Made by a program: the position numbers and the translations under genes
Notes under the pieces: generated by a model
Told to the model about the DNA's origin: nothing
Seen by the model: only the letters and a program-made list of their open reading frames with translations
The model's database searches: none
Part shown: positions 1-64,000 of the stretch, one piece after another
Numbering within the stretch: the stretch's first letter is position 1
How the letters are laid out: every line of letters begins with the position of its first letter
Assembly (NCBI GenBank): GCA_030272155.1
Contig: CP126192.1
Coordinates: 3,940,501-4,004,500, forward strand
Reading direction: 5' to 3'
Length of the DNA: 64,000 nt
DNA from: Tetradesmus obliquus
Lineage: Eukaryota; Chlorophyta; Chlorophyceae; Sphaeropleales; Scenedesmaceae

Positions 1-1330
1 GCAGCCTGCATCAGCCACGGATGTGCCTGCCAGGCCTCCCTCCGCGTCCAGCCAGCCCAGCACCTTCTCCACGGTCTGCGCGTGGCCCTGCCTGATGTCC
101 AGCTGCACCTTGTTCACCTCGTCAGTCTCGCCGTAGATCTTCTGCCAGCGGTTGAAGCCCTCGGTGTTGAAGTAGGTCTTGACCTGAGGGGGACAAGGTG
201 AGGGCGGGAGTTGCATGCGTGAGGCGGGTGGGGTGTGCAGGTGTGATAATTGAGGGTTACAGGGTGACGGGACGCTGGTGTTGAAGTAGGTCTCGAACTG
301 AAGCGTGTGGGAGGATTTCAGGGTGGGAGTGCAGGAACGCAGGCATGAGGGTGGAGGTGGATGTGTGTGCCGGTGTGAGCAAGTGGAGGAGTTATAGCAG
401 ATGGTGGGATGCTGTGCCGGCACTGTCAGCATCACAAGCCAGGAAGCAGGGTTGTTGTGACGTGGTGAGACAGCTGGATGCTAGCAGGGCGCGGTGCCCT
501 CCGCTGCTGCTGGCACAGTCGCTATCCAGGGCTGAAGCAAGGAAACACGAGGGGTTTGCCACAACGTTAAGCGCGGCGTCAGATGGCCAATCACTGTGCT
601 GAGCCAAGACCTGAGGACAAGCAGGCTGATGGTGTGCTTCTGTTCTTGAACAACTGGCAGGCTGTCTGACCAAAGCAGCAAGCTACCAAGAAATACAACT
701 CGACAGCTGCAGCTGTTGTGCTGGTGGTGGTGCTCACCGCCTCCAGCTCATCGCCATCTGTTGATGCCATCTGCTGCTCACGCCTGCAGCCAATACACCC
801 GCACACAAGGGCCAATGAGCAGTTGAACCAACGTTTGCTGGCAGTGAGCAGGTAGCTCTGCTCTGTCCTGAAGTCCTGAGGTTTGGACGAGCAGTGCATT
901 CTATCAGGCTACAGTGCAAGGACCAACAGCACCTGATTGGCGTGCATACAGCATTCAGCCTCTTTGAAGATGAATACGCAACAGCTTTGTGTGCTGTTCG
1001 ATGTACAAACATGTGCGCAGCTGCCCCAACCGCAGCAACCCACCTCTTCTGTGGGTCTGCTGCCACAAGCAGCGCTCCCAGGCCAACAACTGCAGCGCCG
1101 CTGCCAGCAGCCAGACCCATGTCCATGCCAGACTGGAGCACCTCTGTTGCTGCATGTGCTGCTGGTGCACACACGGCTGCTGCTGCCAGTACTGCTGCTG
1201 CCACTTGCTGCACATTTGAGGATTGCTGCTGCTGGGCCCGGCACTGCACTGCACGCACGCGAGGTGCCGCCCGGTTTGCAGAGGCAAATGCCTTCGTCCT
1301 GCCATTTGTCTTGTTTGCCAGAGCCTGCAT
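1..1330 (-). CDS. CHLM: Mg-protoporphyrin IX methyltransferase, chloroplast (5' part of gene)
   Basis: Transfers a methyl group from S-adenosylmethionine to Mg-protoporphyrin IX, the step after Mg chelatase in chlorophyll synthesis, at plastid membranes. Three exons are visible: 1330-1044, 783-738 and 183 to the window edge; phases close (2, 0) over 172 codons. The first ~60 residues are a basic, Ala/Ser/Gln-rich transit peptide ending near a thylakoid-like AHA-A stretch, followed by a hydrophobic segment and DPQKRREQQM. The third exon carries the family signature: YFNTEGFNRWQKIYG, then ETDEVNKVQLDIRQGHAQTV, and it stops in the window at DAGC, the start of the SAM-binding motif I (DAGCGTG). 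Exon 2 is only 46 nt. The rest of the methyltransferase fold lies outside the window. The ATG at 1330 is the first Met of the transit peptide frame. Identification is from family knowledge and is strong. Confidence 0.93.
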
Positions 1331-2187
1331 GTTTGCTGGTGGCCTGGTGACTCTCGAATGGCAATCCGCACCACAAAGTCGAGCAGGCAGTCACGCAGGC
1401 GAATGAAGCAGCGAGTACTTGTAATGGGAAGCAGAAGGTGTTTCTTCAGGTGTGTAACCGAGAGCTCATGTGGCGTGTGCACGCAATTGTCATTCGAGTA
1501 ACACATTTTGCAGATCCCGGCGACTCAGACAGATCGGAATGCGCGCGGTACTGCAAATGCTCTCTTAACAACCGGATAAAGCTATTACAAGGCGCTAGCA
1601 CGAGCATGGTAGCACGCGAACTCTGAGCCTCTGCCGGTAGACTGGGGCCTCTCAGGCTTTCTCGCTGCAGAGGAATGAGCCACTCTGTACAGCTGAGAAT
1701 GTGCCAAGAATCATTCGAAACCCTTAACGCATAGTTCATCGGGGGGAAATGCCAAGCTGGACTGATCAGTGCAGAGACACATGCGCCATTGGTGCCTAGC
1801 AGCACCAATGTCACCCAGCAGATTTGAGCCATGGTTGATTACGTCTGCTGCACTGTCAAGAGACTCAGCAGCCCAACGCCTGAAGCACATGGTCAGCAGG
1901 CGCGCTGTCGCACTGCCGCACAAAGTGGCAACTTGCGCCACACCCCTTGCCAGCTGCACCAGTGAATGCGTTACGACCTTTCTCAGACTGTTACCCTGGA
2001 GTTGCTGACAGACCATTTACCAGCACAAAAAGCGCCCGACCATACACCAGCACTGACAAGCACAACGCCTGCATTGCTCCTAACCTACGTCCTACACCCA
2101 AACACGCAGCTGCACCTGGAAATGCTGCTGCTGCTCTCGCTCCAGTTGCCTGAACTAACCCTGCACACTTCGCACCCCAGCCGCAGC
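1331..2187. other. Intergenic: CHLM 5' side / CGR1-like 3' side
   Basis: This stretch separates two minus-strand genes, so it holds the CHLM promoter and 5' UTR and the 3' UTR of the CGR1-like gene. I see no convincing coding frame, no TATA box and no TGTAA signal close to the CGR1-like stop. Confidence 0.5.
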
Positions 2188-4070
2188 TCAGCTGTTGGTG
2201 TCTGCTGTGCGCAGCAGCTTGCGCTGCTTCTTGCTCTTCAGCATCTTCTTGACTGTGGCAGCGTTGGTGATCTGCAAACAACACAAAAAGCACACAGCAG
2301 ATGGTCAGGTGCTGAGTGACAAGCACAACCAGCCTGCTGCCATGATGTGGTACTGACGTGGAACAGCATGCACGGCGGGTGTGCTTGCTATGCTGCAGAT
2401 ATTGTGTGGTTGTGGTTGCCATATGCATTTGCAAGGCTGGGCTAGCTGGCCTGACCATTTCAGGCGCATGCCTGCACAGCTGTGACACCCCTGTGCTCGA
2501 CTGCAGCTCCTGGCACCAAGCAGCTGCCTCCAAGCGACATGCCAGCTAATGGCCACAAGCTGCAACGTAGGGACATGCATCTCTGCCAGCTGTTGCGCAA
2601 GCAAGCAAGCCTTGAGGCATCACTAACAGCTGCCAGCAGCTGCCAGCGGCCGCATCGTTCGCCTCACCTTCTGCACAACTGCGCTTTTCTCCTGGTTCTG
2701 CTTCTTGCGGTCCTTGACTGCCTGCCGGTGCTTCGCCGCAGCCTGCAGGAATGAAGGCCAGAGGCGCATGAAGTGAGTGATTTCGCAGATTGTCGCAATG
2801 ACTCAGCAAGCTTTTGTGGTTCAGCCAGCTGACTCTCATGCCAATCAACTTTGAGTTGCACATGTTGCACAAGCTGAGCTAGAGCACCACATGCACACAA
2901 TTGCCTCAGATAGGCGACATGAACAGGCAACCCTAACTGCCCCCAACACCACGTGTCCTGGCATGTGTTACAGCTGCTTTGGCTGTGGCAACTGCTAGCC
3001 TGCAAGTGCTGCCGCATGTGTCCTTGAATGCCACAGCCGAAGCAGCCATGACAGCGATATCTGCATCCGCGGTTATGCCGCTGCACTGCTGTTCTGCTGC
3101 TGCAAGCCACAGCTTCTGTAGAGACTCTGCAGATGTCAGCTGTCAACATCTGCGTGGTACATTGCTAACTACCGTCAGTGCACAGCCCAGCTCTATGCCG
3201 GCGCCCCGCACCTTGCGCTTCTCCTTGTGCGCGTCCACTGCCGCCTGCTTCTGCTCCTGGAAGGCCTTCTTCAGCGCCTTGGCCTGCATCTTCTTCTCCC
3301 AGCTGCTGCCCAGCACAGCGTTCTTGTCCGCGCTGGCGCGCTTCTCCGCCTCACCCTTCCAGGTCTTGCCAGACACCTGCAGCGCCGCGACACGACAGCC
3401 GTAACATGGCAAAATAGTAGGGCTTGAGGAATGTCAGCACGTAGAGAATTGCTGCACGAAACACGGAAAAAGGTACATTGCCTCCAGCTGTGCAAACGGA
3501 GTCAGGCTGCCATGCGCGCTGCAGTGGTGGTGCCGCCAGCAACATGAACCTCGCAGAAGTTCAAGCACGCACCGCACACATGCAGCAAAAGTGCAGGCAT
3601 TGCAACTGAACACCAATTTGCCTCATTGGCTGAACACTGCAAACTTACACACAGAAGCACATGCATGACGCCTGCATGCTGCCAGCCAGGCTGGCTGCTG
3701 CTGCTGCCGCTGCACATCTTGCAATCTAGGCCTACACAGCTGATGTCAGCCTACACCAGCACGTGAAGATTACAACGCACACCATACCAGTGCCACTCAC
3801 GTTGCGATAGGCGACACCTTCAGCTCTTTGCCGCTTCACTGCTGGTGCTGTTTCTGTGTCGTCCCCATCATGCTCCATGGCCATCGGCTGCTCCTCTGGC
3901 TGCTGCTGTGCTCGTAAAATCTTCTCATATGTGCTTTTGCCGCTCTTTACAGGCTTGACCTTGTAGCCGCGAGGCCCGAGAGAAGCATGCCGCAAGTCCA
4001 GAGCCTCTTTTATCTCCACCTGCTTTGGCTCCCATTCTTTGCGCTTTCTGCTGCCACTTTGTTCTGCCAT
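2188..4070 (-). CDS. CGR1/CCDC86-type ribosome-biogenesis protein
   Basis: Predicted small nucleolar protein of the Cgr1/CCDC86 family, which works in processing of the pre-rRNA of the large subunit (family knowledge). Four exons, 4070-3801, 3376-3212, 2742-2668 and 2271-2188, all joined in phase 0, give 197 aa. The N-terminal ~90 residues are divergent and charged (RKRKEWEPKQ, a PAVKRQR nuclear-signal-like patch). The diagnostic part starts with exon 2, VSGKTWKGEAEKRAS, runs through a Lys/Arg/Gln-rich helix (KALKKAFQEQKQAAVDAHKE, AAAKHRQAVKDRKKQNQEKS) and ends in the KKMLKSKKQRKLLRTADT tail, like the K-M-x-KK-x-R-K tail of the family. Neighbours on the same strand are eS7 upstream and CHLM downstream. 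Function by similarity only. Confidence 0.85.
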
Positions 4071-4667
4071 ACTATGTGTCTGTAAAGCAGACGAAAGAGC
4101 GGGCGAGTGTAAGCACAGCGACCGGAACTATGGCTTCTGACGGCCAGGCAGTAAAGCGAGCGCTGCAAGTACTTATTCTGGGAATACTCTGCGATCATGT
4201 GTAGCATGCAGCTCTTGATGCTGGCCACACTTCTCAGCAGTTGTCAGTTCCTTTTCGTGACATGACACGGGTTGAGGGTTTTGGTGCGCACTGCACGGGA
4301 TGCTCTGACACTGCTTGTTGGCTTTGTAGATTCCACTTTGCAGCCTGCCTAGCGCCTGATGTTGTTATGCCACGATGCACTGCGTTTTTGAGCAGGGCGC
4401 GAAGTCTGCGCCGCCGCTCACTGGGCATGCAGCCCTGGTCGAGACCGGTCGCAGACCAAATGCATATTCCAACACCTGTCTGCTGCAATGTGGCGTACTA
4501 TTGCCAAGTCTGCTGACTCCCCACCACCGCTATGTACGTCCAACAAGATAAGCGTAGCGTGTCTGTTACATCGGCAGGGCTATAACTCAGGCAGGCCCCG
4601 CTACACTAGCGCACCCGCTCAGCACAGCAGCTGCTGCGCCTCTGCAGTGGTGTGCGTGCGCTCCTGC
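4071..4667. other. Intergenic: CGR1-like 5' side / eS7 3' UTR
   Basis: Holds the promoter side of the CGR1-like gene and the eS7 3' UTR with its poly(A) signal. No additional gene is seen. Confidence 0.5.
4566..4570 (-). promoter_or_regulatory. TGTAA poly(A) signal of eS7
   Basis: TTACA on the plus strand reads TGTAA on the eS7 coding strand, about 100 nt after the stop codon. TGTAA is the usual poly(A) signal of chlorophycean green algae. Confidence 0.6.
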
Positions 4668-7600
4668 TCAGGCGCTGTCCTGCACTGGGAACTCAAACAC
4701 CACGTCCTTGCCGGTCAGCTTCTTGTACACGCCCGCAAAGGTCTCCAGCTTGTACTCTGTGGTGTTGCGGTCCTTGGGGTCCAGGAACACCTGGCAGCAG
4801 CAGCAGCAGCAGGCGCAGCAGGCACAGACGAACATAGTCGCATCAGTGGTGATACTTCACATGCAGATGCATACACCTTGCAAGCACAACGCATGCAGAT
4901 GGTGGCGATGGGGCTTCCGCTGCATAGGGCTGCATCTGCCTTGGCCAAAGCAAACACAGCATGCCACCTGCTGCACGACATGCCCGACAGCACGTGTCAA
5001 ACGCTGGCACGCAACTGTCAGCAGTGCTTGACTGCACTCGTCAGCAACGCAAATCGACCACACCAACCACTACAGCTTGTAAGGTCGCACGCCCTGCCAA
5101 ACCATGCGCCTGTATGCTGCAGCTGTCTCCATGCTCCAAACTCACTGTAGGCACCTCAACTGCCAGGGTGCTGCGCTTGCTGCCCCATTGCCGGCCTGCC
5201 CCATTGCCTGCCGCTCAGTGCCGGCCTGCCCCATTGCCGGCCTGCCCCATTGCCTGCCGCTCATTGCCTGCGTGCCTGCCACCGCCTGGTCTCACCTTGA
5301 GCACCTTGGAGCCGTCCAGCCTGTAGCGGATGCGCTTGCCCACAATCTCTGTGGGGTATACCAGGTCGTCCAGGATGGCGTCGTGCACCTGCACGGGTGA
5401 GGCAGCGCGGCAACAAAACATGGTAAGGCGAACCAGACGATTGGGGCGATAGAGTTGTAAGCAATGCAGCAAAGCAAGCGCAAGGATTTGCTGATGCAAA
5501 CCCACAACCTGCCGATGTAAGCGTGCTGGGTATGTGCACATGAACAGCAAGGATGTCACAAACAGCTGTGGGGGTCCGTAGACAGCTGCGAAACAACCCA
5601 GTACACCCTGCCCCAAAAGACGACTGCTACCACAGCTGCAGCGGTCGCTGACGCTGCAGCGGGTGCTGACGCTGCAGCTGCTGCTGCCGCCACAGCTGCT
5701 GCTGCCTGCCTGGGACGCAGAGCCACCCTGCCGTTAAGCACTCTAGTACACAAGCGCAGCACCATGCGCCACATGTCCCTGCATGGCATGCTGAGCCAGC
5801 TCCCCTTTCCCCGCCTGCTGATTTCTCTTATTCTGGTGCTGATTGCAACACCTGGCACACTGCACACATGCGCAGCATCACGGCCAGGCTGCTGGGCCGC
5901 GCAATACAGTGAAGAAGTATCAACGCTCTGCCAGCCCAGGCACACACTTGCAACCCGAGCTGCACGAATGCTGCAGCGGCACTGCCACAATACAGCCAGC
6001 CAATATCGCCTTGGCCCCACAAGCAACATAAAGTGTGACACTGCTGCTGCTGCTGCTGCAGGTGCTCCGCTGACCAGCTGCTTGCCCAATCGTTGCTGCT
6101 GCTGCTGCTGCTGCTGCTGCAGCCTGTCAGATTGTCTCACCGCTGTGAGGGTGCGGCTGCGCGGCCTGGCGTTGGACCTGCCGCCGGTTGGCGGGGGCAT
6201 GATGCGCCTGTTGGCCACCACCACCACGTCCTTGCCGCTGAACTTCTTCTCCAGCTCGCGCACCAGGCGCTGCTGGATCTTGTGGAAGCTCTTCAGCAGC
6301 CGGAAAGGCACCTGTGCAGTGAGGGCAGCAGCAGCAGCAGCAGCAGCGGCAATGTCAGAGGCAGGGGTGGCAGCTTGCGCGCCAAGCGCTGCTAGATCTT
6401 GCGAAGCTCTTCAGAACCAGAACGGCACCCGGCGACACACAGCGCGAAGGGTCGGAGACAGCAGCAGCAGTGGTGTTGACAGCAAGGGTAAGACAGGCAG
6501 GAAGGAGGCGCGTGCAAGCCGCCGCCAGCACCATGACCGGACTACAGCCTGCCAGCCAGCTGAACAAGTAGCAGAGCACCCGACTGCTGGACAGGTGGCC
6601 GGACAGGTGCTTAGTAGGATGGGCCGCTGCTGTGCATCCCACGCAACCGCGTCATTCCACAGCTTGGCGCGCCGCTGCTTGCCTGCCACCAGCAGCGCCT
6701 CCCCTGCAGTGCCTGCTGCCACCAGCCAGCTGCCCACTCCACGAGCTCTACTTCACATGAGTTTTACTGCACAACATCATAACAGCACTGTCCCTTGCGC
6801 GCTGTCATACCACATGCACGCTACACTGCTGCTGCTGCTGTTGTTGCTGCGACAAAGCTGCCTCCCCACGCAGCTGCTGCCTCTGCTGCAGCACATTTGA
6901 AGCCTGTTGGCTGCCCGTGTCTGCCTGCCCGCGCAGCGAGCTGTGCGATAGCATACTCAAGCAGTTGCCCAGACAGTGGCAAAGCAGCTCGTGCAGCTGG
7001 CAACACAGTGCTGTGCCCTGCGATGTTTGCTGAAGGTGCAACCCGCGCCCGCTAACACCTGCCGTGCCGGCTTGCATCTGCCGACTGACACACAGCTGCT
7101 GCTGCTGCTTGCCAAGCACGCGCCAGGCAGTGTGTTGCAGCTGCTGGCCTCCTCGCATATCACCGGGCTGCGTGCGCCAGGCTGCTGCTCCAGCGGCTGC
7201 TGCTGCGACAACGCCTCTGCACAGTAGCCTCCACCTGCGTGCAGCTTCCCAAGCTGCTGCTAGCTGCAACTGTGCAGCTTGCTCATCCAAACCGGCCGCT
7301 GCTGAAGGGCCATGCATGGCGGAGGCCAAGATATACTTACGTGCACGATGATTGCCTTGCGTGCAGAGACATCCACCTCCTTGGCTGCTGTGATGTACAG
7401 ATCCTTCAGGTCTGGCTTCAGCTCGTTGTTGGTGGCCTCCAGGTCGAACAGAGCCTACATGCAGCAAGTTATAAATCTCTGTCAGTGCATGCTGCCCGCT
7501 ACTGCCGCCATTGCTGCTGCTGCCAGGATGCAGCTGCTGCAGCTGCTGTGAGCCTCAGCTGCGCCTGCTGGCTCGCTCCTGCAAAGTTGGAATATTAAGG

Positions 7601-7692
7601 CAGCGTTTGGCACGCACCTGGGCCACAGACTCCTCGAAATCATCGGGCTCAGCCCCCTTCTCCTTAACGATCTTCTTGCGTGCTGTGAACAT
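4668..7692 (-). CDS. RPS7: 40S ribosomal protein eS7 (RPS7)
   Basis: Cytosolic small-subunit ribosomal protein eS7. Five exons, 7692-7618, 7454-7341, 6311-6141, 5388-5296 and 4790-4668, all phase 0, give 191 aa, the normal length for eS7 (190-194). Recognisable stretches are the start [75 protein letters not shown] and the end [15 protein letters not shown]. Introns 2-4 are loaded with CAG/CTG triplets and minisatellite-like repeats. Intron 3 begins a few bases before a CAG run and intron 4 ends in a CTG run. A TGTAA signal follows the stop by about 100 nt. It shares a promoter region with the divergent C2-domain gene. Very secure. Confidence 0.97.
5166..5276. repeat. Short tandem repeats in eS7 intron 4
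   Basis: Units of the type GCCGGCCTGCCCCATT and GCCTGCCGCTCA alternate several times in the last eS7 intron, with near-perfect copies. Simple intronic minisatellite. Confidence 0.75.
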
Positions 7693-8193
7693 CCTTGCTG
7701 CTGCCACAACAAGGCACCTGTGACATCGAAATGAATTGGGGCAATCCTCAGTACCAGAACAGCACACCGCAGCCAGCCGTGGGCGCCACTGCCGGCCACC
7801 AGAGCAGCCGTCACACAAAGCTCATGCAGTCAATATAACAGCTTACCTAGGATGATACAGCAGTAGTTGAAAAGGAAAGAACCAAGTGCCCGACCGCGGG
7901 ATATCGTCCCCCCGCCCTGCAGTGGGGTCTCACACCAGGTCCAAAACCCTGCTGCGTTCAATTCAGCTCTTGGGTAGAGTGTTGGGGCCATGCAACAGGT
8001 GATGAAGTCGCTGATCTCATGTTAGCGCTGCTTAGCGAGCTTCATCACACCACGACTTTGAGACCCCAGAGTGTGGGTGCGTTTTGTTGTACTCACACTG
8101 GTGGTAGTCACTTGAAAGAAGCCTTTGTTACCACCATCTCAGCCCCAGGGGGCCGCTTAGACCTGCTCGCTGGTTCAATAGCAACTAGGCACC
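7693..8193. other. Divergent promoter region, eS7 / C2-domain gene
   Basis: About 500 bp between the two start codons, so both promoters and 5' UTRs must lie here. I see no clear TATA box and no other gene. Confidence 0.5.
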
Positions 8194-9261
8194 ATGGCTG
8201 CAGGCACAGTTGGATACCTAGTGATCACAGCCATCGAGGCATCTGGCAAAAACAAGGATGAAAACTATGTTTGGGATTCATCTGATTTTGAAGGCTACGT
8301 GAAGGGTAAGATCCTGGCCTGCTGCTCGTTCCCACCAACCTGCACTAAAGGCGTGGCAACCCTTGAGCCAACAACGGGTGCCTTGCTGCTGCAGCTGAGC
8401 TGCGAGGAGGAGCCCGGAATATCAAGGTGTCAACCAAGAAGGCGGGTGTGCAGGGCACAGCTATCCTTTGGAATGAAACCATGACGCTGTGAGTGAACGT
8501 ACTGCTACTGCTGGAATCATTTGTTCCAGTTGCGATGCGCAACAATGCTATCCCTCTGCATGTATGTATGGCTGTTCAAAAGTTGAAGAAGGCAATCAGG
8601 ATGCATGCTGGCACCAAGGTTCGTCAAAACGCATGTTTAAGCTGACGCACAAACAGCAGTGAGTTGCCGTACCCTTGCACAGTATGATCTGCCTCTGTAG
8701 ACCCGTCGCATCAAACAGGCGACATGATACGTGGCTCATGCATCACGTTCCCGACCACCATCCTTTACATTGTCTAGCTGCAGCTGCAGCTGCGTCTGCA
8801 CTAGGCCTGCTTCAGCTTCGCTGCTTCAAAGACCAGGCACCCTGCAGCTGGATGCATTGCCAATTTCCTCCCATCATTTTCATCTTTGAAGGCAGTGCCT
8901 AGTGCCTCACGATCCTGCTAGACCTCTGTGTGTGTCACACGCCTCGTTCAGCGGTCTCTCCGACGTGCTGTGCCACGCACTGCTGCCTGCGTGCTGCCGT
9001 TGTGGCTGCAGCGAGGTGACGGAGGCCGGAAAAGAGCTGCGGGTGTTGCTGTGCCTAATCTAGCATGCTCGTAGTCCTATACTTCCGTTGATGATGCCTT
9101 TTCCTGCGCTGCTGCCTGGGTACTGCTGCTGCTGCCGCCGACATGCAGCGAGGTGCTGGAGGGCGCAAACGAGCTGCGCGTGATGCTGTGCCGCGACAAG
9201 CTGGTGCAGTCGGGCAGCGGCGTGAAGCGCGGCACCAGCGTCATCGCAGCATGCGGTGAGC

Positions 9262-9299
<38 letters not shown>

Positions 9300-10304
9300 G
9301 ACAGACGTCACAGCAGTGGCAGGCGGCAGCACTACCAGCAGCTGCACAGCAGCGCGCGGCACCAACCTCAGCCATGGCCAGGCGGGGTTGCACGGTACAG
9401 CAGCAGCAACGGTGGCGGCAGTGGCAGCCACTCTGCTCAGCAGCAGAAACGGCAAGCATTGGCTGCTGCCTCCGGCATAGCAGATGCAGCTACCCTTCTC
9501 TATGTAAACCTGCAGTGATTCCTGGCTTGGAAGGGCAAGGGCACCAGCAGCAGCACAAGCAGCAGCGGCCTCTTGCACGCTGCTCCTCCTGCTTCACTTC
9601 AGCGCCCCGCACCTCACTCTCCAACCTCAACTGCCACCCTCAACTACTGTCCCCATCTGCCATGTGCTGCGCTGCAGGCATCTTTGTGTCGGACATCCTG
9701 GATGCCGTGCCCATCGACAAGTACTTTGAGCTGTTCAAGCCCTCGGCAGGCGGTGAGGGAGGCTTCATCCGGCTGGGGCTGGACTTTGTGAAGGACCCTA
9801 ACGACCTGCCACGCAGCCGCGGTGAGGCTGACAGCCCGGTGGCGCTTGGCAGCCTGCATATAGGCAGCCTGCATTGACAGCCTGCTGTTGAAAGGGAGCT
9901 TGCAGTGAGCTATTACGCACTCTTTTAACAAATAGCTGCAATCTTAGCATGTGAAGATGTGACAGCCTGCTGTGACAGCCTGCATAGGCAGCCTGCTCTG
10001 AGAGCCCGCGGTTGCTTGGCTGCAGCAGGGTGCGGTGACAGCCTGTGTTGACAGCCTGCAGTTGCTGCAGCCGGCGGTGCTTGATGCCGGCAGGGGGCGT
10101 GTGGAGCAGGGCCTCACGTTGTGTTTGCCTGTGCTCACTCTGGCTAGGTGTTGCCGGCTCAACAGGATGGGCCTGTGTGGCTGGCTGTGGCTGCGTGCTT
10201 GTCTTGCTGCGCTATTTAGCGCTGCGTGCAGCTCCAGTTACGCTGTGTGCCAGGGCTGCGCTGGCAGGCCCACATGGTAGCAGCCGACCACGGCTGCCCG
10301 CTTG

Positions 10305-10343
<39 letters not shown>

Positions 10344-10867
10344 GTGTCTGACTGTGTGCTTTGCTGCCGCTGTCCGCGTGCTGCTGCTGCAGATGCGGTG
10401 CCAAACGGGCTGCCAGCTTCTGGAGGGGCTGCTCAGGATGCAGGCAGCAGAAAACGCAAGGGGTGCGTGGGCTGCACAGCAGTAGCTTGCAAGGCAGTGC
10501 AGCACCGCAGCACAGCAACGCATCACCTGCGTATTGTTATGGCAGTCCGCTTGCAAGCAGCAGCCATGCTTGTTGGGGACGGACGTGCACTTTTGCACAG
10601 CCTTTTGGATGACGCTGGTCCTGTGAGTGATCAGCACTGTGACGTTGTATGCTGCAATCTGCTGACAGCGTACCTTGCCCCTGCCTCTGCTGCTGCTGCT
10701 GCAGGCGTGGTGCCGCTTGGAAGGTGCCCCTGGTGCTGCTGTCGCTGGCTGCTGCGGGCGCTGGCGGCTTCTTTGGCTGGAAGCATTACCAGGAGACCAG
10801 GGACAAGGACAGCAGCAGCAAGAAGGACAGCAGCAGCAGCAAGGACAGCAAGAGCAAGAAGAAGTAA
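8194..10867 (+). CDS. C2-domain protein with C-terminal membrane segment
   Basis: Six exons, 8194-8305, 8395-8488, 9149-9255, 9678-9821, 10393-10462 and 10705-10867, give 229 aa with all phases closing. Residues ~5-150 look like a C2 beta-sandwich: GYLVITAIEASG, FEGYVKAELRGG, then TAILWNETMTL, NELRVMLCRDKL and an IFVSDILDAVPIDKYFELF strand-loop block, ending GFIRLGLDFV. A C2 domain binds phospholipid, often with calcium, but the Asp cage is not obvious here, so calcium binding is uncertain. A basic linker (SRKRKGRGAAWK) leads into a hydrophobic segment at about residues 181-199, then a 30-residue Lys/Ser tail ending KSKKK. No signal peptide is seen, so it is probably anchored by its C-terminus with the C2 domain in the cytosol (inference). 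Intron 2 holds a degenerate copy of exon 3. Confidence 0.75.
8965..9060 (+). pseudogene. Degenerate duplicate of C2-gene exon 3
   Basis: Positions 9012-9055 match the first 44 nt of exon 3 (9149-9192) at about 37 of 44 bases, both directly after a CAG acceptor. The similarity seems to extend upstream into the intron (GCACTGCTGCCTGCGTGCTGC against GCGCTGCTGCCTGGGTACTGC). The copy reads EVTEAGKELRVLLC against EVLEGANELRVMLC and then hits TAG after two codons. No donor site follows. Confidence 0.7.
9261..9299 (+). repeat. (AGC)n microsatellite at the start of C2-gene intron 3
   Basis: About 13 copies of AGC within a few bases of the GTGAGC donor of intron 3. Comparable (AGC)n or (CTG)n tracts of more than eight units occur across the window, for example at 10307-10343, 15248-15279, 25360-25399, 34044-34086, 39172-39207, 40400-40463, 48751-48791, 53850-53884, 57252-57294 and 62812-62850. 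Confidence 0.9.
9840..10062 (+). repeat. Degenerate GACAGCCTGC-type repeats in C2-gene intron 4
   Basis: The decamer GACAGCCTGC and its variant GGCAGCCTGC recur about ten times, separated by a few variable bases. Intronic, no coding sense. Confidence 0.75.
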
Positions 10868-13800
10868 TGCCGCACAGCGCTTCTGAAAGCTGAAATCGCC
10901 GCAGCGCTGGCGGGGCTTGTTGTTGCTGGCCTGCAGCTGCGGCTCTGCAGGCTTGGCAGTAGCCAAGTGGCAGGCAGCCGTGCTGTGCGTTGAGCTAGCA
11001 TGTCAGATATATGTTGCTGCAGCTTGGGGCTGCGCTGAGAACTGCTGCAGCTGTTGCGATGCAGTTTATCATGAGGGGTTGTGGCTGCTTGTGCATGTGG
11101 GCTGCGCACCAGCAACAGCGTGCTATGTTGGCAGTGCTGTTTTATGAGCACGCATGAGTTGGTTATGCACGTTTATCGGCTTGCAAGTTGGGTGGTTGTG
11201 GCTGTTGTCAGGTGTGCTGTACGGGACCAGTTTTCAGGAGGGCGGGGGGTAGCGCAGATGGCAGTGGGGATGTTGTGTTGTGATTGGCTGCAGTGAAGGC
11301 AGGGAAGGGTGCTGCTGGGGTCGGGCGGGGTTTTGGGCAGGCCTAGCTGGACGGTGAGCGTTTGTGAGCCTCAAGTGCAGCGCAATTCAAAGTCGATTGC
11401 GTGTGGTGTTCGTGCAGTGGTAAGCGGTAAGCAGTAATACCGGTGTGCAGGTCCTGCAGTGTATATGGGCTGGCAGTAGCCCAGCTTGCGGAATGCGCCG
11501 CGCATGCAGCGGGACGCGTAGTGCCAACGCCAAACTTCAGGGCTGTTGTGGCAGCAGTGCAGCAGTTTCAGCTGCCTTGGCTGTTGGCTGCTGCAGCAGC
11601 GTCGTGACAAACAATAGTTACGTGTTAGACCACCGTGCATGGTGTAACAAGACGAATCTATACACACGGTGTGACAGACTGAGGATGTTACTGACAACAC
11701 AGCACCAGGACTACCTCTGACTACAAAGGAGCAGAAGGCCGTCAGTGCCGTTGCCCCCCAGGCCATCGTGGCTACTGAGGGCGGCACTGACCAGGCTTTG
11801 TTTTGAATGCAGGTAATACTAGAACAAGTAGGAGGAGCAGCAGCACCACAACATTGAAGTTGAAGTAGCCATGCTGGTCTTGGGGGGCCCCTTCTTGCTA
11901 TGTGAGTACCCATTATGTTGCATGCAATGATTTACCTGCAATGATTGACCTGCTTGCACGTTGTACCAATTTTATACTGCAGTCCACATATCAGTTTGCA
12001 GTCAGGCCTGCTGCCGCCACGTGGTGTTGTATGCACAGCAAAGCTCACATTGTAACACACAATAGCGATGGTTTGTGATTGTGCAGAGGTGGTGGGGAGC
12101 CGTCTAGCTATGTGGGTATGCGTGATGTTGCATTATGCTGATTTCGTAATAAATGCAACCGGCAACTTCCTTTAGATAGAGGTGGTGGTCAATGCAGCTT
12201 CTTGTCTTCATGACATGATGTTGACTGTATGTGAGGCGCATGTTGACCTTATGCTCTCGATCTGTGTGGATGCGTGGCCGACTGTAAGAGCCGGCCATAT
12301 CCTCGGCAAATGCGCCTGACAGCTGCCAACAGAAGCCGATCAAGAGGCGTGTGTGCTGCGCAGCATTGTTGGTGCGAGTGTTGTAACGCTCTCACGGTGC
12401 AACTCTGACCGGTACAGCAGAGTGATTTATTCTTGTTGCAGTGCAAAGCAGTCACATCAATGAGAAGTTTCTTGCCGATGCAACCTGCGGCTGAGGTCAA
12501 GTCGCTCATCCATTCGGCGACTCGACGGATCGGGTCGTCGCGGTCGCGTACGTGAGGCCAGATTGGCAGCCGTTGCCAGGATCCTGTTGTGCCTGTAGTT
12601 GCAAGGTGCAGTAGGAGGTAAATATTCACGGCACGCGTGCAGTCGCTCCTGTTCTTCGCTTCGGGTGGTCATCAGAATGCAGGGCCAGCACTGCCTGCCT
12701 GAAGCCGATTGCCCGCAGCGGTCACAGTGCCACCAGTGCATCATTACGTTACCAACAACACCGCCTGCTAGTACTCATGGTATAACAGATTTCAGAGCCT
12801 GCAGCACCCTATGCTACAGCCGCACCCATCAACTTGAAAGAAGAATAACCACCACAGCACAGCCAGGGATGCTGCTGGCCACGAGCAGCGAACTGGCCCA
12901 AGGCACAGAGGCAATGCCTGCACAAGGTGGTAAGGCTGTTGACAAGAGGGTAACAACTTGCTCCCCCGCGGCCCCATACACTGTGTATGTGCGCGCTAGC
13001 AGTGACACATGTAACACACATGGCATGCGGCTGTCATGATGTGTCCGGTTGATCTGCCGGCCCTGTGCCCCACCGGCATGCGGCTGTAGTGACAGTAGAT
13101 GGAAGATGCAAGATGTTTGACATCAAGTTGATGCTGCATGTAGGGCTGATGGTCTGAATGCCGCCTCATGCAGATGCACTGAAGGGCCTCACAAGCGCCC
13201 CTGACATAAGGACAAACATGGCAGCGCACTGCACTAGACCTAGACATGGCGGTAGCAGCTAGCATGTGCAGCTAGCTGCTGCTGCAAAACCAAACCAGCG
13301 GCTTGCTGGTTCAAATACGCTGTGAGCAGAGCCAACACAACACTGACCAGAAGAAACAACACAAGCTGCTACAGCGATACGCACAGCATTGAGCTCCTGA
13401 CCGATCAATTGTCTGCGCACAGCCCCACGGGACGGCAGCATGCCAAGTGCATTGCAAACGCCCCGTGCTGGCGATTGCGCTGCAACAATAGCCACCAAAA
13501 GACGCAAGCGCGCAATGCTTGAATCAATGATGCACGTGGCTGCAAATATGCAGGGTGCATGTCCAAGCAACCTCAACACCATGCCCGCTACCTGACCCTC
13601 ATCTGGCCAAGCCAGGCCTGCTACTACAACAGACTCTTGCAGAATGCAAACACGTCATCATGCCATGCTGTGCGCTGTGCAAAACCTATAGAAACAGGCG
13701 CAGCGGCACTACCTGTTGCGCTGAATTGCGTGTTGCGCTGAATTTCAACTGCACCGCATGCCACCAAGGCCCGCAAAAGCTGTCGAGCATCAAAGTGCCA

Positions 13801-14360
13801 CGGTATCCTGTGCAGACAGCACCTCAACAATCAACAGACTGCTTGATACATAGTCCTGTGCAGAGGTGCGGCTGCAGCTGATACAAGTGCAAACCATAGA
13901 CAGTTGCACGCGCCGCATGATGCACAACCATGCACCACGGTCAGCGTGCGGCTCTAGCGGAGCCACTCTCGAGACCCTCGTCTTCAATACACAATTATGC
14001 TGCCAGCATCACCACAACCCCTCCCACTCCCTAACACCGATCAGTAAGGCGCACGGTCAGGCAAAGCTGAGCTGCTAGCAACTCACCATTGATTCAGCTT
14101 GCCAGACGATCTGTGCGTTGCAGCTGTAGCGGCTGCGTCCATGCAGCAGCCGCAATCACACTGCTCGTGCCATTGCAACCGAACCAGCGCTGACGGTGCA
14201 GCGCTGCAACAAGGACCACACAAGCGGCGGGCGCCCTGCATGCTTGCATGGCCGCACACCAGGAACGCACTAGGAAACCCCGCCACGCACGCAAGCTGCC
14301 TACAACATCTACAGCCAACTGAGAGGCAGCGGCACAGGCGCAACGCCAACTGCACAGCAG
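10868..14360. other. Long convergent intergenic stretch
   Basis: Lies between the 3' ends of the C2-domain gene and (beyond the minisatellite) the SnRK2 gene. Possible TGTAA signals for the upstream gene occur near 11645 and 12051, far from the stop. On the minus strand, 12744-12457 is a 95-codon open frame with a CDRCG...CWPC zinc-ribbon-like start, a possible gene relic. No gene model can be supported. Confidence 0.4.
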
Positions 14361-14835
14361 CCTCGGCCTGGCTCCTACCAAGCGCACAGCAAGCCTGGCT
14401 CCTACCAAGCGCACAGCAAGCCTGGCTCCTACCAAGCGCACAGCAAGCCTGGCTCCTACCAAGCGCACAGCAACAGTGGCCTGGCTCCTACCAAGCGCAC
14501 AGCAACAGTGGCCTGGCTCCTACCATGCGCACAGCAAGCCTGGCTCCTACCATGCCCACAGCAACAGTTACCAGGCTCCTACCAAGCACACAGCAACGGT
14601 TACCAGGCTCCTACCAAGCACACAGCAGCAATGGCCTGGCTCCTACCATGCGCACAGCAAGCCTGGCTCCTACCATGCCCACAGCAACAGTTACCAGGCT
14701 CCTGCCAAGCACACAGCAACAGTTACCAGGCTCCTACCAAGCACACAGCAGCAATGGCCTGGCTCCTACCATGCGCACAGCAAGCCTGGCTGCTACCATG
14801 CGCACAGCAACAGTGGCCTGGCTCCTGCCATGCGC
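14361..14835 (+). repeat. 27-bp minisatellite with longer variants
   Basis: The unit GCCTGGCTCCTACCAAGCGC plus ACAGCAA (27 bp) repeats without a break from 14366, then alternates with longer units that carry an extra CAACAGTG or CAACAGTTACCA block. The 27-bp unit is nine codons, so frames stay open and give a spurious LLPSAQQAW peptide repeat on the plus strand. Confidence 0.92.
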
Positions 14836-15240
14836 TGCAGGCAACCAAGCCAAGCTGCAGGGACATGCCGCGCCCGCCTCCAGCTGCACTCAGCGCACTG
14901 CACAGCGCTGCACCTGCTGTCATATGGCAGGCAATGCAGCGCACACGACTGACAGCAGCTGCAGCCGCAGCAACGGCGGCTGCCACTGCCGCAGTAGCAG
15001 CCCACGAGCTGCACAGCACATGCTGCTGCTGCACCGCCAACGTCGTGCCTGGCTGGCACACCTAGCGCTGTCTGCATGCACCATGCCCCAGCAAGAGCGT
15101 GCCAAGGGTTGCCGCACCATGCCCCTGATCGCGCAGCCGTCAACTGAATCCCTCAAGCACACACTCATGCTGCTGCTGCTGCTGCTGCACGTGTTGATCT
15201 AGCCTAGTGATATCGCATCAGGCCTACGGGTAGCCCAGCA

Positions 15241-15280
<40 letters not shown>

Positions 15281-15312
15281 TGCGCGTGTTGCTCTAGCCT
15301 AGGACTATCTGC

Positions 15313-16666
15313 TCAGGCCTCTGGGTAGTCCAGTGAGGCCTCGTAGCTCTCCATGGCATCATCAATGTAATCGTCTGTCTCCTGCAGCCCGGTAAAATTG
15401 CTGGTGCCCGGGTGCCGCGAGTCCTGCGCAGCAGCAGCACACAGCAGCACACACAGCAGGGCAGTATCACTTGACAATGCAGTTGCTACAAACCGGTGGT
15501 GCGTTGCTGTGTCAGTTGACAGCGCTATGCTGCAGGGCACTGGAGGAGTCTTGAGGCGATGGCGCGTTCAACTGCCCACAGCACCCTGCGGCGCTACAGG
15601 CACCGACAGACAGCAGAACACACGCAACACGGCCAACACAGCTGATGCAGCACTGCAACACTGCCAGCCCACACCTGTGCTCGCTGCGGCAGCTGCCAAC
15701 GCCAATGCACTAAGGTCGCACAGTACAAAGCAAAGTCACGCAGAAGGGCCAGGCCAGGTGCATGCTTTGCGCGCCTGCACCATCATAATCAGATCATCAG
15801 GATAACCATCAACCCACAGCCATGACGCCATCATCCCTGTGCCCCGCTGAAGCGGCAAAAATAGCAAGCAATTACTAGAAAGAAAGAGAGCAAAAAATAA
15901 CGCACCTGCACGATGCGGGAGATCTCCTCCACGCTCTGCAGCCCCTCGGGCAGCGGCTGCGGCCTGTCGTTCATCTCCTTCACGCCCGGCGGCAGGTTCT
16001 TGCAGTACCAGGGGTGGTCGTAGATCTGCGCCACGTTGATGCGGGCCGCGGGGTCTGCCACCAGCACGCGGCGCAGCAGGTCGTGGCCCTCCGGCGACAG
16101 CTTGATGTGGCTGGGTATGTGGTAGTCCACCTTGAGGATGCGCTGCAGAGGCGAGATCAGAACAAGAACAGGCCAATCAGAGCGTGTATGAGACAGAGAA
16201 TGATGTGGACGGATTGCGGTGATCCACCTTCTGCACTGCTGCAGAGGCGTGAACAAATGAGAGGAGAAGAGCGAAAACGATCGCATTCGAACGCAACACA
16301 CAGCGCATCAAGTAAGCATGGTGCGGCTGAAGCATCGGAAGTTGAGCTGGATGCCGCATCACCGACAGCTGCAGTCCCCGCGCAGCCAAGCGTTCCCTGT
16401 GTATATTTGATACCCATGCCAGCCAGCCGCCCGCCCCACCTGAATCATCTTTTGCAGCTTCTGGCTGTCTGTCTTGTCCTCTGGCCGCTCGAAGGGGTAC
16501 GCGCCCACCAGCATCACGTACAGCATCACGCCGCAGCTCCAGATGTCCGCGATCTGCACACATCATGGCGGCATGAGCGGGGCGCGCACAGCGAGCATGT
16601 CAGTCGCTGGGCAGCTCACATGCACGTGGTTCTTGAAACAGCGCGTTTCATGTTGAAGGTATCATA

Positions 16667-16702
<36 letters not shown>

Positions 16703-19038
16703 GGCTGGCGTGCCGCACCTTGCCGTCGTATGTCTTGCCGCGCGTGGTGAGGATGACCTCTGGTGCTAGGTACGCGGGTGTGCCCACGCGGCTGCCTGGC
16801 GCTGACTGGAACTTCTCGTGCTGCACGCAGAACAGATAAGCACAGCATCACATGCGCGCGCAAGGCAGCACAGCAACATGTGAGTTGGCTAGCAGGCAAT
16901 GTTGAGGGCCGGAATTGCAGGGTAAAGCAACAAAACTGCCAGGCCTGCCTTCCCAGACAATTAGACAGGACACCTTGGCTGCCCTCTGCTGCGTACAGCT
17001 GTACTGACAACACATAATCAAGGCTGATACACTGCCACAGCGGTGCAAAAACGGCCCCAACAAAATCCAAATGCATGTGGCCTGGTACCGCAGAAACTGC
17101 ACCTCTCCTCTCACTTGTACCTTGGAGAGCAAAAAGAGCGGCTGGCTACGCTGTCGATGAGGTGCACAACAAAGAAAGACATCGCCAACGGCCTGGCACC
17201 TGCGATCCACTGCCGCTGTTCTCACCTTGGAGTAGCCGAAGTCGCAGATCTTGACCAGCGGCCGCGGGCTGCTGTCCAGCAGCGTGTTCTCCAGCTTGAT
17301 GTCGCGGTTCACCACGCCCTGGCAGCACACAGGTAAGACACGTGACACGTAACCAATGAGAAGAAGGTTTTAACACAAGCAACATGTGTCTGAATGGGGA
17401 GGAGGTGTGACCACAGTGAGGTGGTAAGAGGCAGAAGTATGCAGCCCTGCTGGCCTGGCCAGGTAAGGCCAGGCGCTGGTACATTGCAGGTTGAACAATC
17501 AACGGCAGCAATGCACAGCAAGCGCAAACGGGTAAAGAAAGACCCTGAACAGTGCAGTGCGTATCCATGCAAGCAAATGCTGTGCGTCCTACGCGTCCAA
17601 GGTTCTCTCTGCCACCTGCTGCGCTGCAGTATCCTTGGCTGCTGCTGATTTCGTCTCAATCGTCTCAACTGTCACATAACCACTGCTGCCATCTGGCGCG
17701 CTTGTTCCAATCTCACTCTGCTGCTCTTCCTGCCAAGATCCCCACCAACCCCAAGCACACAGCTCTCGCTGCACGCTGCATCAACTCCATCACTGCTTCT
17801 CGGCCCAAACACCACACATGGCGCTGCGTACTGCCATGCTGGATGTGGCAGCCTGTAGCCTACGCTCCTGCTCCTGCTGCTGCTGCTGCTGCGCTGCTGC
17901 AGTTGCCTCACACACCGCGCCTCCTGCCGCTGCCCGCACTTCACGCTCCTGCTGCTGCTGGCATCCCCACTGCTCCTGCAGCTGCCGCTGCTGCTGCTGC
18001 TGTTGCTGCTGCGCACCATTCTGTGGCAGTAGTCCAGCCCCACGATCAGCTGCTGGAAGAACCAGCGCGCCTCCTCTTCCCGCAGGCCATTCTTCTTCAC
18101 CACGTACTCAAACATGTCGCCGCCCGACGCAAACTCCATGGCAATGCCCAGGTACTGCTGCGTGAGGAAGACCTGGAGGAAACAGCCAAACACAGTGCAC
18201 GTGTACAGCGCAGTTGCAGAGTACCGCAAACATCGTTCATGACAGGGGCTGCAGTGGCGAGCAGGCAGGCAGTGCAGCTGCTGCAGGAGACTGTGTGTGT
18301 CGTGGGGTGCAGGCGGCAGCGTAGCGGCTGCTGTGATGCACCACTTGTGCACAGCAGGTGTGCATCCACTGCTGTACTGCCTCCCTTGAACCATGCTATC
18401 CCTGCCGCCTGCTGCTTGTTGCTTGGTTACTAAAACAGGCAATGTAAGACTGTAGCTGTTACTGCGTTTGCCACCATTACTGCAAGTGGAGCACAGCCGC
18501 TACAGCTGCACTGCCAGCACAGGCAGCAGTTACAACATGTTCGCCCCAGCCTGCTGTGCCAGCTGCTGAAGCACACCTCCTTGAATTGTACGATGTGAGG
18601 GTGCACCAGACATCTGTGGTTGAGGATCTCGCGTTCTACGTACTTGGTGACCTGCACAGGACAGGCAGCAGAGGGCAGGTGCATGTGCAGCAGTGTGCAT
18701 GAGTGACCTCCTGGGGCTCTTTGAAGGGTAACAGGCCCCACAAGCAACGAAGGCGACATGATCAAATGCTACGTTCATGATCTGTGCCAATCTCACACCT
18801 TATCGCCCCTCTCAATAAACTTGCAGGCAATGAGCTCCCCAGTCTGCTTGTCGCGTGCCAGCTGCACGAAACCAAACGTGCCGCTGTTCAAATCTCTTAT
18901 CTGCAGCAAGAACGTTCAGCGTTAGCTACGGTGCGCGCGCAGCATCATGACGCAGGACCGAGGAAATATGTTTGCAGTGCCTGCCTTCTCGTATCGCGGA
19001 TGGCCCTCCAGCGGCTCTGGTTTTGGCGTACGCTGCAT
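15313..19038 (-). CDS. SNRK2: SnRK2-type Ser/Thr protein kinase
   Basis: SNF1-related protein kinase 2. Land-plant members act in osmotic and ABA signalling; algal ones are linked to nutrient stress (family knowledge). Nine exons: 19038-18985, 18900-18799, 18651-18577, 18172-18017, 17318-17226, 16820-16719, 16553-16440, 16142-15906 and 15423-15313. All are phase 0, giving 347 aa, normal for SnRK2. Seen motifs: glycine loop NSGTFGFV (residues 23-30), Lys45 in IACKFIERG, catalytic loop [10 protein letters not shown] with Asp135 and Asn in place of the usual His, DFG at 155-157 in KICDFGYSK, and a SnRK2-like activation loop ([14 protein letters not shown]). A short acidic tail ([20 protein letters not shown]) recalls the plant C-terminal domain. 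Intron 1 has a GC donor (AAG|GCAGGC). I join RIVQ directly to DSRHPG; an extra small exon between them is possible. Confidence 0.93.
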
Positions 19039-20198
19039 GATTATCGCTGTTTGCAGAGCTCAAAAGCACAAGGAGGTCCAGATAGCCAATGAAGGCACTT
19101 GTGCTGCTTATGAGTCAAGCAGGTGAAAGTGCTGCTATCTGCACGTCCCAGCCCAGTTAATGCTCAAATTACTTGAACATGTTGCAAAAGCCAGATTTGC
19201 ACAAGCGAGAAGGGCCCCAGCTGCAGTGTGCCTGCTACATTCAAATAACATAACCTAATGCCAGGTCACACACAAGCTGCTAGTTGCTCATGCTCGCAGA
19301 AAGCCAATGCACATGCGAGTAGCCGCCGAATGGTGAGGCACGGCGTTACCAAGTGCACCAGCAACGCAGGCACAGCCTTCATACCTGGTGCCCACACATG
19401 GTGCATGTGGCCAAGGCAGTACAGACACGGTTCGGTGCTACTGCATACAGTGTGTCACAGCAATACCACTACAACCAGCCCATACGCGCCCATAAACTCT
19501 TGCACATCATAGATGGCCACGTATAGCATCAATTTAGAGCTGTGCTGCACCACCTCAAGGTCAGCTCAAGAGTTGCAGGTGCGGAGCCATAGTGCCCAGG
19601 TGTGTTGACCACAGCTGAACTCGCAGGAGGTGGCCAGGAAAACTTGCTGGCACCTAGGCATATGCAGCGTTGGCAGAAGCATGTGTGTGCCGTTTACAAG
19701 TGCAGGAAACACATGCAACAGATGATTGCCACCCGCAGCAACAACAGGTCGACAGCAATCCTGCAGCCAAGCCACTCCTGCATAAAGCTTGAGTGCACAA
19801 CGCACACCCTACACCAAAAGCACTCTCTACTCTACGCCAGCTTGCGCCCAGCCTGCAAAGTTGAAAAATGGCGCAGAGGCCAAAGCATGCACCACCACAG
19901 AGCATTGGTGGGAAATAGCAAGCAGCTCCACCAGAGCCAGCCCAGTTCCCTGCTTCACACGCTTGCCAGCTCCGATAGCTACCAGCTGCCTCAAAACTGC
20001 AGCTGCAGCAGCCCATTTCGCAGCTACAAGCACGCGCGCAGGCACACCCATCAACCCGCGGTGCTCTGAGCAGCTGCCAAGTCATGCGCCTCAATGCAGC
20101 TGGAGCGCTTCCCACAGCTGCTAAGCCGCAGGAGGTCTCTGTGTGCAGTTTGTGTCTGGCCTTGGGCAAAGCCTCCATTACCCCAGGAATGCCTGCTG
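19039..20198. other. Intergenic: SnRK2 promoter side / bZIP 3' side
   Basis: Contains the SnRK2 promoter and the 3' UTR of the bZIP gene. No further gene, RNA or mobile element is seen. Confidence 0.45.
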
Positions 20199-22481
20199 CT
20201 ACTGTAGACCCTCGCCCATCGCTGCTGCTGCTGCTGCTGCTACTGCTGACAGCCCGTTGGCACCAGCCACTGGCGCACTAGCTGCTGCAGGAGACAGCAG
20301 CGTCTGCACAGAAGGTATGATAATGGTCTCTTCCAGATGCGCAGGAAGCTGCCCACCCAAGCTACACACCTGCAGGCAGGAGCAGGCACAGCAACCACAG
20401 GAGAACCAGTGTCAGCAGCCCACAGCCCTCAAGTCCACCAAAGATGACACAAGCTGCCACAAGGCCTCAGTGGCAAGACATGTTGCTGGGCACACTCAGC
20501 TTGCATGCCTGCGGCTGTTCCCAAGCAACAACAAACATGCAACACCCCTGGCAGCAGCACCGACACATGCAGCAAAAAGTTATAAACCCAGCCTGATCTT
20601 ATTCTTGACATCCTTGATGATACAAACAAATCAGCGTACGCACCTGCTGCTTGAGGGCCTCCCTTTCACTGCTCAGCCGCTCAGCCTGCGCATGCAGCGC
20701 CACAAAGCGCTGCCGCAGCGCATCCTTCTCAGCCTTCAGCTGCTGGAACTCAACCTCACGCACCGCCAGCTGCTGCTGCAGCCCCTCGGCCTGCTCCGCC
20801 TTGCGGGCGCGGCTGCGGCGTGCCGCCTCCCTGTTGGACTGCTTGCGGCGCCACTTGGCCAGCTCCTTGGGGTCCTGCAGCGCACCACAACAACAAGAAG
20901 ATAAAGACAATGCTTCTCCAGCCGACCAATACAAATCTTGCTTCCTATGTTAACAGGCAGGCAGGCAGGCAATGGGTGAAGTGCAGGAAGTAGGCAGGCA
21001 GGTACTCCCGCGCCAACTCAGCATGTAAGACGGGGCAGCAACACAGCGTACAAAGTGCCTGCAGGTACACCAGCCGGCAGGCACGGAAGCAAGTAGCACG
21101 CGCTCGTCCATTAACTAGGTGCAGAGCCAGGTGCCTTACCGTAGGCTCCCCCCCAATATCCTCATCATCAGCTGCAGCTGCAGCTGCAGCAGCAGCAGCA
21201 GCCGAGCTGCGCCCGCTGCCGCTGCGGCCAGCTCGAGCCCGTGCGCTGCCGCCGCCGCTGCCTGCTGCCGCTGCTGCTGCGTCATAGCCGGGTTCGGCTG
21301 ACGCCGCTGCTGCTGCTGCGAGGGCTGCCAGCACTGCGGTGTGGTCCGGCTCAGCTGCTGCTGCTGCTGTCTGCTCAGCGTCTGCACGCCCACCCTCCTG
21401 CAGTGCAGTGCAGTGCAGCAATGAGTTGGCTTCGATCAAGATGAAAACATATCTCCAGATGGGCAATGGCAACCAAAACCAGATGTGACGCACTTTCCTG
21501 CAAGCATCTGCAGGCATAGCAAGTACAGCAACTCCTCAAGGATGGTACAAAAGGCAAGTAGGTGCATGCCAGCATGTCACCAAGCATGTCACTAAGATGG
21601 GCAACGGCAACCAAACCAGATGTGATGAACTTTCCTGCAAGCAGTTGCAGGCATAGCAAGTACAGCAGCTCCTCAAGGATGGCACAAAAGACAAGTATGT
21701 GCATGCCAGCGCATGCAGGCGCATGCATGGCACCAAGCCTTCCTTGCTGATGCTCTGTTGAACAAGCAAGTATGACACACACCTCAGAGTTTGCTGCTGC
21801 AGCAGCAGCAGCTCGTGGCCTCTTCCTGCCAGCCAGCTGCTCCATGGCAGCTGCACGTGCTTGCTGCCGCACCCCCGGGGGCCCTACAGCTGCTGCTCCT
21901 GCTGCTGCTGAGGGCAGTTGAGCCCTTGATTGCCCTGCAGGTGCAGTTGCAGCTAGTTGAGCAAGTGGGTTGGCTGCTGGCGCTGCACTGCGAGGGCCTG
22001 CACTGCCAAGGGCACCCAGGCCGGCTGAGTGCAGCGCGCCAAAGCCTCCCAGCATTGCCTGCACAGAGAAAGAAACCAAAATGACACATATAAATTTTTA
22101 TAAACAGCCACGGCTAGTGCTGAGCTCTGGCCTGCTGTACTGCACGGCCCGCATGCTCAGGGCCAGCACTGAGCTGGGTACTGCTGGTGGACAGAGGAAC
22201 AGCACGGTAGGAGCTGCTTTCACAACAGCCGCTAGCAGCTTTGGCGAGTATGCAGGCCATGTGCCGCTCATGCTGTCAGCAGCTGGCGATGACACGCTGT
22301 TGCGCCTCACCTGCCAAAGCTGCTGGGCCCCTTGCTGCTGTGCAGCCGCAGCACTCCTCCACAAGGGTTGGAAGTCTGCTTGCCACTCTTCCAGTATCTT
22401 TTGGCGATCTTGCTCAGGAGCTGCTGCTATTGCTGCCGCTGCTGCGGCTGCCACGGCTGCTGCGGTGCTGTCAACATCCAT
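20199..22481 (-). CDS. bZIP transcription factor
   Basis: DNA-binding regulator of the basic leucine zipper class, G-box-binding-factor-like (inference). Five exons, 22481-22311, 22058-21783, 21397-21140, 20874-20644 and 20369-20199, all phase 0, give 368 aa ending in TAG. The first 230 residues are alanine-rich low complexity with a GRKRPRA nuclear-signal-like patch and an acidic ADDEDIGG stretch. Exon 4 (residues 236-312) holds the domain: KWRRKQSNREAARRSRARKA has the N-x7-R core (Asn249), and heptads with Leu or hydrophobic residues follow (GLQQQLAVREVEFQQLKAEK and onwards). The last exon has a short conserved-looking LEETIIIPSVQTLL motif. It diverges from CWC2 across a 578-bp gap. Target genes cannot be told from sequence. 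Confidence 0.9.
21457..21722 (-). repeat. 138-bp tandem duplication in bZIP intron 2
   Basis: Two adjacent copies, offset 138 bp (starting near 21457 and 21595), share long identical stretches such as CTTTCCTGCAAGCA and GCATAGCAAGTACAGCA, with scattered substitutions. It lies wholly inside the intron between exons 2 and 3. Confidence 0.85.
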
Positions 22482-23059
22482 GTGATGTGCTGCTACAGTC
22501 AGGTGCTGCAGCTGACCCCAGCAAAGCCCGACACTTACTGACTGCAGGTTCCTGTCGTCCAAGCAGCAGTACAAGCTACACCTAATGCGTATCGTCACGG
22601 CGTTGGTCGGCCACCTGTACAAGCTGGTTGAAGACAAAGTGCGGCACGGAGTAGCTGCCGGTGCGTTGAGACGCACAGCAGCGTTGCAGCGGGTTTTTTT
22701 CAAAGTGAATGTTGTATTCCCTCACTGCATGCCACTCCGAAAGTTTCAGGGCGCCTTCGACGTGAGCTCTGCTAACTAAGACGCTGTCTGACAGATACTG
22801 TGTTATGCGGGAAAACTGGTCATGACAAAGCCCCCACGCAGAGCTACTGCACCGTGTGGCACCTTCAGATGTTATCTGATGGTTGGATCTGCTGGACGCA
22901 TCATCACCACTGCTGCTCCTGCTGTTGCCACTGCTGCTGACTCAGTGATGTGCAGCTGCTCCAGAAGAGTTTGTGTGGATGCGCCTTGCTGACTCTAGTT
23001 TAAGACCACATGCAGTAGTGTCCAGCAGGAAGTAGGCTTGATGTGCCTTTGCCTACACC
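22482..23059. other. Divergent promoter region, bZIP / CWC2
   Basis: 578 bp between two divergent start codons. No TATA box or other gene is evident. Confidence 0.5.
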
Positions 23060-25353
23060 ATGGAGGAGCAGCCAGCAGTGGACCCAAAGCAAAACTTGGA
23101 CAGGCCAGCGCGCAAGCAGGTGCGTGCTTAATGCATGTGAATTTTGGGCAAACCATGCAGCTGATTCACACTGCTGTTGCATTGATGACAGTCCTTCAAC
23201 AGGATAACCAAACTAGCTGCAGCACCGCGCACTCAGCAATGTGTGCTTGTGCTGGCTGTGATCCGCAGCTTGCGTGCAGCACACTAAACAGTGACCCCTG
23301 CAGCTGTCAGCTTATCTGTGCACACCTGTGTTGCACGCTTCTTCTTCCAGCTCCTTGCAGGAATGGTGGTTTTTTAAGTTCGGCGGCATTCTGCTTAGCC
23401 ACCATCTGGCAGTCCACCAAGCAAGCTGCAGCTCTTCATGCATCAATCCAGCAGCTGCATTGCTGCAGACGCTTGCCATATCACATGCACCGTCACATGC
23501 ATCCTTTACAGCTATGCAGACTGCTCCTCAAGCTCAGCATGTGTGTGGGGTGTGTGCACAGGTGCCCGGGCCCATCACATCTGACAAGAGCAGTAGTGAG
23601 GTCAACATCTGGTCAGGGCGCCGCGTGGGCCCCAGGCCGGATGGCGCCAGTAGAGCTGATAGGAAGAGGCAGCCATCACAGTACCGCTGCCACCCAGCAA
23701 CAGATGCTGGAAAGACGCGCGGCAGTGAGGGCCAGATTAACACCTTCTGCCTCTTCTTCGCCAAGTAAGTGCGGCAGCGTGCGCATATATGCGCAGGTGT
23801 GTGTACAGCATGTAGTTGATGCAGCAGCAGTTGCCAGCCAGCTGCAGTGCAGTGCTGATGTAGTGAGCAGGGCGCACACCGTGCAGCACCTGGAAGCACA
23901 TTCAAATCCCTGGTTGGTGTGCACCTCCTAGCCTGGACACATCCTGTGGCCTTTGCACCCCGACTCATGACTGCTGTGCCGCACCGCCTGCTGCGTGCTG
24001 CCGCCAGGGGCATGTGCTACGAGGGCTCTGCCTGCACCTTCCTACACAGGCTGCCCACTGCAGCAGACAACGCAGCCATGCAGCGGGACACCAGTAGGGA
24101 CATCTTTGGGCGGGACAAGATGCCAGACGGCATGGACAACCGCAAGGGTGCAGGCTCGTACGACAGGTAGGTAGGGGCAATTGCTGGCAAGCAGCGCGCA
24201 TTAGCCGTGCTTGAAGCTGTATGTAGAATAAGGGAGATGAAGGCCTGTTGAGCAATTCACATCAGGGACAGGATACATCATCCTGCCCCAGATCATTGTA
24301 ATAGGCAATGCGGGTGCGGGGAAAAGTCGGCCAGAGGCTTCAACTTCCGCTGTGGCTGCAAACAGGGTCATGCTAGGGCACACCCGTCTAAACGTATCTG
24401 ACCGCACTTTAACCGCCTGGTCTTGTGCTCCCCCCACCACCAACCAAACACTGCACTTCCCCCAGGGACATGACAACGCTGTACGTAAACTACGGCGGCG
24501 CGGGGCACTACGCCGCACAGCAGCTGCGCCACATGCTGCTGCAGGACTTTGGCTGCTTTGGCCCTGTGCGCAGCATCCACATCGTGCCCTCCAAGACCAT
24601 TGCCTTTATTCGCTTCCACTGGCGCGCCTCTGCTGAGTTTGCCAAGGAAGCCATGGACGGGCAGTGCCTGCGGGAGTCCAAGATGCATGAGGTGGGTGGG
24701 CAGCTGCATGCTGATGTGGCAGGCTGATGCATTTTTAGCTATCCAATGGGTTGCATGGCTGTTGAACGAGGCAGTCCAAGTGGTTTTGCTTGCTCTTGTG
24801 CCAAACTGCATGGCTCGCATGGCTGTTTGATATGGTGCCAGATTGTGGCAGATGTCGGCAAGCAGTGCCAGCGCAAAACGTGTTTTGCAGCGCACATTTT
24901 TGCCCGTCCTTGCAGCAGCTCCCCCTGCTGATGCTGCCTGCAGTTGCATGAGCAGCGGCCGTTTGTGTTTGGCTGCATTCTCATTGCACACCTTGTCCCA
25001 TACTTGTGCTGCTGCTCAGGTGCTGGCAGTGCGCTGGGCCAATGACGACCCAAACCCCACAGCAGTAATCAACAAGCGGCGCCAAGCGCTTGACGCAGTA
25101 GAGTCAGCAGCTCTAGCAGCATGGGATGCTCTACCGCCAGAGGAGAAGCGTGCAAGGCTTGCTGTTGCACAGCAGGCCCGAGCGCGCAAGGTGTCTGCTG
25201 TGGCAGCTGCAATGCCAGAGTTTCTGCTGCAGGGCAGCGGGGGTGCAGACATGCTGCAAGGAAGCAGCAGCAGGCAGCAGTTTGACGACTGGCGAGGGAT
25301 ACCAGGCAGAGAGCTGGAGCAGCAGCAGCAGCAGCATGAATTGGCTCAAAATG

Positions 25354-25402
<49 letters not shown>

Positions 25403-25598
25403 AGTGGAAGGCAGCTGGACAGATGCGCAGTGGGCAGAGTACTATGCTGCAAACCCAGAGGCGGCTGCACAGTGGCATCACTACTACAGCCAGCAGCAGC
25501 AGCAGCAGCAGCAGCAAGAGCCAAGCCAGCAACGCGCCTGGTATGAGGGCTGGAGGCAGCGGGACCGGCCAGAAGTTGGCAGTGGCCAAGCCGCTGCA

Positions 25599-25642
<44 letters not shown>

Positions 25643-25874
25643 CAGCAGTGACGACGCAGCTGCAGGTTCTGGCGAGGCTGCTGGTGCTGGTGCCAGCGGT
25701 GGGCTGGGGCTGCTGGCTGGGTACGGCAGCGGCAGCGAGTCAGATGACGAGCAGCCGGGAGAGACACAGCAGCAGCAGCAGCAGCAGCAGGAGTTGCCGC
25801 CGCAGCAGCACGGCTCTGCGCCTGATTCAGAGCAACGGCCATCATCCGGGCAGCATGAGCCGTCGGATTCGTGA
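23060..25874 (+). CDS. CWC2: Pre-mRNA splicing factor CWC2 (RBM22-like)
   Basis: NTC-related spliceosome protein that contacts U6 snRNA near the catalytic core (family knowledge). Five exons, 23060-23119, 23562-23764, 24008-24166, 24466-24691 and 25020-25874, give 500 aa. The Torus domain holds a CCCH zinc finger C83-x7-C91-x5-C97-x3-H101 (FCLFFAKGMCYEGSACTFLH), preceded by QYRCHPATDAGKT. The RRM at about residues 144-225 has RNP2 LYVNYGG and RNP1 KTIAFIRF, and ends in the family block VLAVRWANDDPNP. The last ~200 residues are low complexity with several poly-Gln runs and a poly-Ala run, longer than the usual CWC2 tail. Exon 1 is 20 codons, and its ATG is the only Met that joins in phase. Confidence 0.93.
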
Positions 25875-28461
25875 TGACAAGCTGATGGTTGTTGACAACA
25901 GTTGTGTTGCCTGCTCGCGTCGCTCTGTTCTGTGCCAGCACACACGTATAGTGGGCCACTGTTAATGGCGGTAGCTTCTGTGGACTGCTTTCAAGATAGT
26001 GCCTGGCAACAATGAGTTGAGCCTTCTTGATAGTCATTCTGATGTTACAAGGGGCGAAACTGAGAGCAGCGCTAGCCAAACCAGCACTGCTGGTGGGTGA
26101 CCAACCCCAAGGATTGTGAAACAACTGGCTGAGTAGCATCTACCAGATTCAGTGCACTCGCAGCTGCATCATCACCGAGCACACACGTCCAGCTGCATCC
26201 CTGACTAATCGTCACTGCGAAGGCTGCAACTCTACCACCGCAGTCATCGTCGCATGGTTCTGCTAGTGCCTGCGACTCTTATTAGCTTGACACCACCGCC
26301 CAATCATACATAGTGGCAGCCTGCTGGCAGCCCAACACTGGGCACCGAGCCGACCATGCGGTTGCAAATGTAGCCAGCTAGCCTACCTAAAGCTGCAGCA
26401 CCACGCATGCAGCGCTTGCCAGCTCGCGACTGTGCACCATGCTGCACTGCATGATATCACAACAGTACCTGAACACAGCACCGTACAGCAGAGAATAAAG
26501 TACACACGGCGGCCAAGCATCATGCTCCTGCTCTGCTCAGCACGCCGACGTCTGAATGCGTGGCATCTGGTTTGTACGTCTGCGTCAAACCCAAGCAACA
26601 CTGCACTGCTGTCAGGCGCAAGAGTATGTCGCATGTGGCAGCCCCACATGCTTGCAACAAGAATCAACCCTGCAGCATACAAGAGTATGCAACACACTGG
26701 GAGCCGCTGCTGAGTACACTCAAACAGCACGCAATGCAACGTGGTACAGCATGCAGATGAAATTGCGCTGAGCTTGATTGGCCCAGACCAAATGCATGAG
26801 GAATTTGTGTGGCTGCTCACTTTTTGTGGGCTATTTCAACCCTCCAGGGCGCGCCAAGCAACCCACTGTGCACCATGCAAAGCGGGTTTGCCACCACTTT
26901 CAGTTGACAACCCTGACCTGAGCACGATGCAGCAGCTGCCGTGGCATCAATAGCCAACAGCACCAGTCGGGTCACATCCCCTCGCAGGCGCTGCAATGCA
27001 CAGCACCACACACACATGCAGAACCACACACACCCTCAGCAGGACCAGCAGCACCGACAGTAATCACTGACACACTGTTGTCAAATGCCTGCTGCACACA
27101 AGTTCATACACACAAGCCTCCTGCACACTAAACTGCCATGACAACCAAATGATCAAATTTTGACGCACCCAGAAGCCTTCCACAGTGCTGACCATGATCC
27201 CTCAGCCGCCCCAGGCAAAGCGTATGCTTGGCAGCCAAATGAGGCTCCAGCACAGTCAACATGCACAACTTTAGAGCTGTGCGCAGAGATACACCTTAAC
27301 GCCGTCAAACCGGCGCCAGTGACGACCCACAAGCCGGGTCAGCCTTTGGCGCGTATACAGCCACGTGCCTGTGTTCGAGGCACCGTTGGCAATGGTTGTT
27401 TTGTGCACACAGCTCTTGAATCGACTGGCAGGGACTTCACTGCTTCCTAGCCCATGGCTGGCACTTCGAGGTAAGCAGGCAAGACATTCACCATATGCAG
27501 AGGCACCCACAGCACACACGCCGCCACAGACCTCGCATAGGCACTGACAGCTGCAAGTAGCCGCCTGTATCCTCGCCCCTGACAATGAGTACCGCCCAGG
27601 TGCTGGCTGCAGCAGCAGCACACAGCAGCGGACAGTTTTCATTCAACAGAGTTCACATGCAAGGGCGTGCTGAATGCACGCCTTTGCATTATAGCTGTAA
27701 TGTTAGCGCGTTCCGACCAGAGCATCATGAGCACAGCCGCCAACCAAGGTCAGCAGCAAGTGCAGAGCTGGTCTGAGAACGGCAACAACAGCACGCAGCA
27801 TGCAAACTGTGACCAGTGACAAACAGAACTGGCAGGCCTACGCACAGAAATACAAGTAACAGCTGGCAAACGGCTGCTGTCAGGAGCCAGCAGGGCCAGC
27901 CTCTCACTGCTAGCTCACGCCTGCACAAAAAGCATAGCGTACATGGGGCACAAGCGCAAGCAGAAAAAGGCACAGTGTGCATACAAGCAGCTGCAGGTAC
28001 AGTAGCAGGTCGTCAAGGCTGTGCCTTTGCCGGGTGCCATGGCGTTTGCCTTGGGGACATGCGCCTCAATGGCAAACACAGCCAGCAGTGCAACCAAATC
28101 AACCTGCAGACCATGGAATAGTAGTACAGGCAACGTACATGTCCAGGGCACAGGAGTACCAATCAAACCCCTGCTGCTCTGTCAGGCAATCACACCAACT
28201 GCCATTGTATCCAGCTCACATGCAAACCATCGGCTGCCAGCCAGCAGGAGGCCTGCTGATCGGCAAACACACAAAGTGCGGTAGCACCTGCTGCTGCTGC
28301 TCAACCACAAAGCAGGAACATGTGTCCAGTTTGTGCTGACAAGCAGTAGGCAGCATGCTGCAGCAGCAGGGCCAGCTAGTTGGCCATAAGCACAAGCAAT
28401 ACATTGGAGCAGCTGCCTGCAGCCACACCAAACTAAACATGCGTGCCGTTGTCCACCTTCA
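25875..28461. other. Convergent intergenic stretch between CWC2 and cathepsin
   Basis: About 2.6 kb without a gene I can support. Open frames here are short, lack family features and overlap in opposite directions. No TGTAA is obvious close to the CWC2 stop. Confidence 0.45.
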
Positions 28462-28657
28462 CGGCAACGCAAAAAGAACAGCATTGCTCGCTCTCTCGTG
28501 TTTGAAGTACACAGGTTCTAATGCCCCTGCCCCTGCTTACACGGTGTTGCTGCACCCTGCGGCAACGCAAAAAGAACAGCATTGCTCGCTCTCTCGTGTT
28601 TGAAGTACACAGGTTCTAATGCCCCTGCCCCTGCTTACACGGTGTTGCTGCACCCTG
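28462..28657. repeat. Perfect 98-bp tandem duplication
   Basis: 28462-28559 is repeated without change at 28560-28657 (both start CGGCAACGCAAAAAGAACAG). Each copy carries TTACA, TGTAA on the minus strand, so the duplication lies in the cathepsin 3' UTR region and doubles its candidate poly(A) signal. Confidence 0.95.
28635..28639 (-). promoter_or_regulatory. TGTAA poly(A) signal of the cathepsin gene (proximal copy)
   Basis: TGTAA on the minus strand about 150 nt after the cathepsin stop. An identical second signal sits 98 bp further on, at 28537-28541, created by the tandem duplication. Confidence 0.55.
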
Positions 28658-28786
28658 CCCCCTCAGCATCCCCTTGATGCTCACCAGATCACTCCCAGAT
28701 CAAACACGCTGAAACTCTGGACCTCCGGATGATACTAACGCTGCAACATACAATCTGTTGATCTGTGTCACTGCTAGATGAAACAT

Positions 28787-29086
28787 TCAAACGGATCCGA
28801 AGCTGCCAAAGCCGCGCATGCTGTGGCCTTGGCGCCTCGCAAAGCCAGGCAGCATGCCCTGCAGGCGCAGCGCGGCAGCCTCAAACACATTCATCCTCGC
28901 CGCCTGCTCAGCTGCTGCCTCCTCAGCACTGGGGAAGCCCAGGTTTGCGGCATCCTCCCAGCCCTCAACCACACCAAAAGCACAGTCGCTCTCAATGCCC
29001 AGGTTGTACTTGTCACCGTTGCCATCCTTGAAGGCGCTGGTGACGAGGCGGAAGAAGCCGCTCTCACCCCACGGCTCGCCCTGCAG

Positions 29087-29124
<38 letters not shown>

Positions 29125-31512
29125 GCAAGCATAAGGTATTGCAACGCCAGGAGTACTGCAGTTCAGCTAGTGCTGGCCAGCTGCATATGTCACAGGTTTG
29201 CGCAGCTAAGCACGTGCAGGATGCATGCCACCGGTCCACAGTTGCAAGCAGGCCCATCTGTGCTGCTTGCGCCGGCCGCTGCCTGCAGCTGTGCGTCAGC
29301 AAACTGCCAATATGTCATGTTCTTTGTACATTTCAGTACCCATTCCATGCAGCGCGGGCGTGGCGCCACCCACCCATGAGTTGCGGATGATCCAGTACTC
29401 GACGCCGTCCTCCACGCCCCAGCCCACCACAGACACCACGTGGTTGAGGTGCACCTTCTTCACCGCCTCGGCATACACGCCACCCTTGTACCTGCAGCAG
29501 CAGCAGCAGCGCCGTGCAAGCAGACTCAGCGCTGTACACCTTGCATGCTACGTCAGAGAGCATCCGGCGCCCGGTTTGTGAGCTGCTGAGTTGCACCAGC
29601 ACCCGCTAGCAGCCTGATACATCACGAGCATCGCCGCTTACCTGTCAAGCGCATCTGTGGCGTAAATGGAGCAGGAGATGGGCCCGCGCGCGTGGATCTC
29701 CGCCTTCATCTGCTGCCTGCCCTGCAGCCGCCCGTGCTGGCTGACCACCAGGCGCTTGTAGTCGTACACAGGCTCACAGGCGCCAGCAGGGTCACACGTG
29801 AAGCACTGATGCTTGGGGTTGCACTGCAGTGCGGGATAGGGCGCAGCAAAATAGGGGGCGGGGTGGGCGTGTTTCAGGTTGATGCGGGGGTTTGGAGCAG
29901 AGAAAGGAGAGGTGTAGCATTCAGCAACATGAGCAGGTTAGCTGCCTCCGTAGGCGGCTCAGGTATCGTAGTGCATCACTTTGCAAGCACGGAGCGCATT
30001 GCAGCAACAGCACCACTGCGTTGCATGCCAGTGACCGCATGCCGACAACAACACAACCACTGCACGCTGTTGCAACAGCCCACCTTTTGGTTCATTGCCA
30101 CAAAGGTGTTGCAGGTGTCCACTGGGATGCCATGCTTTGCTGCATACATGTACACAAACTTGTCGTCACCGCCGTTGCAGCTGCCTGCGTCGCCGCAGTC
30201 GATAACATTCTGCACGGACAGCAGCGCTGACGGCCACACACCCTGCGCAATAGCATCAGCATCAGCAGCAGATGGCGCAGTTTCAATGCACTGGCCTTGT
30301 GGCCATTGACATGCATGTAAATGTGATGAAGTGGCATGGGCAGCCATGCACGATGGTTAAATTGCAAGCAAGGTTCAGCGGACATCACTGTGATATAGCT
30401 GGCTGCCTTGTTGTCAGCAGTACAGCCGGTGCCTGCACCAGACATAACAACACCAGCAGTGTATCCAGCACGCACCTTGCGTGCAATGTTGACGCGGTCA
30501 GCCAGGGCACTGGTGCTGGCAAAGGCCCAGCAGCCGCCACTGCAGCAGCAACACACAGCACAATTCAAGAATCAGCAAGTCGCCCAACAGGAGTGTTGTT
30601 GGCTGGTTGCGCTTGTAATCATAGTAGCAGCCAACCGATTCAATGCCAAGGTCCTGCCGCACAGGTCGTGGCATGCCCCGCAACAGTCAGGTGTCACTCT
30701 GATGCTGTGATGCATGCAAGCATGACTGTGTTCTGGCTGGTCCAATTGAAACTGCTCACAGGCACTCACCAGTACTGAGGGACTGCAACAGACCAAAAAC
30801 AGCACGGGACGGTGCAGTGCAGCGGGCAGAGTCAGTTGTTGGCAAAGCCTTGTAGGGTTCTGGCAGCATGCTTGCAGCAGCAACTGCTCCAAGATCTGCT
30901 CAAGGCTAGCACTGCAGGACAGTGTTGATGCCAAGATCGTGCATCACATGCTGTTTATAGCAGTTGTAACTCACTGTGTTGGTTGCGCGTGATGCTCATG
31001 TAGCTTGTGCCGTTCACATTGCGCCTGTGCAAGCAAACACGTGGGCGCATGTGACAGCGGCAGCAGCAGCCACAGCAGCTGAGTCAGCAACAGCAGCAGC
31101 CGCTTGCAGGCTCCTCAGGCCCCGATGTACATCGAGACTGGCGCAACAATGCTACTGCTGCTGATCATGGGCGAATAAACGGTGCATGTGGCAGCGGGCG
31201 CTGCCTCAAGCCGTTGTTGCTGCTCACCAATCCCAATGCTCCGGCAGATCAGCCTCGTCTGTCACCTCGTGTGGCCTGGGGCCAGTGCTGCATGCCGAAA
31301 CAAACGGTGCGGGTAGTTTAGCACGCGGCAATCTCAGGGTGGTGCATAATTGCCCGATGAAGCGCTCGCACGCACATCAAATCCTGGTAGTCCAACCGTG
31401 GACTCAGGCTGACGCCATACTTGCTTGGTCCGCTTTCTGGAACGATTTTCAGTGCTGTGACCAGCCCAATGCAGGCAAGCAAGGCCAAAGCTCTGGTGAT
31501 GGTGTTGCGCAT
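28787..31512 (-). CDS. Cathepsin X/Z-type papain-family cysteine protease
   Basis: Secretory or vacuolar cysteine carboxypeptidase of the cathepsin X/Z group. Nine exons: 31512-31376, 31287-31228, 31024-30975, 30782-30770 (13 nt), 30539-30476, 30242-30084, 29823-29642, 29491-29374 and 29080-28787; 358 aa. It begins with a signal peptide ([14 protein letters not shown]), then a short propeptide and the mature start [20 protein letters not shown]. The cathepsin X hallmark mini-loop is H-IPQYC, followed by the active-site [20 protein letters not shown] with catalytic Cys90. His239 lies in [11 protein letters not shown] and Asn259 in [17 protein letters not shown], completing the catalytic set. 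A ~55-residue C-terminal extension beyond the usual cathepsin X end is rich in Ala, Glu and Arg. It diverges from the pirin gene. Confidence 0.94.
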
Positions 31513-32329
31513 TGTTGCTGCTAGCGTTGCTATCTGTCAGATCAACTACTCTCAGACTGTTGCACTCGCTGTTCTGCCTGCGTACTGATCTTGCTACAAG
31601 TACACCACGGCCCAGATGCAAGCAGAGCTCCCCAGAAAAACCCTACTCACCCGTTCCAATTCCAGCGATATCCGCCGTTGTGGCTTGAACAACTCAAGGA
31701 GTTGCAAGCTTATGTGCCATCGTCTTGCATTTCCAGGCGGGAATACGGGCACCAATGTCATGACTGATCAGCATTGTTGACTGTTGTTGCAGGGTGGCCG
31801 GGAGGCGTCTAGCAGTGCCTGTGGGTACGCATTGCTTTGACAGGGAATACAGCTGAGTGTAACACGTCGTGAAGGCTTTGCAGGAGTGGTTAACGCACTG
31901 CGGTGTAGATTCGTCAGTGCCACTTGTCACTCCCCTCTGGCAGCGTCACTGCAAGTGCAGTCTGCCTCTGCACCTTTCACACCACAAAGTCACCGGGTTT
32001 GGCACAGAAAGAGAATGCATATCAATTTTCAGCACCTCGAATCGTTTTTCAACAGTGCAGGCGATGCCTGTGTTGCATCTCGTGTGTCCACTTGTTCTTA
32101 GAGCTCCAGTTGACATGTGACATGTGCAATTACCAGGCATGCTCTGCCGCTACAAGACCGCCGATGGCTTCACCGCGTGTATATAAACCATGAGTTTGGA
32201 ACAGCAACTATGTTCATGCTATACTTTTTGAGCTTCCTCGTGCTCACTTGCAAGTCCTCTCACTCCGCCAATCCCGTGTGTCCCCAGCGTCTCGACTCAT
32301 CAGGCTCGCTCGCCCTGGATTTGAATACG
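31513..32329. other. Divergent promoter region, cathepsin / pirin
   Basis: About 800 bp with both promoters. A TATA box for the pirin gene is at 32180. No other gene is supported. Confidence 0.5.
32180..32187 (+). promoter_or_regulatory. TATA box of the pirin gene
   Basis: TATATAAA about 150 bp before the chosen ATG. Transcription would then start near 32210, leaving a ~120-nt 5' UTR and making the ATG at 32210 an unlikely start. Confidence 0.55.
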
Positions 32330-34044
32330 ATGGCAGGTACTCTTCCTACAGCTGCCGTGCGCCTCGTGCCAGCAGGTGAGTGTTCTCGTATACTACCATC
32401 AGCAGCAGAAGCAGCAGCAGCAGCAGAGCTGTCACAGGTGCACCCGGCGTTCGTCCTCACTGCAATTGCGCATTCGTGTACTACATCCGTTCAGCTCAAG
32501 CTCTAAAATCCGCGCTGCTGTGCTCTGCCGTACGCCTTGCTGCCACATGTGGCTCGTGCTGCAGCCAGCCTGCATGTCAGCAAACCTACATGGTGGCTGG
32601 AGAGCCGCTTGCACTTCTCCTTTGCAGACTACTGGGACCCTGCCCGCATGCAGTTTGGCGCACTGCGGGTCATGAATGACGACCTGGTCAAGCCAAGGGC
32701 GGGCTTCGGGTGAGTGGCCACAGGCCTGAGGCCTGCACTGTAGGAGCAGCAGCTGCACCAGCATCTGGTGTGGTGATCTGCAGGGGCAGCTTGATGTAGC
32801 GTGCGCGGCAGTGACTACGGCAACAACAACTGCAGTGCGATAGTTAGCAAGACAACAGCAGCACGGCACATACAGACGCAAGTGCTTGCTTCAGTCCAGA
32901 GTCTGCTTGCCGCCATCCCTTGAGGGCACCCTGTGCTGGCTGCGTCCAACACATGCAGCTGCATCTCCTGTGCCTCTACGTGCATGCCATCCAATCACTC
33001 ACTCACAGGCTTGCACTGTTGCTTCACCTTGCTGCTGCTGCTGCTGCAGGCGGCACCCGCACAGGCATGCGGAGATCTTCAGCTACATCCTGGAGGGCAG
33101 CTTGAGCCACGCTGACTCCATGGGCAGCAAGGAGAGCCTGCCGCGCGGCTGCGTGCAGTACATGTCAGCAGGGCGCGGCGTCACACACTCGGTGAGTGGG
33201 ACCAGCAAGCTCTGTGAAGCAGAGTAGAAGCTTGCAGCTGCTTGTTGCCGCCAGTGGTGATCAGCAGCCGTTGGCGCTGTTCAAATGTACATGGTGAATG
33301 CCGTTGTTGACGGGTGTTCTTTTGGTAGGCAATGCAGCCACCCGCACGCGCCTGCTGCATTGCGCACATCAGCGCATGATGCTTGTCTGGCCACTGCAGT
33401 AGCTTGTCGACAGCCTGCGTCCTACGCAGCCTCTGCTGCTGCAGTGACGAGCCTGAACTGCACTCCTGCTGTCACCTGCTGCTGCTGCCTCTCACGCAGG
33501 AGATGAATGACCATGACGAGACATGCCGCTTCATCCAGGTGTGGCTCACGCCAGATTCAAAGGCGCCAGGCTACGGCAGCCCCAAATACGGCTCCAGCTG
33601 CTACACTAAAGCAGACCGGCACAACCAGCTGCTGCACATGCTCAGTGGCACAGGGCCCAGCCCTGCCTGGCCCGCAGTGAACAGCAGCAAGGATCCCATT
33701 CAGCTGTACCAGGATGGCAATGTGTTTGTGAGCGAGAGCGACGCTGGGTCTGCGTATGAGCTGCAGCTGGCGGCGCGGCGGCAAGCCTACATCCTGTGCA
33801 TGGAAGGTGCGGCGCCAGGGGTGTGCTGTGCATGCACACTTGCTTGGTTGTGACAGCGCATGCTAGCGTTAATTGTCTATGTGCCAGCGCTATTGACCTG
33901 GTGCTGCACTCACAGATGGACAAATGTTTCTGCTGCCAGATGCCTGTGCTGGCGTTGCCACCGACCATGTGCAACTGCATGACATATTTCCTTACTCATG
34001 CCTCTACTGTCTCTGATCACTGCTGCTGCTGCTTCTGCTGCTGC

Positions 34045-34086
<42 letters not shown>

Positions 34087-34245
34087 GTCCCTGCAGGCTC
34101 CATGTCTGTCAATGATGGCCAGCTGCAGGCCAGGGACGCGGCCAAGGTGAAAGGCGGGGAGGACGGCGCCACGCTGCTCAAGCTGAGCACGGCAGAAGGC
34201 GCGCACTTTATGCTCATTGAGATGGCAAAGAGCGATGATGAGTGA
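32330..34245 (+). CDS. Pirin family protein (cupin)
   Basis: Metal-binding bicupin; relatives act as transcription cofactors or quercetin dioxygenases (family knowledge), with the role here unknown. Five exons, 32330-32375, 32565-32709, 33050-33191, 33500-33806 and 34097-34245, give 262 aa. The typical opening is SRLHFSFADYWDPARMQFG and ALRVMNDDLVKPRAGFGRHPHRHAEIF. Metal ligands by alignment are His66 and His68 in HPHRH, then His110 and Glu112 in GVTHSEMND. The second cupin half has RFIQVWLTPD and the C-terminal ATLLKLSTAEGAHFMLIEMA. The acceptor before exon 2 (GTGCTGCAG|CCAGCC) is the one that closes the phase. The start MAGTLPTAA is preferred because of the TATA box; an upstream in-frame ATG at 32210 would add a hydrophobic leader. 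Confidence 0.92.
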
Positions 34246-36385
34246 TGTAAATAGGACGATTCTAAGCATGATAAAAGCATAAATGCGCACCTTCAAGCAA
34301 TGCTAGAGTGATGTGCTGTCATTTCAGGCGGCTGTGCTGCTGGTCTGTTTCGCAGCAGCATGCAGTGCAGTGGCGTCATGCGCGTTACTCTATCTGCTGC
34401 AGTCGTGCGCAATACGCGTATCTCAGGCGTCACACATGTACGCTGTATGAACAGTCTGCCGTATGGCGCTGACTGGGCCCGGTCTTCCCGAGCCGGGCCC
34501 TGAAAAGATTGTGAATGTTGGGGCCATTTTGCGCAGCTGCTGTAGCCGCAGCTGTTGGCAGCAGCTGCTGCTGTACACATGCGGCAGCCTGTTGACTTGC
34601 AAGATTTGCCACCATGCATGGCTATATGGCATGGCTGCCAGCATTCCTCATAAGTTATTGTGACAGCGTACACAGAATGTCCAGCATCACCATCATGCGG
34701 GGCACAGGCTTGCTGGCCGGTATACTCATTGTTTACTGTTCTGTTACATATTTGCGCCAGCCTAATTGCTAGAACGTTGCTAGAGCTGCGCTCGAGGCGG
34801 CTGAGCCGCAGCATATGCAAGCATTGCAGCTTGACACGACAAGAAATGTGTCTTGTCATCACGGTGCCCCATTGCCACGACATCATGTGGCAGTTCTGAC
34901 TTGCCTGCACAACATCCTTGCAGGCTTTCCAACTGACACACTGCATGCTGCTGCATAAGCAGCAATCAGTTGTCGCATGTTGTAACCCTGACTGACTCAC
35001 ATTTGACCATGTAATCGGCAAAGCCAGAGCTTGCTGGATGCGGCCACCATAATGGCAGCACTACGCTCGCCGCACACAACACAAAGGCACCAAACATCCC
35101 TAACTCAGAGCCAGCAGGTGGCACGTCATTGTTTACACGCACTACAACAGATGCCACACCACAGCGTACAGCAGCAGAACATATGGTACACTTCACTACA
35201 TGCCTTGACCTGGCCAAACCCTGACTAAACACACTCAGCAGCCTCTTTGGCATGCAGTATACAGAAACAGCAACAACACACAAACTATAGTACAGGACCT
35301 ACAAGCCATGCAGGATGTTGCTGCCAGCAGACAAGTATGGTACACACTTCAACCTGTGACACACGGGCCACATGTGCGCACATAGGGTGCAGTAACTTAC
35401 ACAGGAAACATACAACTGAAGCAAGCTGCAGGCTAACCACTTTTCACCAGTGTACAGTTGCTCGACACCAGCATCTCAGCATTGCTAAGCCCGCATGCGC
35501 AAGGAAAAAGCCGTACGCCAGACAGCGCAGCGCAGAGCAGCAAAGCAACAGTGCACCCTCCTGCACCGAACAGTTGCAACAAGTTATCCTCAGGCTCTCT
35601 TGTACTGTGCATGTGGCGGGCATTCGCAGCCCTGCAGCAACAGCATTGCACGCCCTAACAAGCCTCTCTCCTGCACTTGTTCAACCAAGCTAGAACGCAC
35701 ATACACCCTGCAGGTGTGTCGACTGATATAAGGCCTTGCTGTGTAAAGCCGTGCTGCAGTGCAGAGCCTGCCACACATGCCAAAACAACACAAAAACCGC
35801 AAGGCCTGCGGCTGCATGCCTACTGAGCGGTTTGCGCACTGCAGCACCATATGCCTGCCGTGAACCAACTGCACCACAACGATCAACTTTTAAGTCTGCC
35901 TGCGTGTCCCTGACATGCATAAATTGCACAGTGGAAGCCTCTCCATGTGTACAAACACGCCCACCTGGCACGCAATGAAGCACTCTTGAAGCAGGGCAAG
36001 GGATGCAAAGCACGGTCAATCTATGCATGCCAATCAGCAAGCAGGACTTATAAGCAATGCTGCTTTTGCTGCTTGCCACAGGATGTCACGCATTGCCAGT
36101 GCTGTGAAGGTGGTGCAGTGAGGAGGCACAGGCAGATGAGGATGTTCAGAGCACTCTGCACAGCGGCTGACTGCAGCTGTTGCCGGCTGTTGCTGCTGCG
36201 CCTGTGTGACAGATTTATGTTGAAGTGCCGGCACCTGCACATTGCTGTGCTGCAGCCAGAGCGGAGCATACACCCTGGCTGCAAGAACCGCTGCGGCACG
36301 GAGCCACGCGTAACATTCCAGTCAAAGCGCTCTGCCAGGCGACATGTTGCATGCACCAGGCGCTAAGCTGCTACTGCTGCTGCCG
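34246..36385. other. Convergent intergenic stretch, pirin / CRAL-TRIO gene
   Basis: TGTAA follows the pirin stop at once (34246-34250), probably too close to be its signal. The rest shows only short non-conserved frames. No RNA gene or mobile element recognised. Confidence 0.4.
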
Positions 36386-39170
36386 TCAGGGCCGCACAGC
36401 GCCAGGCACAGGCACCGTCCTGCTGCCAGCCGGCGGTGAGCCGTGTGCTGCTGCTGGTGGGGCGCTGCGTGCCCTACTGAGCTGCTGCAGTGCTGTGAGG
36501 AACTGCTCCCCTAGGTGTGGCACCTGCACCTCGCCTGCTGTGGCTGCCTCAATGTCCAGCAGCCGGTGCACCTGCAAGGCAGCACAGCGCAGCAAGCAAT
36601 TGAGTGAGATACTGCATGAGGCGCCGTAGCGGCAGCAGAGCAGTGTGAAAGTGTATGTGTTGTAGACGTTGCATAGCTTGGGTACTCTACCACTCGCCAC
36701 AGCCGCAGTAGCAGCACACCAAGCCCAGTACGCAGCAGCTGTTGAAAACTTACACAGCACAAACTGATACAGCTGCCTCAAACCATACAACACAATACAC
36801 TGTTGCTCTCTCACCTGCTTGACCTTGGCATGCGCCTTGCTGCTCACAAATGGGTACAGCAGCGCCAGCGCCGCACACACCGTGAGGCTGGGCTGCAGCA
36901 GCAGCACGTGCTTCACATTCTTGCGGAACGCGCGCGGCAGCGACTGGTAGGCGCGCACACACCACACGCCCGGCAGCAGCCTGAAGTGCGGCCCGTGCTG
37001 GAAGGCCACCAGCACCAGCACATAGGGGCCCTGCATGCATGCGGGTCAGCAGAAAGGTAGGCAGGTGCATCTTCGATTCACCGAAGCGTTGACTGCTGTT
37101 AAACAAAACGCACATCATCGATGGGATGCAACAGCATGTGGCAGAATGTAGGGTGCACGCGCGGCTGCAAGATTACAGCCGCAGGTGGTGGAAGTAGCGA
37201 GGCACGGCCTGCAGCAGCATTCATAGATTCAACCTCAAGCTCTAATACACAGTCCCCACATGTGACACCACAACAGCTGCAGCTGCATTCCATTGCCTGC
37301 TCAGCCTGCTGACTCAGCCACTCACCCGTGTGACGACTGGCGACAGCCGCCTGATCAGGTACGCCAGCGCAGCATCCCTCGGAGCAGCATTATGCCCCAC
37401 AGGGATAGCATCTGTGTTCACAATGACCACAGGCCGCCCATGCGAGTCCCTGCCACCTAGGAACAGCAGCCCCCGGAATGCCTCATCCTCCTGCTCCTGC
37501 AGGCTCTGAGGCATGTCAGGGGTGTGCTCCACTAGCACAGCATCCTCGAAGCTGTCAGGGCCCCAGCCGACGTCCCAGGCACCCTGCTGCTGCGCTGCTG
37601 CAGCACTGCTGCTGCCAGCTGCCGTGCCAGCTGCTGTGTTGGATGCTGCTGCTGCTGCTGCAGGGCCGTGCGTCCTGCTGCTGCCAGCAGAAGGTGCAGC
37701 CACACCGGCAGCAGCAGCGCCGCTGCTGCCAGCCCGGCTAGTAGCATTGCTCACGCCAGCAGCAGCCGCTGCAGCGGCACTGCCAATGCGCTGCCCTACC
37801 CCTGCTGCAACTCTGCTGGTGGCTGCTGCCAGTGACGGCTGCACTGTGCTGCTGAACCAGAGCCCGAGCACTGCAGGCCCTGACCAGCCACCAAATGGAT
37901 GAGAGCCTGCAGCAGCTTGCTGACTAGGCAGCCTGTGGCGCGCCTGCTGGTCCTGCTGCGGATGCGTGTGGATCGCACTCCACTGCTGCCCTGCTCCCAT
38001 GCGGCGAATCGCAATACCGCTTGCACTCATAGCACCTGCCGCACTACTGCCGGCACCGCCGCCGCTGTTGCTGCCAGTTGCATTGTTGTGTCGGCTGGCA
38101 GCAGCAGAGGCAGCAGCTGCGCCATGCTCGCCAGACTGCCTCCCGTGGTAGAAGTAACTGTCGTTTAACGCACACACAGCGCGCTCCACTGCCTGTGCAG
38201 CCGCCGGCGGCAGCGCCTGGTGGGCTGTCAGCCAGCCTGGCCGCACATGCTGCTGCTGCTGTGCTGGGTGCACGCTTGTGCTGAGGCTGAGATCCACGAG
38301 CTCCGATTGGCGCAGCACGTAAGTGCTAGCAGCAGCAGCAGCAGCAGCCGCATGGCCCGGGCCATAGCCTGGGAAGCTTGTGAAGTGCTGCGGGCCGCTG
38401 CTACCTGCTGCTGTTGGGTAGCCGTAGGGGTAGATGCTACTGCCGTGGTGAGCTATGCTGCTGCTGCTGGCACTCGGTGATGAGCGCTGCGAGTGGGTGG
38501 CTGGTACTGCTGATGATGCATAGTAGTGACCATGCCCTATGTCGCCCTCATCCTCATCCTCCTCCTCCTCTGCTGCTGCTGCTGCTGCTGCTGTTGTTGC
38601 AGGTGATGGCGATGATGCTGTTGCAGTCCATGCTTGTCCTGCTGCTGCCACAGCAGCTGCAGCAGCTGCCTCTGCCTGTGCTGCTGCAACGTGGTGTGCC
38701 TCAACGGCTGTGTAGCCAGGAGAAGGTGGGCTGCAGCTGAGGCTTGGGGGCAGCACATCCTGCCACACCTCCTCCTCATGCAGCGCTGCGCCTGGCGTCA
38801 CCAGCTGCTGCTGCTGCTGCTGCTCATGCAGTAGATGCTGCTGCTGCTGCTGCTGCAGGCATGCACCTAGGGGATCGCTGTGAGCAACAGCAGCAGCTGC
38901 TGCTGCTGCTGCTGCCTCGTCTGCACTTTCAACTGCTACGGGGCCCTGCCGCATGTCTGCTGCTGCTGCTGCTTGCTCCAGCTGCGCCAGGCCTGTTGCT
39001 GCATCTGGTGCTGCTGCTGTTGCTGCCGTAGCCTGTGCCACCATACCACCTGATGCTGCTGTCTGCGCTGGTAGCACAGGCACCCCGTTGTCATCGCTGC
39101 TAGTCCTGAAGGCTGCTTCCCGTTCCAGCACTGCTGTCAGCCCGGCAGCTGCGCCGCGCCCCTCACCACA

Positions 39171-39207
<37 letters not shown>

Positions 39208-40398
39208 GGGGCCTTGTGCTGCTGTGGCAGCAGCGTTGCTAGCCCCAGCGCCCCCTCCCTAGGTGCTGATGCAGCCGCTGCTGAAGCAAAGCTTGCTGCG
39301 CTCAGCACAGAGTGGCCTGCTGAGAAGGTGGAGTGGGCAGCAGAGTAGGCTGAGTGAGCAGAGGCGTGGCTTGCACTGGTCATGCAGGACATCCAGCTGG
39401 CCTGAGGTGAGGCAAAGTCATCCAGGTTGTCACAACCCTCGGCCTCATCTGCTGCTACTGCTGCTGCTGGTGGTGGTGGTGCATCTTCCCCTGCTGCTGC
39501 TGCAGCAGCAGTTGCTGCCAGGGGTTGTGCGTCTGTATCTGCAGGTGCCGCTGCACCTGCTGCCGCTTCCAGCACCCCTGAGAACGCCATGCCTGCATCT
39601 TCCTGCGCTGCTGCTGCTGCTGCTGCTGCTGCCGCTGATTCGCAATCTGCCCAAATCCCTTGTTCCACATCAATGTCCAAGTGACTTGCTGATTGCTGCT
39701 GGTGCTGCTGCTGCTGCTGCTGCTGGTGCTGCTGCTGCTGCTGCTGCTGTAGCTGTGCATCTGACTCCTGCTGCAACACCAGAGACATTTCCAGCTGCTG
39801 CTCCTGTGCTGCTGCCTGCTGCTGCACTGCCAGCTGCTCCTCAGGCACATCGTCTATGTCTGGCACTGACTCCTCTGATCTGGGGCTGCCACCGCTGCCT
39901 GCACTCAAGTCTGCATCTTGCTCTACTGCCTCAGCCACCACTGCTGCTGCTGCTGCTGCTGCCCCTGCTGGTGTTGATGTTGACGAGCTGAAAGCTGCAA
40001 CAGCTCCCTCAACTACAGCTGGCAGCTCATCCTGGGCAGCAGCAGCAGCTTGGTGCTCAGCGTGTTGCTGCAGCTGCTGCTCAGCCATGTGGCTGCTGCT
40101 GTGCTGGCTGCTGCCAAGGCACTGCTCAGGCCTACTCGCCTGCGAGCAGCTGCTGGTGCTATACATGTCAGCTGCAGCTGTGTCAGCTGTGTCAGCTGCT
40201 GCTGCCAAATTTGCAGCACTCATGCTGATGTGGCTGCTGCATTCGGCTGTATCGCCGGTTGCCGCTGTCAGAGATGCACCGCTTGCGTTACCTGCTCTGC
40301 TAGGCACAGCAGCATCAGCTGGCTGGCCAGGTGCCAGCTCTGATGCCTGCTGTTCTGCCCAGCTTTGCTCTTGCTGCTGCTCTTCCTCTAGTTGTGGT

Positions 40399-40467
<69 letters not shown>

Positions 40468-40754
40468 CAATGCAGCTGCAGTGGAGGCATCAGCTCCAGC
40501 GGCAGCTCGGGTGCTTGCAGCATATCATCATACGCTAGCTCAAGGCCCTCTTGGGAGCTGCCGCTTGCGCAGCCAAAGCTGCCAGCTGCGCCAGCGAATG
40601 CCGGAACCGCATCCTGGTGGTGTGCTGCTGCCTCTGGCGGAGCACAGCTCAGCGTTGGGTGCCACACCATACTACCAGGTGGATGGTCGTCGTCCAACCC
40701 AGCAAACACGTCGTCTAAGAACGGCTCCAAGGGCTCTAAGCCCAAATCATCCAT
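36386..40754 (-). CDS. Large low-complexity protein with C-terminal CRAL-TRIO (Sec14-like) domain
   Basis: Three exons, 40754-37326, 37030-36815 and 36571-36386, all phase 0, give 1,276 aa. Exon 1 alone is 3.4 kb, unusual beside its intron-rich neighbours. The N-terminus is acidic (MDDLGLEPLEPFLDDVFAGL). Residues ~90-1,080 are mostly Ala, Gln, Ser and Gly runs, with a poly-Gln of more than 20 near residue 97. The only folded part seen is the end: FRGLLFLGGRDSHGRPVVIV, NAAPRDAALAYLIRRLSPVV, then GPYVLVLVAFQHG and NVKHVLLLQPSLTVCAALAL. This matches the divergent CRAL-TRIO lipid-binding fold (CRAL_TRIO_2/BCH type) found in Rho-GAP-like and ganglioside-induced proteins (family knowledge). Lipid or small-GTPase contact is inference. 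It diverges from the MICU gene. Confidence 0.82.
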
Positions 40755-41646
40755 ACCTGGCTTGCAGGACTGCAGCAGGGCAACAGCAGCAGTAGCAGCA
40801 GAATGTCAGGGGTGGACAGGCCCTTCTGAGCTGTTGCTCCGCGACAACCGACACAGCTTGGTGCCGAAGGCAATCTCTGCATGCATGCAGGTCCTCCAAG
40901 GGGGCCGAATGCAGGAAATTGAGGTCCTTCACTTTGCACTGCACTCACGGGTAAAGACCAGATGGCAAGGCACAATCTGACTAAACCATCACAAAATCCA
41001 ACATTATCATACTGGCAATCATTGATACCCCTGGTAGGCTTCCACCAGCCAGTTCGCACCAACCTGCGTCAGCAAACTTCAAGCCCCTACACCAGCGTAC
41101 TGTAAGCTAAATAAGTGTTGAAACACTGGCGAATAACATCAGTAGTTGAAAGTTTTGTTGGATTCTGTTCAACGGCACTGCAAGGTTTGCTGAGCTTGGG
41201 GCCGAGCTTTGCAGTTTCTGGCGTGATCATCCCGTGAAAACACATATACGTTATGTACAGATGTGTGGTGACCGCCGGTGTGGATCCTCGTGCCCGTGAG
41301 CAGCACCTGGGGTTGAAGCTTGAACACAGAGGTCCTGCTTGCAAAGCCCTGCATGCAGCCCTGCAAGTGCTCTGCTTTTGGTGCGTTTACCTTAAAGTTT
41401 GTCATCTTGAGATCACTGGTTTAGAGCAAACAACAGCATGCTTGGTAGGCTCGTACTGTTGTAATACTGCTGGTCTGTTGTGTGCACATATGTTTGCCCC
41501 TCAATCCTCAGGCCTGTTGTCTGCCATGGATGCCGTAAAGTTTTGAGATATGTTGGCTGTGTATTGTTAGCAGAATCATAGAGTCAGCAGCTTTACGACT
41601 TGGGAGCATCAGCTGAACCTCTGGCCCTTTTGGTAGATTGGCACAG
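40755..41646. other. Divergent promoter region, CRAL-TRIO gene / MICU
   Basis: About 890 bp with both promoters and 5' UTRs. No other gene or clear TATA box seen. Confidence 0.45.
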
Positions 41647-44600
41647 ATGTTGCTGCGCTCCCTGCTTGCTGCGCAACGCCGCTGGCCAAGCAGCACACAC
41701 TGGATAGCACCTTGCATTTGTCATGGCAGCTTGCAGGGTGTGCACACAGCAGCTGCAGCAACCACTGCATCGGGCCCCAGTGACAGCCAGTCTGGCCGCA
41801 GCAGCAGTGGCACATGGTGGGCAGCAGCAGGTGCTGCTGTCATGGCAGCTGCTGCAGCAGCAGCGTCTCCAGCTGTGCTAGCAGACAAGTCAAGCGCATT
41901 GCCACCTGTCAGTGCTGTAGACCCAGAGCAAGCAGATGGAGTTGTTACAGGTGAGCAAGCAGGCTAACAAGCATGCGGCAATGCGCCTCCAGCCCTCGTC
42001 AGTCAACAAGCAGCGCCGTAGTTCACAGGCAGCTGTATGACAGTACAAGCATGGAGATCCCACTGCGGCAGGTTTGGCAAGCAAAAATCCCTAGGCTACT
42101 CAGGATTTGCCGCTTTGAGACCACAGCTGACATCATAGCAGCCCCGCACCCAGTGAATCTCATGCTGGCATCCTACCGCTTGACGTCACTGATATTGAGG
42201 TGCATTGCCGCGTGCTGTGCTCTCGCCCGTATCCCTTGCACTGCTAATGGCGCTCCCGTGCACTGCCTCAACTCAGCACCTGCCGCACCTCTCACCTACC
42301 AATCATCGTGCAAATGTCCTGCAAGGCGGCGGCAAGCTGCTGCCGCTTTCAATGCGGCAGCGCATCTTCTTCAAGTATGAGAAGCGCATCCGAGACCTGA
42401 GCAGCCTGGAGAAGATCTACGAGTACTTTGCCACACACGAGCACGCCGGCACCAAAGTAATGACCTCACAAGATGTGGTGCGTGCTCTGGTGCCCACTTA
42501 CCCGCCAGTTGGCAGTAACGTGGTACGAGCAGGCTTCCTTGATGGTGAGCGGGATGTGCAGTGCTGGAGAAAGTGTGAGCAGTGTGATGCATAGGCTGTG
42601 CTGCGCGGCGGTAATGGTATGTGGATGGTGGACTGCTGACACAGGTAGCGCCATTCTCAGCAGTGGCGCTTGTGTGGAGACGCGCATGCAATTCACACAC
42701 GGCACGCCATGCACAGCAGCACCAAACAGGCCAGCATGCCAGTACAGTGCTCAGCGCACGTCGCCCATGGCTGCCACCATACATCAACTGCACTCGCAGG
42801 CGAGCGTGGGCACAGCCAGGACTCCCACGCAGCGCAGCAGCAGCTGCTGCACTTCTTTGACCGCGACCAGAGCGGCACGCTGGACTTCAACGAGTTTGTG
42901 CTCATCGTGATCTGCCTCAGCGTGCCCGAGAAGGACATCGAGGTCGTGTTTGACGTCATGGACCTGGTACGGCCCGCGGACCTTTGTTTTCAAAAACTAA
43001 ACAACCAGCTGCCTACTTGACCTAGTAACTTCCACATTGTGAGACAGATTGCATGAAGAGAAGCTTGCCATGTGTAGGAGCTGCAGTTTTGTGCATGGGC
43101 AGATGCTGCGGGAGCTTTGCAGAACTGCCGCTGCAGTGCGGAACTGCCTGGTCTGAGCTGCGGCCACGCGTGTGCTGTGCCGGCTGCTGCAGGACAACAA
43201 CGGCGTCATTGACGAGGAGGAGTTCAAGCAGGTGAGCTCCACCACAACTGCCATGAGAAAACTTTGCTTTCTTGAGAGGACTGCGCATGGCGTGTGCATT
43301 CACATAACCTGGCAGCCGTGCCCTTCAGAACAGGGAGGACATCACACAGGGGACGTTACAATGGGTGCTAGCTAATCATAGCTCCACACCTGCGGCATCC
43401 TCCAGTGGTGTTGTGCATACAACCTGCATGCAGATGTGACGTTCACACACAGTAACGTTGCTTGCATTCTTGAATGGCAGCTGGCGCATGCAGCGCATGT
43501 GGCCTGCCAACGCGCATTGCATTTGCGGCTGGCGTTGTGCTGCAGGTGCTGGCGCAGCTGGAGCGGCGTGCAGGCATCCAGCAGGGCTTCCACAGCAGGG
43601 CCGGCAAGCACGCCATCGTGGACCGCGATCAGCCGTGAGCGCACGGCTGCCGCATGTTTCTGTTGTTTAAAGCACATTGCTCGTCATTCAGCTGACGTAT
43701 TAGTGGTGTAGAGGTATCGAGCAGCCTCAGCAGCAGCAGCATGCTGGAGTCCTGGCTGGTCGGCTGTGTTGCTGATAGAAGCGGCCGGCAGCACGCTGCA
43801 GGCCGGTTGGCGGTGCCAGCTGCTGGCCCCATTACGTCACCTTTCTGCTAGCCGCTGCGCTGCTGCTGCTGCTGCTGTCGTTTTTCTCCGCACGCGGCTC
43901 AAACCACTGCTGTGCCTGGCTCCTTGCAGGGAGATGGTGCACCGGCTGTTCCAAGAGGCGGGCGCTGGCGTGCACCTGAGCAAGTTCCGCGCCTTCCTGC
44001 AGAGGCTGCAGGAGGGCATGCTGCGCCTGGAGTTTGCACACTACGACACAGCAGGTGCGTGTGCAATGCGGCGCTGGTGTGCGGCGTAACAGGCAGCACA
44101 CAACGTGCGGCAGAGTGCACGGTTGCTGAAGTGAGTGGCGTGAGATGTACTGCCCTGCTTTATGGACGCCAGTGTAGCGGGGGATACATGGGCATGTTCT
44201 AGGCATCGGTACTGGGGCCTGAGTTAGAGGGCTTTGCTCTGGCCAGCTCTGGTTCTGTTCCTTGGCAACGCCAGCAGTTGTGAGCTGTGCGGAGCGTACA
44301 CAGCTCTTCTGCATGCTGTCATGTCGTGCTGTTGACTCTGTGCTGCTGTGCCGCTGCGTGCTGCAGGCAAGGGCAGCATTAATGGCGCTGACTTTGCCAA
44401 CAGCCTGGTCACTGCAGCAGATGTGCGCCGGGTTGACGCTCTGCTGGACAAGGTGGGACGCAGAGCTGGGAGTACTGCTTTTGTTGCAATCGTGATAACC
44501 AACCGGTTCTGACAGTGCTGTTTAAAAAGTCGCAGGTTGCCACTGCACATGCACCAACACCAGCATGTCAGATCCCCATGCCGTGCTTGACTCGCCCGTC

Positions 44601-45595
44601 CTGTGACGCGTGTTCTTTCTGCTGCTGCAGGCTGAGCAGCTGCCGCCGCAGCTCGCGGCTGCGCGCATCAGCTACAAGGACTTCAAGGCCATGGCTGCGC
44701 TGCGCAGCAGCATTTACTCGCTGTCCTTCGCGCTCGACTTCTGCACTCAGGTGCGGCGCTGTCACAGCAGGGACTGTTGTGAGTGCCGCAGCAGCACGTC
44801 AGGCAGCAGTTGCAGCGCTGCCACTGCTTGGCTTCCCAGTTGTAGTGTGTGGTAGGCAGCTCTACCGCCGAACACCTAAGAGACGTTGTCAACATGCTGC
44901 TGACACGTCTGCTGCATGCACTTCCTGCCATTGCTGCGCTGCTGATTGTCCCCTTCACTGCCAATCGACAATCACCCTGGCAGATCGAGCGCCCGCTCAG
45001 CCGGGAGGACTTTGCCAAGCTCATCAGCAAGACGCTGCGGCTGAAGCTGCCGGCCAATGTGATGGACGTGCTCATGCATGTGTTTGGCGACGAGCAGGGC
45101 CGCCTGGACGGCACCGAGTTTGTGCAGGTCATGAAGCGCAGGAACAAGGTGCCAGGCTACAAGGTGCGCTGCTGCGCAGCATGCTGTGTTTATGGTGGTC
45201 GCTGCTGCAATGTGCTTTCTGCTGTTTAACAAAAACTGCAAGATCCATGAAGCAAAAATGACGAGCTTGCTTTTGCTCGCTTGGCTCAAGCTGTGTGTCT
45301 GCACCCGAGCAAAGTAAACGTTTGCAACTACTGTGCTTGCACAATATGCCATTCTTTCCTGAAAGCAAGCAGTTGTGTTTCCTATGAGGCAGCCTGTAGA
45401 GTGCTGCTGCGCTGCTGTTTAGTTCCGCTGTTGCTCTGAAATTTTGCCTCTTGTGTTTGCTCTTCACGATTCTTGCAGCGCGGGCCTGTGGGCATTTCAG
45501 GTTCAGAGTCAGAGGGGCAGAACGCAGGCCCGGTAGTCAGCTGGCTGAACTGCTGCTGGCAGTGCACTGTAGCAGACAAGGAGAGCAGGGACTGA
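41647..45595 (+). CDS. MICU: Mitochondrial calcium uptake regulator (MICU family)
   Basis: EF-hand gatekeeper of the mitochondrial calcium uniporter, in the intermembrane space (family knowledge). Ten exons: 41647-41950, 42326-42544, 42800-42966, 43193-43231, 43546-43634, 43930-44054, 44367-44452, 44631-44750, 44984-45163 and 45479-45595; 481 aa, close to human MICU1. It opens with an Arg-containing mitochondrial presequence (MLLRSLLAAQRRWPSS) and an Ala-rich hydrophobic stretch. The family block LSMRQRIFFKYEKRIRDLSS follows. The first EF-hand loop is D195-E206 (DRDQSGTLDFNE). The second, D229-E240 (DLDNNGVIDEEE), is split by an intron. Two degenerate EF loops lie in the C-lobe (DTAGKGSINGAD and GDEQGRLDGTEF). 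Exon 4 is only 39 nt. The exon 2 acceptor is GCAAG|G, less usual but the only one in phase. Confidence 0.93.
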
Positions 45596-47492
45596 AAGTG
45601 GATGCAGCTGCGCTGCACAACTTGCGATCCCGCTGGGGCCAAACGGATGGGAAGTGTGCCTCCTAGCTCGTCAGCATGTGTCCTGGCATTCACCCAGTCA
45701 CTTCACTTCACTTGACTGGGTGTGAACACAATTGGTCGGTTGTTGTTCACTTGCCAAGCATTTCTGTGGTTGTTGATGTGCTACGTACGCGCTATGTACA
45801 CGCTATGTATACGTTGCTGCAGGCTGCCACAGGATGCTGCGGTGGGCTTGCTGTGGTGGTTGTGTTAGCAACAGAGAACTTGTAATGTTGTTGACGGAGT
45901 GACTGTTGTTTGTGTACTTCGTGTCATGCAGCTCTGCAGCCTGGCAGCCTCCGCATCTGCTGCTGCAGCAGCTTCCCCGGTGAAGGATAAGGCTAGATGG
46001 TGCTGCAGGAGCTAGCTGGAGCTCTGTGACTTGTGCCATAAATTCAGGCACAGCATACGAACATGTTTGTGACATTGTGCAGCTGGAGGAAACTGGCAGG
46101 CACTGGTCGATAGGACATGTCACATTACCGTTGCTGCAGTGCTGCTGACCGAACATAGCAGTGGTGCCGACGGCTTCAGCGCTGATCAGCCTAAGAGCGC
46201 AGGGCAAGTTCTGTCATACACTACATCCCACGCAGCATGCATGCAGCATACTCTTGCGCAGCAGGCATGTGCTGCCTGCTGACAACATCATCATGTTGTC
46301 CTTGTAGAAGGAACTTCCAACTTGGTTACTTGCTGGCTGAGCCTTGACCAGCCACAACGCGCTCAGCAACATGCAGATTCATCCGTACATACAGACCACA
46401 TATGTGCTCCACCACGCCAGTACAACCTGACAGCGCTGTCGTGCTGCAACCTCAACCTTGAGTGCATTGAAGGCACTTACTCAGTCCTCGGAGGAGATGG
46501 CACAAAACACATCTCTAAGAGTCTGTCGAGTACCCTTGGGTTGCTGCTCAACACACCATGCTCGCTGTCTTAGCATGCATTGCACAGCATCACGAGCTTC
46601 ATTGAAGGAATCATACTGGCCAAAACTTTCCTTCAGCTCCCACCCCTGCAGGGGCTGGGTGTGAATGATCAGCAGCGGCAGGCTGCCAACATCGAAGGCA
46701 TTGCCCACACTCCGCCGCACTGCAGCTGCAACAAGGTCACTACCGCCACAACAGCAGGCACAGGCACATGTGCGGTTGCTGCTGCAAGCATTGCCACTGG
46801 TTCATCATGCCAGGGACAGACACACCACACATCCTGCATGTGTATATTTTGCATATTTTTGAAAAAAAGACACATCCTGAACAACCGCATACAGTCACAG
46901 CGCAAGAAAAACACGCTTCAAGTCTCCTTGAAAAGCAGGCCCGGATCTGGGATGAACTTGAAAAATTCAAGGTGGCTGGCTGGCTGCAGCCAAAGCCATG
47001 GTTTGTTTGTGGTGCCCTCAAACAATTCCTTGCGTTGTCATTTTGTGAGTAGTCCCCAGGCCACCAACCAAACATCTTGACATGTCTGCAGTGCTGCAGC
47101 ACACGACGATCATCACGTGCACGGCTGCTGTCGTTCAAGTACTGAGTACCTCCAGGGAAGCACTGACCAGCTCTGACACCGACATTCAGCTGCCGGCAGT
47201 CCACAAGCATATCAAAAGGCACTTGCAACATGAAAGGTTGCTGGATACTGTTTCAAGCATGTACACCAACACCAGGTTGGAAATATCACAAGCATGCACA
47301 TGTGGTAATCTGCCCCACCCAACATCAAAGAGGGCATCAAAAGCATAACATGTGACTTGTACAACACAGAGGCCAAAGCACAGATTCCCTACCCTCATGA
47401 TAACCCCGAACGAGAGTTCATTCACACAAGCACCCATGCCAGCCGCTGTTGCGGCTCAGCTGTGGTCTTGTCATTGACCAGCCAAACTAGCC
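45596..47492. other. Convergent intergenic stretch, MICU / Mpv17
   Basis: A TGTAA near 45884 may end the MICU transcript. From about 46480 to 47440 the minus strand shows protein-like frames in more than one register (listed separately). No other element seen. Confidence 0.45.
46481..47437 (-). pseudogene. Possible decayed gene of unknown family
   Basis: The minus strand holds unbiased, non-repetitive open frames unlike the triplet-rich surroundings. 47231-46740 includes GQCFPGGTQYLND and HVKMFGWWPGDYSQND. From about 47030 the protein-like sense continues in another register (KPWLWLQPASHLEFFKFIPD) with no GT-AG intron between. 46720-46481 reads FDVGSLPLLIIHTQPLQGWE and ends in TGA. This fits a gene broken by frameshifts, but unseen introns or chance remain possible. 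I do not recognise the family. Confidence 0.35.
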
Positions 47493-48748
47493 TCAAGCTG
47501 CCATTGGTGTGCTCGCCCTCCGCAGCATCCTGGCATCAACAGCAGCACCTGCCTCAGCTGAGCTGCCAGTCGCTGCAGCCGCCGCCGCCGCCGCCGCAGT
47601 AGCGGTGGCCTTGCTGCTGGCCCCTGCCTTGGGCACCTCAGCTGCTGGCTCGCTGCTGCTGCTCTGCTGCATGTTGGAGATCACGCACGTCCAGCACACG
47701 CCCACGATGTTGCCAAACAAAATGCGCTGCTCCGGCGGGATCACCGTGAAGTTCACCAGCTGCGCTGCAGGCCACAGCTTCCAGTTCGCCAGCAGCCCAG
47801 GCACAAGCTGCAGCACAGCACGCCAGCAAGCAGCACAACAGGTCAGCCTCACCTCAAACCCAGTGCTACTAGCAGCGACAGCCCGACGCAGCGCATGTGC
47901 GTCTGTCACAGCCAGCTGATGCGGCATATGCGTACGCATGTGCCAGCCCCTTGGCGTACCTTTGTGCGCAGCTCCTGGGGCACCTCCCGGGGCCGGCCCT
48001 CCATCGCCTTCATCACAGTGAAGAACAGCGCCATGCCAAACGGCGTCTGCAGCAGCTGGTCCAGCGCCACCTTGGCAGCCACAGCAGCAGGCGCGGTGGG
48101 GCTGGCAGGCATGACCAGCGCCTCCAGCACCTCATACCAGTAGTGGCCCATGGGGGTACCGATGGCTGCAGAGTACAGGCACAGCCGCCCGCAGCGCAGC
48201 ACATCAAACTTGAACCCTGGCTTGGGTGCGCTGCTCTTGCTCTTGGCGTTTCTGTTCTGGCTGCTACTGTTGCTGCTGCTGCTGCTGTTGGTGGGAGCGG
48301 CAGCTGAGGATTGGCTGTATGACAGCAGCTGCGCTGCCAGGTCACCGAGCATGGTGCCTACTAGTCCTGTGTACACCTGTTGCAGCAGCAGGGTGCAGTG
48401 GCAGGGCATTGCATCAGCTGATTGCCTACAGCACAATACTGCGGTGTGAGGGTGACACTGACAGCTGGGCAACACTGTGCGCAACTGAAAATGGCTATCC
48501 CTACGCAGCCATGGTATCCAAGCACCCCAGCTCACCTTTGTAAGCAGTGGTGATGTTTCCAATGCACTGCAGTATCGCTGCCACAGGGCGCACAGCAACG
48601 CATGGTGGCCAGAGATCAGGCTGGAAGCAGGCTCTGAAGCAGGCTGTGCTGCAATGGAGCCCTGCCTTGGGCTTGCAGCTGCTGCTGCAACTGGGCTCTC
48701 ACTGATGCTGGTAACACTGCTTGTTGTGGCATCCAAACTGCCGCTGCC

Positions 48749-48792
<44 letters not shown>

Positions 48793-49912
48793 GATCCATG
48801 AGGCCAGCTGACAGTGCCTCTCCTATAACGGGGCCTCTGCATACGCAATTACATACAAAGTATAACTGGCTCAGCACGCATTTGAGCGCCACTGACACAT
48901 GTATGACCAGCGCGCACAGCTACTTGTGTCTTTGAGATATGGCTGTGTTCATTGCATCCCCACACCCTGCAGCACAACTGCTGCATGAACTGCTGCTGCG
49001 TACGAAAGGCTGTGCATGCTTCGCTGCATGACCATAGATAAGCACAGCCATCGCGGCACCTGTCACTCACCCTACTGCTGTCATGCTGCTGGCAGCCATT
49101 TCCTGCAAGCCACCTGCTACAGCCTCCCGCATGCTGCCAAGCAGCACCTCGCTGCTGTCCGACACAAGTGCAGGGGCCTCCGGCATTCGCAGGGCTGACA
49201 CACTGTTGGGCTGCAGGATGGCTGCAGAGCTCTGCAGGCAAAGACGGCACAGGTAAGGTCATAACAAATAGGGCACAGGGCAGGAACATGCATGCAAACC
49301 AGCACCCAGAGGTTCACTGAGTCTGCCACCAGCTGCACCACTCCAGCTTTCCATGCAGGCAATAATTACAGGTAGAGTACTGCTAAGAGAGTCATACATG
49401 CTGCCACTGTGGTGCATGCTGTCAAGTGCTAGCAAGAGACAACACCTCATGAAAAGCAGTCTCACCTGCTGCAGCTCTACCTGGGGTGATGCAGCTGCTG
49501 CACTGGTCATTGCAGCCACTGGCGCAGCTGCCAGTGATGTGTTCAGTGCCATGCTTGCAGCCAGCACTGCTGCTATAGCATGCCTGTTGGTGTTGCTGCT
49601 GCTGTAGAGTGCGCTGTTGTTGCCGGACGTCACGTCTGTGCTGTCAGCAACATTGCTGGCGCTGCTCGCATCGGCGCTGACTGCTGCAGCACCTGACACG
49701 TGAGCCTGCTGCCTGGGGACAGGGCCAGATATGCACGACACCCGTCCATTGGGGAACAAGTTACACCTGCAACAAAGCCAGTGACATGAGTCTTGCCACA
49801 ACAAGAACTGCTGCATTGCTTTGCTGAGGATGAGGGCTCACCTGGCACGGCGAGGAGAGGATGCGCAGCTGTGTTGCTGTAGCAGCTTTTCGGGTGATAG
49901 AATTGTAGTCAT
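47493..49912 (-). CDS. Mpv17/PMP22-family membrane protein
   Basis: Four-helix organelle membrane protein of the Mpv17/PMP22 family. Relatives sit in mitochondria, peroxisomes or plastids and may form channels (family knowledge). Six exons, 49912-49842, 49766-49466, 49231-49071, 48836-48536, 48376-47960 and 47807-47493, give 521 aa with all phases closing. The first ~255 residues are Ser/Ala-rich low complexity, including a poly-Ser run, perhaps a long transit region. The domain follows: ALWQRYCSALETSPLLTK, YTGLVGTMLGDLAAQLL, the glycine helix SAAIGTPMGHYWYEVLEAL, ALDQLLQTPFGMALFFTVM, and the signature LANWKLWPAAQLVNFTVIPP followed by ILFGNIVGVCWTCVIS. A Ser/Asn/Lys-rich insert separates the first two helices. 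The protein is about twice the usual family length. It diverges from the permuted tRNA and DEG1. Confidence 0.9.
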
Positions 49913-50762
49913 TTTCGTCGTCCGCGTCTTTGTCCCCAAGACACACGCAGTTGCTGTCAGCAGGAACCGGACTTTGTTTGGCGCTCTGAGGATGCCAGCC
50001 CGGAGGCGCAACAACGTTTTATTGTTTTTAAAGTATCACAACTTTCAACTTCAACTGACTTTGATTGGCCAAGGTGCACGACTGACGAGGGAGGCACTTC
50101 CCGCCCATGAGCCTAACCCTCAGAGCTCAGTTTTAGGCTTTCAGTCAGACCCTATGGCAAAGCTAGCTTTATAGGGCCTGTACAAACCCGCTTCGTGCAC
50201 TGGATGTTTGTCGTAGTATTCCTGATGATTGCTGTGCCCACCACACCAAGCTTCATACTGGAAGCTCCTTGCAACTTGCACAACTTCACTTGCCACTTGC
50301 AGCTGTGCATGTGCTGCATGCAGCACATGACTACTACGAAGAAGCACTGTGATGTGTGCCACACATGCAATCCTGTAAAAGCTCTGTCACAGCCTGTTCC
50401 TGGTGCTGCCTGCACCTCAGGTGCCACAGTGTGGCCTTGAGAACTGCTGCATGGTGGTGATGCTGGCAGCTGCTGCTGGTGGTGGATCCTGACCTCAGAT
50501 CCATGCTGCGTGTTACTGGCCCATTCGTCAGCATCCTGAATAGCTTTGTCGCGGTGTGCAGCAACGTTCGATTCGTCAGGGCAGCTGCTGTCAGGCCATA
50601 GCTGCCCAGATGTGATCGTAGCAGCCGTACGGAAGCGTTGGACACACCATAGACGTGAACCATGGCAAAGGCAGAAAATCGGCCTGGGATGTCTGAAAAA
50701 ATAACACTTTTGCGTTTATATCCAGGTAACACAGCTGAGCAAACATCGAGCACCGGCACGCT

Positions 50763-50904
50763 ATCAATTGGGAGTTCCCGCGCAGGTTCAAATCCTGCTC
50801 ACCGCGTGTGATTCTACCGTGTGAGTACATTGAATCTGGCTGCTGATGCAGCCTGTACGCCTATATGGCGGTGATGGCCGAGCGGTTAAGGCGATTGACT
50901 AGAA
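50763..50904 (+). tRNA. Circularly permuted tRNA-Ser(AGA) gene
   Basis: The two halves are in reverse order. The 3' half is 50763-50806: A38, stem TCAAT, long variable arm with GGG/CCC, T arm GCAGG-TTCAAAT-CCTGC, acceptor strand TCACCGC and discriminator G73. A 61-nt spacer (50807-50867) follows, then the 5' half at 50868-50904: acceptor GCGGTGA, D arm GCC-GAGCGGTTAA-GGC, stem ATTGA, anticodon AGA at 50901-50903. Swapping the order gives a complete 81-nt serine tRNA with a perfect 7-bp acceptor stem and 5-bp anticodon stem. The normal splice point 37/38 is kept. Outer flanks GCACCGG (50749-50755) and CCTGGTGC (50906-50913) pair around one bulged T, as in the splicing helix of a permuted pre-tRNA. 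No alternative 3' half was seen downstream up to DEG1. Confidence 0.88.
50807..50867 (+). other. Intervening sequence of the permuted tRNA
   Basis: 61 nt between the discriminator base and the 5' end of the acceptor stem, to be removed by tRNA end processing after circularisation (inference from known permuted genes). It folds into GGCTGC-TGAT-GCAGCC (50838-50853), extended by GTACA/TGTAC (50825-50829 with 50854-50858). Confidence 0.7.
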
Positions 50905-50914
50905 ACCTGGTGCA

Positions 50915-50918
50915 TTTT
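50915..50918 (+). terminator. Pol III terminator of the permuted tRNA
   Basis: TTTT directly after the flanking helix strand CCTGGTGC; a second TTTT follows a few bases on. A TATAT at 50717-50721 is a possible upstream promoter element. Confidence 0.55.
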
Positions 50919-51204
50919 GCCTTTTGTTCTCGGCATCTGCATGCATGCACGTGTCTTGAGTGCCCATTGGCTAGCATAGCTGGCTCTCACAACGTCACTC
51001 CCATGCAGCAAGCTTGTCCAGGCAGGGCTCACCCTGAGGAACCTTGCGTGGCACAACAGCACTCCAGCTGAGAGGAACCAGCGGTTGGCAGAGCTACAGC
51101 CTGGCGTAATATCGGCGCAGCCCAGCAGTGCATGCGCGGAGGTGCACAGTATCATATTCGTATTGCTGATTCAGCCGTAGTGATGTTGCCATCAGCCTGG
51201 AGAG

Positions 51205-51270
51205 GCTCCGGAGCTCTGCGAGGAGCGCAGCTTGCATCTAGCTAGCTAGCTAGATGATCTATAGATCATC
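51205..51270. repeat. Cluster of perfect palindromes
   Basis: In 66 bp: GCTCCGGAGC (51205-51214), an inverted repeat CTGCG-aggag-CGCAG (51216-51230), a 20-bp perfect palindrome of CTAG units at 51236-51255, and an 18-bp perfect palindrome GATGATCTATAGATCATC at 51253-51270. Confidence 0.9.
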
Positions 51271-51827
51271 CTATAGGGGGTGTTCAACATCCGTTTGGAC
51301 AGTGCTGTAGAGAAGATCTTCTGTGTTGATGATGCCTATGCCGCTGCACTTAATGTACCAGTGGCTGTTTAGGTTGCTGCATGCATGCACAGTGCAGCAG
51401 GCTCGGCTGGCTCACCACCACCACTACTAACTAGGCGGTACTATGACCTGTCAACAGTGTTACATACATGCTGACGTTGACACGGCACCACAGCTTAGGA
51501 GCTGGTGAATGGTCATTGCCACAGCTGGATGAAATGCTCATTTACCCTGGGAAACACGCGCCTGGTGTCTGTCGTCGCTTCTGCTGATCAAAGTCCTCTC
51601 GGTATCCTTCTAGGTGCATCCAGCCAGTGATTGCGTGACTGACAGCGAGCTGCATCTGCCAATTGTTTTTACGCTGTGTATTCACCTGATTAAGCAAGAC
51701 AATCAAGAGGCACCACTTCCGCGTGTGTCTCGGAGGTTGTACTGGTGCTTCCTCTGCTTTTCGCTGGCCTGACGATCTAATGCTTGGCATCGGCTCAGGC
51801 AGTAGTGTGAGGCATTCCAGGCTTACA

Positions 51828-53849
51828 ATGCAGCCTGCGTCACGCCTAGCTCGCTGCCTAGGTCCCGTGGTCAGGCAGCGTCAGCATCTGCAGCAGTGGC
51901 ACCAGCACCAGGCGATGCTGGCAGCAGCACCGCAGCACCAGCAGCCACATTCTGTGCCAAGGCGGCTTTATCATGTGCCCAAAGCACAAGCAAGTGGCGC
52001 TGGAGGGCCGGAAGCTGAGGAGGGCAATGTAAGTGTTTGAATGGCGTGGCACTCCTGTGTGCATGGATATGTGTGCATGCCGCATGCCCAGCAATGATGT
52101 GTGTCGTGCGGTCATGTGCACTGAGTGCAGCAGTCGGTGGTTGATGCATGTAGATTGGCACGTGTGTCTGCTTAGAATAGTCAAATAGTCAAATAGTCAA
52201 ATAGTCAAATAGTATATAGAATAAGGTTAGAACAGAATAGAATACAATAGAATGAATGAAAACAAATATCTATAATAGCGGGGGGGGGGGGGGGTATATT
52301 TAGTGTATTTATTATTGCATCTTGGGTTACTGTTGAATGCTGCCCTGCTGCCACGCATGTTTTGTGCATCTGGTCACGCAGCGTCACACCACTGTGGTGA
52401 CACAGTGTGCTGACTGTCTGTCACTTTGCAGCGTATGGTACCTTACATGAAGTCACCAGTGCTCCTCACCATGCATACTTTCCTGTCGAAAAACATGCAT
52501 ATTATAAGCATAGACGGGCCAAATCCAATGACCGTGGCAGCCAGTCACTCTGTGATTCTGTCACGTCATGCTGCACTGCTGCAGGCTCTGCTGAGCAAGC
52601 TAGGTGCACTCGCAGCAGGAGCAGCAATCTTTCTTGGTGGATACACCACAGGCATTGCGTCCAGCAGCATGGTGGCAGACGTGCGCACTGCTGAGAGCCA
52701 CCGGCAGGAGATGACTGCGCCTGCTCCAGCCAGCTTGCCGGTCAAACCGGTGTCACTGGCGCTACCTGATCAGGTGGGAAAGCTGCAGCAGAAGCGTAAG
52801 CAGCGCATGCAGCATGCGCATGCGCAGTTCAAAGGTGCAGAGATATATCATTACACCGTATGATGCCGTACACCGTAACTGGCGGCCGCAGCAAATGTCC
52901 TGGGATTGGCGGAGGCAAGCAAAGGCTGGCGCCATGCTGACACGTGATGGCTTCACACGGTTTACCCTGCTGCTGCTGCTGCTGGCTGCCTCACAGACCG
53001 CCAAAGAGACTGTTCAAGCCGCGCAGCAGGCCGGCCTGGCTGCTGACGAGCTGAGCACCATCCGCGTGTTCCAGGCCAACACGCCCAGCGTGGTCAACGT
53101 GACAAACATCCGGGCCATGCAGAGCTACTACAGCATGGACGTGGAGCGCATCCCTGCGGGAACAGGCAGCGGCTTCGTCTGGGACAGGCAGGGTGAGCTG
53201 TAACACCCTACATGTCAAGGCCTAAGCAGTAGGTTGTAGTGCAGTTTGCCTGCGCAGATGTAGCGGAGTGGGGTTGCTGTCATCTGTGCGAGTGTGTTGC
53301 TAGTGGTGCGGCTGCTTCTGGGTCAGGCTGGGTGAGCTGCGGCGCCGGCTGTGGAGGCGTGAGCTTTGGGAGGCAGCGGCCGCGTTGCTGTGCTAATGAT
53401 GTTGCTATTGTTATGCGCAAGTGCGATGCTGCTGGTGCGGCTTTGTGTGGGACACGTGGCTGTTGATGGGTTGCAGTGGGTGGGTTGCGGGGAAGGTGTG
53501 GCTGTGTGGCGGCACTGTACTGTACTGGGAGCGCATTCCTGCAGGCACAGGCAGTTGCTTTGTGTGGTCACGGGCAGGGTGAGCCGCGGCGGCAACGCCT
53601 GGCTCCTGAGGATGGGCTGCAGCGGACAGGTCATGCTTTGCGCCCGTGGCGGTGTGGTGGTAGCTGGTAATGCCGCTGGTGCTGCTGTCAGAGTTGAGGC
53701 GAAGCATGTGAAGTCTGATGCTGCAGCAGTGTTGCATGCATGCTGTGTGTTGGTGTCAACGGGTTTTGTGCTGATTGCTGGTCCATGCCTGCTGCTGCTG
53801 CTGCTGTTGCTGCAGGTCATGTTGTGACAAACTTTCATGTGATCAAGGT

Positions 53850-53884
<35 letters not shown>

Positions 53885-56800
53885 CTGCAGAGCAGTTCAA
53901 ACCACTCAGGCGTGCCAGGTCTCCCCTTCTGGCAGTGCCATGAAATTCAAGCACTGCTGCTTCAAGCGAACAGCGTAATCATCAACACTTTTGTCACCAG
54001 GGCCACATGTGTACACAAGTGATTTTACATGCCTGCCTGCCGTGCACGCATGGTGCTCCTGTTATGACAGCTGACCTCTTCTACTCGGCCGTTGTCTTTG
54101 GCAGCTGCACATGCACATGCTGCATGTCTCCGTTCGCTGCCAAATCTGCCCCCGAACTGTCCCCGTGCTGCTGTGCCAGGGCGCCAGTGAGGTCAAGGTC
54201 ACGCTGCTGGACCAGAGCACATACAGCGCCAAGGTGGTCGGCTTCGACCCTGACAAGGACGTGGCAGTGCTGCAGCTGGACATGCCTGAAGAGGCCCGGG
54301 CAGCGCTGCAGCCAGTGAGCCTGGGCTCCTCAACAGGGCTCATGGTGGGGCAGCGCGTGTATGCGATAGGTGGGTGGCGCCGGCCTTGTATGTGATGCTG
54401 TGATAGCCAGCAAGCTGGTGCTGTAGCAGGAAGCATTTTATATGAGAGATGTCAAGGGGGGGGGGGGGGGGGGCGCACGCAAGAAAGTGTGGGACATCAT
54501 CACAAAGACCTTGACGGGCCCTAGACACCCACCCACCCACCCTCCCCACTGCAGAAATGTGCGCTGTCAGGCCCCAGAAGTACATATATATTATGTTATA
54601 GCTATTATATCATTTCTGGACCCTAAAAGCCGTGCTTTGGCGTGGTGGCAACATCACACGAACAATCTGATGACTCTGCTGTACTGTTACTGCCGCCACC
54701 CCCGGCGCGTCTCGGCGTCTGTCTGCCACCTTGTTATCCTCTGGAATTTATGGCCAGGATACCAAAACGTGTGCAAACAACAGTACATGACCTAAACTTT
54801 CATGTGAGCCCACTCTTGCCTTCATCGGGCTCCTGGCAAAAAAGTTCTTACCCCCAAGACAAGAAAGTTAGTGGGCCCCCAGACACCCACCCCCCCTCCT
54901 CCCCAAAACCACCTCAGAACCCCTGTAAAAACTTGCAGTAGTTAACTTACCTAGTATATAAGATGTTCTAAAGTTGCCAGCCAAAAAGGGATGATGATGC
55001 TGTCAGTGGAGAAAGTGCCCCCCCCCCCCCCTTGGAGATGTGCATGTTGTTCAACATGACAGCAGGACGGACACTCGACGAGCTGCAGCAGTCGTGGTTT
55101 GTCCTTGGATGCTGCTGATGGTGTGCTAGGGAACTGAGGCTGTATGATGTGCAGGACAGCAGCAGCAGAGGTTTGCTTGCAGAGCATGTTGCAGAAGCTG
55201 CCCATTTCTTGCGGTGATTGCTTCGCAGCCTGCGCCATGGACAGCCGACTCTGGAAGTTGGCTCGCAAGACTGTATAGATGCACCAGCATACCTCAAAGA
55301 ATACTGTGGCGATTGCCGCCGCGACATTACGGCTGCTGGTGACCCTGCATGTGCTTTGACACAACTGTGTGATGATGGCGGTGCTGCTGCAGGAAATCCG
55401 TTTGGGCTGGACCACACGCTGACACAGGTGTGTTTAGCGAGGAGTGGTGATGCGGCTGCGGCATGCAAACAGCTGACACCTCAGAGCGATCTGCGCAGCA
55501 GTGATGCAAGATGCTGGTGCATGCAGCTGCAACTGCTCTAGTTGCAATTGTAGCAACGGTCTGTACCTTCCGCCATTCCCCTTATGTCCATGCGGCAACA
55601 TATCGACTATACTCTCATCTAGAAGACTGCAATGTGTGGGTTTGGGTGTGTTGGTGCTGCTGTTGGCTGCTGTTGTGCACAGGGCATCATCAGCGGCCTG
55701 GGGCGGGAGCTGAGCACAGGGCTGTACCCCATCAAAAACGTTATCCAGACAGATGCAGCAATCAATCCAGGCAACAGGTGATGGGCTTGCTGCAGGGCAA
55801 CAGTCCAACTGCAGGGCCTGTTGTTGCTGCTAGCCTCTGGCTCTTCATGTTGACTGGTCCATTGGCATTTGGCTGTGATGGACATTCGGAGCCTAATAAG
55901 ATGCCGGGGCCTGCGAATGGATCGGCTACTAGGTGCAGAAGTAGTATTTGCTGTTTGTTAGTTTGAAGGCGTGTTGTTGGCATGTGACTGCATAGTTGTG
56001 CGCTGCATCCGCAGGACGTTGCATCCGTTACTTGTGGCTGCCGCCGCTGCTGAAGATGCTGCCGCCGCTGCTGCTACTGCTGCTGCTGCAGTGGTGGTGT
56101 GCTGCTGGACAGCAAGGGAAACCTGATTGGCATCAACACAGCAATTGCTGACCCCACAGGTAACCCACAGACACACACAGCCTTCTGCACACCATATGTG
56201 TATATTTTGAAGTCGGTGCATTGTACTGTCGGTTCATGAGCAGCGGGCCGGGGTTACATGCAGTTTGCAGTGCCACATGATATGCATGACGTGTGGTGCT
56301 TGCAACACTGTGGTAAGGAGGGTTGCTAACCCTCAGCTAGAGCTGCTATCTGCTTGCCTGTGATGCATGCTAGCGAATGATCAGGGCCATGTGTCATGAC
56401 GTGGCACGTTCATGACTGCAGAATGTGCACACCTGCTGTTTGTTGTTTGCTGTTCGCAGGCAAGGGGTCCAGCTCAGGCGTAGGGTTTGCCATCCCCATT
56501 GACACAGTGAAGGGGCTAGTGGGCCAGGTGAGGCTGCTGTGCTGTATGTTTTGCCTGTGCTGTTTGAAGATGTTGGGTGTTGACGAATGCCGCCAGGCAG
56601 CTTGAAGGTGTGCACATTGATAATCCCTACTTGCTGCTTGCGCGCTGCCACAGCAGCATTGGCTGCATGCATGCCATGCTGAAGTGGCTGTTGGCCTTCT
56701 GCTTGCAGTGTGCTCCGCTCGTGCATGCAACATGCTGCGTTGGCAATCATGCCACATCTGCTTTTGCTTCCAATGCCACTGTTATCAGCAGACCTCTTGT

Positions 56801-57249
56801 CTTTGGCTCCTCTTCAATCTTGCTGCGCTTGCAGATCCTGCAGTATGGCCGCGTCATGCGGCCCTCCCTGGGCGTGGTCATCGCTCCCCCGCAGGCGCTG
56901 CAGCGCATCGGGGAGAAGGGCGTGCTGGTGCTGGATGTGAGTGCCTTGCTGTGATGCTTGTGACAGCATGCTGCTGCTAGTGCTTACATGCAGCTCAGAC
57001 AGCGCTGGCTGTAGGCAGGCTTACAGCAAGTGCTGGGGCTGTCAGCCGCGACTGCAGCTAGCTGAACAGCAAGCAATGCCACTGCTTTACAGCAGATTCT
57101 CAGTTCAGCTGCAGCAACTGCTGCTGCCTTCTTCCACCGCTGCTTGCCACTCATTCTGTGATAAACATTTGGCTCTGCTGCTCGCGCCTGAACAACCCAC
57201 CTTCCTCCTCCTTGTCTTCTTCTTGCCATGACGTGCTGTGTGATACTTC

Positions 57250-57295
<46 letters not shown>

Positions 57296-57560
57296 TGTTG
57301 TGCAGGTAACGCCCGGCTCTCCTGCCGAGCGTGCTGGGCTGCGCCCCACCAGCCGCAACGCAGCAGGTGACCTCATCCTGGGCGACATCATCACGAGCGT
57401 GGACGGCGCCCCCGTGGCCAGCGCCCGGGACCTGCTGGAGCAGCTTGATGCGAAGCGTGTGGGTGACAAGGTGGTGGTGGATGTGCTGCGCGGCGGGCGG
57501 CAGCGGCTGAGCTTCAGCCTGCAGCTGGCTGACAGGGTGCTGGGGTCTGGCACGGAGTAG
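51828..57560 (+). CDS. DEG1: DEG1/HtrA-type serine protease, chloroplast
   Basis: Trypsin-like protease of the Deg/HtrA family, most like plant DEG1, which degrades damaged photosystem II proteins in the thylakoid lumen (family knowledge). Eleven exons: 51828-52028, 52585-52773, 52997-53192, 53816-53847, 54180-54369, 55393-55427, 55683-55777, 56092-56159, 56460-56527, 56835-56936 and 57306-57560; 476 aa. A Gln/His/Ala-rich transit region is followed by a hydrophobic lumen-targeting segment (GALAAGAAIFLGGYTTGIAS). Catalytic triad: His203 in HVVTNFHVIK, Asp233 in DPDKDVAVLQL and Ser313 in DAAINPGNSGG, whose codon is split between exons 7 and 8. One PDZ domain starts at ILQYGRVMRPSLG and includes GDLILGDIITSVDG. 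The 32- and 35-nt exons carry the catalytic His and NPFGLDHTLTQ. The start MQPASRL was chosen; an in-frame Met upstream is possible. Confidence 0.95.
52176..52213 (+). repeat. 8-bp tandem repeat AATAGTCA in DEG1 intron 1
   Basis: Almost five copies of AATAGTCA, followed by an A/T-rich tract with AGAATAG variants. A run of 15 G follows at 52280-52294. Confidence 0.9.
54456..54473 (+). repeat. G18 homopolymer in DEG1 intron 5
   Basis: Eighteen G in a row on the coding strand. A run of 14 C (55018-55031) lies 545 nt further on in the same intron (54370-55392). Confidence 0.95.
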
Positions 57561-59127
57561 CGGCTTGCTGCTGGAAGGGCGCCACAGAGGGATTGCACAG
57601 CATGTATGTTGCAACAGATGGTTTGCGACTGTGTGCAGGCTGACTTGTGAGGCAGAGCTGCTCAAATGGCCTGGTGGTGTGCGGGGTGGTGGCGCCGATT
57701 ACATTCTTTTCATCTTCAATTTTCCCGACCTTTTTCGCAGGTGGCGCTGTACAGGTGCACTGGCAGACGCCACACGCTGCTGGGCCATGCAGCACTTGTA
57801 CTTTTTGTGTGCTGCTTCTGCTGCTGCTGTCGTCAGCAGCCTGTGCAGCCCAATCGGTACGGATGCAATCCTGCTGGTAAATCACTGTCATCCCCTGCTT
57901 GTCAGTGTATGGTAGTGTACAGGTAGCTCATTGCACAACCCTTGAGTGTTGGGCAGCAGCATCGTCATGTCTAATGTTCGTTCTGACATCTGACAGCCTC
58001 ATCCCTGCTCTGTAGGCACTCTGCAAGGCTGCAGGTTGTGGGTGATGACTTTTGTTGTATTGAATGCTGAAGGCACATACGAGCGGATAGCTGCAGAACC
58101 TTTGATCTGTTCATGTTTCATGCACCGTGCCTGTGTCTATGACCAGAAGGGGACTGTAGAAGGCATCATTTTTGCTCTGCATGCCGGGCCTTTTTGAAGC
58201 TGGCAGCATGTTGTACATTGGCAAGGTGGCAAATCTGCACCCTGTGCTTTACTGTGCTTCTGCACATGCTTGCTGCTGTGCAAGGGTCAAAGGGGGCGCA
58301 CGGCAGGTGCAGTCGACTGCAGTGGGACGTCCCACTGTTCACCACGGTTGCTAGTAGGATGCAGGTTGGCACAGCAGAACTCTCCTGCGAAAATTAGTGC
58401 GTAAGATACCCTGCTTCTGACTGTCTGTCTCATGTGCAGGCGATGGGCTGACGGTTGCAGTTGACATGTTTTCTTCCGTCGATGGTGCTACCACAGTAGC
58501 GCTGCCATGTAACCACATCATTACACAGCCAGGGTTGAGGCTGCCCTTGCAGGTGCAGCGAGAGAGGTCTGTTACAGGGGTGGGCAAGCTATCGCCCTAG
58601 AGCGAGTCACTTGCCCCTCTTTCAGCTCACATATCATGAGAACCCGATAGCAAGCCACAAGATGCAACCAAAGTAAAACTCCAGAGGCGTCTTGCAGCCC
58701 CTACCTCCCCATAAACCAACAAGTACATGCAGTGCAGCATGTGCGAAGTGCAGCACGAAAAGCAGCAGGGTGCTCAAAGCACAGGGCACAAAACGCACAA
58801 GGGAAGGCAGGCATGGTCCAAACAGCAAGCGGGATGCACAATGGTGCTGCTTACCATAGGTGTTTGGCATGATTGCACCAAGGCACTGCTGTACACACCA
58901 GACTGCAGCAAGCAGGAGCACGCGGGACCGACAGGAGACACTGCATGTGACATGCAAACTAAGGTGCTACTGCTTCTGCAATCCTCATGGCTGACAAGCA
59001 CAGAAGCACGCAATGCGACACACAGAGCTGGAAAATCAAGCACAGTGACACACGACATGCAACATGGCCTTGCCAGAAAGTGGAGATCGGACAACTACTG
59101 ACAGCACATCATGTAAAAGCAGGAAGG
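57561..59127. other. Intergenic stretch after DEG1
   Basis: DEG1 3' UTR and the 3' flank of the retrotransposon fragment. No gene recognised; a TGTAA occurs near 58508. Confidence 0.4.
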
Positions 59128-61000
59128 TCAACCAGAGCGGGGCGCCAGTACAATGCGCAGCTGTGCTGGATCAGATCGCAAGAACGGGTGATCTCCAGGC
59201 ACCGCAACACGCCAATGAGCCGGCGCAGCCTCCATTGCCACAAAATCAGCAAGCAATTCCCAAAACCGCAAAACCGCCTGCTGCTTCGCCTCCTGTAACA
59301 CCTGCGCTATTAGTTGCTGTCGCTGTTGTTGTTGTTGCAGCAGCTGCTGCTGCCTACGCTACTCAACCAGCTGGTTATGCTGTTGCTGCGCAGCAGTGAG
59401 AGCTGCAGGCTGAAACACATCTGTAATAGGTACCTGCCATTGCGGCGGCGGCGCAGACGGCCGCGGCGCAGCAGGCGCGGGCGGCGGAATGTGCAGCGTG
59501 TTAGCCCGCCGTCGGCCAACATCCATGGCATTTAGAGCAGCTAAACAAATAACCCCCCAAACACCCTGGTCGAGGCGCTTAGGGCCGGGAGGCCGCTGCA
59601 TCAACCAGACATGCCGCATAGCAAGCGGCGGGCGGCCTGCAGCCCGCGTACACCATGTTGCAGGCAACGCAGACAGCAGGCTGTCAATCACCGCTACCGC
59701 AACTGGGCACTCCCAAAAATGGTGCACCAGACCAGGGCACGCAGCGCCACACATGCACGTATCATGCTGCTGGTGCATGCGCTGCGACGTAGGCAAGCCA
59801 TCCATGATCAGCCGCCAATACGTCTCCTTGTACGCATTATCCCAGCGCATCTTCCATAGTGCGCCCTGGGCGGCCGCCACACATTGCAAACCACGAGTCA
59901 ACGCCGCGGGCGGGGCACCCGCACCGATCGCAACACTGACAAACCTAGTGCGCCGCTCCTGGCGCTCAGCACGCAGGGGACCAAGCTGCAATGAGGTAGC
60001 TTCACGAACAGACAATTGCGCAACAGACACCGTCTTGCCGCGATGATTCCGCCAGCCTAGCCGCGCCACCAACATGGCCTCAACATGCTGCTCTGCTGCA
60101 GAAGGCACACATGGCGGGTCTGGCACAGCTGCAGGCGGCCAGGGCCGGTCTGCTGCAGGATGCCGCACAACAGCCAAGGCAGCCCGATGCCACGGCATGG
60201 GCAACAAGTTAACCAAGTCTGTCAAATCTGCCGATTCGTTGTCTGCATCGCTGAAGTTGGAGCCGTACGGCAGCAATGGGTGTGGCAGCTGCTGCCGTGC
60301 AGCATGCTGGATCACATGCCAAGCGCGACAGAGATCGGCCACAGTGCGGATGCGCGGCCGACACTTGCCGCCAGAACATGCATGTGGCCCGCGCACAGAG
60401 GGCACGGGATGCATTTGCAGCCCACCGGGCACAAACCCAACCATTGCTTGCAAAAAAGGGTTAGCAAAGACAGGAGCCAAACTACACCAAGCCCCGGGCT
60501 GCAGCACCGGCGCATCCTGCACAGCCTGTAGCTGTGCACGCAACTGCTGCACGTCTGACAGCTGTTGAGGATGTGGCGGCGGCAGTGCAGGGGCAGGCGC
60601 CGCAGGCGCCAACGCCTTCACATCACAAACTTTGCCTAGCGCTTGAAGACCAGCAATCATGCGGCGCAGCGGCGGGGGAGGGAGGGACTGCTGAGGGAAC
60701 GCCTGCGGCGGCTCCATCGGCGTTTGCGTGTCTTCAAAGCTGTCAAACAAGGACAATGGGCCCCACCATTGATGCTTAGAACGCAATAGCTCCCGCCCAA
60801 TGCGGATCCAAGGCAGCTCAGTGTCAGGCGGCGCAGTAGCAAACTGCGCGCCCCACCAAGCATGCCGTGCACGTATGTATTCAAGCCATGGCAAAGCACC
60901 AAAGCCACCTTGGCTTAGCAGCGTCTCTGATAGCAGCCTGTATCTCACAAGCATTTGTGGCCATTGTGGCCATTGTGAGTTCAAAAAAGCACAAAACGTG
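59128..61000 (-). mobile_element. 3' fragment of a non-LTR (LINE-type) retrotransposon
   Basis: One long intronless frame, unlike the host genes, reads from about 61000 down to TAG at 59361-59359 and continues in the same frame to TGA at 59130-59128. It carries the zinc-binding domain found after reverse transcriptase in LINE ORF2 (zf-RVT): AYKETYWRLIMDGLPTSQRM, then CMCGAACPGLVHHFWECPVA with its C-x-C...H-x3-C pattern. Upstream is W-rich linker sequence (LRSKHQWWGPLSLFDSFEDT). The reverse transcriptase and endonuclease parts are absent, so the copy is 5'-truncated near the tRNA-Gln terminator. The in-frame TAG followed by good coding sense (VLRFWELLADFVAMEAAPAH) marks it as inactive; TAG is a true stop in this genome (bZIP, DEG1). 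Exact element ends and target-site duplication were not resolved. Confidence 0.78.
60983..60988 (-). terminator. Pol III terminator behind tRNA-Gln
   Basis: T6 on the minus strand, 26 nt after the tRNA-Gln 3' end. No T run exists between tRNA-Lys and tRNA-Gln, so this probably ends both. Confidence 0.65.
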
Positions 61001-61014
61001 GCACTACGTGTGCC

Positions 61015-61086
61015 AGCCCCTAGCCAGGTTCGAACTGGCGTTTTTGGATTCAAAGTCCAAGGTGATCACCACTACACTATAGGGGC
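61015..61086 (-). tRNA. tRNA-Gln(TTG)
   Basis: 72-nt cloverleaf: acceptor GCCCCTA/TAGGGGC, D arm GTGTAGTGGTGATCAC, anticodon stem TTGGA/TCCAA with loop CTTTGAA (anticodon TTG), T arm CCAG-TTCGAAC-CTGG, discriminator T. No intron. The LINE fragment lies directly downstream. Confidence 0.93.
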
Positions 61087-61093
61087 TACAGGA

Positions 61094-61182
61094 TACCCGA
61101 AGCGGGGCTCGAACCCGCGACCACCAGATGTCGTCGACATTCAGGTAAAAGTCTGGCGCTCTACCAACTGAGCTATCCGGGC
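61094..61182 (-). tRNA. tRNA-Lys(TTT) with 16-nt intron
   Basis: Acceptor GCCCGGA/TTCGGGT (two G-T pairs), D arm with TAGCTCAGTTGGTAGAGC, anticodon stem CCAGA/TCTGG, anticodon TTT (61149-61147), T arm GCGGG-TTCGAGC-CCCGC, discriminator A. A 16-nt intron (61145-61130) lies at the canonical site after position 37. The mature tRNA is 73 nt. Only 7 nt separate it from tRNA-Gln. Confidence 0.93.
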
Positions 61183-62263
61183 GCCGACTGGTGTGCCCGA
61201 CGGCGCAACGTTTGGCTAAACAATCCCTAGTTCATCAGACCAGCCTTCGAACTTTGACGTCAGCAAACATTTGTTTGCTCCTTGGAGGCCGATGCAACCC
61301 TTTCTGCACGCTGCAACTGCTGTGCATGACTGTTTCAACCACACTGCAAGGCCAGAGAGCAGGGAGGTGACGGTGCCAGATGAAAGGAGGCGGCAATCTC
61401 GCAGCCACTGCCTGATGCATGCACAAGAGTTGCAAACAGCCCACCACCCACCCACCTGCATATGAGCATTGCTGTAAACCATGGGTATTGTGCCTGGTTA
61501 AATTCATGTTGCTTTAGCAGATCAGGCAATTGCCAGAGAGGTTGCCAGTGTTCAAACAGTGACGGGTTCTGAAGCTGCCTTCTGTCCTCCACAACGGCAT
61601 GGTTTGTCCCTGCATATTGTATATATCGTATATAGCATACTTTGAAACCAAGCTTGTCAATTGCCGCAGATTCTGACATAGCTGTGTTGATTCATTCAAA
61701 CTCAGGCTTGTAAGTTTGCCACTGCCCTCCACTGCCCTCAGCCTGAGGCCGGCTCGTAAGTTGCATAGATGCAGCTGTGTCCTATTGATCTCCAGACTGG
61801 CCGGAACATATTGATACTGCTGCACAAACACAAGCAAGCAATACTGTCACAGTAGCATAGGAGTGGTTATGTGTACAAAACACAACTGAACCACAGCAAT
61901 GACAGCAAAGTCCACCTGCAAAGAGCGGCAGCACACACATCTTACTCAACTCCCTGAAAGTATGAGGTGGGGCAGGGCACTGAAGGGCAAGGAACCCGCG
62001 CACGCAGCAACCCTGCAAGGCACAGAACAAGGGCGCATCGTCTGTTGCACCTTCAAGCCCTAATGAGCCAGCGCCACATGAAGTGTCGACACACTGTTAA
62101 CGAGCAACATCATAATGGTTCGTATGTTGATATAGCTGAGAACTTTCAAGGGGGAGGCTGCATTCGCTATGCATGCTGACTTGACCGTGCTCGTACCTGC
62201 CACGCACAGCAGAACAGCACCGGTTTTCAAAATGTATGGTAGTTGATGCAGAAAATCAACACA
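61183..62263. other. Intergenic stretch before the terminal ORF
   Basis: Holds the upstream region of the tRNA-Lys/Gln pair and the promoter side of the terminal ORF. No gene recognised. Confidence 0.4.
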
Positions 62264-62810
62264 ATGGATGCCGATGGTGCATGCTTAAGCTCCCAGGATG
62301 GCAGCAACGGTGCCAGCCTGCCCACATCAGCAGCAGATGCAGAAGTGCTGGAGTGTGCAAGGCAGGAACGCCTGCGACAGTCACTGGGTCTCACTGCGCT
62401 ACGGGACAACTACAAGCAGCTGCTGCAGGAGTTTGAGCAGTTCAGCAGCAACAAACAACAACAGCAGCAGCCACACAGAGCGTCGGACCACAGCGTTGGC
62501 AGTGACCATGGGCCCAGTGATGCAGAGGATAGCAATAAACAGCAGCAGCAAGGCATATCTGTAGCTTCTACCAATGTCAAGCCTGCAGAGACTTCAGTGC
62601 CGTCCGCCAGACAGGTCGCCAGTGGCAGGAAACCACCCACAAGGCCCTGCAGCAAGCAGCACACGCCTGATTTGTCCCCGAGGCAGCAGCAGCAGCAGAA
62701 GCAGCAGCAGAACTGTGCCACTTCAGTACCTGCACCGCCCACAGCACCAGCACATGAACAGCAGGAGGCTGCAGCTGAGATGTTGAAGCAGCTCGCACTG
62801 GGGGTCACAG

Positions 62811-62852
<42 letters not shown>

Positions 62853-64000
62853 GGCCACAGGCGAACCAGCAGAAGGCCATACATACCTTAGAAGGCAACA
62901 AAGCAGCAGGGCCTTCGCAGCCAAACTCAGCGAGCCGGTGTAAAGCTGGCAAACGCGGCAGCAGCACGCGGCAGAAGCTTGAGCAGCGCACAACACAGAA
63001 CATCAGCCAGCCGCACAGCAGCCCAGTGGCAGGCATGCTTGCAGCAGTCGAGCAACTAGTAGGCCACAAGAAGAGCAGCAAGCAGCTGCAGCAGTGTGGG
63101 GAGCATGAGCAGCGCCTGCAGAAGCAGGACGAGCAGCAGCATCTGCAGGATGGGGCTGCTGCGAATGCGTGCCATCCTGCAAGCAAACCCGCTGCTGCAG
63201 AGGTACCTGCGGCATTGGCTACACTGCAGCAGGGCATGCCAGCTGCTGCTGAGCAGGGCAGCAGCGTAACAGCCGCAGCAATAAGCAGCATAAGCAGCAC
63301 AGAGGCAGCTGGCCAGCAGCTGGTAGGGCAGGGTATACGTATGAGTGCAGATGCCCTTGATGTCACGCTTGAGTCAGCTGGGCTGTCAGTCAGTATTGAG
63401 GTTACTGCACAGGAGCTGGTCACAAGCGCACCAGTGCAGGAGCAGCAGCAGCCGACACACACATCTCCGATGCAGTTCACTGCACATCCAATCCAGCCGG
63501 GGCCCAGTTGCCGCTGCGGCAGCCAAGCTGTCAGGAAGCACAGCAGCGGCTCACCCAAAAAGCGCAGCCCTGCTTGTGCACGCAAGACCACTGGCAGTGA
63601 GGACAGCGCTCGTGGCAGCAGCCAGGGTGCCACCAGCAACGTACACAAGAGCCATATCGCGCTTGCTGGGCAACAACAGAAACAGCACAGCGCGCAGCAG
63701 CAGCAGCAACAGCAGCAACAGCAGCAGCAGCAGCAGCAGAGGCCCAGGAGGCAGCGGGTCAGGGTCGACACGGCTCCAATAACGGATGTGCAGCAGTGCA
63801 CCCCACCTGTTGCACCTGCTGCACAGCAAGGGAAGCGAGTGCCGCTGCTGCCGCTGCACCAGCTGCTAGCTGCCGAGGGTGCAGAGGCGGCAGCAGGCCA
63901 TGCCAGCACAGCCAGGCCAGCTAGCAACAAGGCCAGTGCAAAGTCAGAGCAAAGTACAGCACACTCACATCACAGCGCGAGGGTCAGCAGCAGGCGACAC
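62264..64000 (+). CDS. Unidentified Gln-rich protein (runs off the window)
   Basis: An uninterrupted frame from ATG at 62264 to the window edge, 579 codons with no stop and no need for an intron. The first ~70 residues are the least biased and suggest a coiled coil (VLECARQERLRQSLGLTALR, then NYKQLLQEFEQFS). The rest is Gln/Ser/Ala-rich, with poly-Gln runs at about residues 184-197 and 480-495 and basic patches (GSPKKRSPACARK, QRPRRQRVRV). A single short hydrophobic-alternating stretch, DALDVTLESAGLSVSIEVTA, could form strands. No known domain is visible, and any domain may lie beyond the edge. The opposite strand also shows a long frame, but it is only the Cys/Leu-rich mirror of the CAG codons. 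Confidence 0.65.

Follow-up and report, generated by a model that had tools for sequence, protein, structure and literature searches.

A family of permuted tRNA-Ser(AGA) genes predicted in the green alga Tetradesmus obliquus

A locus at which the 3' half of a serine tRNA precedes its 5' half raises two questions: whether so rearranged a gene can work, and what else in the genome supplies the same isoacceptor. We examined such a locus in the window, a 64,000-nucleotide stretch of DNA from Tetradesmus obliquus, and searched the genome assembly (GCA_030272155.1; 17 contigs; N50 6,124,559; 104,662,953 bases, or 104.7 Mb). T. obliquus, an oil alga available in culture, belongs to the order Sphaeropleales, class Chlorophyceae. 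On sequence evidence, we conclude with a probability of about 0.9 that the locus is a functional type II (37/38) permuted nuclear tRNA gene and one of four that jointly supply tRNA-Ser(AGA) in this alga. The window gene and its flanks comprise the following features.

50702..50720, forward strand: upstream element TAACACTTTTGCGTTTATA, a probable Pol III promoter element common to ordinary tRNA genes
50750..50762, forward strand: 5' leader, whose GCACC(GG) arm pairs with the trailer and whose G at -3 can pair with C32 (A-I pair)
50763..50806, forward strand: 3' half of tRNA-Ser(AGA), positions 38-73, with the long variable arm, the T arm (B box) and G73
50807..50867, forward strand: intervening sequence of 61 nt, bridging the 3' and 5' ends of the acceptor stem
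50868..50904, forward strand: 5' half of tRNA-Ser(AGA), positions 1-37, with the D arm (A box) and anticodon AGA
50905..50914, forward strand: 3' trailer ACCTGGTGCA, which pairs with the leader and contains GGTGC in all four copies
50915..50918, forward strand: TTTT, a probable Pol III terminator, starting at +10/+11 after the 5' half in all four copies

The 3' half thus lies upstream of the 5' half on the same strand, as in a type II permuted gene. When 50868-50904 and 50763-50806, the halves as delimited in the original prediction, were rejoined in that order, ARAGORN recognized a tRNA-Ser(aga) of 81 nt. All pairs form in the acceptor stem (7/7), the anticodon stem (5/5, topped by an additional G-U pair) and the T stem (5/5), and the molecule further has a 3-pair D stem, a long variable arm and G73. 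The cloverleaf previously drawn by swapping the halves is therefore reproduced by an independent program. In the linear window, neither ARAGORN nor Rfam reported a tRNA at the permuted locus, and both found only two other tRNAs, at 61 kb. A split, trans-spliced tRNA was considered and rejected: 38-61 nt separate the two halves, which share a strand, and a T run follows the downstream one. The window has a GC content of 57.1%; six of its long open reading frames matched no Pfam family, and the longest had no PDB match. Two exons of light-harvesting (LHC) genes, one Lhca5 and one Lhca4, match entry 8cmo most closely and C. reinhardtii entries next, ahead of those of Chlorella and Bryopsis or, in the case of Lhca4, Ostreococcus, as would suit a chlorophycean that is not Chlamydomonas. 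One LHCII exon has 9vfj chains as its best matches overall and 9is4 and 6kac (C. reinhardtii) as the best among ordinary LHCII chains; a second LHCII exon did not separate the candidates, and one more LHC exon gave no match.

The original prediction concerned this one gene. The permuted layout stands, but the gene is not alone: the genome search revealed four permuted Ser(AGA) loci on three contigs, namely the window copy (C2:3991240), L002 (C2:4016824, 25 kb from the window copy), L003 (C8:3202299) and L004 (C10:767499). All four give a complete Ser(AGA) cloverleaf on rejoining (ARAGORN), L004 with A73 and one D-stem mismatch. In every copy A37 ends the 5' half and A38 opens the 3' half, which places the junction at 37/38, as proposed for the window gene. 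Their spacers, of 61, 61, 38 and 56 nt in the order given, are poorly conserved outside the recent duplicate. The two C2 copies align over 242 bp at 92.6%, upstream element included, and have identical halves and identical 61-nt spacers. L003 and L004 differ from the window copy at 3 and 5 of the 81 tRNA positions, respectively, and their alignment to it ends with the 170-180-position unit. Given the window copy, L003 and L004 and no structure, RNAalifold returned the permuted cloverleaf together with a paired leader and trailer. Both sides had changed in 5 of 35 pairs. One is T-stem pair 49-65, a G-C pair in both C2 copies that L003 and L004 replace with A-U; another is a leader/trailer pair, in a region where the alignment is uncertain; the other three lie in the spacer and carry no weight because the spacer is poorly aligned. 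One of the four leader/trailer pairs, subject to the same uncertainty, and one D-stem pair are each broken in one copy.

A second, decayed 5' half lies about 100 nt downstream of the L004 gene, at about 1420-1375 of L004 (reverse strand; C10:767392). It scored 15.5 bits with the permuted covariance model described below and is preceded by traces of a 3' half; it is possibly a former tandem permuted copy. Judged by this neighbor, its A73 and its D-stem mismatch, L004 may be losing function. A tRNA-Ala call over part of L003 was spurious and arose when ARAGORN was allowed introns of up to 3000 nt.

If these genes work, the next question is whether the cell depends on them. A pattern for the Ser(AGA) 5' half matched the genome four times, each time in a permuted gene, and BLAST with the spliced tRNA (5 candidates) returned the four permuted loci and a collinear Ser(CGA). 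The check for another tRNA-Ser(AGA) that accompanied the original prediction thus yielded three further permuted copies and, by pattern and BLAST, no collinear one. The serine isoacceptors found in collinear form are Ser(CGA), Ser(TGA) and two Ser(GCT). We accordingly rejected the idea that one aberrant gene accompanies a normal one, since the pattern and spliced-tRNA searches gave no ordinary Ser(AGA). A more general Ser-type pattern produced 20 matches (9 with the reversed control). The 15 examined include the four permuted genes, the decayed half beside L004 and the four collinear genes for Ser(CGA), Ser(TGA) and Ser(GCT); six of the 20 coincide with no ARAGORN tRNA, two of them, on C8, resembling tRNA remains.

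It is improbable that the permuted genes are expressed and yet leave most of the supply to an ordinary tRNA-Ser(AGA) that escaped detection. The searches, one based on patterns and the other limited to five BLAST candidates, are non-exhaustive, so an unusual ordinary gene could escape, and an unusual D arm would evade both. Nonetheless, two independent searches revealed no such gene, and the five remaining Ser-type matches are not Ser(AGA) genes of normal spacing because the anticodon-extended pattern matched permuted genes only. Moreover, when the pattern was narrowed, it picked up an ordinary Ser(AGA) in an unrelated contig (L151, JAIYDP010000043.1), which demonstrates that such patterns can detect ordinary genes. 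That gene was the one ordinary collinear Ser(AGA) in a scan of genome contigs with the Ser(AGA) 5' half; viral contigs scanned with the same half gave no match. Its role here is that of a control; it is not a relative with permuted layout. It occupies positions 3793-3874 on the reverse strand of a contig assigned to a Verrucomicrobiaceae MAG, is of eukaryotic type and is followed by a T run; contamination of the MAG by DNA of eukaryotic origin is probable. Most likely, then, the four loci form a working type II permuted family that would be the sole source of tRNA-Ser(AGA) in T. obliquus, as judged from its genome. Under standard wobble rules, UCU and UCC codons would depend on the permuted genes, provided that no gene was missed.

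Ser(AGA) was the one permuted isotype among the examined matches to Leu, initiator-Met, class I and Ser-type patterns. All 11 Leu 5'-half matches and six of the seven for initiator Met belong to ordinary collinear genes, the seventh being a half without an ARAGORN tRNA, and hence no second permuted isotype was found. The class I pattern gave 23 matches, seven at new places; two of the seven were examined, one an Ala gene and the other without a tRNA call. With Rfam, 63 of 1714 tRNA candidates were scored.

Transcription signals were sought with TAACACTTTTGCGTTYATA, a pattern derived from the upstream regions of tRNA genes and run against the whole genome with at most one mismatch. Nine sites were found, and none with the reversed-pattern control. 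All nine lie upstream of tRNA genes, with the element starting 45-107 nt before the gene: two are permuted Ser(AGA) genes and seven are ordinary genes, for Arg(TCT), Cys(GCA), Tyr(GTA, with an intron), Lys(CTT) (two genes), Arg(CCT) and Ser(CGA). Because the pattern was built from such regions, the real test is the absence of sites elsewhere. The window copy thus shares an upstream signal with some ordinary tRNA genes. In the genome pattern search L003 and L004 showed no close match to the element, which is missing from many ordinary tRNA genes too. Looser forms, outside the one-mismatch list, precede an ordinary Ile(TAT) gene (L010) and an ordinary Arg(TCG) gene (L036). Downstream, the consistent position of TTTT across the four copies (three distinct) compares with a chance of 0.0067 per 7-nt window slot.

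These signals, along with the pattern of conservation, bear on whether the loci are non-functional relics, that is, a rearranged or inserted tRNA-derived repeat that happens to resemble a permuted gene. tRNA-like repeats do occur in this genome (12 of 65 tRNA predictions are Thr(GGT)-like), and L004, with its A73, its D-stem mismatch and the decayed half alongside, has features expected of a relic. We nevertheless regard this explanation as very unlikely. Only four copies were found; their halves have been kept while spacers and flanks diverged; a T-stem pair has been maintained through two-sided change and the T run retained; two copies have an upstream element common to ordinary tRNA genes; and the isoacceptor has no ordinary gene that we could find. 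A SINE or other tRNA-derived repeat was rejected on the number of copies and on the fact that the diverged ones align over 170-180 positions only. Collectively, the copies, their conservation and the shared element support the original proposal of a probably functional permuted Ser(AGA) gene in a chlorophycean.

A covariance search approached the layout directly. To build the permuted model (R1), 18 tRNAs, including that of the window locus, were recast in permuted order at 37/38; with it the window copy scored 57.0 bits (E 3.5e-16 for 91,885 bases). The other three copies scored 57.0, 59.7 and 52.3 bits; single ordinary tRNAs among ten sources reached at most 28.4 bits. A tandem Lys/Gln pair at 61050-61129 scored 52.1 bits because two adjoining tRNAs mimic the permuted layout, and therefore a high score alone cannot tell a permuted gene from adjacent tRNAs. 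This pair (61014-61182, reverse strand) consists of a tRNA-Lys(TTT) with a 16-nt intron and a tRNA-Gln(TTG) a few nucleotides apart. Despite the Lys-Gln score, there is a negligible probability that an assembly error or a pair of unrelated neighboring halves has been misread as a permuted gene: ARAGORN finds no neighboring tRNA at the Ser locus, the acceptor and anticodon stems match in full, and four loci on three contigs, with three different spacers among them, show this layout.

Maturation of a permuted transcript would call for a structure that a splicing endonuclease could recognize. The outer flanks of the window copy pair as CUGGUGC with GCACCGG, giving seven pairs that include one G-U. 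GCACC at -13 to -9 of the leader, GGTGC in the trailer and a G at -3 opposite C32 are present in all four copies (three distinct). Among 5000 random window pairs, 3.3% were equally stable as the leader/trailer duplex of the window copy; the fractions as good for the four copies were 0.033, 0.033, 0.077 and 0.055. By chance alone the pairing is unremarkable because the DNA is GC-rich; what gives it weight is that diverged copies retain it at a constant position, although the core GCACC/GGTGC is invariant and so tells little. As for a bulge-helix-bulge, the anticodon stem, the leader/trailer helix and the C32-G(-3) pair occur in all four copies, and the central helix has two to three of four pairs by eye. 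Of the flanking helix originally proposed as a substrate for the endonuclease, the complementarity thus holds at seven pairs; the central helix of a strict bulge-helix-bulge is weak. A purine at -3 paired with position 32 constitutes the A-I pair, described as a requirement of eukaryotic splicing endonucleases. Two genes in the genome match PF01974, the tRNA endonuclease family; by their motifs, L121 looks Sen34-like and L122 Sen2-like. A-I pairs are among the features recognized by the yeast splicing endonuclease, according to a review (PMC3978253).

We propose the following route to the mature tRNA. RNA polymerase III would start from the upstream element and produce a transcript of leader, 3' half, spacer, 5' half and trailer, ending at TTTT. 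This RNA would fold as a cloverleaf whose anticodon loop is open and whose leader pairs with its trailer. Cleavage at 37/38 by the tRNA splicing endonuclease would release both flanking segments, after which a ligase would seal 37 to 38 and so create a circular RNA. RNase P and tRNase Z, cutting at the acceptor stem, would then excise the spacer, and the tRNA would be completed by CCA addition and A34-to-I34 editing. We infer transcription of the permuted genes, their circular intermediate, aminoacylation of the product and their essentiality from DNA sequence. The most far-reaching form of this reading, which we hold to be fairly probable, is that an essential tRNA-Ser(AGA) comes only from a dispersed permuted family, the first in Chlorophyceae, that multiplies by duplication as permuted units, with at least two members transcribed from an upstream Pol III element common to ordinary genes, making the reversed order of A and B boxes irrelevant.

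In the 2014 review by Soma (PMC3978253), 34 permuted tRNA genes are counted in six algae and one archaeon, the hosts being a red alga, prasinophytes, a nucleomorph and the archaeon, and Chlamydomonas reinhardtii is given as having none. The closest counterpart tabulated there is the permuted Ser(AGA) of Micromonas pusilla (Maruyama et al. 2010), of type II with a 64-bp spacer. It agrees with the genes described here in isotype, anticodon, 37/38 junction, lack of an intron and location in a green algal nucleus, and nearly in spacer length (61 nt in the window copy); the comparison is at the level of the table. M. pusilla is, however, a prasinophyte with six permuted isotypes listed, as opposed to a chlorophycean with one isotype found in four copies. 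The Ser(AGA) of the Bigelowiella natans nucleomorph shares isotype and junction, but its spacer is 5 bp and its genome a relic, compared with 38-61 nt and a full nuclear genome here (PMC3978253). Cyanidioschyzon merolae offers the functional parallel: according to Soma et al. (2007, via PMC3978253), its genes have an upstream TATA-like element, a downstream T run and an endonuclease junction motif, and a circular intermediate has been demonstrated biochemically. Its 11 genes comprise four junction types, whereas only type II was found in T. obliquus and the element here is not a plain TATA box.

The original prediction had considered such a gene undescribed in core green algae. At that breadth the claim fails, as a 2025 Plant Cell report describes permuted tRNA genes in the trebouxiophyte Auxenochlorella UTEX 250-A (PMC12636532). 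Those genes, too, lie in a core chlorophyte nucleus, have the permuted layout and were overlooked by an initial tRNAscan-SE run; they differ in belonging to Trebouxiophyceae rather than Chlorophyceae. Novelty is limited further by M. pusilla, for which the same isotype and junction are tabulated (PMC3978253). For Chlorophyceae the claim stands to the extent that no permuted tRNA gene was among the matches listed in our literature search, with subscription papers and supplements outside its scope. As far as we have seen, what is new is the algal class, a copy number of four, the apparent absence of an ordinary counterpart, and an upstream element that ordinary tRNA genes also carry.

An apparent dependence of a 105-Mb chlorophycean genome on permuted genes would mean that this layout persists, or arose, deep within the core green algae, and that it can be duplicated as a unit. 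Permuted Ser(AGA) genes are also missed by ordinary tRNA searches (ARAGORN, Rfam). The common upstream element provides a testable answer to how transcription proceeds without ordered A and B boxes and, since T. obliquus is cultured, the predicted circular RNA can be sought directly.

Three further observations concern the tRNA genes of this genome at large. The end of the window and the DNA beyond it (C2:3.99-4.07 Mb) are rich in tRNA genes, with two permuted Ser(AGA), Lys(TTT), Gln, two Lys(CTT), a Tyr gene with an intron and a second gene of that type; a PF01974 gene lies there at C2:4060345. Another upstream motif, GGTT(T)CGAA (or GGATTCGAA), precedes 12 of 53 tRNA predictions within 110 nt, the 53 being all 65 minus the 12 Thr(GGT)-like repeats, against a background of 0.175% of 20,000 random window stretches; L009, L013, L029 and L035 are examples. 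The Thr(GGT)-like repeats themselves (L064-L068, L072, L083-L085 and L087-L089) mostly have a constant tail near GTGGCTGGGCCTAAAAAGCTTGCGACT and are probably a tRNA-derived SINE.
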